A stretch of 64,000 nt of DNA from Siniperca chuatsi (Eukaryota; Chordata; Actinopteri; Centrarchiformes; Sinipercidae): assembly GCF_020085105.1 (NCBI RefSeq), contig NC_058063.1, positions 7,777,422-7,841,421 of the forward strand, read 5' to 3'. Positions 1 to 64,000 of this stretch are shown here, one piece after another. The number at the start of each line of letters is the position of its first letter. Position 1 is the stretch's first letter. The translations under genes and the position numbers were made by a program. The notes below the pieces were generated by a model. The model was not told the DNA's origin. It searched no databases and saw nothing but the letters and a program-made list of their open reading frames with translations.

Positions 1-2200
1 AGTAGCCTAGTTACAAGATCATATAAACAAAGACGTGCACAAGTGCGGGCTAAAGTTGCCCTCTTTGGCTGAGCTGCCCCTCTGGAGGATTTTATTTATG
101 CTGTTGTGGCTGCATAAATACGAGTAGCCCATAATTGCTAATGTTAGACTAAATGAAATTGCCATATCCAAACGTTTATTACTTTTTGATAGGCATGCCA
201 CGCGGGACAGAGATGGGGCGGCCGTATGCCCCCTGGCATGTGACACTGGAGCATCCAAACTCGGTATTGTTGCCATGGTGTGAGTCTTTTGAAGTTGTAG
301 TAATGATTAACAATGAATGGTATAACCAAAGGGATGCCCTGTGAATAAAAAAATCTCCACATATGCTTCCAAACAATGTGCAGCTTGTCACATTTGTATC
401 ACGGCGTGAAATATTGCCTATATTATGCAATTTAAATAGTAGTTCTATCATGTCCAAGCAATTCTAAATGGAAAATGCTCGGGACAATGGTATTGTTAAT
501 TCTGATTCTAATCATTAAATTTAGGATGAGGCGCAACCACAAGGCTCCAGACCAGAGAGTGAGGTATAGCATCAGACACATCACACAGGTACATATGAGG
601 GTGGTAATGGCTGAGTGTGAGAGAGTTACTATAAAGGGCCATGCGAGTAAGAGTGGGACAAAGAAAAAGATATGCTGTTTACAATGGTATTCCTTACAAT
701 TCTGAACTGTATGTATGTCTATAAAGTGTCTTTGTGACAAAAGCTTTGTTAAAGCGCTAAAGAAATAAAATGGTATTCATTCATGGAGATAGGAGTACAA
801 TCAAAACATTTTTTACTTTACATGATGTACACAATATCAACTCATAATCAGCTGAGTTCAAAGAGTTTATGTTTGAACTTTGAATATTGTGGATTTCACT
901 TTTTCAGTTTCAAAAATGAAATGTTTCCTCAAAGTCTGAATGCTTTACAAAGCTTCTGCTGTCATAAACAAGTAATTAAATGAAGGGCCATTGTGCCATG
1001 TTGAAACAGTGTGATCACCACACAGGTACACCTCTTTTCCAATCACATTGATAGATGGCAGTGTGACGCTGGAAAAAAGGGGGTTACCCTTATTTCAGGT
1101 TAGAGCAACATGCCCTCAAAAAGTCTGTGCACATCCCTGCATATAAACCATGCAAACAAAAAAAGGAACAAGAAAACAAACACACTAAAAACCAATCCAC
1201 TGCATGTTATGACAGATGAATTAACTAAGCATATTGTCAATTTTGTTTTCCCTAAACCATTTAAGGCAGAAAGTAAGTCTGAGAGTGACTGCTGGAGATG
1301 ATGATGCAAACCCATTCAAATGTGCAATAGTCTGCACATAGATTGAGTTCATCCCATGAACCAATGGCTGACTGGTTAGGCAGGTTTTTAGGAACTGTTG
1401 ATCAGATTTCCAAAGCAAACGGTGTACAATCAGGCCAAGGCCCTGTCACAGAGTAATTAGAAATGTTTGTTTAGAATTTTGGAATTGGGATATGTTTTTT
1501 ATGTAGGTATAGTCACAGTGGTTTTTTTTCGATGTATATAGTCATTGTCTATGACCAAAACAAGCATGTATCGACCACATCTATTTTTTCTCAAGGGAAA
1601 GAAGAGCTAATTTTTTAATTACCATTCCACTGTTCTGTCTAATAAGCAGAAATTTAGTGGTGATTTAATTCACTCCGAAATTCTCTCGTTTTTTAAAGCC
1701 ACAAATTATTACTGTAGCCCCCGTAGAGACATTTTGGTAAAGAGCTTTAGGCTCTTTAGGTCCATTGTACAGCCTGCAGAAAAACACTTTCAGTTTGTCT
1801 GCAGCCAAACCAAACCACCCTACAGAGGAATTTACAGAACTCTACAAAGTCCAAACCTGAGCCATTATGATCTTCGTGACGACTGCATCTAAAGATTTCA
1901 ACAAATATTCGGTATGATAGCAAAATCTGGACTCTTCCGGACGTGGAGACACACCCTCAACAAGCAACTTCAACTTTACGCAAAGAAGTCTGTCCAGTGC
2001 AACTCTAGTTTTTAATAACAAGTGGCCAACCTGTATATTCCGCACTGAGCCTGGATGGTACTGTGATGAAGGAAAAGGTGGAAACCAGTTGCGCTGGGAA
2101 CAAGTGAAATGAACTTATCAGATTTACCTTACTAGTTATAAGTAAAATGTTTCAGCGTTAGATGAGTTTAGGCCACTTGTTGATATGGCCACTTTTAGCA
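1..2200. other. No recognisable gene; one polyadenylation signal
   Basis: I find no conserved coding exon on either strand. All open frames are short and lack plausible splice partners. A plus-strand AATAAA at 764-769 lies in an A/T-rich context and could end the 3' UTR of a plus-strand gene beyond the left edge, or be the tail of an old retroelement. Confidence 0.4.
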
Positions 2201-2219
2201 GCGCCGACAGCAGTTCAGA

Positions 2220-2960
2220 CGGGACAGTGAAACTATGAATGACGTAACGCGTCACACTTCGACTCCACACCCTCCATCGGGACCAAACTATTTAGATGAA
2301 GTTTCCTTGTCTTTTTTCGTTTTCTGAACAAAACTGTTCCTAAATGGTCCTGACAGATTGAATGGCGCCGGCAAAATGTACCAGACCCGGTATACAGTCC
2401 GCTCAGGCAACGATACACCGCGTAACATCGAGTTAAATCCTCCTGCCACCTCCAAGACAGCGGCTTGTCAAGCTAGCCAGAGAACGCTATCAAAAGACCG
2501 GATACACATACATGTCGTCTTCATAATAAAACTACAGAGACTTGCCGGATATTTTTTACTAGGCATATTAATCACACAAGTTATAATTTTGAAAGTCACT
2601 ACCGGAAGTAAGGTTTTGTGTCCTAACTAGCTTGAAAGCATTCGAGCCATCCTAGCCGGGAGCGTAGAAAGGGGCAAAATACACACTGCAAAACTTTGCC
2701 AGGAGTGAGTATTATAAAAGTCCACGTAAGTCAGAATAAAAGCTACAAAAAACATTCTACCTTGCTCTAAACAGACAGGGATGGTGAAGTCAGGACCTGG
2801 TCCGGTTGCTGTCAGTGATGTCACCGCAACAGTGCTGAGCTGCGGACGGAGCTCTGTGCACGGAGTGTCTGCCAGCCGGTCCAGGCACAGCCTCTCCTCC
2901 GCCACCTGATTGGTCGCCTGTGCATGGGCTTCTCGCTAATTACACGTCAATATATGCACC
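2220..2960. promoter_or_regulatory. CpG-rich, promoter-like patch with CRE-like, ETS and CCAAT motifs
   Basis: This patch has many more CpGs than its AT-rich surroundings. It contains an inverted pair of CREB half-sites around 2241-2256 (TGACG and CGTCA, 5 bases apart), an ETS core CCGGAAGT at 2602-2609, and a minus-strand CCAAT box at 2909-2913. A donor-like AAG|gtagaa lies near 2762 on the minus strand. This resembles a TATA-less promoter, perhaps for a minus-strand transcript running off the left side. No coding exon could be tied to it. Confidence 0.4.
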
Positions 2961-3159
2961 CAGGGGCCGCAGCGCAACACAGAGGACACATGTCCCGTCC
3001 AATCGCACCGAAAACGAACGCTACTTTTTCTGCAGTAATGTGCTGGGCCTGTACGTTTACTAAATTCAATTTTTAGTTAAGACTCTCTCAGTTTTCTCCT
3101 CTGAAAAGACAAAAACTAAGTCCAAACAAACCCATATTTTTCTTATATATAAATTAGGG

Positions 3160-3410
3160 AAGCATCTAACAATTATTCCCATTATTGAAACATCTGATTA
3201 GTGGATTAATTGTTTAGTCTGTAAGATAAATGAATAATGCCTATTGCAATTACCTAGACCCCAAGGTGGCATCTTCAAATTGCGTGTTTTCTCCAAATAA
3301 TAGTCCGCATCCAAAGATATTCAGTTTACAATGACATAAAACAGAAAAGCAGCAAATCCTCACATTTGAGAAGCTGGAACCAGAGAAGGTTCAGCATCTT
3401 TCTTACTCTA
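3160..3410. repeat. Interspersed repeat common in percomorph genomes (copy 1)
   Basis: I recognise from general familiarity a diverged copy of a short repeat frequent in percomorph fish, with a TCTGATTAGTxGATTAATTG start and an internal GCAGCAAATCCTCACATTTG block. A more diverged copy lies at about 61,236-61,505. The rest of 3,000-4,100 is AT-rich with no gene seen. Confidence 0.5.
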
Positions 3411-4149
3411 TATAATATTCCTAATATATGTTTTATTTTTCTATTTTCCATTTGTTTATTTATTGTTTAATATTTGACTGAAATATTTTAAATGTATTTT
3501 GAATTTATTATGCACATTTATTTGTTTGTTTATTTATTTCCCATTCCCAATAATATTTTACATAATGTCATTAACTTATTCCACTCTGTAAGTTTAACTT
3601 ACTTTTCCATTTAATAATCCAAATGCTGGTTTAAAAACCTTAGGTAATATTGATTAAGTATCTTATTGTGTTTCTTTTACCATTGCCTCTCATCAACTGC
3701 CTTGCTTTAGACACTATTTTTGCCCAATCGTCCCTATCCATATTCAAATGTCATTAAAGCAACAACTACTGAATTGCTTAAGGTTTGTCATGTCAAAAAC
3801 ACCAAAACATCCTCTATGGTGTACTTTTTAAAACTTTTTTATTATAGATAATTGTGCATAAAGTTCTGTTAAATTGTGAAAACTCAAGACCTCTCCTTTG
3901 ATCCCTGTCCATAGCTCTTTTCTTGTTAACCTGAACATTATTTTACATGTATAATTTACAGAAATGTTGCAGTAACAATAATGCCAGTATATGACCAAAA
4001 AAAGACAACACCCCCTCCCAACCTTAGGTCATCAACAGGAAGAAGATGTCCAACTCCTATGAAGAGTGCATTGAATTTATGAAAGAATGGGTGCATCCAC
4101 CAGGGGCGCTAATTTCCACTTTTCTTCCTATCGTTGGTCTGTCAGGCCG

Positions 4150-4299
4150 CCGGAAGTGACCTGTCAAAAAAAACCGGAACAGACTACGTACCGGATTTCC
4201 AAGCTAGGTAGCCAAAAAATAACAACAGAGGATTATTGTTTGTCTGCATGAACACCTCAAAGAGCTACATTTAAAGACAGGAATCTCTGTGTATGCCAG
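4150..4299 (+). promoter_or_regulatory. dctn1: Probable dctn1 promoter and non-coding exon 1
   Basis: A classic ETS/GABP site, CCGGAAGTG, lies at 4150-4158, with two more CCGGA-type cores just downstream. This suits a housekeeping, TATA-less promoter. A strong donor, CAG|gtaaga, follows at 4299/4300, so the segment is probably the 5' UTR exon of dctn1. It contains a short upstream ORF (ATG 4248, stop ending 4274) and a second ATG at 4293 just before the donor. The acceptor joining it to the coding exon that starts at 5281 is not certain; 5199 is one candidate. The 5281 exon could also have its own transcription start. Confidence 0.5.
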
Positions 4300-5280
4300 G
4301 TAAGATAACGCTATATTACAAAATACAGCTATTCTATGTTAGCTTTTTAATAGTTCTTTTCTTTCTGACCTTTGCTTGCTTGCTAATAAGCCGAGTTGGC
4401 CAGTTTTAACGTTAGCTATAAAGCTAATTTAGCTAACTGTTAACTCAATTCTGATGTCTAACTAAACCTAGAGGGCAATGTAAAGTGTAGTTATTTTAAA
4501 GTCATTTTGTGTATGGCTGTCAGTATTATTTTGAACGTAGCTCCAGCTAACAAAGCAGCAACGTTAAAGCAGAATAGCTTGATTATGTTTCATGACATTT
4601 CTTTCTATCGCACTTTGTCCACCCTCTTCTCTCGTAGAGCTGGTGCATCCAGGGTCCTTTTTTATTGCATTGTGTATTTTTTTAAGTGTGTTTTTTTGTG
4701 GTTGGCTTATATATTGTATTATGACTGAATAAAAACAAATCATTAAACTAATTTAGCACACGACCCTATAAATAATAGTACCAAGGGAATAAATTATTGT
4801 TATTATTGTTGTTTGCCATTGTTTGTCAGCTGATAACTGATTGAATGATTAAAGAAGCTAATTGTTAACATTTGTAAGTTCCTTAAAGATTACTTTAATG
4901 TGTCAAAGAGAGGGAAAAACACATTAATTTCCCTACACCTTACTACTTCTCAACTGAGTGTTATATAAATATAGCTATATAAATGTAGGCTAGTAAATTG
5001 ATTATTTTATCACTATTTAAGTGGCTCCATGTAAAGTATCAAGCTAACATCCATGCATTTTTCCTGTGGGAAAACACAACAGCTAGATATTACCCTCCCT
5101 TTGTCAGTTCAAATCAGCTGTGACGTTTTGTGATGCACCACATAGAAGCCCTCCCTGAAATCACAGTCTTGTATTGTCCTCTCCTCTCTCTGGAAAAGAG
5201 GAAGGGATGTGAAAGTAGAGAAAAATTAGAACTTTAGCCTTATCTTTGTACTGGAGGTGAAACCATCTTAACTTGCTATT

Positions 5281-8200
5281 ATGGCTTTGAACAGACGACA
5301 TTCTTATACCCCCCGGGTGAGTAACATGGATACTCGGTATAATATAATAATATCTTGTTTAGTACATCAGTGTTGATTTTAATTGATGCAGTTAATCAGT
5401 AGAAGTCATTACATTATAATGGCTAAACCTCTAAAAAGTAAATGTTTGTGGCACTTACCATACAGTGGATGTAGGATTCTTCTTGTCCTCCTCAGATAAA
5501 ACGAGTAAGAATATAATTAGGGAAACTGTAGATATCCTGTAAAGAAGATGAAGTTTATGTCCTTATATTTAGCCCATAGGCAAGCTTTTGTTCCCATTAA
5601 TCTTAAGTAGTGTTTATTCTAGAGGATTCTGCAAAACTGTCTCTCTGCTTCTCTGAAAATAACAAAATCCTGTTTTAGAGCTTCTATCATAAGGCTTTGA
5701 TAAACCTTTTCTGTCCAGTTTTCTGCCCTGCGGTTTAAAACTGAGAGGCAGCGTGAATTCACATGTCCCTACAGCTCCTTAAAAGGATTAGACTCTACTG
5801 CAGTCCTAGTTTGTCTTGAATGAGCGTCTTTGTGTGAGCAAGGCAGGGATATGGCTTGTTTCTTAGGAGGTCTGTTGTGGTCCAGGACATATGACTGGGT
5901 GCATGAGTGTATTCCTGTGCTTTGTGGCCTTGAGACTCTCTTGTCATTGAATATTTTTGATTCCTAAGACTGCTCCTAATAGGTGGAGCAGGGAGAATTA
6001 TTGGGGATTATTGTTAAACATAAAACAATGCTGTTTGTTTGGGTCTTTTTGCAGGTCTGGTGGACAATATTAAAAAATCTTTGTTGTACATACTCCCACT
6101 AAGATATTTGACTAAGATTAAGATATAAAAAGATACCATGCCTGAGGAATTCTGAAATTTAAACAATACATTCTCTGATATGTAAAGACCTCACCTCACT
6201 GTCTCTCTCCTTCTCCCACCTCACCCCTCATTCCCATTGGTAACCAACCTACCTTTACTTTCTCTTTCCCACATTTCCTCATCTTTCTCCCTACTTCTCC
6301 CCATCTGGATTTCCCAAATCCTCCAGCTGACCAGCCCACTGATCAGCAAGATGAGCAGCGCAGGAACGGTGGAGAGTGGTAAACCTCCAAAGGTAGGTCA
6401 CTTTTCAATACAGACACAAGAAAGGACAAAATATAAACTATTAACTAGAGTGTAAAGACTCACAGTCTCTCACCCTCTTGTCTCTGCTCCTCCTCTCATA
6501 GATTGGCTCTATAGTGGAGGTGATAGGGAAGGGTCAGCGTGGCACTGTTGCCTATATTGGCGCCACCCTCTTTGCCTCTGGGAAATGGGTGGGCGTCATA
6601 CTGAATGAGGCCAAAGGCAAGAACGATGGCACCGTGCAGGGGAAACGCTACTTCACCTGTGAGGAAAATCACGGGATATTTGTGAGACAGTCCCAGGTTA
6701 GTGACATAAATGCGTTGTGATGTTAAGATAAATGTACTGTACATCGTGCACTTGAGGGTTGGATGATGGTGTAGAGCTTCCTATTACTCTGGTGTAATCA
6801 CATCAATCATTGATCCTAATTTTACTCAGGTTTGAGTTGCATGGTTGTCATGGGGTCAATAGACACTCACCTTTTAAAATGATTAAGGATTCATCCAGTT
6901 TTCCCAGTTGTCTGACCTTAGTATTTAGGAACACAGACAGATTATTGATCATACAAAATATTTCTAATACAACATATGCATAAAAATTCCTGTATACTTT
7001 CATTAGTATGAAGTGTCAATAGTTTGATAGAATGATACGTTTGAAGATCCTTTTTTCTGTATTTATGATCACAAATGAACACTTGTTTGTTCCTGCTCCC
7101 AGCCCTGTTTTTTATGTCCATGTTGTCCTGATCACACCCCTATGTTTCTCTGTCACTCTGAACAGATCCAGGTGGTGGAAGATGGCTCCAGTGCCACCTC
7201 ACCAGATACCCCTGAATCAGGCACTGCAAAGATACCCAGACAAAAAGGTGAGTGTGAACCACAGCTGTGTTTGAAATTCATACTCTTGAAACACAGTAAT
7301 TCAAAGTTAATGATAATAATAATAATAATAATGATAACAGTAGATAATAATACTTAATTTGTTTCCTCCAGACATTCCTGAGACTCCCAAAACAACCAAG
7401 CAGGTAGGCAACCATTACATGCTCCTCACTGATTTTTTTTTGTCCTTTTGTCAGTTTAGTAATGTTATGTTGTTTCCATGATTTGGCTTCGAAGATGGTC
7501 GGATTCCTGTGGATCTTTGTGTATGTACTATGGATTTAAGAAATATGTCTTGTCCATATATTCACTCTTTTTAAGTAAATTATTTACACTTTAAGTTAAT
7601 ACCTACCCTTTCCAGAGCAGTTATGTCATTTTAAATGTGTTGAACAAGATTAATCAGACCAGTAAAGCAACTAAATCCATTTCAGAGAGTGGTGATATGA
7701 CTATCAACGGTCTCTCTGACTTGTCCTTTTCTGTGTTTTCCTGACCAGAGGTGCTTTATTTCAAAATGTTCCCCCAATTGCGAATTACTTTCTGTTTTGC
7801 CTCTCAGCGTTTGGGTTTACTTCTCATTTTTATTTTTCTGAATACGTTTTGCAGACACTTGTGAACGTTAAGAAGGTAGAAATATTTAAATTCAACACAT
7901 TTGCTTTTGCCTTGGTTGTTGTTAATCGCACTAATGTGGCAACTCATCTTTTGTTTTTAAGTTATCCTTTTACGTGTTGATGTTTGCACAGGACATAAAG
8001 ACATCACTTGTCATTGATAGATGCCATTTTCACTGTATTTTATTTTGGGTTTCTGTGGCTGCACTTCATTTTGTACACCAGATGTTGTTGTTTGTTTGCT
8101 TGTTTTCTTTTATTTTTTTTATTCTGGTGATGGCATCCAGTATACACCTTTAGAGCCCAAAATTGTGAGTTTTAAGGTCATCATGATGTTGTCTTTGTCA

Positions 8201-11200
8201 TTCCTCTTGGCCTCACAATTCAGTGACATTTTGTCACTGTTGCACGAGTTCACATTTTATTCTGCTCCTATGCCAAGAATAACTATTCTTTAAAATGGTG
8301 TTAAATGGTGCATGCAGCTGTCAAAGTGATGATCAGTGCATATGAACTAACAGTGGGTATGCTTCTTATGAGCTGCTAATCTCTTATCTTGCTTCACTGG
8401 ACGTGTGTTTGTGTGTGTATATTTGTGTGCGTGCGTGCGTGTGTGTGTGCGCGCGCCCATCCCTCTCTCTCCAACTCCCCTCCTCCTCTCCTCCAGTCCT
8501 CTACCCGCCGCTCTGCCAAGGTGAGCTCGTCTACATCAGACAGAGGAGGGCAAACGGCATCAAAACAGAATAATTTAAAACAGCAGTTCATAATGAAAAG
8601 TTGTTGTTATTTTAATGTTTGAACCTTTTGAGGGTGCTAGGCAAGTTTAAATCAAGGGCACAGCTTCAAATGTTTGAAATTTCTCCAAAGGCCATGCATT
8701 TTTGTGTAGTACGATAAGAAGTACATACTTGTCCTCAAACCAGGATTACATTAGTTTGATAAGTGTAATATTGAGATTTATAATGATGGTATATAAAGAC
8801 TCTTCAGTAAGCAGTTCTCTGCATTTTTGCCTCTAATGAAGGTCCTTTTGTATAGTTTTTTATTTAACAGAATGTAGATAGTCAGTTTAGGTGTTAGTAT
8901 GTTGTAATTTGTGTTGAAGGTAAGTGACATTTACTCATAAAATTGATAAAAATGGAAGTATGTATTATGCAGTGCTTTCCATGACCCTGGAATTCAAGGC
9001 AATGGAAACCTGCCTTAAAACTATGATTAGAATGTTGAAAATTCAGTGAGTATTATATTTAAACATTTTAAGCTTTGTCTGAAGATGGTGATTATGTCTT
9101 GTGATGCCAGCTTTAATGTTTTTTTTATTTATTTTCAAACTCATTTTTAAAAGCTGGTTGTACTTCTCCGCACTTGTACAAATGTCATATACAGTATGAG
9201 CATAATCACAACAGGATGGTGATATAACTGACTTGGTAATTATAATGTGTATGAACAAGAACACAGTATCACAGGGTTTGCAGCTGTGTTTTCAAATAAC
9301 TCTTGAGAGTCCTAACACAGTTCCTATGATCACACTGTGGCAGTGGAGCACTCCAAGTCGTCTCACGCCTGCCACCTCCCTCCCCTCCCTCTTGGTACGT
9401 CCCTCCGGACGCCTCAGCCTGTCACTCAGGGTACGCTCTGTCATATCAGGGTACCTCACCTGTTACTTCACAGGGAGTGGTGATTTGTTTTGTCACTGGA
9501 AACTGGTGATTTGTTGTCCTTTGGTGCACAGGTGAAGGGCTTTACCAGATAAATGAACTCAAAGTGGTGTTTGTGGGAACATCCCTTGTAAGGGACAGTG
9601 GGGAGGTGAAATGTTGGTTCTGAAAGACATAATTGTCGGGAAGATTATTGTATTTTATCACAAGATATGAATCTAGCGGCACAGCATATAACACAGGATG
9701 TTCACTCTTCTACTGGGTTCATCAAAGTTGTGTGTTCACTGTGGGAGAAGGTCTTGTTTTGATTATTGGATTGTTACAGTTGTTTACCGACATTCAAATA
9801 CTTTCTTCCTCTGTTTCATCCCTCATCTTCTCCCTCTCGCCACTCTCCAACACTTGACCTGCGTTGGCCAACAGGCGTCTCGTGAGAGCCTGTCGTCCTC
9901 TCTGTCTGGAGATGTCAGTGAGACAGGCTTTTCCTCCCACCAGGGTGCACTGGGGGCCCCTGTCATGCCTCAGCCCAGCGGGTCGCCTGCAGCAATGGCA
10001 GCCCCGGTCCCGGCCACTCCAAGCAAGGTGGGTCACTGACAATTAGAAGAGCATTTTAGTCAAAAATATGCCCATAAAGATGTAAAATCAATTTTCATAT
10101 ATTCATGTGGAATCCATTACAAACACCAGCACAAAAGACCAGCAAATCAGCATTTCCATTATATTTGTTATTTTAATGAGCTTGTCCCATTTCATCCATG
10201 TTGTCATTGTTTGACCAGGTGGAACCTGCCATTTCCAAGCAGGTAGAGTTTTCTAATGGCTACATGCATGCTGATGATACCTGGCATGAGTTTACTAACA
10301 AACTCATAACATCAGACACACCTTCTCAATACTTTGAATATGGTGTTGTAATGTCCTCACTCACGGTGAATTATATGGTGATGATGCATGGCTTGACTTT
10401 CTGAGACACTGAATGAAATATTCAATTCCACAATTGTGTTTGGAGGGAATGGATTAATCGTCATTGCTATTTAATGTTACTGGCAGAGGTTCCTGTTGAG
10501 GTGGTGAATTCAGAGGTTAAAGTCAATTAACTGAGGAAATTATTTGCAAATTAATTTAGCAAAATTCACATTTATCATCTTGTTCTGGGTTTCTGGTGGT
10601 GGGGACTTGATCAGTGTTTTTGTAATGTTTCTTTAGTGTCTTAAAATAAAGTCTTGGGACATTTAATGAAGTCCAGTTAATCCTTTAAATTAGCTAAAGA
10701 CAGCACATTTACACTGTCTCTCCCCTCCACCCACCTGTCCTGCTCAGGAGGAGGAATCACTGCGAGCTCAGGTCAAGGACCTGGAAGAGAAGCTCGAAAC
10801 GCTGAAGATGAAGCGGACAGAGGACAAGGCCAAGCTGAAGGAGCTTGAGAAGCACAAGATCCAGCTGGAGCAGCTTCAGGAGTGGAAGAACAAAATGCAG
10901 GAGCAGCAGGCTGAGCTGCAGAAACAACTCAAAGAGGCCAAGAAGGTACACAGAAAAATAAAGTACTAATAATTACTTCAATTGTGTCTGTTTGTGCCTA
11001 AGTCTGAAAAATAGCATTATCAGGGTATTTACAGTATATTGTGACAAAATGAAATGAATGCTAATTTGTAGGATATGAAATGACTGATATTTTCCAAACC
11101 TATAAGAATGAAAGAAGCGGCCCCACTGTCATCATACATGACTTTCTTGAGTTTTATTTTGTACGTCCTCCTTCCAGGAAGCCCGTGAGGCACAGGAGTC

Positions 11201-13380
11201 TAAGGACCGCTACATGGAAGAGATGGCCGACACGGCAGACGCCATAGAGATGGCCACGCTGGACAAAGAGATGGCTGAAGAGCGGGCAGAGTCACTGCAA
11301 GTGGAGGTGGACACACTGAAAGAGAAAGTGGAGGAGCTCTCCATGGACCTGGAGATCCTTAGACATGAGATTTCAGAGAAAGGTCTGTACTATCCTCACT
11401 AATCCACAAAGGCCTCTTCATCTCCCGCTTTCTTTTTTCTTGTCATGTCTCTCTTTTATTTATGTACTGCTTTCTCACACTGTGTTGTTTTTTCTTTTTC
11501 TCCTGCAGGCTCAGATGGAGCTGCCTCAAGTTACCATGTCAAACAGCTAGAGGAGCAGAATGGCAGACTAAAGGAGGCGTTGGTTCGGTCAGTCAAATGT
11601 CTCAAAAGCTGCTGATTAAATTATAATTTGAGAGACTCTCTTTAAAGGGTTAATGAAGACGAGGCCTAGAAGGGGGTTTGGGCAGTTTTAGCTGTCAACA
11701 TTTTGGTCTGCACCCAGTAAAAAAATCTTTTTTTTGTCCTTTTCCTCCTCAGGATGCGTGACCTGTCTTCTTCAGAGAAGCAGGAGCATGTGAAGCTGCA
11801 GAAGCAGATGGAGAAGAAGAACTCTGAGCTGGAGACTCTGAGGACTCAAAAGGAAAAACTGCAGGACGAGATAAAGCAGGCGGAGGCCACTATCGATGAA
11901 CTGAAGGAGCAGGTAAAGGCAACGAGACACAAGAAAAGAGGATGAATATGATCAGAGAGAAGAAATGTTTTTATGAATCTCTGATGCTGCTTTCTGTTGG
12001 TTACACTAAAGTGAATATTTAAAAAAATACAGTTATTAACAGAAAAGATTTAGACTGAAGTACTTAGTATGGACATTTAAACAAAGCGAGGGACTGTTCT
12101 TGTTTGCTATCTCAGAATTGAACTGTACATATACGTGTGTGTGCACTTGTACCAGGTGGATGCTGCACTGGGGTCAGAGGAGATGGTGGAGACCCTGACA
12201 GAGAGAAACCTTGACCTGGAGGAGAAAGTCAGAGAGCTGAGAGAAACAGTCACTGATTTGGTCTGTACAACTGCATTTATGATTCCTAGCTTCATTATTA
12301 ACACCACTGATGTTTCTGTTTTCTAACCAATACAAACTCTGTTCATACTATGTGTGACGAAGGTGCAAGTATTCACTATTAGATTCTCATTTTAAGGTAA
12401 ATTAGTAGATAAATTGTCGCTGTACTAATTCCCTGGTTACTTTTACCATAATGGTGATGATTAAGTAAATGACAAAGGTCACATGAAAAAGAAGTAGAAT
12501 AAGATAAAAAATAGGATATTTATTAACTAACAACTCCCTTTTTATCAAGCTATCACTGACCTCTAACTTTTTCCTGTAACAATAGGAGGCCATCAACGAA
12601 ATGAACGATGAGCTCCAGGAGAATGCCCGGGAGACAGAAATGGAGCTGAGGGAGCAGTTGGACCTGAGTGGAGCAAAGGTCAGAGAGGCTGACAAAAGGG
12701 TGGAGGCTGCCCAGGAGACTGTAGCTGATTACCAGCACACCATAAGCAAATACAGAGAGCTCACTGCAGGGCTACAGGTGGGTGGAGAGGAGGGAAACAC
12801 ACATGCTCAACAAAATAATCAGAGGATGGGGAAGCACTGAGCCTACATTCTGTGCAAGTGGATGCCCTGACACTGTATGTGGTTTTTTCCCTGTGCATTA
12901 GGAGGCCAACAGAGAGCTGATCAGCCAGCAGAATGCAAATGTTGAACAAGTTCAGCAACCCCCTGCTGAATTATTTGACTTCAAGATTAAGTTTGCAGAG
13001 ACCAAGGCTTATGCCAAGGTAGGAAACATTCATGTGTTATTATGCCAGGAATGATGACTGATAGGAGTTTTACACCTTTGTGACCATTTGCATATAATCT
13101 GTGTTCCTAGGCCATTGAGATGGAGCTGAGGAAAATGGAAGTGGCTCAGTCAAACAGACAGGTATCCCTCCTCACCTCCTTCATGCCGGACTCCTTCCTG
13201 CGTCACGGTGGAGATCACGACTGTATTCTGGTCCTTCTGCTCATCCCCAGGCTCATCTGCAAGGTATGTTTGTGAGTAGTGGACAAATGAGTACAAGCAT
13301 CTTTTTTTGCAGAATCCTGATCACTATTAACTTGATTTGAACTCTTTTTGCTGTGCTTAGTTTGTCTCTATAATGAATGC

Positions 13381-13451
<71 letters not shown>

Positions 13452-15027
13452 CGTGCGTGTGTGTGTGTGTCCTTTACCTGGTAGGCTGAGCTGATCAGTA
13501 AACAGGCCCAGGAGAAGTTTGACTTGAATGGGAACTTGGTCCAGGGGACGGGGCTCAGAGGGCCTCCAGGAGAACAGCGCAGCTTTGCCTCAGGACTGGT
13601 GTACTCCCTCAACCTGCTGCAGGCCACTCTGCATAAATATGAACAGTAAGCACTGCAGCTTCATCACTAATGTGTCAGAAATAGAATCGGGTGTTATTAT
13701 CAGAGAATTTTGAAGAATTGTGTCTAGGCTGCTGGCAGTAAAAGCAGAATTATTGTTTTTTACAAATAAAAAAGAATTAGATTTCTCTGGAATAATTATA
13801 ATCAGCTGTGATATTGTAAACCTAATTCAGTAACACAATTGGTCTTGTCTGTTCTTTTCCCTCTTCCCTGCTCTGGTTCTAGGGCTCTGAATACCTGCAG
13901 CGTGGAGGTTTTTAAGCGCATGGGTACGCTCTACTCTGAAATGAGCTTCCATGAGCGCTCTCTGGATTATTTCATCGACCTGCTGCATAAAGATCAGCTA
14001 GATGAGACTGTTCAGGTGGAACCTCTGACTAAAGCCATTAAGTACTATCAGGTAACAAAAGAATGTGGTTCATCTGACTTGTAAACACACAGGCTCAATC
14101 ACACTTATGGATTCACAGTGTACCATAAAGGAAAAGAGTCCAATCTTCCAATGTGCATTTAAAACTGTTATGTAATGGTTTTAAATGAGTCTCTCAGCCT
14201 GTTGAACTTCATGTTGTACAACATATTGTAAAAATATATAGTAAACAACTATGTTTATGTATGTACATCCCCACATGTATATGGGTGAAATGGACATTTA
14301 AACACAGACAACTTGTCATTTTGTTTGAATATAATCTTTTCTTAAACGTAACATTTCTCACTTGTTTTGTCTTCCAGCAACTGCACAGTGTCCATCTGGC
14401 AGATCACACTGAAGACTGCACAGTGCAGCTGGCTGACCACATTAAGGTACTTCGACAGTGCAATTTCCTTTTAATTACAAAGCTTTAGACCGTTTCACTC
14501 CTAGTACAGAGCTAACAGAATGCTGCATTCTTTGCTTCTACAAATAGTAGCAGATTCATTTCCATGTGGTTATCAAGGTCAAAATCGAGGAGAAATTCCA
14601 ACAATGTGATTGTTTAAAAAGACTATGACTCTTTTAATTGAAACACTTTTTAGATGAACACTTTAAGATGAAAGAAATAGTATCCCTATGAGGAATTAAG
14701 GGAAGCAAAGTAAAACATAAATGAGAATATAGCAGTAGGGTTTTCTGACTTCACTAATCTCATCCTCTCACCACCAGTTTACCCAGAGTGCCCTGGACTG
14801 CATGGGAGTGGAGGTAGCTCGTCTGAGGGCGTTCCTGGCAGCAGGTCAGGAGAGCTCTGGCTTCGCTGTCCTTCTAAAGGACCTGGACACTTCCTGTTCT
14901 GATATCAGACAGTTCTGTAAGAAGATCCGCCGTCGCATGCCCGGAACAGACGTAGTTGGAGTACCTGCTGCTCTCAATTTTGAACCACAGGTATGGAATA
15001 CAGAAATAAACATAATATAGACAAGGT

Positions 15028-15072
<45 letters not shown>

Positions 15073-18007
15073 AATGGCTACATGAACGTGGGTTTGACAA
15101 GAGCAACTTGGAAGTTTTCTTTTTGTCATTAATGTTTATCCTCGGTATGATTTATTAACCCACTAAGGCACACACAAAAATGATTGGTCTACAGTATATA
15201 TTTGAGTGACATGTTGTGTCTCGTCTGGGAGGTGGCAGAGACGCTGACGGAGTGCAGGCGCCAGCAGACCCGTGTGGTGGCTGTGCTGCAGGAGGTGGCT
15301 GCCGCTGGAGCTCAGATGGTCGCTCCACTGGCAGAACAGGAGGGCCTCAATGCTCTCAAACTGGAGGATATCGCCTGCAAGGCTGTGGAGCAGGTAGTTT
15401 AACTGTGAATAATCATGTACCATTTGCGCGATACTCTTTACACATAAACAATGAGCCATTTATCACTGACAATTTTAGTTTCAGGTCTTTTTTTTTAGTT
15501 TAAACTGAGAATCCATAGTCACAGATGGATCTCACAAGCATCTGTTGTAATTTGGCTAGTGGTTGGGGAATATTCTATCAAGAATTCAAGTACATCAAGG
15601 TTGTCAGAAGTATACTGGACTAAAGTAGAAACAATAGATATAGTAGACAATAAGCATTTCCAAATACTGTCTGATTTATGTTGAACTTAAGTTTTAAAAA
15701 CACTATGTCCTGTGTTCTTAGTATTGTAAGTATTGTTGTTTAGGGACAAGTAGACATAGGTGGTTGGTTTTAGCAGCTGCGTTATTTTGTCTAAATCTAC
15801 ACTCTTTTCTCCAAGGTGTATGGCTCTCATGGCCTGAACGGCCCAGAGTGTCTGCGTCAGTCCTGCAGCTCTGTCATCATTACCATGAACAAGATGGCCA
15901 CGGCCATGCAGGAAGGGGAGTATGATGCTGACAAACCACAGGGAAAGGTATTTGTGTGCCTTAACGTTTTCACATTAATCGCATTGAAATCAGACATTGA
16001 AATCCAAGCATATGTCTGTCATTTGTCACCTCCAATTCTTACTATTTGATTATGTCCCCCACGTCCTCAGACTCCTCCAGTGGAGATAAGAGCATCCACT
16101 GTCAGGGCAGAGATGACTGACGCTGAGGGTCTAGGAGTTAAACTAGAAGACAGAGAGACGGTCATCAAGGAGCTCAAAAAGTCCCTCAAGATCAAGGTGA
16201 CACACTTAAGCAAACACCGCCAACAAAAATCACTTAACCTTTCTCTGTGAAGTGAATGTTCTATATACGTCTGCCACTTTTAAAATGAAAAGAATCAGAA
16301 CAGGAATGCTAAACTGACTTAATGTACCTGTACCTCTCTTTCCCAGGGTGAGGAGCTGAGTGAGGCCAACGTCCGTCTGAGCCTGCTGGAGAAAAAGCTG
16401 GACACCTCCACTAAAGACGCAGATGAACGAGTGGAGAAGATTCAGACAAAACTGGACGAGAACCTCGCCCTGCTGAAGAAGAAAGAAAAGTAAGAACGAT
16501 AAAGAAGCAAACAGAAGAAATGACCACATTTCAACATTGGAGGCAGATTTCACGTCCTTTTCTTTTTTTTTTTAAATCTTTCTCTGACCTGCCCTTCTTC
16601 TTTCTTGTGCTGATTATTTTCCTGCTCGCTCACCTTCCTCTCTCCTCATCTCCAGGGAGTTTGAGGAGACGATGGATGCTCTGCAGGCTGATATTGACCA
16701 GCTGGAGGCGGAGAAAGCAGAGCTGAAACAACGCATTAATAACCAATCGAAGATGACCATCGAAGGCCTGAGAGGCCCACCTGCCACCGGAATTGCCTCC
16801 ATTGTTCAGGGATCTGCAGGAGGTGAATTACTGTGTGGTTATGGTCAGATTGAAATGTTGTCATTTTATGTTTGGGAAAATTGTGTTCCTAAATTTTGGG
16901 CAAAAAGACACACCACTGTCTAAGGAGAAGCACTCACCATTCTCTCTCCAGCAGGTCTGCCTCCATCCCTGGCAGGACCAGTACAGGTGGTGGACTCCCC
17001 TCTCCTCAGGCAGCAGGTTGAAGCCCAGAGACTGGGCATTAAACACCTCAAGAATGAAAACAACAGACTTAAGGTACACTGGTGTTGGTTTTATTATATT
17101 GTATCACTATGCTAGCTCTCTAAACCCTGGTAATATTGACCTAGAGTATATTTTACCAACAGGCGGAGAAAATAAGAGCCCAGCTGGCCTCCCTGCCTCC
17201 ACTCTGCCCTCCCAAACTGCCACAAGTGTCCAAAGAAAGCTCCACGCCACCGGATGGACTAAACACAGGCATCTATCGCAGGACTGACCAACTGCTGGCA
17301 ACCCTGCTCAAGCTGAGTGCAGAGGTTAAAGTGGTGGACGTCACCGGGAAGACAGCAGGTGTGTGTTTGTGTGTCTCAGTTTCTAGACTGTCCTCTTCTC
17401 CGTCTGTGTGTGTGCACGTGCTTATTGCTGTTCTCAGCTGAGGGAACTGGTTAATTTCCTGTCTTTTCTCTTCCAGTTAGTGCCAGTGCCCAGCTGCTGG
17501 AGCAGACAGCTCGACTGCAGAACCTCAGTAATGCTCTGGACAAACTCAAGGTGACAATTTCAGAATCATGTCTAATCTCCCTACCATGTGAATAAGCTGA
17601 CAGCAATACAAAACCAAAGATTTGGACATTTTTCTGTTTCAGGGAGAAGTAGCTGAACATGTAGTCTCATATCAGCCTGGAGCAAAGGCTTCCTCTGACT
17701 TCGCCACCTTCCCAGTCTCCTCCTTTGTTAAGGTAAAACCATACAGTATACACACACACACACCATCAGTTCCAAGTTTGATCTTTTCTAGTCAGAAGAT
17801 TACATGATCAAGAAATGGCACATTTACCTATGTAAAATTATCACATGTACACATTTGGTTGTTTCCTAGGCCAAGGAAGAGAAGCAGGGAGGAACAGTGT
17901 TTGTAGGTCGTGTTGCCATTCCATGCACCCGCGGACAGGAACAAGTCCACCGTCTCGTCCTATCACAGCAACAGCTGCAGCAAGTGCACCGCCTCCTCAT
18001 GGCTTAA
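5281..18007 (+). CDS. dctn1: Dynactin subunit 1 (p150-Glued), complete
   Basis: This is the large dynactin subunit. It links cytoplasmic dynein to microtubules and cargo. Coding exons: 5281-5316, 6327-6392, 6502-6696, 7166-7247, 7372-7403, 7855-7875, 8497-8520, 9344-9430, 9875-10027, 10748-10945, 11178-11382, 11509-11587, 11753-11912, 12156-12260, 12586-12777, 12902-13018, 13111-13263, 13485-13645, 13883-14051, 14378-14446, 14778-14990, 15232-15393, 15816-15947, 16071-16196, 16347-16489, 16656-16822, 16952-17073, 17163-17358, 17477-17550, 17643-17732, 17870-18007. All phases match, giving about 1,288 residues (human about 1,278). Order: CAP-Gly (residues 35-99, GKNDG at 73-77), Ser/basic linker, coiled coil CC1, a central globular region, coiled coil CC2, and a conserved C-terminal segment after SDFATFP. 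The start ATG (5281) opens [12 protein letters not shown], like the mammalian N-terminus. Fish may carry a/b paralogues; I cannot say which this is. Confidence 0.95.
6502..6696 (+). other. dctn1: dctn1 CAP-Gly exon
   Basis: One 195-bp phase-0 exon holds nearly the whole CAP-Gly fold, the domain that binds the EEY/F tails of tubulin and of EB1/CLIP-170. The GKNDG groove motif and the Trp after SGK are intact, so microtubule-tip binding is expected to be retained. Confidence 0.93.
7855..8520 (+). other. dctn1: dctn1 micro-exons of the basic linker
   Basis: Two tiny in-frame exons, 7855-7875 (21 bp, TLVNVKK) and 8497-8520 (24 bp, SSTRRSAK), follow the CAP-Gly region. They sit where mammalian DCTN1 has small alternatively spliced exons coding a basic stretch that tunes microtubule affinity. 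Both are multiples of three, so either can be skipped without a frameshift. The next exon (9344) has two usable donors, after 9394 and after 9430, both in frame. Confidence 0.8.
8403..8457. repeat. GT/GC dinucleotide repeat
   Basis: An alternating purine-pyrimidine tract in the dctn1 intron, just upstream of the 24-bp micro-exon. Confidence 0.85.
13384..13470. repeat. Long (GT)n microsatellite next to a dctn1 splice acceptor
   Basis: About 85 bp of GT with some GTGC units ends about 15 bp before the acceptor of the exon at 13485. It therefore occupies the position where the polypyrimidine tract and branch region normally lie. Confidence 0.9.
15029..15066. repeat. (CA)n microsatellite
   Basis: Simple CA repeat in the dctn1 intron, just downstream of the exon ending at 14990. 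Confidence 0.9.
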
Positions 18008-18437
18008 GACAGCGTGCCATTGGCTCACAGCCATGATTGACAGCACATCAAGAAAAGTTTCATTTCTTTATTCTCATTTGATTCCACTTCAACATTCTCC
18101 TCTATTTATCCCTTTTGCTTTTCACTACTCTCAGGAAATTGTATTCAATGTTTGCAAAGTTAAGACTAGCACTAATAACATTGAGGCACAGTAGTGTCTT
18201 TATATTGATGTCAAACTGATTGGTGTTTGAAAATTTTGAAGTCCAAATGAATTTGACTCCTGAATGTCACATTACTAAGGTGTCATGTTTTCATCACTCA
18301 AACAGTTTTTATGCATCAGTTTTACCTGCTCTTTGTGGAAAAGGGGAAAGCTAGGAACAAGTTATTTTTACTCTACTTGCACCTATTGATAGTTTCTTTT
18401 CCCCCTTTGTATCTTTTGTATTTGTAGTCATTCAGAC

Positions 18438-18443
18438 AATAAA
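18438..18443 (+). other. dctn1: dctn1 polyadenylation signal
   Basis: AATAAA lies 431 bp after the dctn1 stop codon and is the first canonical signal downstream, giving a 3' UTR of about 450 bp. Between it and the transposon at 19,032 there is only AT-rich DNA and a CA repeat at 18,750-18,774. Confidence 0.7.
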
Positions 18444-19031
18444 GGCAAGCAATTCACTGCAAAGCAAGAAACATCTTTATTAATGTGTCAGTCAATTTTG
18501 ATTTATGAAATGTTTTGCCTCCATGTCGGCATCTCTTGAGAGAAATGAGCTGCTCCAAAGTTTACAGTCCAATATGAAGCTCCACTGCCAGTTCACAAGT
18601 CTAAATCAAGAGTCTAGATGTTTTTGTTATGGGGAACTGCATGTGTGCACTTTTGGGTATCTCATTACTATTAACTTTAGTTTGTTTGATGCGGATAAGA
18701 CTGCCTACATTCAAGTGACAGACTACAATGATCTTGTTGAAAAATCTGCGCGCGCGCACACACACACACACACTACATGCTAACTCTATATAGTCATGCC
18801 AAAGTACTCACTTGTAGCCGTTATGGACTCCATTTTATGGACTCAAAAGAAGTTATTCCCTCCAACATCAGTAACCTTAGCTTGATATAGTAATGTTGGG
18901 AACAAGGCCTGTAAAGTTCCATACCCAAAGCTGTTATAGCAGCGGGTTAAGTGAATGCTATTAAAATGTAGCAGTGTGTTGTTACTGGTTTAGGCAAAAC
19001 AGTTTCTCAAACACTTCTCTGGTTGCATATA

Positions 19032-20120
19032 CAGTGGGTACGGAAAGTATTCAGACCCCTTTAAATTTTCCACTCTGTTTCATTGCATCCATTTGCTAAA
19101 TTCTCATTAATGTACACTCAGCACCCCATCTTGACAGAAAAAAAACAATGTAGAAATTTTTACAAATTTATTAAAGAAAAACTGAAATATCACATGGTCA
19201 TAAGTATTCAGACCCTTTGCTGTGACACTCATTTAACTCACATGCTGTCAGTTTCTTCTGATCCTCCTTGAGATGGTTCTACTTCTTCATTGGAGTCCAG
19301 CTGTGTTTAATTAAACTGATTGGACTTGATTAGGAAAGGCACACACCTGTCTATATAAAGACCTTACAGCTCACAGTGCATGTCAGAGCAAATGAGAATC
19401 ATGAGGTCGAAGGAACTGCCCAAGGAGCTCTGAGACAGAATTGTGGCAAGGCACGGATCTGGCCAAGGTTATAAAAGAATTTCTGCAGCACTCAAGGTTC
19501 CTAAGAGCACAGTGGCCTCCATAATCCTTAAATGGAAGAAGTTTGGGATGACCAGAACTCTTCCTAGACCCCCAGCCAAACTGAGCAATCGTGGGAGAAG
19601 AGCCTTGGTGAGAGAGGTAAAGAAGAACCCAAAGATCACTGTGGCTGAACTCCAGAGATGCAGTAGGGAGATGGGAGAAAGTTCCAGAAAGTCATCACTG
19701 CAGCTCTCCACCAGTCGGGCTTTAGTGGCCCGACGGAAGCCTCTCCTCAGTGCAAGACATGAAATCCCGCATAGAGTTTGCCAAAAAACACATGAAGGAC
19801 TCCCAGACTATGAGAAATAAGATCCTCTGGTCTGATGAGACCAAGATTGAACTTTTTGGCGTTAATTCTAAGTGGTTTGTGTGGAGGAAACCAGGCACTG
19901 TTCAACACCTGCCCAAAACAATCCCAACAGTGAAACATGGTGGTGGCAGCATCATCATGCTATGGGGGTGTTTTTCAGCTGCAGGGACAGGACGACTGGT
20001 TGCAATTGAAGGAAATTAATTACATTAATGAGAAATAAAAACTTTTTGATTTTAGCAAATGGCTGCAATGAAACAGAGTGGAAAAATTTAGAGGGGTCTG
20101 AATACTTTCTGTACCCACTG
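19032..20120 (+). mobile_element. Tc1-like DNA transposon, internally deleted
   Basis: Inverted ends starting CAGTGGGTAC match across the element, and TA target duplications flank it at 19030-19031 and 20121-20122. The left side also has the second, inner repeat around 19,160-19,220 (IR/DR arrangement). The right inner repeat is missing because a deletion removed the last part of the transposase and most of the right subterminal region. The element lies between the converging 3' ends of dctn1 and pced1a. Confidence 0.95.
19401..20019 (+). pseudogene. Tc1 transposase remnant
   Basis: The frame starts at ATG 19401 and shows the paired-type helix-turn-helix region (GQGYKRISAALKVPKSTVAS) and the WSDETK motif carrying the first catalytic Asp of the DD34E triad. 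It cannot make an active enzyme. There is a stop at codon 11 (19431), small indels shift the frame between about 19,680 and 19,760, and the deletion after about 20,015 removes the second Asp and the Glu. Confidence 0.9.
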
Positions 20121-20262
20121 TATCATGTGGAAATAAGTGTTTTATGCCAAGGAAACAATCTTTATACCATACTTGATCAGTGTGGAACGTGAAGTGACAT
20201 CAGAATAGTTATTAATTTAGAACTAAAATGACTAAACAGCCCTCTTAAATCTTAGCATCAAC

Positions 20263-20268
20263 TTTATT
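20263..20268 (-). other. pced1a: pced1a polyadenylation signal
   Basis: AATAAA read on the minus strand, 338 bp past the pced1a stop codon. Confidence 0.65.
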
Positions 20269-20605
20269 AGAACAAAGTACCTGACATTTTAAGGACTGAA
20301 TTTAAAAAAAAATTTCTGAAATGAAATATATTTAAAATCTATTTTTGGTGCCAAAGAACAAACTCAATTTGAAAATTCAAAACAACTAAAAGAGTACAAT
20401 ACAAGAAAATAGACCAATATGTGTACGTCTGAGGACATTCATCGAATTAAAATCTGCGTGAACTAAGCAGGTTGGGGATTAATGCTTCCTCCTCGTTACA
20501 AACCTGTTGTATAGTTGTGATAGAACAAAGAGGACTGTTGTGAAACAATGTACTGGAGTAGATAACACAATAAGTAGAATATGACCACGTCTGGCAGCTA
20601 CCGCC

Positions 20606-23600
20606 TCAGTAGTAGCGGCCATGATGGGCGTATTGACTGGGTCTGTGATGGGTGTATGGAGCATAGTGGTGTCTGGTGTATCGGCTCCTCATCACGTACT
20701 GATGATGGTGCTCGTTGTAGGGCTTAAAGTGGTGGGGAGGCCTGTGGTGGAAACCTGCAGAACATACAGGACATGTTAAATAGGTTCTAGAGCAGATATT
20801 GCAGCTCGAAGACACTTTCAATAACTAGATCAGAAGACACACATAACTTGGTCTTTAAAACAAAATATTTCCAATGCAGTGCAGAGTGAAATCTGACTTG
20901 GGTGGTCTGCTTGAATGGCAACACGTTCATTTTTTTTTTTGCCCACAATAAACAAGAAGAGCACTTATCTGCGAGTGTGGGTGATCTGTTTGTCTAATTG
21001 AAGGAACATACATTATCTCCAATCTGTTTGGTCACTGCCACATTTATATCAGCATACCAACATATTCACACTTACTATTTTTAGCCTGTCCATGTTTATG
21101 TTGATGTCTGTGGACTGGCTGGTGAGGCTGTGGCAGGAGGGCAGGTCTGTAAGCTCCAGCGGCCTCATGGTGATGAGTCTTTGGCTGCAGGTTGTTCGTC
21201 TCGAAGTTCAAGTAGCCAGAAGGGAGGGAATCACTGAAGAACTCCTCCCTGTAGCCGTTGTAATTTCCCTTTGATGAGTGTCGTTCTGTGAAAGGGATAC
21301 AGGAGAGGGAGGTGGGGATGGCAAAAAAAACAAACACTTTCTCCAGTAAAAAACACAGTAAGTCTGTGTGGCTGCTATGTTCCTGTCTTTTAAAATTGAT
21401 TGAGATAGCTGAAAAATGTTTTGCAAACACACGGCATTATACAATATGCTGGAATACTTAATGTGACATCATTAGTTTGACTGGAGGCACTCTCTACTCG
21501 ACACACTCCTGAAAAGCATGACATGCAGCAGCAAACACACAAGAACTGAGAAATGCTTCAGTTTACACTAACATGGTTGTCATTCTCAAGACTGACTCTG
21601 CAGATTTTCAGAAAGCCTCATTTATGTTCTAATAGTACATTCTATTTAATTTTAAACTACCTTAAATCCCAAAATAAACAAAAATGGAGACCAAAGCTAA
21701 CATTCAATGGGAAATCTCAAATATCTTGACACTGGGCATTATACTGATATACAGCATTTACTGTCCACCATTGTAATTTTAACATGGATTTTTTAAAATA
21801 TTGTGAAGACAGATAAACATCTGTGATTTAGTGCTACAAAGCTATGATTAATATCTCAACCCCCAAGTGATGGGATGCCATCTGAAAGTGACCGTTCCTG
21901 TAGATGGACAGCCATCCTGCTGGACGTGACAAACCCAAACACGTCCTGATGTTCAGTGCATTAATCTTGGAAGGTCATGTGGTTATTGTGATTTATTTTA
22001 CCCTTCCCCTTTGTTAATTCATCAATAGAAATAATCCTAATCATCATCATCATCATCATCATCAGGGGCCTGTACCTCAAAGCAAGTTCAACCTTCCCAG
22101 AATATCTTTACGTTATCTGGCTTCACTAACAACCACAGTCACGCCAAGCGGTCACACAATGCTGGTTATCATCTCAGTAAGCCGACCCAGGTTTTCCCCA
22201 ATCCAGTTATGAGTGCGTTCACATAAAAAGGGGCAGTGTTTGCAGCACATGACCAATCGCAAACATGGACAAGTCTACTGGCAGCAGAGCGGCATACTTT
22301 ACAAATGAAGAGCAAATGATAATATTAGACAAATACGAAGAAGTTAAACACTTAATCCAGCTGAAAGCAACACAACTGCAGCTGCCAAATGGAGGAAGGA
22401 CAGCTGGCAAAAAAAAAACCAAAAAAAAAACCCCAGAACGCTGGACTGTGTGAATGCATAAATTTATCGGCTTATAATATCACTGCCCATTATTAGGACA
22501 CGAGATCTGACTATAATTACATTTATAATAAAGCTTTTGTATAGCACTTATCAAAACCAGCGTTACAAAGTACTTTACACATAAAACACAGTGAATAAAC
22601 AGGCAGGCATAGGGACTGAAACTTAACAGTGGATGATTAAAAACCATGAATAAAACACCAAGGATGAAATGTAAAGACAATGTAGAGGTATTCTTATGGC
22701 GTGTATGATCATTTTAGCCTTATTCTTTGAGCTGCAACCCAGTGTAAAATGGACTTGGGCGCAAATAAAAGAAATATAAAAATTCAAAAAGGTAAGTAGG
22801 CTTATTTTTATAGCTTATAACTACAACAAGTACAAGGCTTTAGTGCTTCAGTTAGTCTCTGTTGTAGGATGATATCAGTATACCAAAGCACAAAAAAGGT
22901 TTTATCTGAACATTCTTGCCCTCCTAAGAGACCCTCTCACGATTTTTTTATTTTTTTTTTATTCCGAACACTGAGATCCACAGGATCTTCTATGAATGGT
23001 GATGCCATTTTCCAAGAGAATTGATTGGTCAGTAGCCTATAAATGCAGTGCTTTTATACGCAGTGATCTCTAATCTCCAACATAGCCTGCTCCGGAGCAG
23101 GTTAGGTGTTCAGCATAAGTTACCATGGCGAGAAGAAGTGAACCACTGTCGTAACCCTGAAAACACAGGGTTAAACCTGAAGTTACCTCGCTAACCCCAA
23201 ATCCTGCTTCGTAGTACAGGCCAGTGATGTCTTACCTGCAGGTTTAGTAGCATTTCCATAGGCTGGCTGCTGATCAGTAACCTCAGTATGCTCTAAAAAG
23301 AACAAACTCATATCAACCTAATTTCATCACATAAATTCCTTAAAAAAAAAAAAAAAGAGAAAAAAAAGAAAAGAAAAACATTTAGTAACAAAGGCTAATT
23401 CTAGTCGAATGGCTAAGAGCTACCATCAAAATCACATCATTTTTATATTTTTTTCCAGTGAAAATGAAATACAAAAATGACTCGCAATATAATTTTATTT
23501 GCATATCGTTCAGCCCTAATCTGAAGTGTTCTGGAAACACATTATGGAAAAACACCACCAAATTGCAGTATGCCTAAGCCACAAGTCCTGTCTTACAGTG

Positions 23601-26600
23601 GGAGTGTGTATTTTACTATGTGTGCAGTCGTCGTCCTCACCAACAGCAGTCAGTGGGCAGGGCATGACGACACCCCAGGCCTGTGCAGTGTGCTGTAACA
23701 GCAGAGAGGTTATCCTGCGGTGGGCAAGGGCGTTCCAGTGGACTCCGTCCTTCGTACGATGGTGCAGGGAGAAGCGGAACTGGAAGTGGAGGTCCAACAC
23801 ATCCATTCTGTAGGCGTCAGCCAGAGTTCCGCTGTAGAAGTTGGCTTCAATCACATCGTAGCGCAGGTGGGGAGCCTTGTGCTCAATCTGAGGTGAAGGA
23901 CGGAGAGAGGACAAAGAGTTAAGGCTGGAAGAGCAGCAGTAGTCTGGAGAAAATGCAGAGAAATAAGCCTCTTGCCCTCCTCCAGACAAAGTGTGGAAAG
24001 AAATAATGAAAATATACTATATAACCAAATATAACCAAACTGCATTTACATATTACTATGGTCTTTACAAGCTAAGGCATTTCTTCAGTTTTAGTGATGC
24101 AACCCACTTTAGTGACTAGTTTGCACTCAAATCAATTCAAATCACACAAATCTCTCGCCGTCTGTATGTTGTCAACATATTAAATAAAAATTGTTATTGT
24201 TAATGTTATTGCGTGCGTTCTTCTAACGGAGTCTTGAATGGATGAATTTGTCTGTTGAATTTCTGGTGTTACAAAGCCTGGTGAAGACAGTTTGTCCACC
24301 TCTTGTCCTTTCAGCTTCTTACTAGCTGTGCTGCTGACAGGACAGCTGGATCTGAGGACAGTGACACGGCTACTGAGGTTGGAGTCGATGTGGATTGAAT
24401 GAATGTACGCCTCAGTAGTGGTAATACACTCCACTGAGGTCTCACGTAATGTGAATTCCCAGTGAGAGGGTGTAAGAGGAGATATATTTCATGACAGATT
24501 GTGCGCCAGTTTGACTCAACAAGACCCAATTTCCATGTCTAGTTATGATGCAGATGGTTGGTGATGACGTACCTCCGGCACCAGGAAACCACCTGTGATT
24601 CTCTCTCCTAAGGGCATGGTGACGTTCCATACGACCAGGGTTTCCTCAAGCAGAATCCCCCTCAGCTCATCAAAGAACTTATGTAGGTTCTCCTTGTAGT
24701 CATCAACCCAACTGGAATAGTATCTACAGAACCCAACACAGATGTGAAGGTCAAGTTCACTATACACAAACTAATCTAATCAAAAGAGCTTCAGTGACAC
24801 CTTACACCAGGGAACAGGTAAGGCAAACAGCTTCAGGTGCTTATTGTGGTTCAGGCAAACTTGATACATTCAAGCTGAGCAGTGCTTTGTCCTCTGCCAC
24901 TGCTGTCTCACACACACACACACCACTATGGACCAAATCTGATCACTTAAATGTGGGCGTGACTTAGCAGGCATAGAGTCTGTTGGAAAAGCACAGCTGT
25001 TTGGAGCAGGATACTAGCAGCTATATGGTTATAGACAACTGTTCACTTCCACCCACACCTCCGTCAGCCTCGCTGTTAGATCAAGAGGCGGGGATGAGGG
25101 AGAAATGACTAAATCAGATCTCAACCATGCCCTTTTTGGAAATGTAAACAAAATTTTTGCCAATCCAAAACACATACCTCCGGCCCATGAACTTGCTCAG
25201 CTATCTCACCACCCACGGCAAAGGTTTTAAATGATGGGAGGAGTTAGCTGGTTGAACCAAGTCACATTTGATTAGATACATTTATGTATTCGTCTCCAAG
25301 TGCAGGATGAATCTTCAAAAATAATGTCTTGCAGGAAGAGAAAGAGGGATTTTTATATACACCAAAAGATAGCAACTAACCAAGACAGCAAATTATTGTT
25401 TTGTTTTTTTAAATTTCACTGTGTCTCTAATATATGATTTGTATGAACCTCTACTGACAAACAGCTGGAAATGATATGAACAGGTCTTGAGCACAGGTCT
25501 CACCCCTAACCCCTCTCACCACCTTAAATTACAGTACATTGGCCACTTAATGATCAAGTCAGATTTTTACATTAACAACAGATCAGCTAGATAATTAGTA
25601 CTGCTAGTACTATTAATAGTTACTCCACCTATCCACCTTGAAATATCCCAAACGCAGGAGTTGACAATGACCACATCTGGTTTCAAGCCGTGGCGGAAGT
25701 CTTCTAGGATGCTCTGCATGTAGCGAGAGTAGATGCGCGTCACAAAGTAGAAGCGGACCAGGTGGTGAGCAGACTGAAACTGCCGAACCTCCCGGTACTC
25801 CGTTCCATTGCTCATTTGGCCTAGACAACCCCCTTCCACCAGGCAGTCCTGTTCAAAGCTCATCTCACCCTGAAGGAGAAAGATATGAGAGAGTGAGGAC
25901 AACAGGAGCACATGGGGATGGAGACAGGAGCTACCTACGGGGGAAAGAGAACTTTTTTTTTTTTTTTAAATATAGTTTGTCCTGAGACCCACTGAAAATG
26001 GTCTAATGATGAAAAAATGTCAAAAGTTCAAGTGGAGCAATGTTGCTACATTGAACTTTGAGATCACAGCTTATAATAATAATAACATTTAACAAGAATA
26101 TGGAATTCCTTCCCCTGTTTCAGTATGTAAACCTGGTAAATGTTAGCCTTCTATACAGCACTTGCCTTGCTCTTGAGTTGTCTTAAATTGAGATATTTCT
26201 CCTTCTGCAACAGCAGAACAAGGTCCTTGTACACGGACCGCTGAACTGAGGATGAGATACAGAGAGTATCAGAAGTGGCAGTGTAAAAAGCTGACCCATG
26301 CTCTCAACCAAGAAATCCAATTTAGGGGGCTTACATATTTCTCCTGACTGTTTTAGAACATACTTTCTAACATACATTCTATTTCAAAAGATTATTTGAA
26401 AACGAGAGGGTGAATTCAAGTGGCTACTCACTGGAGTCTCCCAGCACCACAATGAACTTGTTATGGAGCAGCTGGCTGGCCTGCTGGTGGCTCACACACT
26501 TCAGTATCTCCTTCTGTTAATACAAAGCCAAACATTTGTGTTGTTTAACTGAGACACTGTGAAGGTCAGAGGTCCATTTACCCACGACATAAGATGGTTG

Positions 26601-26714
26601 GTAATGGTGTTCACACTTGTGTTAATTAATAAGCATTGACATACTAATAAACTAGGATAATTAGCTGACTTTAGCATTGACTTAAATTAACATAAGGTGA
26701 CAGATACTTACCAT
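20606..26714 (-). CDS. pced1a: PC-esterase domain-containing protein 1A (FAM113 family), complete
   Basis: This is a GDSL/SGNH-like PC-esterase family protein. The family is predicted to act on acyl esters of modified cell-surface or glycan molecules, but its true substrate is not known to me. Coding exons in transcript order: 26714-26712 (ATG only), 26513-26432, 26245-26166, 25869-25637, 24723-24573, 23887-23641, 23292-23236, 21285-21076, 20754-20606. They sum to 403 residues plus stop. The nucleophile motif VLGDS (Ser28) and the downstream DGVHW motif (Asp230, His233) are intact. Residues such as [10 protein letters not shown] and [12 protein letters not shown] fit PCED1A better than PCED1B. 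The C-terminus is rich in His, Tyr and Arg. The second coding intron starts with GC instead of GT. A Harbinger-like element fills most of the 21286-23235 intron. Confidence 0.92.
22265..22453 (+). pseudogene. Myb/SANT-like DNA-binding protein fragment of the Harbinger element
   Basis: The reading frame opens [19 protein letters not shown] and continues with a Tyr-Glu-Glu-Val-Lys helix typical of the Myb/SANT-like second protein of Harbinger transposons. Homology stops after about 40 residues and runs into an A-rich stretch, so this is a broken gene. Confidence 0.65.
22516..22640 (-). mobile_element. L2-like retrotransposon 3' tail, minus strand
   Basis: Read on the minus strand it contains TTTTGATAAGTGCT followed by an A-rich tail. 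It aligns with the 3' tails at about 55,850 and 57,335 on the plus strand. It is a 5'-truncated tail apparently nested in the Harbinger element. Confidence 0.6.
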
Positions 26715-27150
26715 TGTTGAATTTGGGACTATCTTAATTGTAGATGTATTTAACAATTGAATCTAACTACTAACGCCAGCCGTTTTAAAAGTATCTCGCT
26801 GTTGGCACCTTGAGTTTTTTTGTGGTTGTTGTTGTTTTAATCTAAGTTAGCTAGCTAACGTTAGCCAACTTAAACGTTACTGGAAACTGAATCATCCAAT
26901 GACTGGCTTCACCAACTGGCCCCTGGCTGCACTTTTAAAGTTGTTTGACAACTCGAACAAGCTAAAAGTTATGGCAAGTGTTTCATTTTGTAGCTTAAAT
27001 ATTACAGTTTTAACGTATTACTCATTACGCCGTTGATGTAATAGACCACTAAGCCACAGGTGTCTCCAATTTGATGACGCTTTTAATCACTGTCGGAAAT
27101 ATCACGATTTTTGTGCGCACTTTGAATAACGGTCTCGCGAGGCTTACTTG
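26715..27150 (-). promoter_or_regulatory. pced1a: pced1a 5' UTR and promoter, with a TCTCGCGAG element
   Basis: The 5' UTR exon ends at the start codon itself. Upstream, the minus-strand promoter region carries a nearly complete TCTCGCGAGA palindrome at 27133-27141. This element is known from TATA-less housekeeping promoters in vertebrates. I cannot fix the transcription start exactly. Confidence 0.5.
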
Positions 27151-27292
27151 AGACGTAATCAAATTATAAATTCATACATTTTTAAAAAACAATAGTAAAT
27201 TGAATAGTAACATTTTTCTTAGAATTGTTCACTGAAAGGTTCTAACTGTAAAAAATTACAATAAAATGTGCTTAATATCTCGTATTCCACCT

Positions 27293-28152
27293 TTAAAGGT
27301 CCAGTGTGTAACATTTAGGAGGAGCTATTGGCACAAATGGAAAATATTATTTGTAAGTATGTTTTAATTAGGGTATAATCACCTGAATGAGAATCGTTGT
27401 TTTCATTAACGTTACCTTAGAATAAGCGTTTTTATCTACATGGGAGACCCCCCCCCACAGACCACTACTAACGTTGCAGATAATGTATTAATAATACAAA
27501 TATAAGCGTTAATTCTGAAGGACTATGTTGACAGAGTTAACAGTTTCTAGGGTAAACACACGCCTCTGGACCCAGCTCCTGGCCCGGATCCGGACCGGAC
27601 CTGCCGAGGGCCCTATGAGACCGGTCAATTGACACCAGCCAGCTCACAGACCAGCCAGCGCCGCCCTCGGCAGGTACGGGACCGGCAGGGTCTGGAGGTC
27701 GGTGTGTTTACCAAGGAAACGTTCAACATAGTCCTTCAGAATGAACGTTTCCCATTACAATAACACTATGACAAACAGTAAATTCATCATATTTGGTGCC
27801 CCATGTTGCTATTTTCCAAGCATAGTGGTCATATGATGGCAATCATGCTCACAGCTAGCCTCCAATCACAAGTACGCATCTAAGTAATGAGTACTAGCCA
27901 ATCACCGCACAGTAGGGCGGGAAAAAAGTAAAGCAGCGGGTCCCCTTCCACGGAGGTCGCCATGTTGCACCGCCATGTTTCTAAAGTAGCCCAGAACAGA
28001 CAAACCAAACACTGGCTCTAAATAAGTCCGTTCGCCACCGTAGTTTCTCCTACAACGTTTAGAAGGGGAGAGTGATGTGAGCGGTATTCAAATGGTTGCA
28101 AACTACAATTTCACCGCTAGATGCCACTAAATCCTACACACTGTGCCTTTAA
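27293..28152. mobile_element. MITE-like foldback element
   Basis: Terminal inverted repeats of 25 bp match at 21 positions (left start TTAAAGGTCCAGTGTGTAA; right end reads TTAAAGGCACAGTGTGTAG in reverse). I recognise the ends as those of a very common percomorph MITE. The centre, about 27,513-27,741, is itself a long GC-rich inverted repeat. No protein is coded. Confidence 0.8.
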
Positions 28153-28751
28153 TTTTAAAATGGAATTGCAAAATTAATTAATTAATTAATTCAAATTAAT
28201 ATGAAGTCTTGTAACTTTTTGGTCTTTCATTTACTTGTGTGTCATATTCTACAGAGCCATCTGTTCGTTGTGTATGTACCTGTACCCTGTTGCCTCCAAA
28301 TTCATTTTAGGCTCCAATTATATGCGCAGAGACCAACCAGTACTCCTATGCTGTAATAACAACAGTACCTGGTACCAGGTTTTCTGTATATCACTTAGTT
28401 TGTGGTCATTGATTGATTAAACGTCTAAAAATAATTTATTTGAACAAATACTGCTTGTGTTACCCTCAAATTTCATAAAAATTAAGATTTGAATTGTATG
28501 ACTTTTTGAAGAACAATACACACAATCATGTAATACCTTTTTTGAGAGTTCTTTGCTTTGAGTTTGGTGGAGAAACAAATGACACCCAGGAAAAATGTTA
28601 GTCTACTAAATGCTAGTCTACTAAGAAAGATGCTGTCAATCACATACATGATAAAGATATACTGGATAAACTGGGTGATTGAAATCAAATTTATAAAATC
28701 CATAAAAAAAACTTTAAAGAACACATTCAAATGCCTTTCAAAAAATTATTC

Positions 28752-28757
28752 TTTATT
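28752..28757 (-). other. rpgrip1: rpgrip1 polyadenylation signal
   Basis: AATAAA on the minus strand, about 120 bp beyond the rpgrip1 stop codon. Between this and the MITE (28,153-28,750) there is only AT-rich DNA with no gene seen. Confidence 0.7.
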
Positions 28758-28876
28758 TCATTGCTTTTGTAAATGATGAAGAAGAGGCTACAAATAGGGA
28801 AATAATGGCATCTTTGTATGCTTAAAACTGTTTCATACAGGACACAACCTCTCTGTTTATCTCATACTAATTGCTT

Positions 28877-31800
28877 TCAGTAGAAGTCACTGTCATCATC
28901 ATGATCTGTCACTTGTATCTGATCTTTTTTCTTCTCTTCCTCTTGCTCCTCTTCTTCTTTCTCCTCCTCCCCCTCTTCTTCTTCGTCTGTCTCGTCTGCT
29001 TTGTTGGTCTCGCTTGTCTGGTGAAACTCCTGATATATCCCAGTCAGAGCTTTCGCTGCTTCCACAGACACTTTCAGGTTTCCAATCACCTCCTTGTCTT
29101 CATCCACACTCAGAACTGGAGAAAACAAAGACACAATGGCAGACAGACTGTAAGAAAACTCTATGTTTCACACATCCAAGAAAGGGTATAACATTGTACA
29201 AAATCTTTACCTAAATCTCTATGCTTGCTATAGTACCAGGCACACCTCTATATTATGCTTATGATTTTTCACTCAAAATCAAGTTCTAAATAATGAAAGC
29301 TATAGCATGCAAAATATTGGACACAGAAAGGTGAAAGTGCTACCACCTTGCTGGTTGCACAAGTTCATCAGAGTGTTGCTTTGAATTAGTTTTAAGAGTC
29401 TCTGTATTTTAGTTCACTTTTGCAAAAAAAACAACACAAAAAGCATTACACAAATACAATGCCTACTGTCAATTTGTTGGTTGATGACATCATTTCCTGT
29501 AAGGAGCAGTTCCTGTAGGTCCAGAAAAGCATGTCCAACGTCCACACACTCCTCATCATCGTCCATCGGCTCACTGACCACTGTGAACTTTAACCTTGCC
29601 ATGACACACAGACATACACACTTACATTTTGAGGTTTGGGTCTAGAGACATCCATAAAGTACAGAGACATAAACTGATGTATTCACTCATACTTTAACAT
29701 GTAAAATAACAGAAAAAACACAAATGACGCTACCTGCCCTGGTTGGGGTCGGTGCCCTCCAACATGGTGTAAAGATACTGTCTGAGTGGAGCTGACTGTG
29801 AACCATCCACATAAATTACTGAATGAGACAAACAGAGAGATTTGGGGTTAATAAAGGAGTTTTGAAATAAAATTTGTTTTAGAAACAAACATACACGAAG
29901 CCACAAATGTAACCCACTCTCACCTCGTGTGAAGTTATAGTGAATCTCCTCCCCATCTTTGGGTTTGCGGAGGGACATGGGTGTTTCTGTCGTCTCCATC
30001 GGGACGCCCAGCAGCCGATATTCCACATAAACACGCTGCACTGACTCATCCAGCGCCATGTGTGAGGATGGTTCAAAAGTCAGGGACAGAATCTCGACTC
30101 TCAGCTTGTCTCCCTGAAACACAGTTCATAAACCTTTACTGAAGCAGATAAAATGCACTGACATCTGACTGACAAATGTATCTATTTATATCATAACATC
30201 TGACCAGCTCATTTAAAATGAGAGGTCAAACTTATGCTAGATCCACAGATGTACAAATGACAATAATAGCACAATGTGATGCTAAAGGTTTCCCTTTTTT
30301 CTCTTTCATTCATGTATTTTCTCTCACTCGAACAGTTACTTCATTCGTACCTTCCTCATTTTTCGTTTTGGTGGAATGATGATAATGTCGCTTTGTGAGG
30401 AACTTGACTCTGAAGACTCTGGGGCTTCACTATCTCCTGCAGCAGCTGTATAGTTAAAAAAAAACATCAACATGAGAATAACTGGATTTATTTCAATTTA
30501 AATTCGACTGGCTGAGCTGTCAGCATGAGACAGCTTCATATGTGTTCCAGGCATATTTTGTATAATAAATGTCTGTATTTTGTAAAGGTTTTAGGTCTAA
30601 TGGATTATTATATAATCATTGTTTGCATATTTAAACAATGGCAGAATGAGGCTTCAAATTACTGAGAGAAACTCAAAGCATGTGTTTAGGCCTATTGTGT
30701 GTATATGAATAGTTACCGCTCTCACTCCTCTCCTCTTCCTCCTCCTCTTCATCCATTGACACCTGATCCGCAGAGGGAAGGTCCTGAGAAGAAGAAATGA
30801 GATATGAGCCCATTCACCAGCCAGTTCTCAACTGGTGTCTTCTAATTTAATTGTAATTACTCTTGCTTCTCCTTCCACAACATTGTTTTGACTGATTTTT
30901 ATTTCCTGGGAAAATGACTCGTACCTGAGTCCTGGCATCGCTGGCAGAGCTTCTCCTCGACAGTGTGGCGGGTGATTGTCTGGAAGACGTTCCCTCTGAA
31001 GATCTTAAATAAGATTAAAATATTTTTTCAACATATTTTTGCTTAACTTTTAGTAGAGGTGAAAATTATAACAATACTAAGAAAGCATTAACACATTTAA
31101 TCATGTTATCTACAAAGATCATGTTTCCTAAATTCTAAAACTAGCTAATTTCATCAAGTTCATCAAGCTCTACAATAACAAGATAATGGAGTGGATTTTT
31201 ATACTTACAAAAAATCTGCAACGTACTTGCTTGTTGGCAAATGAGAGGGCGTGGTCAGTCTTGGCTCAGGCGTCAGATGGGGTGTGCGCTGGTAAAGGTC
31301 AGGTGACCTCTTGGTGGATCTCTTCCTGGCTGTGGACTGGCGAGTGGCCAGCAGTTTCATAGAGGTGGGTTGCTCTGGTCGTATGTTCTGTGAGCTTTTC
31401 TGTTTGACAGGTGGAGGCTGAGGCTGTAAACAGACAAATATACTAGTAAACAAAAGAGTGCTTATACTTAAATTATCATGAAAAAGAAACAGCTCAGCTG
31501 TGAATTAGTTTGAGATAGTGTGAGATAGTTTTGTAGGTGCTTTAGACCTTACCCAAGCTTTAGTCTCTTTCTGCACGGCTTTGGTTTCTCTTGGCTCAAG
31601 TAGCTGAGTCTGTGGTAAAGCCACAGAACAGGTATTAAGCTAGGGAACAGGAAGTGTCTTTGAAGAAATTATGCATTTTAGCATTTACACATTTTTGAGG
31701 ACTTCTTTACCCAAAAGTCATATGACATGATGTTAGCAAAATGAACGCTCCTTAGAGGTACATTTCTTTTTAAAGAGGGTTATGGTTGTCATTGCTTTTT

Positions 31801-34800
31801 ATCAGTTTATACACTCTTGTTTGCAAACAAATGTATATAAAATACATTACAGCACAGTTCCCCAGAGCATTACTGGTAATTCCAAAACCTTATGCCACAC
31901 TAGAATAAATAACGTCACCTTCACTCTGGGCTTGGCTATGGGCCTCGGTGTCACTTCAGCCTCCTCTCTCCTCCTCTCCTCCCTCTCAGTGCTTTCCATT
32001 TCTCTGTCCTGTCTTCCCTGTCTACCCAGCACAGTGTCCACTGATTGTTGGAAGGGGTACCTCCATTTTATCATGACCCTGACCATGCCTCGAGGTCCAC
32101 CAGCTGGATCCCTCAGAACATAGTCACCTGGCAGGACAGAGAGAAAAACAGATAAAAGCACTCTCATACTCCTGACTGGATAGTTTGGGTCCGGCTGTTC
32201 TGGTTCTTGAACAATGATACAATACTGATTTTTCAAACAGTAATGTTTCAGAGGGATCAGTTTTCTCTTTAGCCTAGACTATGTATATATTGTATGTATA
32301 TACAGACTATGTAAAAATAACATGTTAGTTTCCACCTTAATCTAAATGAATGCTTTCTCTAGCAAGGGATGCAGACGATATATATGTCATTGTTTTACTT
32401 TTCTCTCTCCCTCACCTCTGATCTCCCTGCCTGTAGCCAGGGCTCGCAGTGGGATGGGGGTCTTGGCCAGATAGGCAGGCGGAATCTGGTCATCGCTGTC
32501 ATCAAATACATACACCCACAAACTGCTGGACCTGGGCAACCAGTGGAGTTGAATGTTGTCGATATTTTACAAAGATATGGGTTATCTAAAGCATTATTAA
32601 CTTTATAAGAATTGAAAAATTGACAAGATCTTAATAAGTTCTTTAGGATACTCATTAATTTGGCCTGAGACTTAAGAGTCAAGAGGCAACTTATCTGCTA
32701 AAAACCCCAAATCAAGACAACTTGAAAAGGTAGGAAGGCTGTGTCACAACAAGTGAATGCCCTCTGCAATATAAACTGAATTTCCAACATATGCTTTTTC
32801 TGTTTCAAGACTATCATACCTCAGGTAGTGCAACACATCAGTTGTTACTGCTAGTGGGTAGCTGGTGGTATCATTGAACACTGGGTCAGCATTGGACTGG
32901 ACTGTTTGAGAGACGTGAGGCGGCAGGTCATAGAACCTGTATGTCAGGTAGGCATCGGGAAGAAGTCCAGGCCAGCGAGCATTAAGGCCCACACAACTTT
33001 CCAACATGACCACCAACTCATTGGGGATCCCCCCACCGTAGTCATGTAACTCCTGCATACAACATTGAAAAATGACATTTTTTAAAAATCAGCAGCAACA
33101 TCTGTTTCCAAAAATCATGTCTCCGTTACACTTCGGAATCCCCAGACCTCACTGTGAACAGTTTTCTTAGGGACTATTTCTTTGGTGGAAAGTAGTTTTA
33201 AAAATATATTCATAGTGAGGTCTGTGGATTACCCAGAGTAACTGTGACATTTTCTAAAAAGTCACATAGAAAATCACAATCTGGGGAAATAAAACCAAAA
33301 CAACCTGCATGGCTACATACCACTAGAGGTAAGTGAATTGTAATTTGGATGAACAAAGCCTTTAATGATAGACAACTTACTAAATTCAAGGAAAGGTACC
33401 CAGGCAACAAATCAGTCTTCTTTACATACAGTATGTTCCCTCAATATACACATTCATCATACATACTGTGTAGTATAAGTCTCATGTTTATTTACACACT
33501 GTGGACATACTATTTCAAAATATGACCATTAAATCACTCTCTTGTACCTCATGACCAGCATCTTGCCAGCCAAGTGAGATCTGCACAGGTCTCCTCGGTT
33601 TCGCTGTTCTCCTGTCAGCTCCTCTCTCTACCACAGCATCTATTGGCTCTGCAGGACTAAACAGTCGCACCCAGAAATCCACAACGCCAACAATTTCACC
33701 CTCGGAGCCTTGGAGAGAGACAGACAGATTTTTAAACATGGGTTGAAACATAATTATCAAATTAATGGAGATTACCACACATAGTGCATTATGTAATAAA
33801 TAAGAACATTACAACACAAAAGAAATGTAAAAGAAAAATTACAGGTAATTTATAGAATATCTTCATATTGGCAATCACTGCATGTTAACAGACTGTGTGC
33901 ACGAAAAGAAACATCAAATCCAGTATTTAACTTTTTCTTTATACAACATTACTCACCTGTGATATTGACATGTCCACCGATGCGATCCCCTCTCCTTTCC
34001 ATGGCACCCATGAGGGACATCTGCCCACTTCCATGTGTCACAAACCTGACCCCTCCTAATGCCTGGTGGAGCTCCACTCTGACCCTTGACCCCTGACCTC
34101 CCAGCCTGCCCAGATCTCGGGCTGTTAGAGCGTAGCGGGACGTGAAGACGTAGTTGGGTTGGCTACCTGACACCAGAGGAGTGGAGTGCACCTCAAAGTC
34201 CAAGAGGCTGTAGGTGCAGAAGGTCACAATGTCTTCACCTCTGTCCGCTCCTGGACGGATGCTGCCCATAGTACGAAGCCCTGCTGGGGTGAAGGTTGCG
34301 GCCTGAAGGTGCAAAAACCCCCCAAAACAAAACAGATTTTAGCTTCATGGGAAACATGCGCCAAATGATTTTGAATGAAAAAACATCAAACGTCTGACTT
34401 TTTTTGGACCTTAAGGTGGATCTCCAACAGTGACTCGCCAGCCCTCAGCTGTGAAAAAGACATATCGTCCTCAATGGGCTGTACCATCTCCTCGTTGCCT
34501 GCTGGCCAGGTGTACTGTATTGGTATGGTCCGTTTGTAGTTCCTGGGGCTGTATGCTAACTCTTTCAACTGAGCTTTAGAGTACAAATAGAAAAATAAAA
34601 AGTTTTGAAATTCTGAAGGTTTCGCTTATTTGCTGCAGATGCTAACTACCCAGTTGCGTTTTTTCTGAACAAACTGCAAATGTTAACACTAATCACTTCC
34701 TGCATGCCCATCAATCAGTGGCAGACAGCACATAAGTAGTAGGAATTATATTCTCTTGCCTCTGCTGTTAGTACGGAAATGAGGGTTGTTGTTGTTCATA

Positions 34801-35333
34801 CCTTGTAGAGTGTTGATCTGAAGAGCTCTTTTTGATAAAAGTTTGTCTTTCTCTGCCATCCTCCTCCTGCTGTCCTCCCTCTCTCTCTCCATCTTCTGGT
34901 TGACTGTGTTCAACTCTTCCTTAGGAAGGAAAGTTTCATTGAAGACAAGTTCAGTTAAAACAGGAAAAGAAAAATTTAAAGGAAGCTGAGAATGACAATC
35001 ACAGGAGTATCAATGCTGATTACAGTTTTGTGTTGTGTACATGTATTTGACAAATGTGTTTAGTGTGTTTGTGCTTGTACCTGCAGGTCTTTACTGATAC
35101 GGTGCTCCAGCATTAAAAGGTTTCTGGTTTTCTGTAATTCCAGCACAGTCTCAGCATGCAACGCCTGAATGTTTACCAGCTCGCGGGGCGAATCCTCCAC
35201 CTTCCCATCAGCCCAGAGGAAACGCAGCCCCACCTTGCTCTCCTGCTGCATCCTAAATGCCTGTAGTTGGAAGGAAAGCATGCAACAAGGTTTAAAAGCA
35301 TTTTATTTAGTCTTTTAAAGCAGTCCTAACAGA

Positions 35334-35369
<36 letters not shown>

Positions 35370-37756
35370 GTGTGCAAACCTTGATCTGCAAAAGAGTTTC
35401 ACTGAGCTCCTCAACACTCATGTCAAACACCTGGAAGAGAGAAGAGACAGATGATGAAACCTGTGCCAGGATATGTGCTTAAAACAGGATAACACACAGA
35501 AAACAAATAAGAATCTGATGTGTGAAACATCTGTTCAGCAGTATATTATTCAGTTCTTCAAGTCTGACCGTGGTGACAGAGTCCAGTCTGTCCTGCAGAG
35601 CAGAAACCTGCTCTCTGTACTGGACAACCTCCCGTTCCAGATGCTCTCGTTTGTCTCTCGTCATGACGGAAAACTCTAAACGAACAACACGGGACACATG
35701 AATGAATAAATGGGACTGTAAAATGATGTACCTTTTCATTTTGTTACTGGAGAATCTGTTTGCTTTCGGCACTGGATGATTTGAGGCTTTGGGTATTTCA
35801 GGTGTTAGGATCTAATTTAGTGGAACTTATAAAAAGAAATTTATCTTTAACTAACTCCAAATCCAGGTGTTTTCTTATCATTGTCAAACTGCAGGAGATG
35901 GAGTGCCGTCATGCTGAGACTCCTACCTCTTTCTCGCTCCCTCTGCTCCTCTAATATCTCCCTCTCACGTCTCAGTTTCTCCTTCTCCAGCTCCAGCCTG
36001 CCTCTCGCTTCCCTCTCTGCTTGCAGCATCTCCTCCAGTCCCTGGATGTCCGTCCCACAGATGTTTTCTTCCAGTTTCTCCCTCTTCTGCTCCACTTCTC
36101 TATGTTTTTCCACCCGGCCATCATGGCTGCTTTGCACAGATAAAGTACTAGGAAAGAAAAAAAGGTCAATATAAACAGAAAAGGAGAAAAGACTTTCAGA
36201 AGTCATTGTCAAATGTTAGGACTACACGAGTAGAAGACTTTAACTCTTACCTCTCTAGTAGAGTGTCATAGTTTTCTTTTATTAGATCCCTCTCTCCCTC
36301 CAGGTCTAATATCCTCTCCTGTAGCTTAATCAGAAATAAAACTTTGAAAAAACTGACATCATGTTAGATGAGCTCTAGTCTCTCCTAGTCAGGATTTATA
36401 CATGCAGATACAAATGCAGTACCTTGTCCAGGGTCTGTAGAGACATAGTGGAGGTGGTAAGTTGTCCCTCCAATGCCAGTGCTCTCTGTCTCTCCTGCTT
36501 CAGCTGTTCAGTCAGCTCCTCCACTTTCTCCAGCAGGGCTCCCTGGCTTTCCCTCAGCGACCTCTGGCTCTGGGGTGAACACATGACACACTCCAAATTA
36601 ATATGAGCACTAATTGATTTCTGAGTAAAGTATCAGACTTCTAAAGTATTCATTAAGCTTTTTGTATAACGGGGCATTTACCTCCTCCAGCTGATTCTCA
36701 TATGCCTGGAAGGAAAGAGAAAAGACAAAAAGAAAGATCTAACTTCTAACTTCTGAGGACCAATTAGAGTGTAAGTGTAAACGACTAAAGTAACATAAGA
36801 AAAAATTAATGATTTATAGAGAAATAAGGTAATTTAACCTCTTGCAGGTCGTTGAACTTCTCCTGGGTGACTCTCAGGGCGGTGCTCTTGTCTGAAAGCT
36901 GCTTTTGTAGACGGATCAGATCCACATTTTCTCTAATAGTGATTCTGACAGAGAGATACGATTATTTTTATTGACATGGTTGTTGTGCAAGCAGTTGTAG
37001 CGGTAGCTGCAATAAGAGTAGGTGGTGGTGGAAAGAACACTACATTGTCCTCCTTGTGAAGAAAAGGTGCTACTTTTCAGATCTTACTTATTGTGTAAAT
37101 GCAGGTTTAAATCTACTTAGTGGTACTGCAGCAAAGCACATTCAATTGTATTCAAATAAAAACTAATTTACTGATTTAAAAATATACTCCAAAAAGTAGG
37201 ACACGAAAAATGCAATGCACCTTTCCAACAACTGCAGTAGTAGCCGTAATATTAGCATTAGTGATATTAGTAGTTGTATTTCTGCTGTAGCCACCTGTGT
37301 CTGTCAGACTGCTGCTTCCTTATCTCTCTCACAGTTCCCTCTATCGCTTTCTCTTTCTCTCTCAGCGAGTCTCTGAGCGCCTGAGCAGTCAGCTCCAGCT
37401 CTGCAACCCTCATCTCCTCTGTGACACTGGACCTGCTGGGAGGGAGAGATGTGGAGGGGCAGAGGGAGGTCAGGGTGGAGTCATGGGAGTAGAATGAGGT
37501 GGGAACGATGATATAATTAGAGGTTAGAAAAGAGGAGGGATGAAAAACTGAGGGATTTATTTAATAGAGTAAGGAATGGAGCTAAAGAAAGAAAATAGAG
37601 ATAGAAACAGGACAAGTGCAGGACTGGCAAAGACTCACTTGCTTCCCAGAGTTTCCTAACATGATTTATTTTGTCAATTTTAATACAGACTACCTGATCA
37701 GGAAGGGTTTTTTTTGCATATTCTTAATGTCCTGCACAAACTCGATATGATATACA

Positions 37757-37795
<39 letters not shown>

Positions 37796-39625
37796 TTTTA
37801 TAGATTTGTAGATAGTAGTTTACAGGACAACAGTGAAAAACTGTCTGAGGTTTTGGCAGGAAACTACTCATATGAGAAAACTGCACTCTAAAATGTCTTC
37901 TACACAACTTTTCTATTTAGCTTACACTTACAATCTCTCCATCTCTGTCCTGGTGTCTTCCAAAGTGGGGCCATAGCGGGGCGGGGCAGTCTGGGCTGCC
38001 CTCCTGACCCCACCCTCCACTTCCATACTTCTACCTGACAAGAAGAAGAGAGGGAGGAAGGTCAGAGATGGAAGAGGAAGCAGTAGTCACTCTGCCCTCT
38101 ATTCATGTGCTGTATTTTTTACACAACACACACACCTTTACTGAACTTGTATGGCGTGCGACCTCCGAGGTCCATAATGTGCTGCTTGGCCAGGCTGAGT
38201 TTGTTCTGTAGCACCCCTTTCTGGCTCTCCAGCTTCGCCACACGGGCTTCCAGCTCCTGTATGGTGTCCTCCATGTCCCTCTCCTTCACACCACTGGACC
38301 CAGGACGGGCCTGACGAAGACGCATCAGTCTGGTGGACATCCTGAGGCAAGAAGGAGGAGGTTAAATCAGCCATATTAGAGGACTTGTCTTTATCATATC
38401 TCTTTAAATCACATCCTAGGGCTGCAACAGAGATGACTGTCCCAGCTACTCTGAGATGCCACATTGATGTGCCCAATTCTGCCCAAATGTCTGGTGTTAG
38501 GTACAGTCATCAGGGTATGGGTCAGTGTTTCGGTGCTAATGCGTGTTACCTGCGTAGCCTCTGCTCCTGTGTACGTGTGTGCTGTCTTAGCACACTGTTT
38601 TCCTCTTGCAGTCTGAGACACAGGTCCTCCAGGTGCTCTCTGGGAAACCGAAACAGGCGCTGAGGATCTGCTGAAGAGGGAGACAGGCAGAGAGAGAGAG
38701 AGAGAGGCAGCCAAAAATGTAAAAAAGCACTTTCTTTGCATGTTTGATGCATGTTTGTAACAAAAGAGTTTCCCCTCGGGGATCAATAAAGTATTTCTGA
38801 TTCTGATGCATAGACATTTGCAGAGAAAAAAAGAGAATTGTTTATATGCTAGCACGAAAGGCACTTTTGTATGCTTTTAAAAGTTTTGTAAAGTGGTTTT
38901 ACCTCTTGTCTTCATGACATGATACTTCTTCCATGGCTTCACATCACGTAGAGTATCTGGGGAAAACAGCATGAAGGTGACATGCATTTGGTCACGACTG
39001 TATATATGTATTTACAGACACACAAATGTACTTCTATTGCACAAGACCTTTGAGTCAACAAATTTCCTAAACCCCTCACTGTCACTCAATTAAACCTTAA
39101 CTTAAAGCAACTAGAGCTCACTGGAATTTTGTTGAGAAAATACAATTCATTGATGTATCCCCATTGGATCATTGGCTCTGTTACTCTATGCTAACAATAT
39201 CACATTATCTATGTTGAGTGATGTTAAAATGAGACCAGTTGTTTTGTGTACAACATTGTTGAAATTACATAACAAATTATGATATTAAACCTTTCCAAAG
39301 TAAATATATGTGACCAAAACCTGTCTACACCTCCAAATTGAATTCACGTTGAACATTTAATGTTTAAAATGTACAAGGTCAGTCTTCTACTAATAGTATA
39401 CTATCACTGAATAAAGAGCAATCCAAAGATTCAATAATCATTTGGGAGTTTATTTTAATTTCTATTTTGTCATAACTTATATTGAAAATTCAAGTACATG
39501 TACACACAGATCATGGTATAAGACTATACACACAAACCTGGGACAGTTGGCATCAGACCCCCCCTCATCAGTCCCACATCTTTGACTGGGAGATCCCCGG
39601 CTGTCTCATCCATCACTGGCGACAT
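28877..39625 (-). CDS. rpgrip1: RPGR-interacting protein 1, complete
   Basis: A ciliary transition-zone scaffold that binds RPGR, known in vertebrates for photoreceptor connecting cilia. Thirty coding exons, transcript order: 39625-39538, 38956-38903, 38670-38550, 38341-38136, 38034-37932, 37432-37295, 36944-36839, 36705-36682, 36569-36423, 36324-36251, 36147-35927, 35675-35569, 35430-35380, 35260-35081, 34919-34802, 34573-34410, 34302-33957, 33708-33548, 33052-32820, 32531-32416, 32127-31919, 31609-31553, 31423-31227, 31003-30925, 30783-30717, 30445-30351, 30113-29924, 29818-29734, 29594-29467, 29115-28877. Total 4,104 bp, 1,367 residues, all phases consistent. Order: short N-terminus (GDLPVKD, as in human), long coiled coil, a degenerate C2 (about 635-800), a second C2 (about 804-925), Ser/Glu-rich linker, RPGR-binding C2-like domain (about 1155-1320), acidic tail. 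The motif TETPxSLRKPxxGEEIH fits RPGRIP1 rather than RPGRIP1L. Confidence 0.93.
35337..35368. repeat. 32-bp poly(A) run (poly-T on the rpgrip1 strand)
   Basis: An uninterrupted run of 32 A on the plus strand. In the rpgrip1 transcript it is a U-tract starting 12 nt into the intron that follows the exon 35430-35380. Confidence 0.95.
37757..37792. repeat. (TA)n repeat
   Basis: Pure TA microsatellite in an rpgrip1 intron. Confidence 0.9.
38757..38810 (+). mobile_element. Short non-LTR retrotransposon tail
   Basis: The block CCCCTCGGGGATCAATAAAG followed by TATTTCTGATTCTGA is the familiar 3' tail of a truncated fish LINE. Only the tail is present, inside an rpgrip1 intron and opposite to the gene. 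Confidence 0.55.
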
Positions 39626-40989
39626 CACACCTCTCCACTCAGACTCAGCAAATCAGAAAGCTCCGGTCTTTGAAATGTCACAACAGCAAACTTGTCATAC
39701 TGACATCCACTGCTGGTTCACTGACCATCATCCAGGTGAAGTTACAAACTGGAATTTGGACTAAAAATGGTTATGTGAAAGGTTCTTATGACTGCAGCAA
39801 AACAGAGAAACCAAAAAAGTATGATTCAATCTTGAGACCATCACTTGTTACATTACATTATGTAATTATAGAGCCTTAAAATCATTCCCTTCCTAGTTTT
39901 TGCCATTATGGTGAATGCATTGTACACTTCATCACTTACTGCACTGTGGGGATTAATGAGATCCAAGCTGCTGGAAGCAGTGCTTTCCATTACACACACA
40001 TACAGAAATATAAGTTGTCAAACTGGCAAAAGGTAGGAAATTAAGGTCTGTATATACTCTCAGTTGCAGAGGTAATTTACTTTTTCAGTGATACTTCAAA
40101 TCATGACCTCAAAACTCTGTACACACTGTGTATAATCTACTACTACTACTTCTCTGCCTAGAGAAGCTGTCATCCCCAACGGTTTTAGCTTCATTATACA
40201 TTTTTAAAGCTATCGGCCAAATGTGGCAATTAAGTAAAAGTTCATAAAAATAATTTGCTGTTTTAAGGTCTACATTGCTGTGCAATTAGTGATAAACACC
40301 AGGAATGATACTGGTAGGACAGTGGTGGGCATTTTGATAGTCCTTCCTATAGTAACAGAGATCAACACTGAAAACTATTAACAAAATATTTGACTTACCC
40401 TTTTCTGTTGGCCATCCAAAGACGTTTTACCTCTGCTAAAGAAATGTCTACTGTTCTTGCTTTAGGCTGTTGTTCAGTGTAACCTGGTGGCTCTCTACAT
40501 GTCTCCACCCTGTGCTTGGATGATATCAGTTTTAATCCCTCTTCATCCCTTCCTCTTTCCCTAACCCCTTTTAAGTTCTCTCTTTACAAATATGTTTCCA
40601 AATTGAAATTCTTTTAGGAATTCACAAGTGTTAAATGATTATTTGCAATGACTGTGTGTTTGTGTGGATGCATTTAGTTCAGTGACATACATGTGAGTGA
40701 ACAGTATGTGTGTATAATGCCTCCTCCCAAGACTCAGTCCTGAACTCTGTCTCAGTGCTCCATCTGCCTTGAAGCTAATCCCATCTCTGTGCTAATCTGA
40801 TTAGCAACCGTCACGTTGTACAATCTGAAGTCAGTTTTGTAGTTAGCCTGTAATGACTCAGGATAGTGATTATTGGAGTGGAGCAGGTCTAAGATCTGTG
40901 CTCAAGGTGTTACTTTTGAAGAATGCACGAGAGAAGGGAAGAAGAAAGACGAGGAGGAGGAGAAGGGGTAAACATATACAACAGTTTAG
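39626..40989 (-). promoter_or_regulatory. rpgrip1: rpgrip1 upstream region with CRX/OTX-type and paired homeodomain sites
   Basis: No further coding exon is seen here. A good minus-strand donor (gtaagt) at 40,398/40,393 suggests a 5' UTR exon starting somewhere above 40,399. TAATCC, the CRX/OTX core, occurs at 40533-40538 and 40776-40781. A perfect P3-type palindrome, TAATCTGATTA, lies at 40793-40803. Crx/Otx2 and Rax/Vsx factors drive photoreceptor genes, which fits rpgrip1. Function is inferred, not shown. The 3' end of the TRIM gene lies to the right, with a possible minus-strand AATAAA at 40990-40995. Confidence 0.45.
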
Positions 40990-41367
40990 TTTATTGAGGG
41001 AAGGGGGCAAGTCAGAAACAGGATATGTGTGATCCATGTGTGAAAGAAGTTATTGTTGTGAATAAATCATCAAATAGTGATGAAGAGCATAATTCATCCT
41101 TTAATATAAAATATAACACTGATTGTACCTCTGTACAAAATATTTCAGAAGAGTGTTTGAAAGTTGTGATGCAAAACCACAGTTTTTTCAGTGACTAATA
41201 AAGTTGGACGTTAGTATATTTGTTCTTTATGACTGATTCATTTTAGTTTACAAATGATGTACTGTGGTGTAATTAAAAATCTTCATATCAACACAGAGAA
41301 CAGTTTTTCTGCAGCTTAAAATAAAATACCATGGCATAAAAAACAGACATTGAATATACATTTCACA

Positions 41368-44300
41368 TTATATTGTAATGTCATCTAAATCCCTGTCTCC
41401 ATTGACTCCACTGACAGGGCGGATGATAAGTGGTGATTTGTTGCAGCCGCTGTCACTCATATCTGGGTTGAAAAAGGGAAAGATGGCGTCAGTGAATTGG
41501 AACTGTGTAAAGGAATAGATGTGTGACTTAGCCTCTGCCTCGTAGAAGGACACCGTCCCGTCCTCGTAATCCAAAAACACCCCAACAACCTGCGGCCTCT
41601 GAGAGACACACAGCAGCTCTGCCTGTCCTGCACATGCCCGGTACTCACTGCCCTTCCTCAAACAAATAGCCCAATAACCGTCCTCTGGACTCAGTGTGAC
41701 CAATCCCTTCCTGTTGACTGACTGTCGAGCCACACCCAGGTCCCATGCTGTTTTGTCTCCCACGTCTACCTCCCAGTAGTGCCTCCCTGTGGTGAAACCC
41801 TGCATAGCAAGAGAGGCTCAGGTCACTGGGACTGTTCATTTCTCAGAGAGTGAAGCAGAATAGACATAATATCCCTACAGTGATAATCACATACAAACCA
41901 CATCTTTATTTACCCTGGTGCCAAGGACACATGGTGCTGTGTCAAAACGCTCTGGTAGGTCCACCAGGTTCTGTTGAACATTTCCATCCCAGACCTGTCT
42001 CCTATCCTCCGATATAACCAGCCAAGGGTTGGCTGTCCTGGGGTCCAGATGAACATCAACTGGTAGACAGACATAGTTTATATGGAACTTTAACTTCATT
42101 ATCCTCTTTCTTCTAAGATTAAATTATTATTATTTATTTGTGGTTTCCATCATTGAGGCATCCAGAAAAATACTGTAACAAATCCTTGATGAAAAGTCAC
42201 TAAATCAGTTTCTCTCAGTGTTACAAAGGCAGGTAATAGGAAACAGGACAAAAGATATAACTATAGGAGAGAGAGAGACTGTTATTGACATTGTTTTACT
42301 GTCTAACTCCAACTGTACCTGCATACTGCTGCATCTTCTCATGCTCTGTAAGTTAATAAGAACATATGATCGAAAATGAAACAAACAACGTACAACAACG
42401 TACAACGATTGTATTCAATCTGCGATCATGACATTAAATATAAGTTGCTGTTTTATCGCAGAATGTAGTGATGCTGACGAAAATTCTTTTTAGAAGTTGA
42501 CCTTGAATGGAGAGGTTCTTTAAAGCTGATTGAAGCTGCTGTTCAATGTTAGCCACCGCTCTCCTTACAATCCCCAAACATGTGTCTGAATGGACGATGA
42601 TGCCAGAGCAGGCTTTGGCAGATGGAGGAGAACTCAGAGCTGGAAACCTCTGACACAAAGAAGGCAAATAAGAGATTGTGAATTTCTATTTTTTTAGAAT
42701 GCTCTTTGGCATCTGTTTCTACAGTGGATTTCTCCCTGTCTGACTATCAAATATCAAATCTCTTGCTCAACTGCTCCAACCTTACCTGCAGAAGATGGAG
42801 GTGGTCCTCAGTGTGAGAAAGCTGCTCCATCTCACTTCTCTTCCTCTCCAGCTCTATGATTTCAAGCTCCAGCTCTGTGATGAGTATCTCCGCCCTCTGC
42901 TCTGCTGCTGCCTGCTTCCTCTGGATCATCTCCACCAGCTCAGCCTGACTTCTCTCCATGGAACGAAACAGAGCGGAGAAGACCTCCATGCTTTCCACTA
43001 TGTCCCTCTTTGAGCATTCCTGAAGACATTGGATGTTCGAGCTTCACTGAGCAAAATGATGTACTATATGTGCAGAGTTTGATACTAGAAGACTGTTTTC
43101 ATGTTCATCTGCTGAAGGAGGCAAGTTTCTCTGTGCTCAACTTAAATCTGAGTTTAAGACGTGTATATATGAGCATGATTTTGTGATCACAACTAGTGTG
43201 GAAGCCAATCATTGTCCAATTTGCAGCTTACACAAGTGTGATGTGGAAACTTGAAACCTCCAGTGCACATAAAACGTAGGATACACCCTCTGTCCAGCAG
43301 TCAAACTTTTGAAATGAAAACTATTTGCACATTCATAGATTCTGGATTTTTTTATGAGGGAGAAGGAGTGGATGTAATTTAAAGATTTTTAACTATGTAA
43401 TTGAACTGTATTTGTAGGAAAAACATCAGAAATTCACACATCTCACAAATTATTATTGAAAGATTATTTTTATATGTCTTAAAACATGGAAGGGATCTTT
43501 AAGTAGAAGCAATAACAACAATACTAGCAATACTTACTACAAGTGATCCTCAATAGCAATAGCAGTTTAAATAGTAGTACTAGTATAAATAAATACAAAT
43601 AGATTCCAAGCAGAATAATGATATATTAATATATATTTTCAGATGTTTTGGGACTATAACTGCAGTAATACCAATACTTTTTTTCTGCTATGCACACTCT
43701 TTTTTAATGTAAGTTTTTCTTGTGTGAAAAGCGTTTGTTGCATGTGTCCAGCCTCATTTCTTAGATTCTTGTAGGCTGTTTTAACTGCTACTGCAATGGC
43801 TCGATTGCAATGGCTCGATTTTTTTTTTTTTTTTTTTTTTGCTGTTTTGTGATCTTATGTCAACTCACTTTGCTGAGCTCCACAGAGTGTTTGATCTCCT
43901 CCACTTTCTGCAGTCTGCCCTGGATCATCTGCAGAACATCAGCCTCAGTCCTTTTCATCTGAGCCTAAACATCAGAACAGGAATTAAAACCAAAACTGGA
44001 ATCAAAGTCCAAAGGCTGCCAATGTATCTGATGGGATGATGGGGAGTTTAGGACCTCACCTTCTTCTCCTGACTCTCTCGCTCCACTGGGACGATGTCGT
44101 GACTGCGGTGGTCGGTCTCGGTGCACAGCACACACACACACCTCTGGTCGCTCCTGCAGAACAGCTCCAGGAGCCTTTGGTGCCTTTTACACATCCGGTT
44201 CTCCAGCGTTGCCACAGGTTCGATCAGCTTGTGATTCTTCAAGGTGGCAACTCTCAGGTGTGGCTCCAGGTGACTCTCACAATATGAGGTCAGACACACA

Positions 44301-44629
44301 AGGCAGGATTTCAGGGCCTTTGTTTGCTTTTTCACGCATACATCACAATATATGAATTTTCCTGCCATTGACACCACGCCATTCTGCCTTTTCGCTCTGA
44401 TCTGCTCAGACATTTCCTTGGCAAAGGAGTTTTCGCAAAGCTCTGGGCAACCCTCAAAGACCGTCTGACATTTGGGACAGCTGATGGCAAGGCTGTCGTC
44501 CCAGTGTGATGTGATGCAGGTGAAGCAGAAGCTGTGACCGCAGGGGATGGAGACGGGCTCAGAGAAAACATCCTGACAGATGCAACACTGAAACTGCACG
44601 TCTGACAGGAGTATGCTGGGGGAGGTCAT
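41368..44629 (-). CDS. TRIM-family E3 ubiquitin ligase (RING, B-boxes, coiled coil, PRY-SPRY), complete
   Basis: Predicted ubiquitin or ubiquitin-like E3 ligase of the large fish TRIM/PRY-SPRY group (TRIM16/TRIM25/TRIM39/bloodthirsty-like); I cannot assign a one-to-one orthologue. Exons, transcript order: 44629-44060, 43964-43869, 43019-42786, 42649-42502, 42345-42319, 42059-41914, 41799-41368; 550 residues. The first exon codes a C3HC4 RING (about 15-55, from CICQDVF to CPKC), a B-box1-like CxxC region and a B-box2 ([12 protein letters not shown]). The next two exons are coiled coil. The last two give PRY ([14 protein letters not shown]) and SPRY ([17 protein letters not shown]). This is the usual exon plan for the group. 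Key RING cysteines and histidine are present, so ligase activity is plausible. SPRY domains in this group often recognise pathogen or self ligands. Confidence 0.9.
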
Positions 44630-45211
44630 GACCTCAGAAATAAAGAAAGGTCAGTGTTAACTGATTATGAATAAAATTAATCATTTACATTCTGAGTTAC
44701 AGAGGAAATGTGTTTTGGTAACATTAACTATCACAGAGACATTTACAAAGCATTCAGAATTTTTCAGAGCTTTTGTCTTCATTGTTTTTAATACAGGCAC
44801 TGTAAGTACTTTTATTTCAGCCAGAAACATCGTAACTTCCTTATCATTAGCTTCAAACAATTCAAAGCTGTCCACTGGCCAAAGTCCACCTGCATGGTCA
44901 CATGACTCAGCCTCTCACTCACTCACAGAAACTCATTCTGTAATCTTAGCTTGAAACATGGATTGAATACACCCATGAAAAACAAACGTGCAGGCTCCTT
45001 TCCACCCAGTGTAATTCATTATCCTGCAAGTGTTTATAATGTACTGCACACCCCCACCAGGGGATGAAGACTAATGGCTTCAAATATTAGTCCCTCCTAT
45101 ATTCCATTTTACCTGCCTGCCACAAGACAGCAGAAACATCATTGAAATTATTGTATCTGTCTAATCAAAATGCTGACACATACCCATCTGATATTTTGTC
45201 TTGGTCTTACC

Positions 45212-45350
45212 TTGTTGCTGAATGTGAAACGTGACCTCTGAGGTAGCAAAGGCAAACGCTGGCAATGCGGTTGTGAAGGCAAAGTCCTCCCCATTTCACT
45301 GTAACCACTCCCTCTGGGACTTTTTTTTCCTCCAGAGCTTTTCAATCTTT
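45212..45350 (-). other. Probable 5' UTR exon of the TRIM gene
   Basis: A minus-strand donor AAG|gtaaga at 45211 ends an open, G/C-richer stretch, 580 bp upstream of the coding exon, whose own acceptor (tttctgag|gtc) lies 3 bp before the ATG. The right limit is a guess. The stretch 45,360-45,913 is AT-rich intergenic DNA before the next gene, with nothing recognised. Confidence 0.4.
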
Positions 45351-45913
45351 TGTATTGGAGTGAGCAGCAAAAAGGAAGTACCTGACTAAAGCTCAGTCAC
45401 ATTAATCACTATACCCATTCCAAGGCTCTTTATTTCAAATGGACAGATGCACATACTATGTATATTGTCACACATTATCAAAATACTGTTACAATAATAT
45501 CTTAACACAGTTTAACACACATTTCTAAGCAGGGATAATTTGACTATTAATAAAAGATAAGGTTAGTACAGTATATTTGTTTTGGGAATGATCCCTACTA
45601 CAGTTGTAGCTACTTTAAGTGCATACATTTAAGTTGTATAAAGTTCTTTCACAATTCAAAACTAAAACAAAACTAAATAAAAATCCTGGATCAAGTGACC
45701 TCTACTTGACGTGCCATGTCTTATTTTAAGATTCTCCAAACAGGTCAAACTACATTTCACTGGAATCTGATCAAATTTCTTTCCTATCATTAATTTTTTT
45801 ACATTCACTTCAAGGAAAGCAATTCAAAATGTGAAAAATCTAAATAACTTGAAAAAAAAAAAAGGTTTTGTATCCATTCTCCTGCATTTCATCTCGTCTT
45901 TCCTCCACTGATC

Positions 45914-46004
45914 TCATGTCTCAACAGATCGAATTTTCAGGGAGAACAACTGTGGCGACAATCCGTATTGTCTGAAGAGCTAGATTTTTTTTTAAAAACC
46001 GCAC

Positions 46005-46046
<42 letters not shown>

Positions 46047-49000
46047 CAGTAGATTATTTGAATTAAGTGAATACAAACTAGTCATGAAAAAAATGAACTG
46101 AGCAGCAGTTTGTCTCACCTCCTCCAACGCACTCTGTATGTCCGAGTCAGACAGTCGAATAAATGACGTTAATCTGACGTTTAATCCGACAACATAAACT
46201 GTTGACATAAATACACAATATGTTACATAAAATAATACACATGATAAAATCAATGGATAATATATTCCATTAATATAGCTAAGTATTCAACATCATTTAA
46301 AATATAATAACCATAAATATTGTCTTTACATCAGCTTATACTATTAGTTATTATATTTAATATATACTGTATAATAATTAATAAAAAAAATGCTTTAACG
46401 AAACAAACAAATTTATGAAACACATCAAATGTCTTTACCAAAAAAGTCTAACATGTGTTTTCTGTACACAATACTACTTTAAAAAACTTGTTAAATCATG
46501 TTTAAATTTTATGTATTTATAAAATTGTAAAGTAGGGTTTACATTTATTCTCTGGTTTCATATAAATATAAGCAGACTAGTTTCTCTTCTAGCAACAGTT
46601 AACGCAGACCCAAACACATAATTAATAATGAAAAACAAATATAAGAAACACAAGAAAAAAATAATATAGTTGTGTTAAGAATATCAATTACAATCAAGCT
46701 GATTTAAAATATATAAATACATATATGAATTGGGCACTCAAGGCAAAGGCTCAGACCATGTAATGAATGTAACAAATGTATATACTTACAAGGCTCTTTT
46801 GTTGTAAGACGCAGTCAGAGATATTTTGGAAAGATGGAAAGAAGAATATTGATGAATATGATGAATTGATATTTTGTTAAAGGCAGAATAAGTAAGATTT
46901 TTTGGTTGCTGTTTGTAAACACATAATTCAAAGTTGCCCCCCCATCTTCTGTTTCATGGCAGTTACGTTCTAAAGCCCAAAACAAAATTGCCCACACCTC
47001 CGCACAACCCTGCTAGAAGGAGTCACATTGAATGGAGCTGAAGCCAGCTTCATCCTGTCCGCTCTGTGGCCTCTCAGACAGAGCAGAGGGGGGACGGAGA
47101 CAGCGACATGACACCACTGCCCAAATGTTGACGTTCAAACACATCCCAAACACAACAAACTAATAAGAAACTAAGAAAATACAGACAGAGGGCAAAGTCT
47201 CTGCAGATACAGACACTGCCACACAGTTCTAGTGGGTCGTAAGTGATGATTGAGAGGATTTTTTTCTGTATGAGTCTATACATTGTTTTTTTTTTTAGGA
47301 AAATGCTACTTATTCTGCCTTTAATATCTCACGTTTAATTTTCTCTTGAATGTAATTTAAACTTTAGTTGCATGATATCATAACTGAAAATAAAATAAAA
47401 CCCATTTTGAATTTATACAAAAAAGAAAAGTAAAAATAATGACAAGGAAAGGTAAGGTAATGTTAACAATGTCCTTTTAAATGTGCCTGAACAATGCTCA
47501 AAAAGAAACAAGGAACAAGAAAAGGCAACAGGAAATTAACTTAAGTACATGAAGGATGAAGGAGGAAGCTTTTCAAATGCAACAAGGAAATACCTACTAT
47601 TGCTGCTGGTAAGCACTATTAAATGTCCAGTAGTTACAAAGTGTCCAAGTTACAAGGTAAAAAATAATCAGCTTTCACTAACATTTTGTTCAATTTAAGC
47701 TACTGCTGCTGCAAACTGGTTTTGCTGGTACTACCTTGCAATCATTAGGTAGTGGCCACCACTACATTGCAACTAAAGTCATAAACCTTTAGTTAGCCAT
47801 AAAACCATTTCTGTAATTCACTAGCCATTCAAATGTATATGTCATCATCTAGAATATTGTCATGTTTAGAAAAGAACAATAGTATTATGCTTGGTTAAAT
47901 ACACATTGATGAAGTTAAATATCTCACCAGTGACTGCAGTAATGTTTACTCCACTGCTTCTGACGTTCTCAAACACAGAGAAGAGAGTGAATGTGTATTT
48001 AGTTCCAGCAGTGAGAGATGAGACTGTGTGAGTTACTGGTCCATCTCCATCTGGTGCAGTGATGTAGATCTCTGTACCATTAAACTGGAGAATATAGCTG
48101 ACATTGTTGTTCACTTTATTCCACTGCAGAGTGATACTGGTCTTATCTTGTCCTGTTGATCTGAAGCTTCCTGCGTTTGGAGGAGCTGAGATAGAAAATA
48201 TAGCAGTGACCAATTTTATCAAGATGGGATTGTCTTATGTGTTTCGTGCCAGGGAGGAATGTGAAGTCAGTCGGGCCTCTCAGATTAGGTGATCACCAAA
48301 TGTTAACTACAACCCTAACACAGGTTCATATAACAGAGCTGTCTATTTAAATGTTTCCTTCATACATCTGTGGCTCTGTCTTCTTTACTAATGCTGATAA
48401 TTAAAGTTATTCACTGTCCAGCAACTGCCCTCATTTCAAAATGGATTCACCATCCCAGCTTTCACCCACATGTTGTTCACTTTAGGTTATTGCTGCTGAC
48501 AACAGCTCTCTGTTGCAATTGCTGTTGCTAACTGATATGGCTGCTGCTATCTGGAATTGACTGGCTAGTGGTGGCCACAACATTGCCACTTAAATTTAAC
48601 CATGAGTCAGCAATAAAACAATTTGTATAATACCCTAGGCATTTAAACATATATTTATGATCTAGAATGCTGTCATATAGCTACCAGAAGAATACAGTTA
48701 TGCCTCATTCATAATGAACTGATGAAGTCAAATGTCTCACCAGTGACTGCAGTAATGTTTACTCCACTGCTTCTGACGTTCTCGAACACAGAGAAGAGAG
48801 TGAATGTGTATTTAGTTCCAGCAGTGAGAGATGAGACTGTGCAAGTTACTGGTCCATCTCCAACTGGTGCAGTGATGTAGATCTCTGTACCATTAAACTG
48901 GAGAATAAAGCTGACATTGTTGTTCACTTTATTCCACTGCAGAGTGATACCGGTCTCATCTTGTCCTGTTGATCTGAAGCCTCCTGCATTTGAAGGAGCT

Positions 49001-52000
49001 GAGATAGAAAAAGAAAAGGGAATGAATTTATCAACAAAGGACTTTGCGCGAAAAAATTATTCATACTCGATCTGGCTGTTAAGGTTACACAATTTTGTAT
49101 CCCATTGTTAACAAAAACTATGAGGCTATGAGAGATATAATTGATTAAGACACATTTTTGTATTAGCAAAAATGTTGTGTCACATTTTATACCTAACCAC
49201 ATCACAGTGTGTGTTTGACAAGAATAATGTAATGAACAATAATTGCGGATTAAAACTTCAAAAGTACTTTAAGTTGGATAACTATGGGAAAGTGAAGGAG
49301 TTTAATGTGCTGGCCAATATAGTACATGATTTGAAATGCATATACTGTGCAAGTAGAGAAGCAGGACATTCAGTGACACAATATTAGACATAGCAAATAC
49401 ATTTTAGTTTTACACTGTCACACTGACAAGAATGTGATGGCTTACTGAGTTACCACAGTGGATCTTTTTGAAATCAAAATCCTTACCGGTAACTGCAGTA
49501 ATGCTTACTCCACTGCTTCTGACGTTCTCGAACACAGAGAAGAGAGTGAATGTGTATTTAGTTCCAGCAGTGAGAGATGAGACTGTGTGAGTTACTGGTC
49601 CATCTCCATCTGGTGCAGTGATGTCGATCTCTGTACCATTAAACTGGAGAATAAAGCTGACATTGTTGTTCACTTTATTCCACTGCAGAGTGATACTGGT
49701 CTCATCTTGTCCTGTTGATCTGAAGCTTCCTGTATTGGGTGGAAGTGAGACAAAGAGGACAACTTATGAGACAAAAATGACATCAAATGACAAGAATTGT
49801 TCATTTTTTAATTCATCAGCTGTTTGATGCAACACATATATTGTACTTTGGTACATCATGTTGACATAATATCACTGACATAATTACTATTCCCAATGAT
49901 GATGCACCACCACTTGTAAATCAGTTGATAGATTTACTTTTGTACAGTAGGTTCAATCTATTGCATACTTTTTCAGATCAAACAGTAAGTAAGCTATAGA
50001 TGGTTAATATTTTGGTGGTTTAGAATTTTTTTTTAATGGAAAGTTTAAACAAGGGAGCAAAGATATTACTTCGCTTAGTAGGAGATCTATCAGAAATAAA
50101 CACCCATATAAACATACACAAGTAGAAATTAAGGGCAAAGGGAAAAGAAGAAACAAAAAATAAATCAAATAACACACACACACACACACACACATACACA
50201 CACACACACACACAGGCATCTTATCCAGGGTTAAGCACAGCAGTGTTTTGGTTACACTGGATTACTAAATTGACCTTAAGTTACAGATAGCCAGTCAGTA
50301 AAAGATCCCCATGTAAGCATACATTGATCAAGCTTGTTAAGTAGAGTATGTCACCCTCTCATAAGCAGCCAATTGAGCCATTGTTGTATATAGATGGTTT
50401 TGTTTTGCCCATTAGTCCGTTTTAGTTTAGTGTTAAACATAATCCAATTTCTATCTTAACTGATGTTGAGACTGTCAATCACTTTTATTATAATTGTTCT
50501 GTTTTTCTTGTTCTGAAACATTCATTTTAATAGCAGATTTCTGCAACGAGAGTATTCATTGTATTTGACTTGATTTTGGTGGTTCTGTGCCTGTTGATGT
50601 GCCATTTTTATAGATGGCAAACATTCACCTTACAGACAAGAAAGTAATTTCTTTAGGAATGTAATTTTTAAATACTGTGCTATTTACAACATGATCACTA
50701 GATTTCCACAGGTTTATCATATAGCCTTCTGAACAGCATTTAGCCTATGCAGAAGAACAGTAAAAATACATAACGTTCTTGTTTATGATTTAACAGACAT
50801 GCCCATGTACACAAATTCACAAATCCAAATTCAACTGTTTTCTTTCAATGTTAATTTGATCTTAAAGGTACGATATTTGCTAATATATAACGGAAACTGT
50901 CTTAATAATCCAACAATGAATCTCTATACAGTATGTAAGCAGAAATAAGATACATTACCTGTTGTGTAACAGATGAACGGGAAAGTAAGGGAGCAGTTAT
51001 TATCGGACCAGCGTCCTGAGTCATTGAATGCCATAGTGACACACTGCTCTGTGCCAAGGTCTGGTTGCCCGCTGGCCCAGTGTCGAAACAGAGAGGTGCT
51101 CCCATCAGACCACAGTTTTTCCCGGTGCAGACCGATCCACACAAAGGACCCAGCTGCCAGGTTTGCGATGATGTCATTTTCTGTCTGATTTCGTATACTG
51201 CAAGAGAAACAGTAGCATATATGCGTCAAGGTTGAGTTGAGTATAAGTGAAGAGGTAAAACATAACAGACAAAAAAATAAAAATCCAACACTGCAATGCA
51301 TTGTTAGTGATTGTTGGGAAATATAATATTGTACCTTATGTGATTATTTAAGGAACGTGTTCAGCCATCTGGACAACGTAGCCATTTACAAACACTACTT
51401 ACAATCAGTGCAACATAATCACCTTACAATTAAGGTATACTATCACTATACTTCTATTACTAATACTGCTTGTAATCATAACAATTTCATTATCATCATC
51501 ATCATAATACCTGATAATACCATAGTGCCTTACAGTCTTAAAACCAAGGATGAAAAATACATAACTTATAGGCAAAGCAATAAAAAAAACAAAAAACAAA
51601 TAACCAGACACAGGAAGGGAGGGATTAAAATGACAAAAAGGATAAAATAAAACAGTAGGACAGATATTCCAATCCAATTGGGATTCCAATCAACTGTCAC
51701 AATAATGAATAAACCTGATTTCATCAACAGAACAGATCAAAACTTAAGTAGTTGGTTCAGCACTGTACTATTGTATGTCTTGGAGTCATCATTAGTGCAC
51801 ACTGTACCTGGCTAGATCGACATAATTCTCCCTGCAGAATCTCTGAGCTTCAGTCCAATTCAAATTTGTGTCGACCTTTACAAAGGATGATGTGCCATTT
51901 ACTATACCTGGAAATATATTGATGAAAAAATGTTATTAACCATGTCAGGATGGACTTGTAGACAACACTCATTTTGCTACAATGTATGCAGGAGTGTCAG

Positions 52001-53913
52001 TGAAACAGTAGGAAGTAGGAAGATCTAAAGATCTGGATTCAGTGGGATACAAAATTGCTCATGTCACCTCAATACAACAAATACATAGAAGTTGCGAGAT
52101 GTTTCTGGAAATGCTAGAAGATCTATTTAGCCCTTTCTTACACTATAAGAAAACTCACCGCTGTAGCACACAAAGCTTCGTTGGTTGTCGCAGTTAACGT
52201 CTTCCCACGTGCCAAAATATGGACTCCCACTCAAAAGCTCCACACAGTACTGTTGTCCGCCCAAATTATTGGGCTGTGCAGTATGCCAGTTTCTAAACTC
52301 TGTCTCTCCTTCATCATAGAAGCTGCTGTCATTCAGGGACCATCTCCAGCTGTTTATCAAATCATCATAGAGACCTATCCAAGCATTGCCTGTTCAAAAA
52401 GATGTTCATTATATAAAACAGCTGGAATTAAAATAGTGCTGAATTGACCTAAAATGTAAATTACTTTACTGAACATCCCTTAAAGTATGTGTCTCCTCTA
52501 TATTTTATTGAGGGCCTTTGTTGTTCTTTTTCATTACACATTATCATATTTTATATTTTTTTCTAATAATAGCAAGCTTGTCAAAAACTTGGATTCTGTT
52601 GTGTATGTATATGATTATACATATATATACAGTACAGTATGTTTATGTTACGTATATGATTCCAATATCAAGAGCTTGCCTGTGTAATTCGATGTGGTGC
52701 TGACAACGGCACTGACGCCATTTGTGTTTTCTACGGTGGCCAGGTCAGTGTAGACCTTTCTGCAGTAGATCTGAGCTTCAGTCCAGTTCACTGGTGTACT
52801 CACAAAGTAGTACTGATGAGTTTGGGCGGAGGCATCATTGACCAGTGCTCCTAAAACAAAGCATATTTGTTTTTTTATTACGTATTTGTATACAGCATGT
52901 AGACTTTCTATGTTCTTTTACAGTGAACATGAAGAGGCACTATACATCAGGTGGGTTAAATGGTATATGGACTGTACTTGCCTTTCTAGTGTTCCGACCA
53001 CTCAAAGCACTTTACACTACATGTAAATTTACATTCACCCTATTCATACACTGATGGGATGCTGCTCATCAGTACAAAGAAACTAACTCATTCACACACC
53101 AAAGGCACAGCCTTCAGGAGCAATTTGGGGTTCAGTATCTTGCTTGAGGACACTTCAACATGTGGGCTGGTGGAAGCCGGGATCAAACCGACAATCATCC
53201 TATTAGAGGACGACCTGCTCTGCCTCTAAGCCAGAGGTTCAGCTGGGGTGTGGGGTTTTACAATACCTTTTCCTCATTGATGAGATTTTTGCCAGATTCA
53301 GTAAATCGGTGTTCACTGATCACCACTGACAATAAAAAGAACCAGTGCAACTACTAGGTGAAACTGAGCAGGAAACATGAACTGTTAAGGCATTGGACTC
53401 CAGTAAGATTAAAAAAAAAGGTTAATCCTCCAAAAAGCAAAAGTGAATATGAAGAAACATCTGTATGACCGTGTGTATGATTACATTAGTAGTGTTCAAA
53501 ATAGGTTAAGACATACAATACACACCTTCCTCTCTCCCTATTGTATTATCTATTTTAGTTTCTTTGTCAATATACCATAATCTTCATTTATGACTATGAT
53601 CAAAAATCCAGTTACCCTGCAGAAAACAAACTTTTCTACCCTGCCCTAAAACCTGTACAGGAATATATGTAATTGATATAGTACATATATTCCTGATTAC
53701 AACTGATGAATTAACAAACATTAAAAGAAGATTTTTTGTCATTTTAAGCATTTTCTGTCTTAATAAGTCAGTTCCACCTAATGCAGAAATACTTATATGC
53801 AGTACCGAGTGAAGACTGCTTAAGCTGCAATTGCTTTAAATAGACAAACAGCCAGAATAATCAAACAAGAGGCACCAACCTGTGAGCACAAAGATGATCC
53901 GCCAATAATCCAT
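45914..53913 (-). CDS. Secreted protein with two C-type lectin domains and three fibronectin III domains
   Basis: I do not know a named orthologue. Exons, transcript order: 53913-53880, 52850-52680, 52389-52159, 51907-51808, 51197-50959, 49729-49487, 48998-48741, 48185-47928, 46198-46119, 45979-45914; 1,680 bp, 559 residues, phases consistent. Residues 1-20 look like a signal peptide (MDYWRIIFVLTGALV). CTLD1 (about 24-145) has QPN and WEDVNC instead of the usual EPN/WND. CTLD2 (about 146-258) has QPD and WSDNNC, a galactose-type signature. Three FN3 domains follow (259-339, 340-425, 426-511), each one phase-1 exon. The tail GLNVRLTSFIRLSDSDIQ...QYGLSP resembles the C-terminus seen in many fish C-type lectin proteins. 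No transmembrane segment is seen, so it is probably secreted. The intron after 52680 begins with GC. Sugar binding and an immune role are inference. Confidence 0.82.
46002..46045. repeat. (CA)n microsatellite
   Basis: CA repeat just upstream of the last coding exon of the lectin/FN3 gene. On the coding strand it is a GT run before the acceptor. Confidence 0.9.
46877..47324. mobile_element. MITE with TTAAAGGCAGAATAAGTA ends
   Basis: The left end TTAAAGGCAGAATAAGTA is repeated, inverted, at the right end (TACTTATTCTGCCTTTAA). About 450 bp, non-coding, inside the lectin/FN3 gene intron 46199-47927. It is a familiar type of non-autonomous DNA transposon in percomorph fish. Confidence 0.8.
47690..48185 (-). 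repeat. FN3 tandem duplication, unit 2 (exon plus downstream intron)
   Basis: This unit holds the third FN3 exon (47928-48185) and about 240 bp of intron after it. It aligns with 48480-48998, with near identity in the exon and clear similarity in the intron (a CTGCTG-rich block, GTGGCCACxAC and ATCTAGAAT anchors). It is one half of an intragenic tandem duplication. Confidence 0.8.
48480..48998 (-). repeat. FN3 tandem duplication, unit 1 (exon plus downstream intron)
   Basis: This unit holds the second FN3 exon (48741-48998) plus intron, homologous to 47690-48185. Both exons are 258 bp and phase 1-1, so the duplication adds one whole domain without changing frame. Confidence 0.8.
49487..49729 (-). 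other. First FN3 exon, with a shifted splice acceptor
   Basis: The exon is 243 bp, against 258 bp for its two sister exons. The sisters start after TCTCAG; here the homologous place reads TCTCAC, so that acceptor is gone. The next AG, after CCAATACAG, is 15 bp further in and keeps phase 1, so the domain loses five residues of its first strand but stays in frame. Confidence 0.75.
50172..50215. repeat. (CA)n microsatellite
   Basis: CA repeat with one TA interruption, in the intron between CTLD2 and the first FN3 exon. Confidence 0.9.
52975..53235. repeat. SINE-like or LINE-derived fish repeat
   Basis: Blocks such as CAAAGCACTTTACACTACATG, GGAGCAATTTGGGGTTCAGT and CTTGCTTGAGGACACTTCAA are a diverged copy of a repeat I recognise as widespread in teleosts. 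It lies in the first intron of the lectin/FN3 gene. Confidence 0.65.
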
Positions 53914-54074
53914 GAGTTAAACCTTAAAAAAAATGCATTTGAAAAGACACATAATGTTAATCAATTCCTATTAAAATGTGTTAACCAACTCCACTTAACT
54001 TTTATATGAGATACATGTGGATATGACCAATACATTTCCCTGCAGAATATGGTACAGTTATTGATTCTACTTAC

Positions 54075-54190
54075 CTTTACCTTTTTAACCTCTTCCTGCT
54101 TAAAAATACAAGGCTTCAAATGCCCCTGACTGCCAGCTACTGTGTGCTGCTTGTACGGAAGCTGTTTGAAGTTCTTCAGTGCTCAGCTGC
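54075..54190 (-). promoter_or_regulatory. Probable 5' UTR exon and promoter of the lectin/FN3 gene
   Basis: A strong minus-strand donor, AAAG|gtaagt, lies at 54075/54074. Upstream is an exon-like stretch without AT-rich runs, ending near a CAGCAGCTGAGCAC block. The limits are approximate. The stretch 54,200-55,240 is AT-rich with no gene recognised. Confidence 0.4.
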
Positions 54191-55239
54191 TGTGAGTGTT
54201 TAAACGTCATATTAATGGGTGTAGTTAAGATTGAGTGAAGCAAAACAGACTCTTCAATGACAAAGACAACCTTGCTGCAGGAATCAGGAAGAAAAAGTTA
54301 AACAAAATATTTTTATATGGACAGACATGCAGATCTGGTCAAACTTGTGTGCTTCTCCTCCTTTATCTTACGCTACATAACACGGACCAGTGTCTTTTGT
54401 CATTTACAATAATATAATACAATACAATAACAATAACTACTAAATATTTTTTATTCTATTCTATTGTTACATAACTGGATTATTTTAAAGTTGTTACACC
54501 ATCAATTTCACCAAAATTTCATAAAAGTAACACTTTCTTTAGTGCAAAATCTTCCTCTTTACAAACATGATGCTGGCCTTATAGTTACTCAGTTTAGAAC
54601 ACTTTCCTGCTTACCTAAACCCAAGTCGGTCTTCTCATATTGTTGAAATGACCCTTTAGAGGAAGTAAAATCATACCAAAATCATTCATGCTAAACATAC
54701 TTTTATTGGAAAGCCTTAGTCTGTATGCAGTAATTATTAACCTGCCACTTAATGTTATCAGTACTATGCTTAGAGGAAGCAGTTGGCCACATTGTGTAAT
54801 TCCATGGGATTCCACCCTGCCACTCCCTCACCATTATGTAGCCCTGGAAGTAGGGCCAAAGAGATTTTTCTATTTAATTTTTAATGGAAAATAGTCATTT
54901 TCTCTGTTGGTCAGATTGCAGACTGGTTTTCACCTGGGACACCTCTTTTTAATCGACAGAACATGGTGTTCTGTGACAAGGTTAGGAGTTACTTTGCCTC
55001 CTTATGAACTACATGCCCACTAAAACACCGTGGACTACTTTCCTGGAAAACATCCACTAAATATACTATAGTACATTATAAAGTGCATCTGTGATTCCTG
55101 ATCAATTTACCATTAACAAATTATTATAATATGGGTATAAATACTGTCTGATGCCTTTATAAGGAACCTTCCACATAGTTTCTAGTTTCTTGTGAAATTC
55201 TAAATACATGCTATTATCTTTAATTTTACTGAGGTTTTT

Positions 55240-55918
55240 ATCACCTCAGAAACATTGCAAAAATCCGATCTAATCTAAATCTCAGTGATGCAGAAACTGT
55301 TGTGCATGCTTTTATCTCCTCACGCCTTGATTATTGTAACAGCTTGTTCACTTGTCTTAATCAAAAAACTTTGACACGACTGCAGACTGTACAAAACTCA
55401 GCTGCTAGGCTGTTAACCAGGACCAAGAAGTAAGACCACATCACACCTGTTTCAGCCTCCACATTGATTTTAAGATCTTGTTAATTACTTTTAAGGCTCT
55501 CCATGGCCTGGCTCCAGACTATATTTTAGACCTTGTAATCCCTTATGAACCTTCACATAGTTTGAGATCTTCGGGCAGGGGTCTCCTGTCTGTTCCTGAG
55601 TCCAGGATGAAAACTAAGGGGGACAGAGCTTTTGCTATCAGGGCCCCGAGGCTCTGGAACAACTTGCCCGAAGAAATTAGGTTGTCCGAGTCAGTGTCTT
55701 TGTTTAAGTCTCTTCTCAAAACACATTTTTATCTGAAAGCAATTCCCGATTTTACCTGAACTGGCTGTTTATTTTATTGCTTTTGTGTATTTTATTTCTT
55801 TATATTTCATCATTCACTGTGGTATTTTATTTCTCTTGTTGTGAAGCACTTTGTATTTTGTTTTGATAAGTGCTCTATAAATAAAGTTTTATTATTATTC
55901 TTATTATTATTATTATTT
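55240..55918 (+). mobile_element. 5'-truncated non-LTR retrotransposon (L2-like), C-terminal end
   Basis: Translation shows the typical end of a fish LINE polyprotein: SSRLDYCNSLF, LQTVQNSAARLLT, then KALHGLAPDYI, LWNNLPEEIR and SLFKSLLKTHF. One frameshift lies near 55,430, so it is dead. The 3' part has GAAGCACTTTGTATTTTG, ATAAATAAAGTTTT and an (ATT)n end. Clade assignment to L2 is tentative. Confidence 0.85.
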
Positions 55919-56750
55919 ATTACTGCATGTATCTGTATTTTTCTGCTGATAAAAACATAGCAACTTTCAAAGCCGTAAAACATAAAAAAATCAAATCAGG
56001 CCATTCGTTTTGGTTTGTTTAGAGAAGGAAGTATGTACACACATTTTGTCAGCACATCCTGCTTCTTTTACGGGTAGCCCAAACATACCTTCACTTCTGG
56101 TAATTAACCAAGTATACCACATTCTTCTCCTAAGTTACTTGCTCAGGGGCATCTTGAAAGTAGTTGTTGTGACAATCCATGGGTAACTTACTGTATGCAG
56201 ACCTTCATATCTTTATGAATGTTTACATTACACATACCTGTGTTCATACATCACCTGCCTACGCCCTCTTAAATCAAGACTTGCGGCGAGCAAACAGGTT
56301 TATGTAGCCAAGGGGAAAGGTGAAATAGTTCAGTCAGCTTGAAAGTCAGTGAAATCAATCACTGCTTCTCTGGTTTGAGCACTCATCTACTGTATATAGT
56401 GAGGTTTCTCAAACTTCCAAGTAGTGAACTAGACTACTAGTTACACCATGCTGTGTACCGTAATTCACTGTTAGCTCTCCTCAGCCCTAAGTGCATTTCA
56501 TTGTTAGCATTTCTGCTCCATCCTGCTAGTCCCATATCAGCCAAATATCCAATAATGAAAGATTTACAGAGAAAAATATAATTCTATTAAACAAGTCTAT
56601 ATTAAAAATGTACATGTAGTATGTGTATACAGTATTTCATATCTTTAATGTGTCTTTTTTGTCTGCTGATGGGTATTATGATGAAGGGAACAGTAGGTAG
56701 TGTCCAATATAATATCTGTGTCATCTAGTGCACATACTTAAATAAATTTT

Positions 56751-57482
56751 CAAACTAATTTTGTGTCAGGTTCAAGACACCTAGAACATTTAAATCATAT
56801 ACAAGGAAAGAAAGACAAAGGCATTAACTTAAGTTTTACTCGCGAGGAGAGTAAGCATAGATGCATTCAGTTACATCTCCTACTCACTCTGAAGTGCATC
56901 TATGCAGCCTCCTCTTTTTTATTCAGTTTAGGAGATTCCCTGTTACATAGTTTTCTAAGGGGTGGGGGAAGTGTATACTGCTACATAAGAAAAGAAACAA
57001 AGTGGTGTTGTCAGGTCTATCTCGTGAGAGCGGCCTTGGAGCAGCCACTACTCTCGAGACCATCTGGTACGGTGTCAGCCTGCCCTGCTGGTCATGGGAT
57101 GGCAGGGTGCATTCCTGTTATTCTCACAGACACAAGTTTAATAACACACATACAACACACAGCATTGCTGTGAACTTTAAAGGTCACTAAGAACAAAACA
57201 TAAATGGGATAACTTATGTTCATTTTATTCCAACATTTATTTTATTGTTTATTTTATTGCTTTTGTGTATTTTATTTCTTTATATTTCGTCATTCACTGT
57301 GGTATTTTATTTCTCTTGTTGTGAAGCACTTTGTATTTTGTTTTGATAAGTGCTCTATAAATAAAGTTTTATTATTATTACTATTATTATTATTTATTAC
57401 TGCATGTATCTGTATTTTTCTGCTGATAAAAACATAACATAACTTTCAAAGCCAGTAAAACATTAACAAACTAATTTTGTGT
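56751..57482 (+). mobile_element. 700-bp insertion between 16-bp direct repeats, ending in an L2-like tail
   Basis: The exact 16-mer CAAACTAATTTTGTGT is at 56751-56766 and 57467-57482. The sequence between ends with 57247-57463, a near-identical copy of 55766-55985, including about 60 bp beyond the (ATT)n tail. This looks like a reverse-transcribed insertion with target-site duplication. The first 470 bp of the insert (56767-57236) I do not recognise; it has no coding potential. 55,990-56,750 holds nothing recognised. Confidence 0.6.
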
Positions 57483-58059
57483 ATTTATGAAGACTTGAAC
57501 CTATTTTAGGCTGTTACACTAACCAGGTTTCCACCATGAGAAATTAACCTGACCTATACTATCAGTTCACCCTCTGATGTGGCACCGGTGTAATTTAATT
57601 TAATTCCAGCAAGGGGTGCTCAGAGTCAGATTTATACAGCAGCCGATTAATTCACAGTGATACCATAGTAAATGTACAAAGGTGATACACACATATAATG
57701 CGGTAAATGTATTTGTTAGGCTACAAACACATATTACAAATCAGTATTCAGTACTATTGTAAGTGTACAATAGTGTGTAAAAAAGTGTGTTTCACAGATT
57801 ATTACAATACAAAGGCAGAAAGTAAGACAGCATTATACCCTAATCGTTTAGAGTTTTAGGCCTATAATCTTGACAGTTTTCAAAACAGTCTCCTGGAAAA
57901 TATTTTGCATACAGCAGTGTTTCCCCCCCCCCCAAGCATCCAGATAAAGATCAATTAAGCCACCCTACCCACAATTAGTGGTCATTAGTCACATTAATCA
58001 ATTAAAATATGCAAAATGTGGCTGTAACGAAATGGCCATTGAGTGTGATTATCAAGCTA

Positions 58060-58093
<34 letters not shown>

Positions 58094-59560
58094 TGCTCAT
58101 TTTACTTGCAAGAGGCCAGTGCGCCTGTGCGGACCGGATACTGGAAGCGGAGGCAGTTGCTGCCTTCAAGGCTACCGGTATAATCGGAATTATGTCAAAA
58201 AACACTGAAACCACAAATAGAAAAGGTGGGTAAGTGAGCAAGTCGGCATTTTGTCTGAACGGGGATGCGTCATGATGGAAAATGGTTCAGAAATAGAACT
58301 GCTGTCACAAAGAAACAAGCAGCCTAGTTACCACTTCACTTAGCAACTAAAAAATGTATATTAACACTGAATGAAATTACTACTTTAGTAGTTAATGTAA
58401 AAGGGGGCTCCTCACGTTAGTTGTAGAATTAAACCCACTATACATTGCCTTCCCAGCTCTAAACGGCTGACAGAAAAATGTAGCAACTAGTTAAGCTAGC
58501 TGGAAAAGTCAAACATCTAGGGAACAGTTAACGCTAGCTAACGACTGCTAATGTTACACAAAGCTAAAGATATTTTCCCCAGGAGTTGGTAAGGACTAAA
58601 ACAGAGGTAGGCCAGTGAATATTGGACTTACATTTGTCAGGTAGCCAGAAACACAACTTCAACAGGATTATAATGTTGTTCTGTGTATGCTGTATGTATG
58701 TAAAGTTGGTAGTTAATGCTAGCAAACTTCTAGCTATGTCAGGGCTGTCTGTCCGCTTGTTGTTTAGTTCTTCTGCCCCCTGCTGGCCAAAATAGGATAA
58801 TGCAGCCAGTAAGCCTCAGAGAGGAAAAGCACAGGTGTAATTTAATTAATAACATTAAGGGTGGCTCTGTTCCATTACGTGTCCCACTCATACAGTCTAT
58901 TATAATGTCCCACTAAGCCAGGCCAGTGGGACAGCAGACACAATACCAGGGCCGTGGATTTGACTCACCGAAAATATAGCCGTTATTATTAACCGTATTA
59001 GATACACCTGTACTTTCTCTTGGCCATGAAAAGCGTCTATTGCCCTGCGTTTTACATAAGTTTTACATTCTCATAGCACAAAGAAATTCAAGGGAGAATT
59101 TAAAAAAAATTAACAAATCAAACTTTAAAAAGTTTAACAAATCAAATGACAAAGCAGTAGGCCTATCATAATTACAGTAATTTGGTCTCTCCGCTCTAGT
59201 CAGACAGCTTACTCATTTTAATTGTGAAAATGTGTTTACCATTTATGCCTATTAAAAATAGTAAAAAATATCCCATGAATGTTTTACTGTTACTGCTTAT
59301 TGTTTTATTCTGAGTTCTACCTTTTTTAATGTTATGGTCATGTCTCCTTATTAATAGTATATTTTATTGTTTCTCTCTCACAAACTTATTCATTTTGTAT
59401 GAAACCATAACAATAATTATAAAAGTCTGTCACCACAGTATACAGTAGGATAGACTTATCTCTATGATAATTTCGCTGAAAAGACTGAACCAACAAAACC
59501 CACCTCTTTTACAGGGTCACTTTTGTTACTAGGTTTTTTTATTTTTCATTAGCGTTAAGT
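57483..59560. other. Intergenic stretch, no gene recognised
   Basis: A run of C at 57,922-57,933, a (CA)n tract at 58,061-58,092, and several GCTAAC/GTTAGC-rich patches typical of fish repeats at 58,490-58,560 and 58,715-58,740. A short frame at 58,187-58,222, followed by a donor-like GTGGGTAAG, has no supporting partner. I see no conserved exon. Confidence 0.5.
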
Positions 59561-59757
59561 ACTCTAAAGCAGAAGCTTCCGCTGAGCACCTGAACGCAGC
59601 ACGAGAGCTCCAGCGATGTAAAGAGAAGGAGAGGGAGAGGAGGAGGTGGAGGCAGCTCGAGGAGAAGCATGAAGAATATCCCCGGTGTCTAAACTGACAA
59701 GTCTCTCTCGTAAGGGGCCGACTGGAAGCGGAGGGAGGCAGCGGGGCCGAGGACAGG

Positions 59758-61666
59758 ATGGAGGAGAAGAAGCAGTTTCTTTGTGGGGTGGTGGAAGGTA
59801 AGAGCGGCCGACTTCATTACTGACCTCCTATCAGATCATGTGATTTTTTTCTTACCTCGGGGAGATGCTTTTGAATAGACTACCGTTTGACCTATATTTC
59901 AGCATTGTTTTGTAGCTTACTGTGGGTAAAGGGGGGCGTGGGAGTGGTTATAGGTGTAAGAACACTGACGTAGGTAGGATATAAAGGTCTTTATGAGATG
60001 ATGTGGTGGTGATCAGCCAGGCTTGAAGTGGAGATCAAAGAGCAGGCGGTGAAAAGCAGTTAATAATGTCTGGTTTAAAGGCTGCAGCCTAAGGAAAGGA
60101 AATACTCTGGATAATGGCTGGTGGTAATGAAGATGATGATAGAGATGATGATGATAATGATACTAATGGTAATGAATATGATGATGATGAACAAGATGAC
60201 AATGATAACGGTGGAAATAAAGATGATGTGATGATGTTGATAATGACAATAATGGTGAAGGTGACGATGATGATTAAGATGCCAATTATGATGATGGCAA
60301 TGATGACTGCAGACTGTGATGATGTGTGTTGGGGTGACATGACAGTAGTGATGATGATGGAGATGCTGTGACAGAGCATGTGAGGAAGAACACTGTAATG
60401 ATGATGATAGTGGTGGTGATAATGATGAAAGAAAACAATGAAGAAGAGGACAATTTGAGGGCGTCAATGAAAAAATGCCAATGAAGAGGACTGATGATGT
60501 TGGAAGTGATGGAGATAATGGTGATGATAGTGATGATGATGAGGATAATGATGATAAAGAACAGGAGGAGATAACCACAACACTAGCAGCGGTGACAATA
60601 CAGGTTACAGCTACAGGTTATGACAATGACAAAGCAGGATACAGACTAATTACTGCAGAAAATGGTGAAAAAGAAGAAGAAATTGATGATGATGATTGCA
60701 AAAGAAGGCGAAAGTGATAATTGTGACATACCTATCTGTTCACCCACCCACCCTCTCACCTCACAACCACACACACACAATATGAAGACATTATGCTGCA
60801 AATATGTATCTGATTATATGCTGCAAGTATAGACCCTAAAAGACAAAACAAAAATATTGTTTTCTGTGTAATACAATCTGAAGGATTTCTATTGTTTTTT
60901 CACAAGACAACGATAATGACAATCCATATGCATTTAATACATTTTTGTTCATACTGTTAGTGAGAGCAGGTGATAAACCAGAATCTCATCATTTCTGTCA
61001 GTGTTTAAAAGCCAACTTCCTGTCACCTCCGAATCTCTGAGTCATCAGAGACTGCACAATTATGAAAATAATTATTTTATAGTTGTGCAGTCATGATACC
61101 ACACTATATTATGGGATTTTATATGATCACAAAGTGACAGAAATGTGGCTTGTCAAAACTGCTGGCAATGGTGAGAACAGATCTACAGTATATGCTGCTT
61201 CTGCTGTCATCTTTGTAAATAAGGTCTGTTTTATTGCTGCAGCTAACAAATACTTTCATTGATTATATTTTTGATTAATCAATTAATTAAGTCCATGAAA
61301 TGTCATCCAGTAGTGAAAAATGCATCATCATGTTTTGCTTTATCCGACCACCAGTCCAAAACCCCAAACTATCCAATTCACATGGCTATAAAAAACAGAG
61401 AAAAGTGAGAGTGACAGTAACTTAAACGATTATTAAAATTCAAAATTATCGAAAATGAAATTATCAAAATTTTCATTAGTCAGCTGACTAATTGTTTCAG
61501 CACTGGTCTGTCCACTGTCTCAACTTTTCAGCTCTATGATTCTCAGCTAATTCGGTTTCACAGCCCTTTGGGATGTGTTTATTCTGGAAATTCATATCGC
61601 AATAATAAAAGTATGACACATCATGCAGCTCTAGCACAAACACACACACGCACGCACGCACGCGCA

Positions 61667-61717
<51 letters not shown>

Positions 61718-62595
61718 TATTACAAATTCTTGAAACCCCTCAAACCTTTGTGTTTCTCAGTTCCATGTGGTGGCATCCAACAGAGTTAGTAATTGGGTCT
61801 GGCTTAGTGGGGAGCACTCCGCAGGACACACACATGTACACCCACATGCACACAGGTACATTTGTCATACACATGCACACCAAAATACACACTCCCCATG
61901 GGCATGCAGGAGAAAGCAGTCTGGATCTTTAGTGGATCCGATTTACTTCTCACTATGACCCATTTACAGTACACACATATGCATGCACACACACATACAC
62001 ACACACACACAAAACACAAAGGAGGGAGAGCGATACTGGACATGCTCCCATTCCTAAAAATAGAAAATGTGATGGAGAGTGTAGCTGGAGATGAATTATG
62101 TGTCTGCCAAACACAGAGGGGATGTGACCAAGTAAGCACATCCTTTTATATGCCCATACATGCAGTACTGTAGCTGTAATGTCCTCTTATAGTGTCCAGT
62201 GGCAGTTTGTGATTCATTGCTGCAAAGCTGGGAACTAAAAAATAGCACAGAGAACCATATGATATGACACATGCCATGGAATGCCATGGTGCATATTCAG
62301 TGATCACACATATGTCAGTTTAAATATGAGTTATGCACAGTTATTTAATATATCAAAAAGGATTTACACCAACCATTAATGCATATAATAGTAAACACAT
62401 CAGTTATAGAAACGTGTCCCCTGCATGGCCTGGTAGAACTAATCGATAATCTAGATGTTTCATTATGTCAGTGATGTATATCTGAGGGTGGGGATTTATA
62501 CTGACATGTATGCACTCTTTTCATTTTTATTCTTCCTCTGCAGGTTTCTATGGGAGGCCTTGGTCTATGGATCAGAGGAAAGTTCTCTTCCAATG
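59758..62595 (+). CDS. oga: O-GlcNAcase (GH84) or O-GlcNAcase-like, first two coding exons only
   Basis: OGA removes O-linked GlcNAc from serine and threonine of nuclear and cytosolic proteins. Coding exons 59758-59797 and 62544-62595 join in phase. They code MEEKKQFLCGVVEGFYGRPW and then SMDQRKVLFQ, with a split codon at the second donor. FLCGVVEGFYGRPWxMxQRK is the start of the GH84 catalytic barrel of OGA. The ATG has a good Kozak context (AGG ATG G), and an in-frame stop at 59695-59697 rules out an earlier start. The N-terminus before the catalytic domain is only about 6 residues, against roughly 60 in human OGA, so this may be the fish OGA-like paralogue. The next exon is not found before the right edge, so the gene continues outside the window. 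Confidence 0.85.
60114..60717. repeat. Degenerate GAT/GATGAT tract in oga intron 1
   Basis: About 600 bp dominated by GAT, AAT and GGT triplets in several registers. It makes long open frames on both strands (Asp-rich on plus, His/Ile/Ser-rich on minus) that are only by-products of the repeat. Confidence 0.85.
61236..61505. repeat. Interspersed repeat common in percomorph genomes (copy 2)
   Basis: A diverged relative of 3160-3410, with GATTAATCAATTAATTAAGT, CCGACCACCAGTCCAAAACC and an end in GACTAATTGTTTCAGC. Non-coding, in oga intron 1. Confidence 0.5.
61640..61714. repeat. CA/CGCA alternating repeat
   Basis: CACA with many CGCA units, a strictly alternating purine-pyrimidine tract of about 75 bp able in principle to form Z-DNA. 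A second, shorter CA tract lies at 61,976-62,011. Confidence 0.9.
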
Positions 62596-62989
62596 GTAAG
62601 TCTGCCACCACTCTTTAAGGAAGCTTGTAAACTGCAATGAACCTGGTGTCTGCAAGGTTACATGTACTGTACTGTATGTATGTGAGCACAGGTGTCCATC
62701 CATGTCTTGTTAACCTGATCAGAGGGGATGTTTATGTGTTGTTGTTCTTCTTCACATGAATAGCTTGAGCTCAGGAGCTACTGACCCGACGCCTGTGGGC
62801 TGAATCCAGTTTCATGCCTCTATTTCAGTGCCAGGCAGACCTGAGAGAAATCACTGACGCAGAATGACTCCATAGCAAAGGGCAGGCTCATCCTCAGTCC
62901 TGAGGCTCAGCCATGGATGACAGGAGGGGGAGAAGGAGAGTGGTAGGATAGAGATAGAGGATCAAAGATGGGATGCGGATCATTTGGTT

Positions 62990-63770
62990 CCATAGATATT
63001 GTTTTCCATGCTAGCAGCGTGGCTGTAGGGATGGCAATGTCGATCTGACGGTCAGTCAGACTGAAATATCTCAGCACGTTCGTAGGGCCTAGAGGATGAA
63101 TCCTAATGACCCGGACCCCTGATCCTCTTGACTTTCCTTCTAGCGTCACCATAAAGTTCACTTTGTGTTTTTTTGTAAAGTATTTCAACAACTACTAAAT
63201 GGATTAGCACAAAAGTTTGTACAGACATTCATGGTTCCCAGACGATGAATCCTATTGACTTTGGTCATCCCCTGACTTTTCCTCTATCTGCAACATGAAG
63301 TTAACTTTTGTGGTTTTAACTAACATGTCTCAACAACTATTGGATGGATTGCCATGAAATTTGGTACAGACATTCATGGTCCCTCAGGTTCCCTCAGGAT
63401 GAATTGTTATCACTTGGTGATCCCTTATTTTTTCATCTAGGTCTAAATCAGGTCTAAATTACTGTATTTATAATTTCTATTTCAAGGTCAACATCTCTAT
63501 AAAGTACAGCCTTAACTTTACTTTTTGTTTAGTGCTAATTAGCAAATGTTAACACACTAAACTAAGGTGGACATGGTAAACATTATACCTGCTAAACATC
63601 AGCATATTAGTATTTATCATTGTGAGCATGCTAGAATGCTGACATTAGCAGTTAGCTCAAAGCACACAGAGCCACTAGCATTGCCGTAGACTCTTGGCCA
63701 GTGTTAGCATGTCAGCACTATCAGTAAATAGGATGTTACAGAATTTCACTGTCTAGACTTTTTGGCTGCC
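62990..63770. repeat. Percomorph repeat with internal tandem units
   Basis: Three diverged units of about 110-145 bp (near 63,060, 63,186 and 63,330) share AACAACTAxTxxATGGATT, ACAGACATTCATGGT and GATGAATCxTATTGACTTT. They are followed by a GCTAATTAGCAAATGTTAAC segment rich in GTTAGCATG-type words. I recognise the whole as a repeat frequent in percomorph introns. Nothing else is seen from 62,596 to the end of the window. Confidence 0.65.
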
Positions 63771-64000
63771 TTGTAATGAAGAATGAATAACAGTTATAAA
63801 AATAGTTTTTCACCACATTTTCTTAACTAGAATCAGTATAATTATGTCGTCCTAATACAGAATTGATGTGTCCTCTTAGCCTTTACAGAGGGACGATTTT
63901 GCTGTGCCAATGGTTCTTTATTTAGCAACATCTTTTTCCATGCAGAGACCTTCACACCAGGGAGCTGTTCAGCACAACCACACTCTTTAGTTGGTGGCCA

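Follow-up and report, generated by a model that had tools for sequence, protein, structure and literature searches.

The DNA analysed here is a 64,000-nucleotide stretch of the Siniperca chuatsi genome (the window). It probably contains one intact gene for a soluble, secreted lectin with two C-type lectin domains (CTLD1 and CTLD2) and, downstream of CTLD2, a cassette of three FN3 units of the receptor-phosphatase type. The gene would be an example of exon shuffling that is open to checking: both gene families involved can be identified in one fish genome, where a donor-type gene and insert-free relatives of the lectin persist.

The first-pass annotation proposed a ten-exon gene on the minus strand, from 53913 to 45914, and its exons and splice junctions were all recovered. 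Translation of the ten joined exons gives 559 codons and a stop codon, and every junction is in phase; this open structure is read directly from the DNA. Eight of the nine donors are GT. The donor of intron 2 is GC (ACACAG/GCAAGC), a feature that had gone unmentioned. The features are as follows.

Exon 1, 53880..53913, minus strand: start codon plus the larger part of a putative signal peptide (MDYWRIIFVLT); from the model and hydropathy
Exon 2, 52680..52850, minus strand: remainder of the putative signal peptide, then the beginning of CTLD1, with the GC donor; from the model and Pfam
Intron 2, 52390..52679, minus strand: within CTLD1, 290 bp, GC-AG
Exon 3, 52159..52389, minus strand: remainder of CTLD1 (QPN, WED); from the model and Pfam
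Exon 4, 51808..51907, minus strand: first part of CTLD2; from the model and Pfam
Exon 5, 50959..51197, minus strand: remainder of CTLD2 (QPD, GTEQC, WSD); from the model, Pfam and genome search
Exon 6, 49487..49729, minus strand: FN3-1, with a shifted acceptor; from the model and Pfam
Exon 7, 48741..48998, minus strand: FN3-2, with the sole cysteine outside the CTLDs (residue 392); from the model and Pfam
Exon 8, 47928..48185, minus strand: FN3-3; from the model and Pfam
Exon 9, 46119..46198, minus strand: first half of the C-terminal tail, less certain; from the model
Exon 10, 45914..45979, minus strand: second half of the tail and stop codon, less certain; from the model
AATAAA, 45429..45434, minus strand: candidate polyadenylation signal, lying some 480 nt beyond the stop codon

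All ten exons would be spliced into one mRNA. On hydropathy alone, the N-terminus scores as hydrophobic, with a mean of 2.7 for its best 9-mer; among 19-residue stretches the peak mean is 1.56, at the FN3/tail junction. The joined protein has four cysteines in each CTLD, one in FN3-2, and 16 N-glycosylation sequons. It showed no match to viral contigs. The TRIM neighbour described previously is present, with RING and B-box at 44051-44650 and SPRY at 41371-41817, both on the minus strand. RPGRIP1 also lies in the neighbourhood.

The domains of the lectin half are identified directly. Pfam finds two Lectin_C stretches in the joined protein (E=1.2e-35), and the QPN and QPD types noted earlier are borne out, one motif in each CTLD. 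The full form of calcium site 2 comprises the motif E/Q-P-N/D, a Glu before the third cysteine, and WND. CTLD1 has QPN, QQYC and WED, and CTLD2 has QPD, EQC and WSD. We take both CTLDs to deviate from the canonical site at some positions, and sugar binding is therefore uncertain. By the galactose-type rule for QPD, CTLD2 would perhaps bind galactose-type ligands, and both CTLDs may bind sugar ligands.

Relatives of the lectin half were found in the same genome, which was searched over 719 Mb in 65 contigs. CTLD2 has 66 matches, with 113 of 113 candidates scored, and the eight best outside the window are 41-47% identical to it. CTLD1 shares 53% identity with the first domain of a dual-CTLD gene on C21. 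These comparisons place the lectin half in a dual-C-type-lectin family whose nearest copies are 41-53% identical. In a tree of the domains, the window CTLD1 is nearest the first domains of the paralogues and CTLD2 nearest the second, with weak forks at the window domains (46/23). Overall, the first and second labels are clustered, to a degree that 0 of 200 shuffles reached, and one CTLD1, that of C9_5.36, falls among the second domains. Many adjacent CTLD pairs are present in the genome, and members of the lectin family exist away from any such FN3 exon. Four further stretches picked from the Lectin_C table gave distant CTLD matches only. CTLD1 and CTLD2 are each interrupted by an intron, whereas the paralogues opened in the same genome lack these introns. 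Searched against the PDB, both the whole protein and CTLD2 match best to CTLDs of the mannose-receptor family (LY75, PLA2R, MRC2). Members of that family carry eight to ten CTLDs as well as a membrane anchor; the window protein has two CTLDs, and at the few exon ends that were read its introns sit at other places.

The 48-residue C-terminal part had been called the ancestral tail of a fish lectin. This claim is weak. The phases of the tail exons (1 in, 0 out) equal those at the six paralogue loci read. The five last exons found at these loci begin with Leu in three cases (two of them near-identical copies) and with Ile in two. Against a profile of the paralogue tails, exon 9 comes first among the 19 candidate exons that lie downstream of FN3-3. 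The margin is small: it scores 3.8 bits, and the best background score is 3.4 bits in 128 candidates taken from six further stretches. On the five-tail profile, 25 of 5000 shuffles score equally well. On the other hand, the anchored alignment with the paralogue tails does not reach significance, with 530 of 2000 shuffles doing equally well. The tail has no Pfam family above the cut-off and no match in the PDB, and in its own genome it matches itself alone (2 of 2 candidates). The resemblance to the paralogue tails is faint. It is thus possible, though doubtful, that exons 9 and 10 are a chance pair, and that the gene, itself real, ends after FN3-3 or in another terminal exon. The lone genome match, the non-significant alignment and the poor acceptor of exon 10, which follows a run of A, are in favour of such an ending; the shared phases, the first residues of the last exons, the rank of exon 9 and the AATAAA beyond the stop codon speak against it. 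A chance tail would be compatible with the reading as a single gene, which it would correct.

In the joined protein, Pfam finds three fn3 stretches (E=1.3e-15). Scanned alone, FN3-1 scores 26.2 bits, just above the Pfam cut-off of 25, and FN3-2 scores 24.3, just below it. When one FN3 unit was searched against the genome, 13 of the 19 scored candidates were matches, namely the three window exons and ten exons on contig C20. The ten C20 exons form one array, which is followed on the same strand by Y_phosphatase exons. From its unjoined exons, we interpret this locus (13.964-13.974 Mb) as a receptor-type protein tyrosine phosphatase gene, presumably R3-like. Since all the matches outside the window lie in this array, the cassette is of the receptor-phosphatase type, in agreement with the first-pass annotation. 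Eight of the ten C20 exons are 60-65% identical in protein to FN3-3, and the C20 and window exons share the end FENVRSSGVNITAVT. FN3-2 and FN3-3 also use the acceptor place of the C20 exons. The acceptor of FN3-1 is 15 nt downstream of this site, at which FN3-1 has AC in place of AG, and the shift preserves the phase. The C20 gene continues from its FN3 exons into phosphatase exons, whereas a search of the window gave no piece of a phosphatase; conversely, no CTLD match was found in the 40 kb read around the C20 array (C20:13.950-13.990 Mb). Against the PDB, the best matches of one FN3 unit are chitinase A1 and fibronectin (E about 1e-4), and RPTP-F reaches only E 0.48. Thus, the receptor-phosphatase label is supported by the search of the own genome and not by solved structures alone.

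The splice junctions show that the cassette is symmetrical (phase 1-1), as was claimed. Of the exon-shuffling reading, the kind of FN3, this phase and the FN3-free lectin relatives are supported and the lectin origin of the tail is weak; the direction and date of any shuffling are deduced. The FN3 array would have derived from a receptor-phosphatase lineage by exon shuffling.

It is unlikely that the window instead holds two units, a dual-CTLD gene ending after CTLD2 (or in an unseen tail) and, downstream on the same strand, a stranded receptor-phosphatase FN3 fragment that is not spliced to it. The halves are separated by a 1.2 kb intron, which contains at 50489 one of the further AATAAA motifs inside the gene, and FN3-1 lacks the usual acceptor AG. 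Going by the reading frames, a transcript that kept the intron following exon 5 or exon 8 would also have a short end closed by a stop codon, which counts against the single-gene reading. Comparison of the window FN3 exons (C22) with those of C20 gives omega values of 0.40-0.46 in three pairs with bootstrap limits of 0.20-0.87, which are compatible with neutral drift on the window side. Against two units, two phosphatase and two juxtamembrane pieces of the C20 gene match nothing in the window (best E 0.02, noise); a receptor-phosphatase duplicate filling the region was rejected on the same result. All three FN3 exons are open and of phase 1-1, which FN3-1 retains despite its shifted acceptor. 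In drift simulations, one exon remains stop-free in 13-32% of cases at 0.3-0.15 substitutions per site. The three open copies are merely suggestive, because conversion ties them together. In addition, a Fugu gene listed with CTLD and FN3 domains was predicted independently (Zelensky & Gready, 2004; PMC514892). Within the window array, the three pairs have dN and dS of 0.039 and 0.036, 0.042 and 0.034, and 0.022 and 0.056, so that dN is not below dS in the first two. Neither the omega values nor these pairs prove selection on the FN3 units.

The three FN3 exons of the proposed single gene are 96-97% identical. The flanks of FN3-1 are 0.45-0.52 identical to those of FN3-2 and FN3-3, which is the level of random pairs (0.46, sd 0.04, 40 pairs). 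The flanks around FN3-2 and FN3-3 show identities of 0.58 and 0.70, the former only just exceeding the highest null value, 0.57. Fourfold sites differ at 2, 2 and 0 of 40 among the exon pairs. In contrast, dS between the window FN3 exons (C22) and those of C20 is 0.54-0.78 over 21 pairs. Synonymous sites are therefore not frozen, and strong synonymous constraint was rejected as the cause of the identity. Taken together, the alike exons, the random-level FN3-1 flanks and the few fourfold differences indicate homogenisation confined to the exons, most simply gene conversion. The FN3 units would have multiplied through tandem duplication, and conversion would have kept the exons alike afterwards, an example of repeat exons staying alike as introns diverge. 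Very recent exon duplication or an assembly error is an improbable source of the identity: the C20 array does contain fresh tandem copies (in five compared pairs, identity is 94-100% for the exons and 60-100% for the flanks), but neither process is expected to leave the flank pattern seen here.

The lack of a known match had been taken as a sign of novelty. This is not supported, since Zelensky & Gready (2004; PMC514892) enter Fugu CFN3 as an unclassified 'Protein with CTLD and FN3 domains'. CFN3 (model ANUFR2G00000000101) is a draft-genome prediction from the group that the authors rate lowest in quality (PMC514892); according to its table entry, the likeness is a CTLD and FN3 within one predicted fish protein. 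The window gene is therefore a curious variant and no new kind of protein. The same survey describes group F1, soluble dual-CTLD proteins of a fast-evolving fish family, comprising Fugu FDC-F1 to F7 and zebrafish cDNAs CAE17649-51, with two or three CTLDs (PMC514892). As far as that description goes, the window protein resembles F1: it is from a fish and has two CTLDs (two Lectin_C stretches with four cysteines each). To judge from hydropathy, it may also be soluble. It differs by the three FN3 units after CTLD2, and owing to these it is a variant of F1 and not a plain member. Such a gene helps to account for how fish lectins gain new architectures, without forming a new protein class.

The predicted protein is most likely used as a secreted pattern-recognition lectin. 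The FN3 units would form a short stalk, and the lone FN3-2 cysteine may link two chains. A far more speculative role, which we consider very improbable, is that of a soluble mimic, whose lectin end would hold a microbe or glycan and whose FN3 end would bind or compete for receptor-phosphatase ligands, the array, its exons kept alike by conversion, acting as a repeated unit.

Intron 2 is missing from all six paralogue CTLD1 domains read. No terminal inverted repeats reaching its ends were found. An 8-bp direct repeat, ACAGGCAA, spans both of its junctions, compared with 1-5 bp at the others. Because of this repeat, the GC-AG borders and the absence from the paralogues, a gain of intron 2 through insertion of an element is considered.

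The ten minus-strand exons at window positions 53913 to 45914 were joined by script, and 559 codons with a stop at the end were obtained. The gene model proposed in the first-pass annotation, which was made from the sequence alone, is real, and its main interpretation, the insertion of an FN3 cassette between two C-type lectin domains (CTLDs) and a fish-lectin tail, is mostly borne out. The phases of the nine junctions are 1, 1, 1, 2, 1, 1, 1, 1 and 0, and the splice sites are GT-AG in eight introns and GC-AG in intron 2. According to Pfam, the joined protein contains two Lectin_C stretches (E = 1.2e-35) and three fn3 stretches (E = 1.3e-15), which are the two lectin domains and three FN3 units described before. 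The N-terminus is hydrophobic by hydropathy, and the highest mean hydropathy over 19 residues of the predicted protein is 1.56. Of the nine cysteines, each lectin domain has four and FN3-2 has the remaining one, residue 392; the protein also carries 16 N-glycosylation sequons.

Searches were performed against the own genome (719 Mb assembly, 65 contigs), in which the window occupies C22:7777422-7841421. Judged by gene content, this is very probably a bony fish genome. The FN3 unit query gave 13 matches (19 scored), namely the three window exons (exons 6, 7 and 8; FN3-1, FN3-2 and FN3-3) and ten exons of contig C20:
C20:13.964-13.969 Mb, FN3 array of ten exons, 36-65% identity to the query

Two Y_phosphatase open stretches (E = 2.3e-16 and 2.3e-13) are located about 3 to 5 kb past this array on the same strand, and a further fn3 stretch, below the cut-off, lies between them and the array. 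From order and strand, with the exons left unjoined, we infer that the array and the Y_phosphatase stretches are one receptor-type phosphatase gene. The FN3 units had been labelled as of receptor-phosphatase type. As all ten matches outside the window precede the Y_phosphatase exons, this label is right within the own genome; it was not recoverable from solved structures alone. The fifth FN3 exon of the array (C20:13.966 Mb; 6022-6375 of the stretch read) departs from the usual frame near its end, and the match to it ends at residue 78 of 86. This exon could be skipped without harm, if its phase is 1-1 like its sisters. On the opposite strand, about 24 kb separate the array from a dual-CTLD gene (C20:13.937-13.940 Mb), and a C2-domain gene lies between the two. 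Any contribution of this neighbourhood to the shuffling would be speculative.

The DNA identity among FN3-1, FN3-2 and FN3-3 is 96-97%, and the fourfold sites differing between them are 2, 2 and 0 of 40. The flanks of FN3-1 against those of FN3-2 and FN3-3 show 0.45-0.52, the random level (40 random intron pairs gave 0.46, sd 0.04, maximum 0.57). FN3-2 and FN3-3 flanks show 0.58 upstream and 0.70 downstream, and the fourfold sites of this pair differ from the downstream intron with Fisher p = 8e-6. Frozen synonymous sites as the cause of the likeness are ruled out, because dS between the C20 and window exons is 0.54-0.78 in 21 pairs (three window exons against seven C20 exons, with one short and two divergent C20 exons set aside). 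The pattern is most simply explained by duplication and later gene conversion, which reached little past the exons. FN3-1 reads AC at the place of the acceptor AG of FN3-2, FN3-3 and the C20 exons; its acceptor is an AG 15 nt further on, and the phase is kept. For three pairs of a C20 and a window FN3 exon, dN/dS is 0.40-0.46, with bootstrap limits of 0.20-0.87. This shows that constraint has acted on some part of the divergence between the two arrays, which need not be the window side. When the window exons are compared with each other, two of the three pairs have a dN no smaller than dS.

The lectin half has many relatives. Lectin_C gave at least 121 matches (150 of 322 candidates scored), and the CTLD2 query gave 66 (113 of 113 scored). 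Among the best CTLD2 matches outside the window are:
C22:14.996 Mb, 45% identity
C22:15.004 Mb, 43% identity
C22:17.276 and 17.290 Mb, 44 and 47% identity
C21:20.594 Mb, 42% identity
C9:5.360 and 5.378 Mb, 46 and 43% identity

By eye, adjacent pairs are common among the CTLD matches. A tree was made from 20 domains, the two of the window and 18 from twelve other loci, picked among stretches already fetched. CTLD1 is closest to first domains (53% identity to that on C21) and CTLD2 to second domains, with weak forks. First- and second-domain labels cluster in the tree (none of 200 shuffles gave a value as low), with the exception of the C9:5.36 first domain, placed among second domains. Zelensky and Gready (PMC514892) describe group F1 of Fugu as soluble dual-CTLD proteins, and by this description, not by sequence, the lectin half is of like kind. 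Another dual-CTLD copy (C22:17.3028-17.3042 Mb) has a stop codon inside the matches to each domain and its second domain in two separate pieces; it is perhaps a pseudogene.

Both window lectin domains are interrupted. Intron 2 (window 52390-52679) splits CTLD1, which is uninterrupted at this place in 6/6 paralogue domains read. An 8-bp direct repeat, ACAGGCAA, spans both intron 2 junctions (1-5 bp at the other eight introns), and no terminal inverted repeats reaching the intron ends were found. A gain through an inserted element is possible. Intron 4 (window 51198-51807) splits CTLD2 at DLAS|IRN; no interruption is seen in any of the eight paralogue CTLD2 domains read, and in mannose-receptor-like genes the few exon ends read lie elsewhere.

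The 48-residue tail (exons 9 and 10) had been taken for a fish-lectin tail. In favour of a common origin, its exon phases, 1 in and 0 out, are the same in 6/6 paralogue loci read. Exon 9 ranks first of 19 candidate exons after FN3-3, scoring 3.8 bits, whereas the highest score of 128 candidates from six other stretches was 3.4, and in the profile test 25 of 5000 shuffles were as good. On the other side, 530 of 2000 shuffles were as good in the anchored comparison, the acceptor ahead of exon 10 is poor, and the own genome returned only the two tail exons themselves (2/2 candidates). No Pfam family was above the cut-off, and the paralogue tails differ in sequence. As the tail was picked by eye, these tests are not free of selection. 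A common origin with the paralogue tails is likely but unproven.

The domain combination had been offered as one without a named match. It has a precedent in the Fugu table of PMC514892, where 'CFN3, Protein with CTLD and FN3 domains' is an unclassified prediction. This paper is the sole source found for CFN3 with CTLD, and literature titles and abstracts gave no other description of a fish dual-CTLD FN3 protein. Therefore, the combination is on record, yet uncharacterised as far as the literature was searched, and the novelty of the gene is modest. New here are the donor-type gene in the own genome, the exon-confined homogenisation and the FN3-1 acceptor shift; the CFN3 precedent and the doubt on the tail are added to the earlier account.

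The product would most likely be secreted and act as a lectin in innate immunity or mucus. The FN3 units may form a stalk holding the lectin domains away from a partner or a second chain, the latter perhaps linked through Cys392. The QPD motif corresponds to galactose-type ligands and points to such ligands for CTLD2; for CTLD1, with QPN, the ligand type is undecided. Presumably each domain lacks some canonical calcium ligands, and thus sugar binding by either is only putative.

Two pieces of mobile elements are present in the window:
window 55409-55756, LINE reverse transcriptase C-terminal end, fish type (by eye, without Pfam match)
window 19434-19817, transposase piece, Tc1/Sleeping Beauty-type (Pfam scan)

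The TRIM neighbour noted earlier (RING, B-box and SPRY) is located downstream on the same strand, and beyond it lies a gene of RPGRIP1 type, recognised by its first C2 and C-terminal domains.
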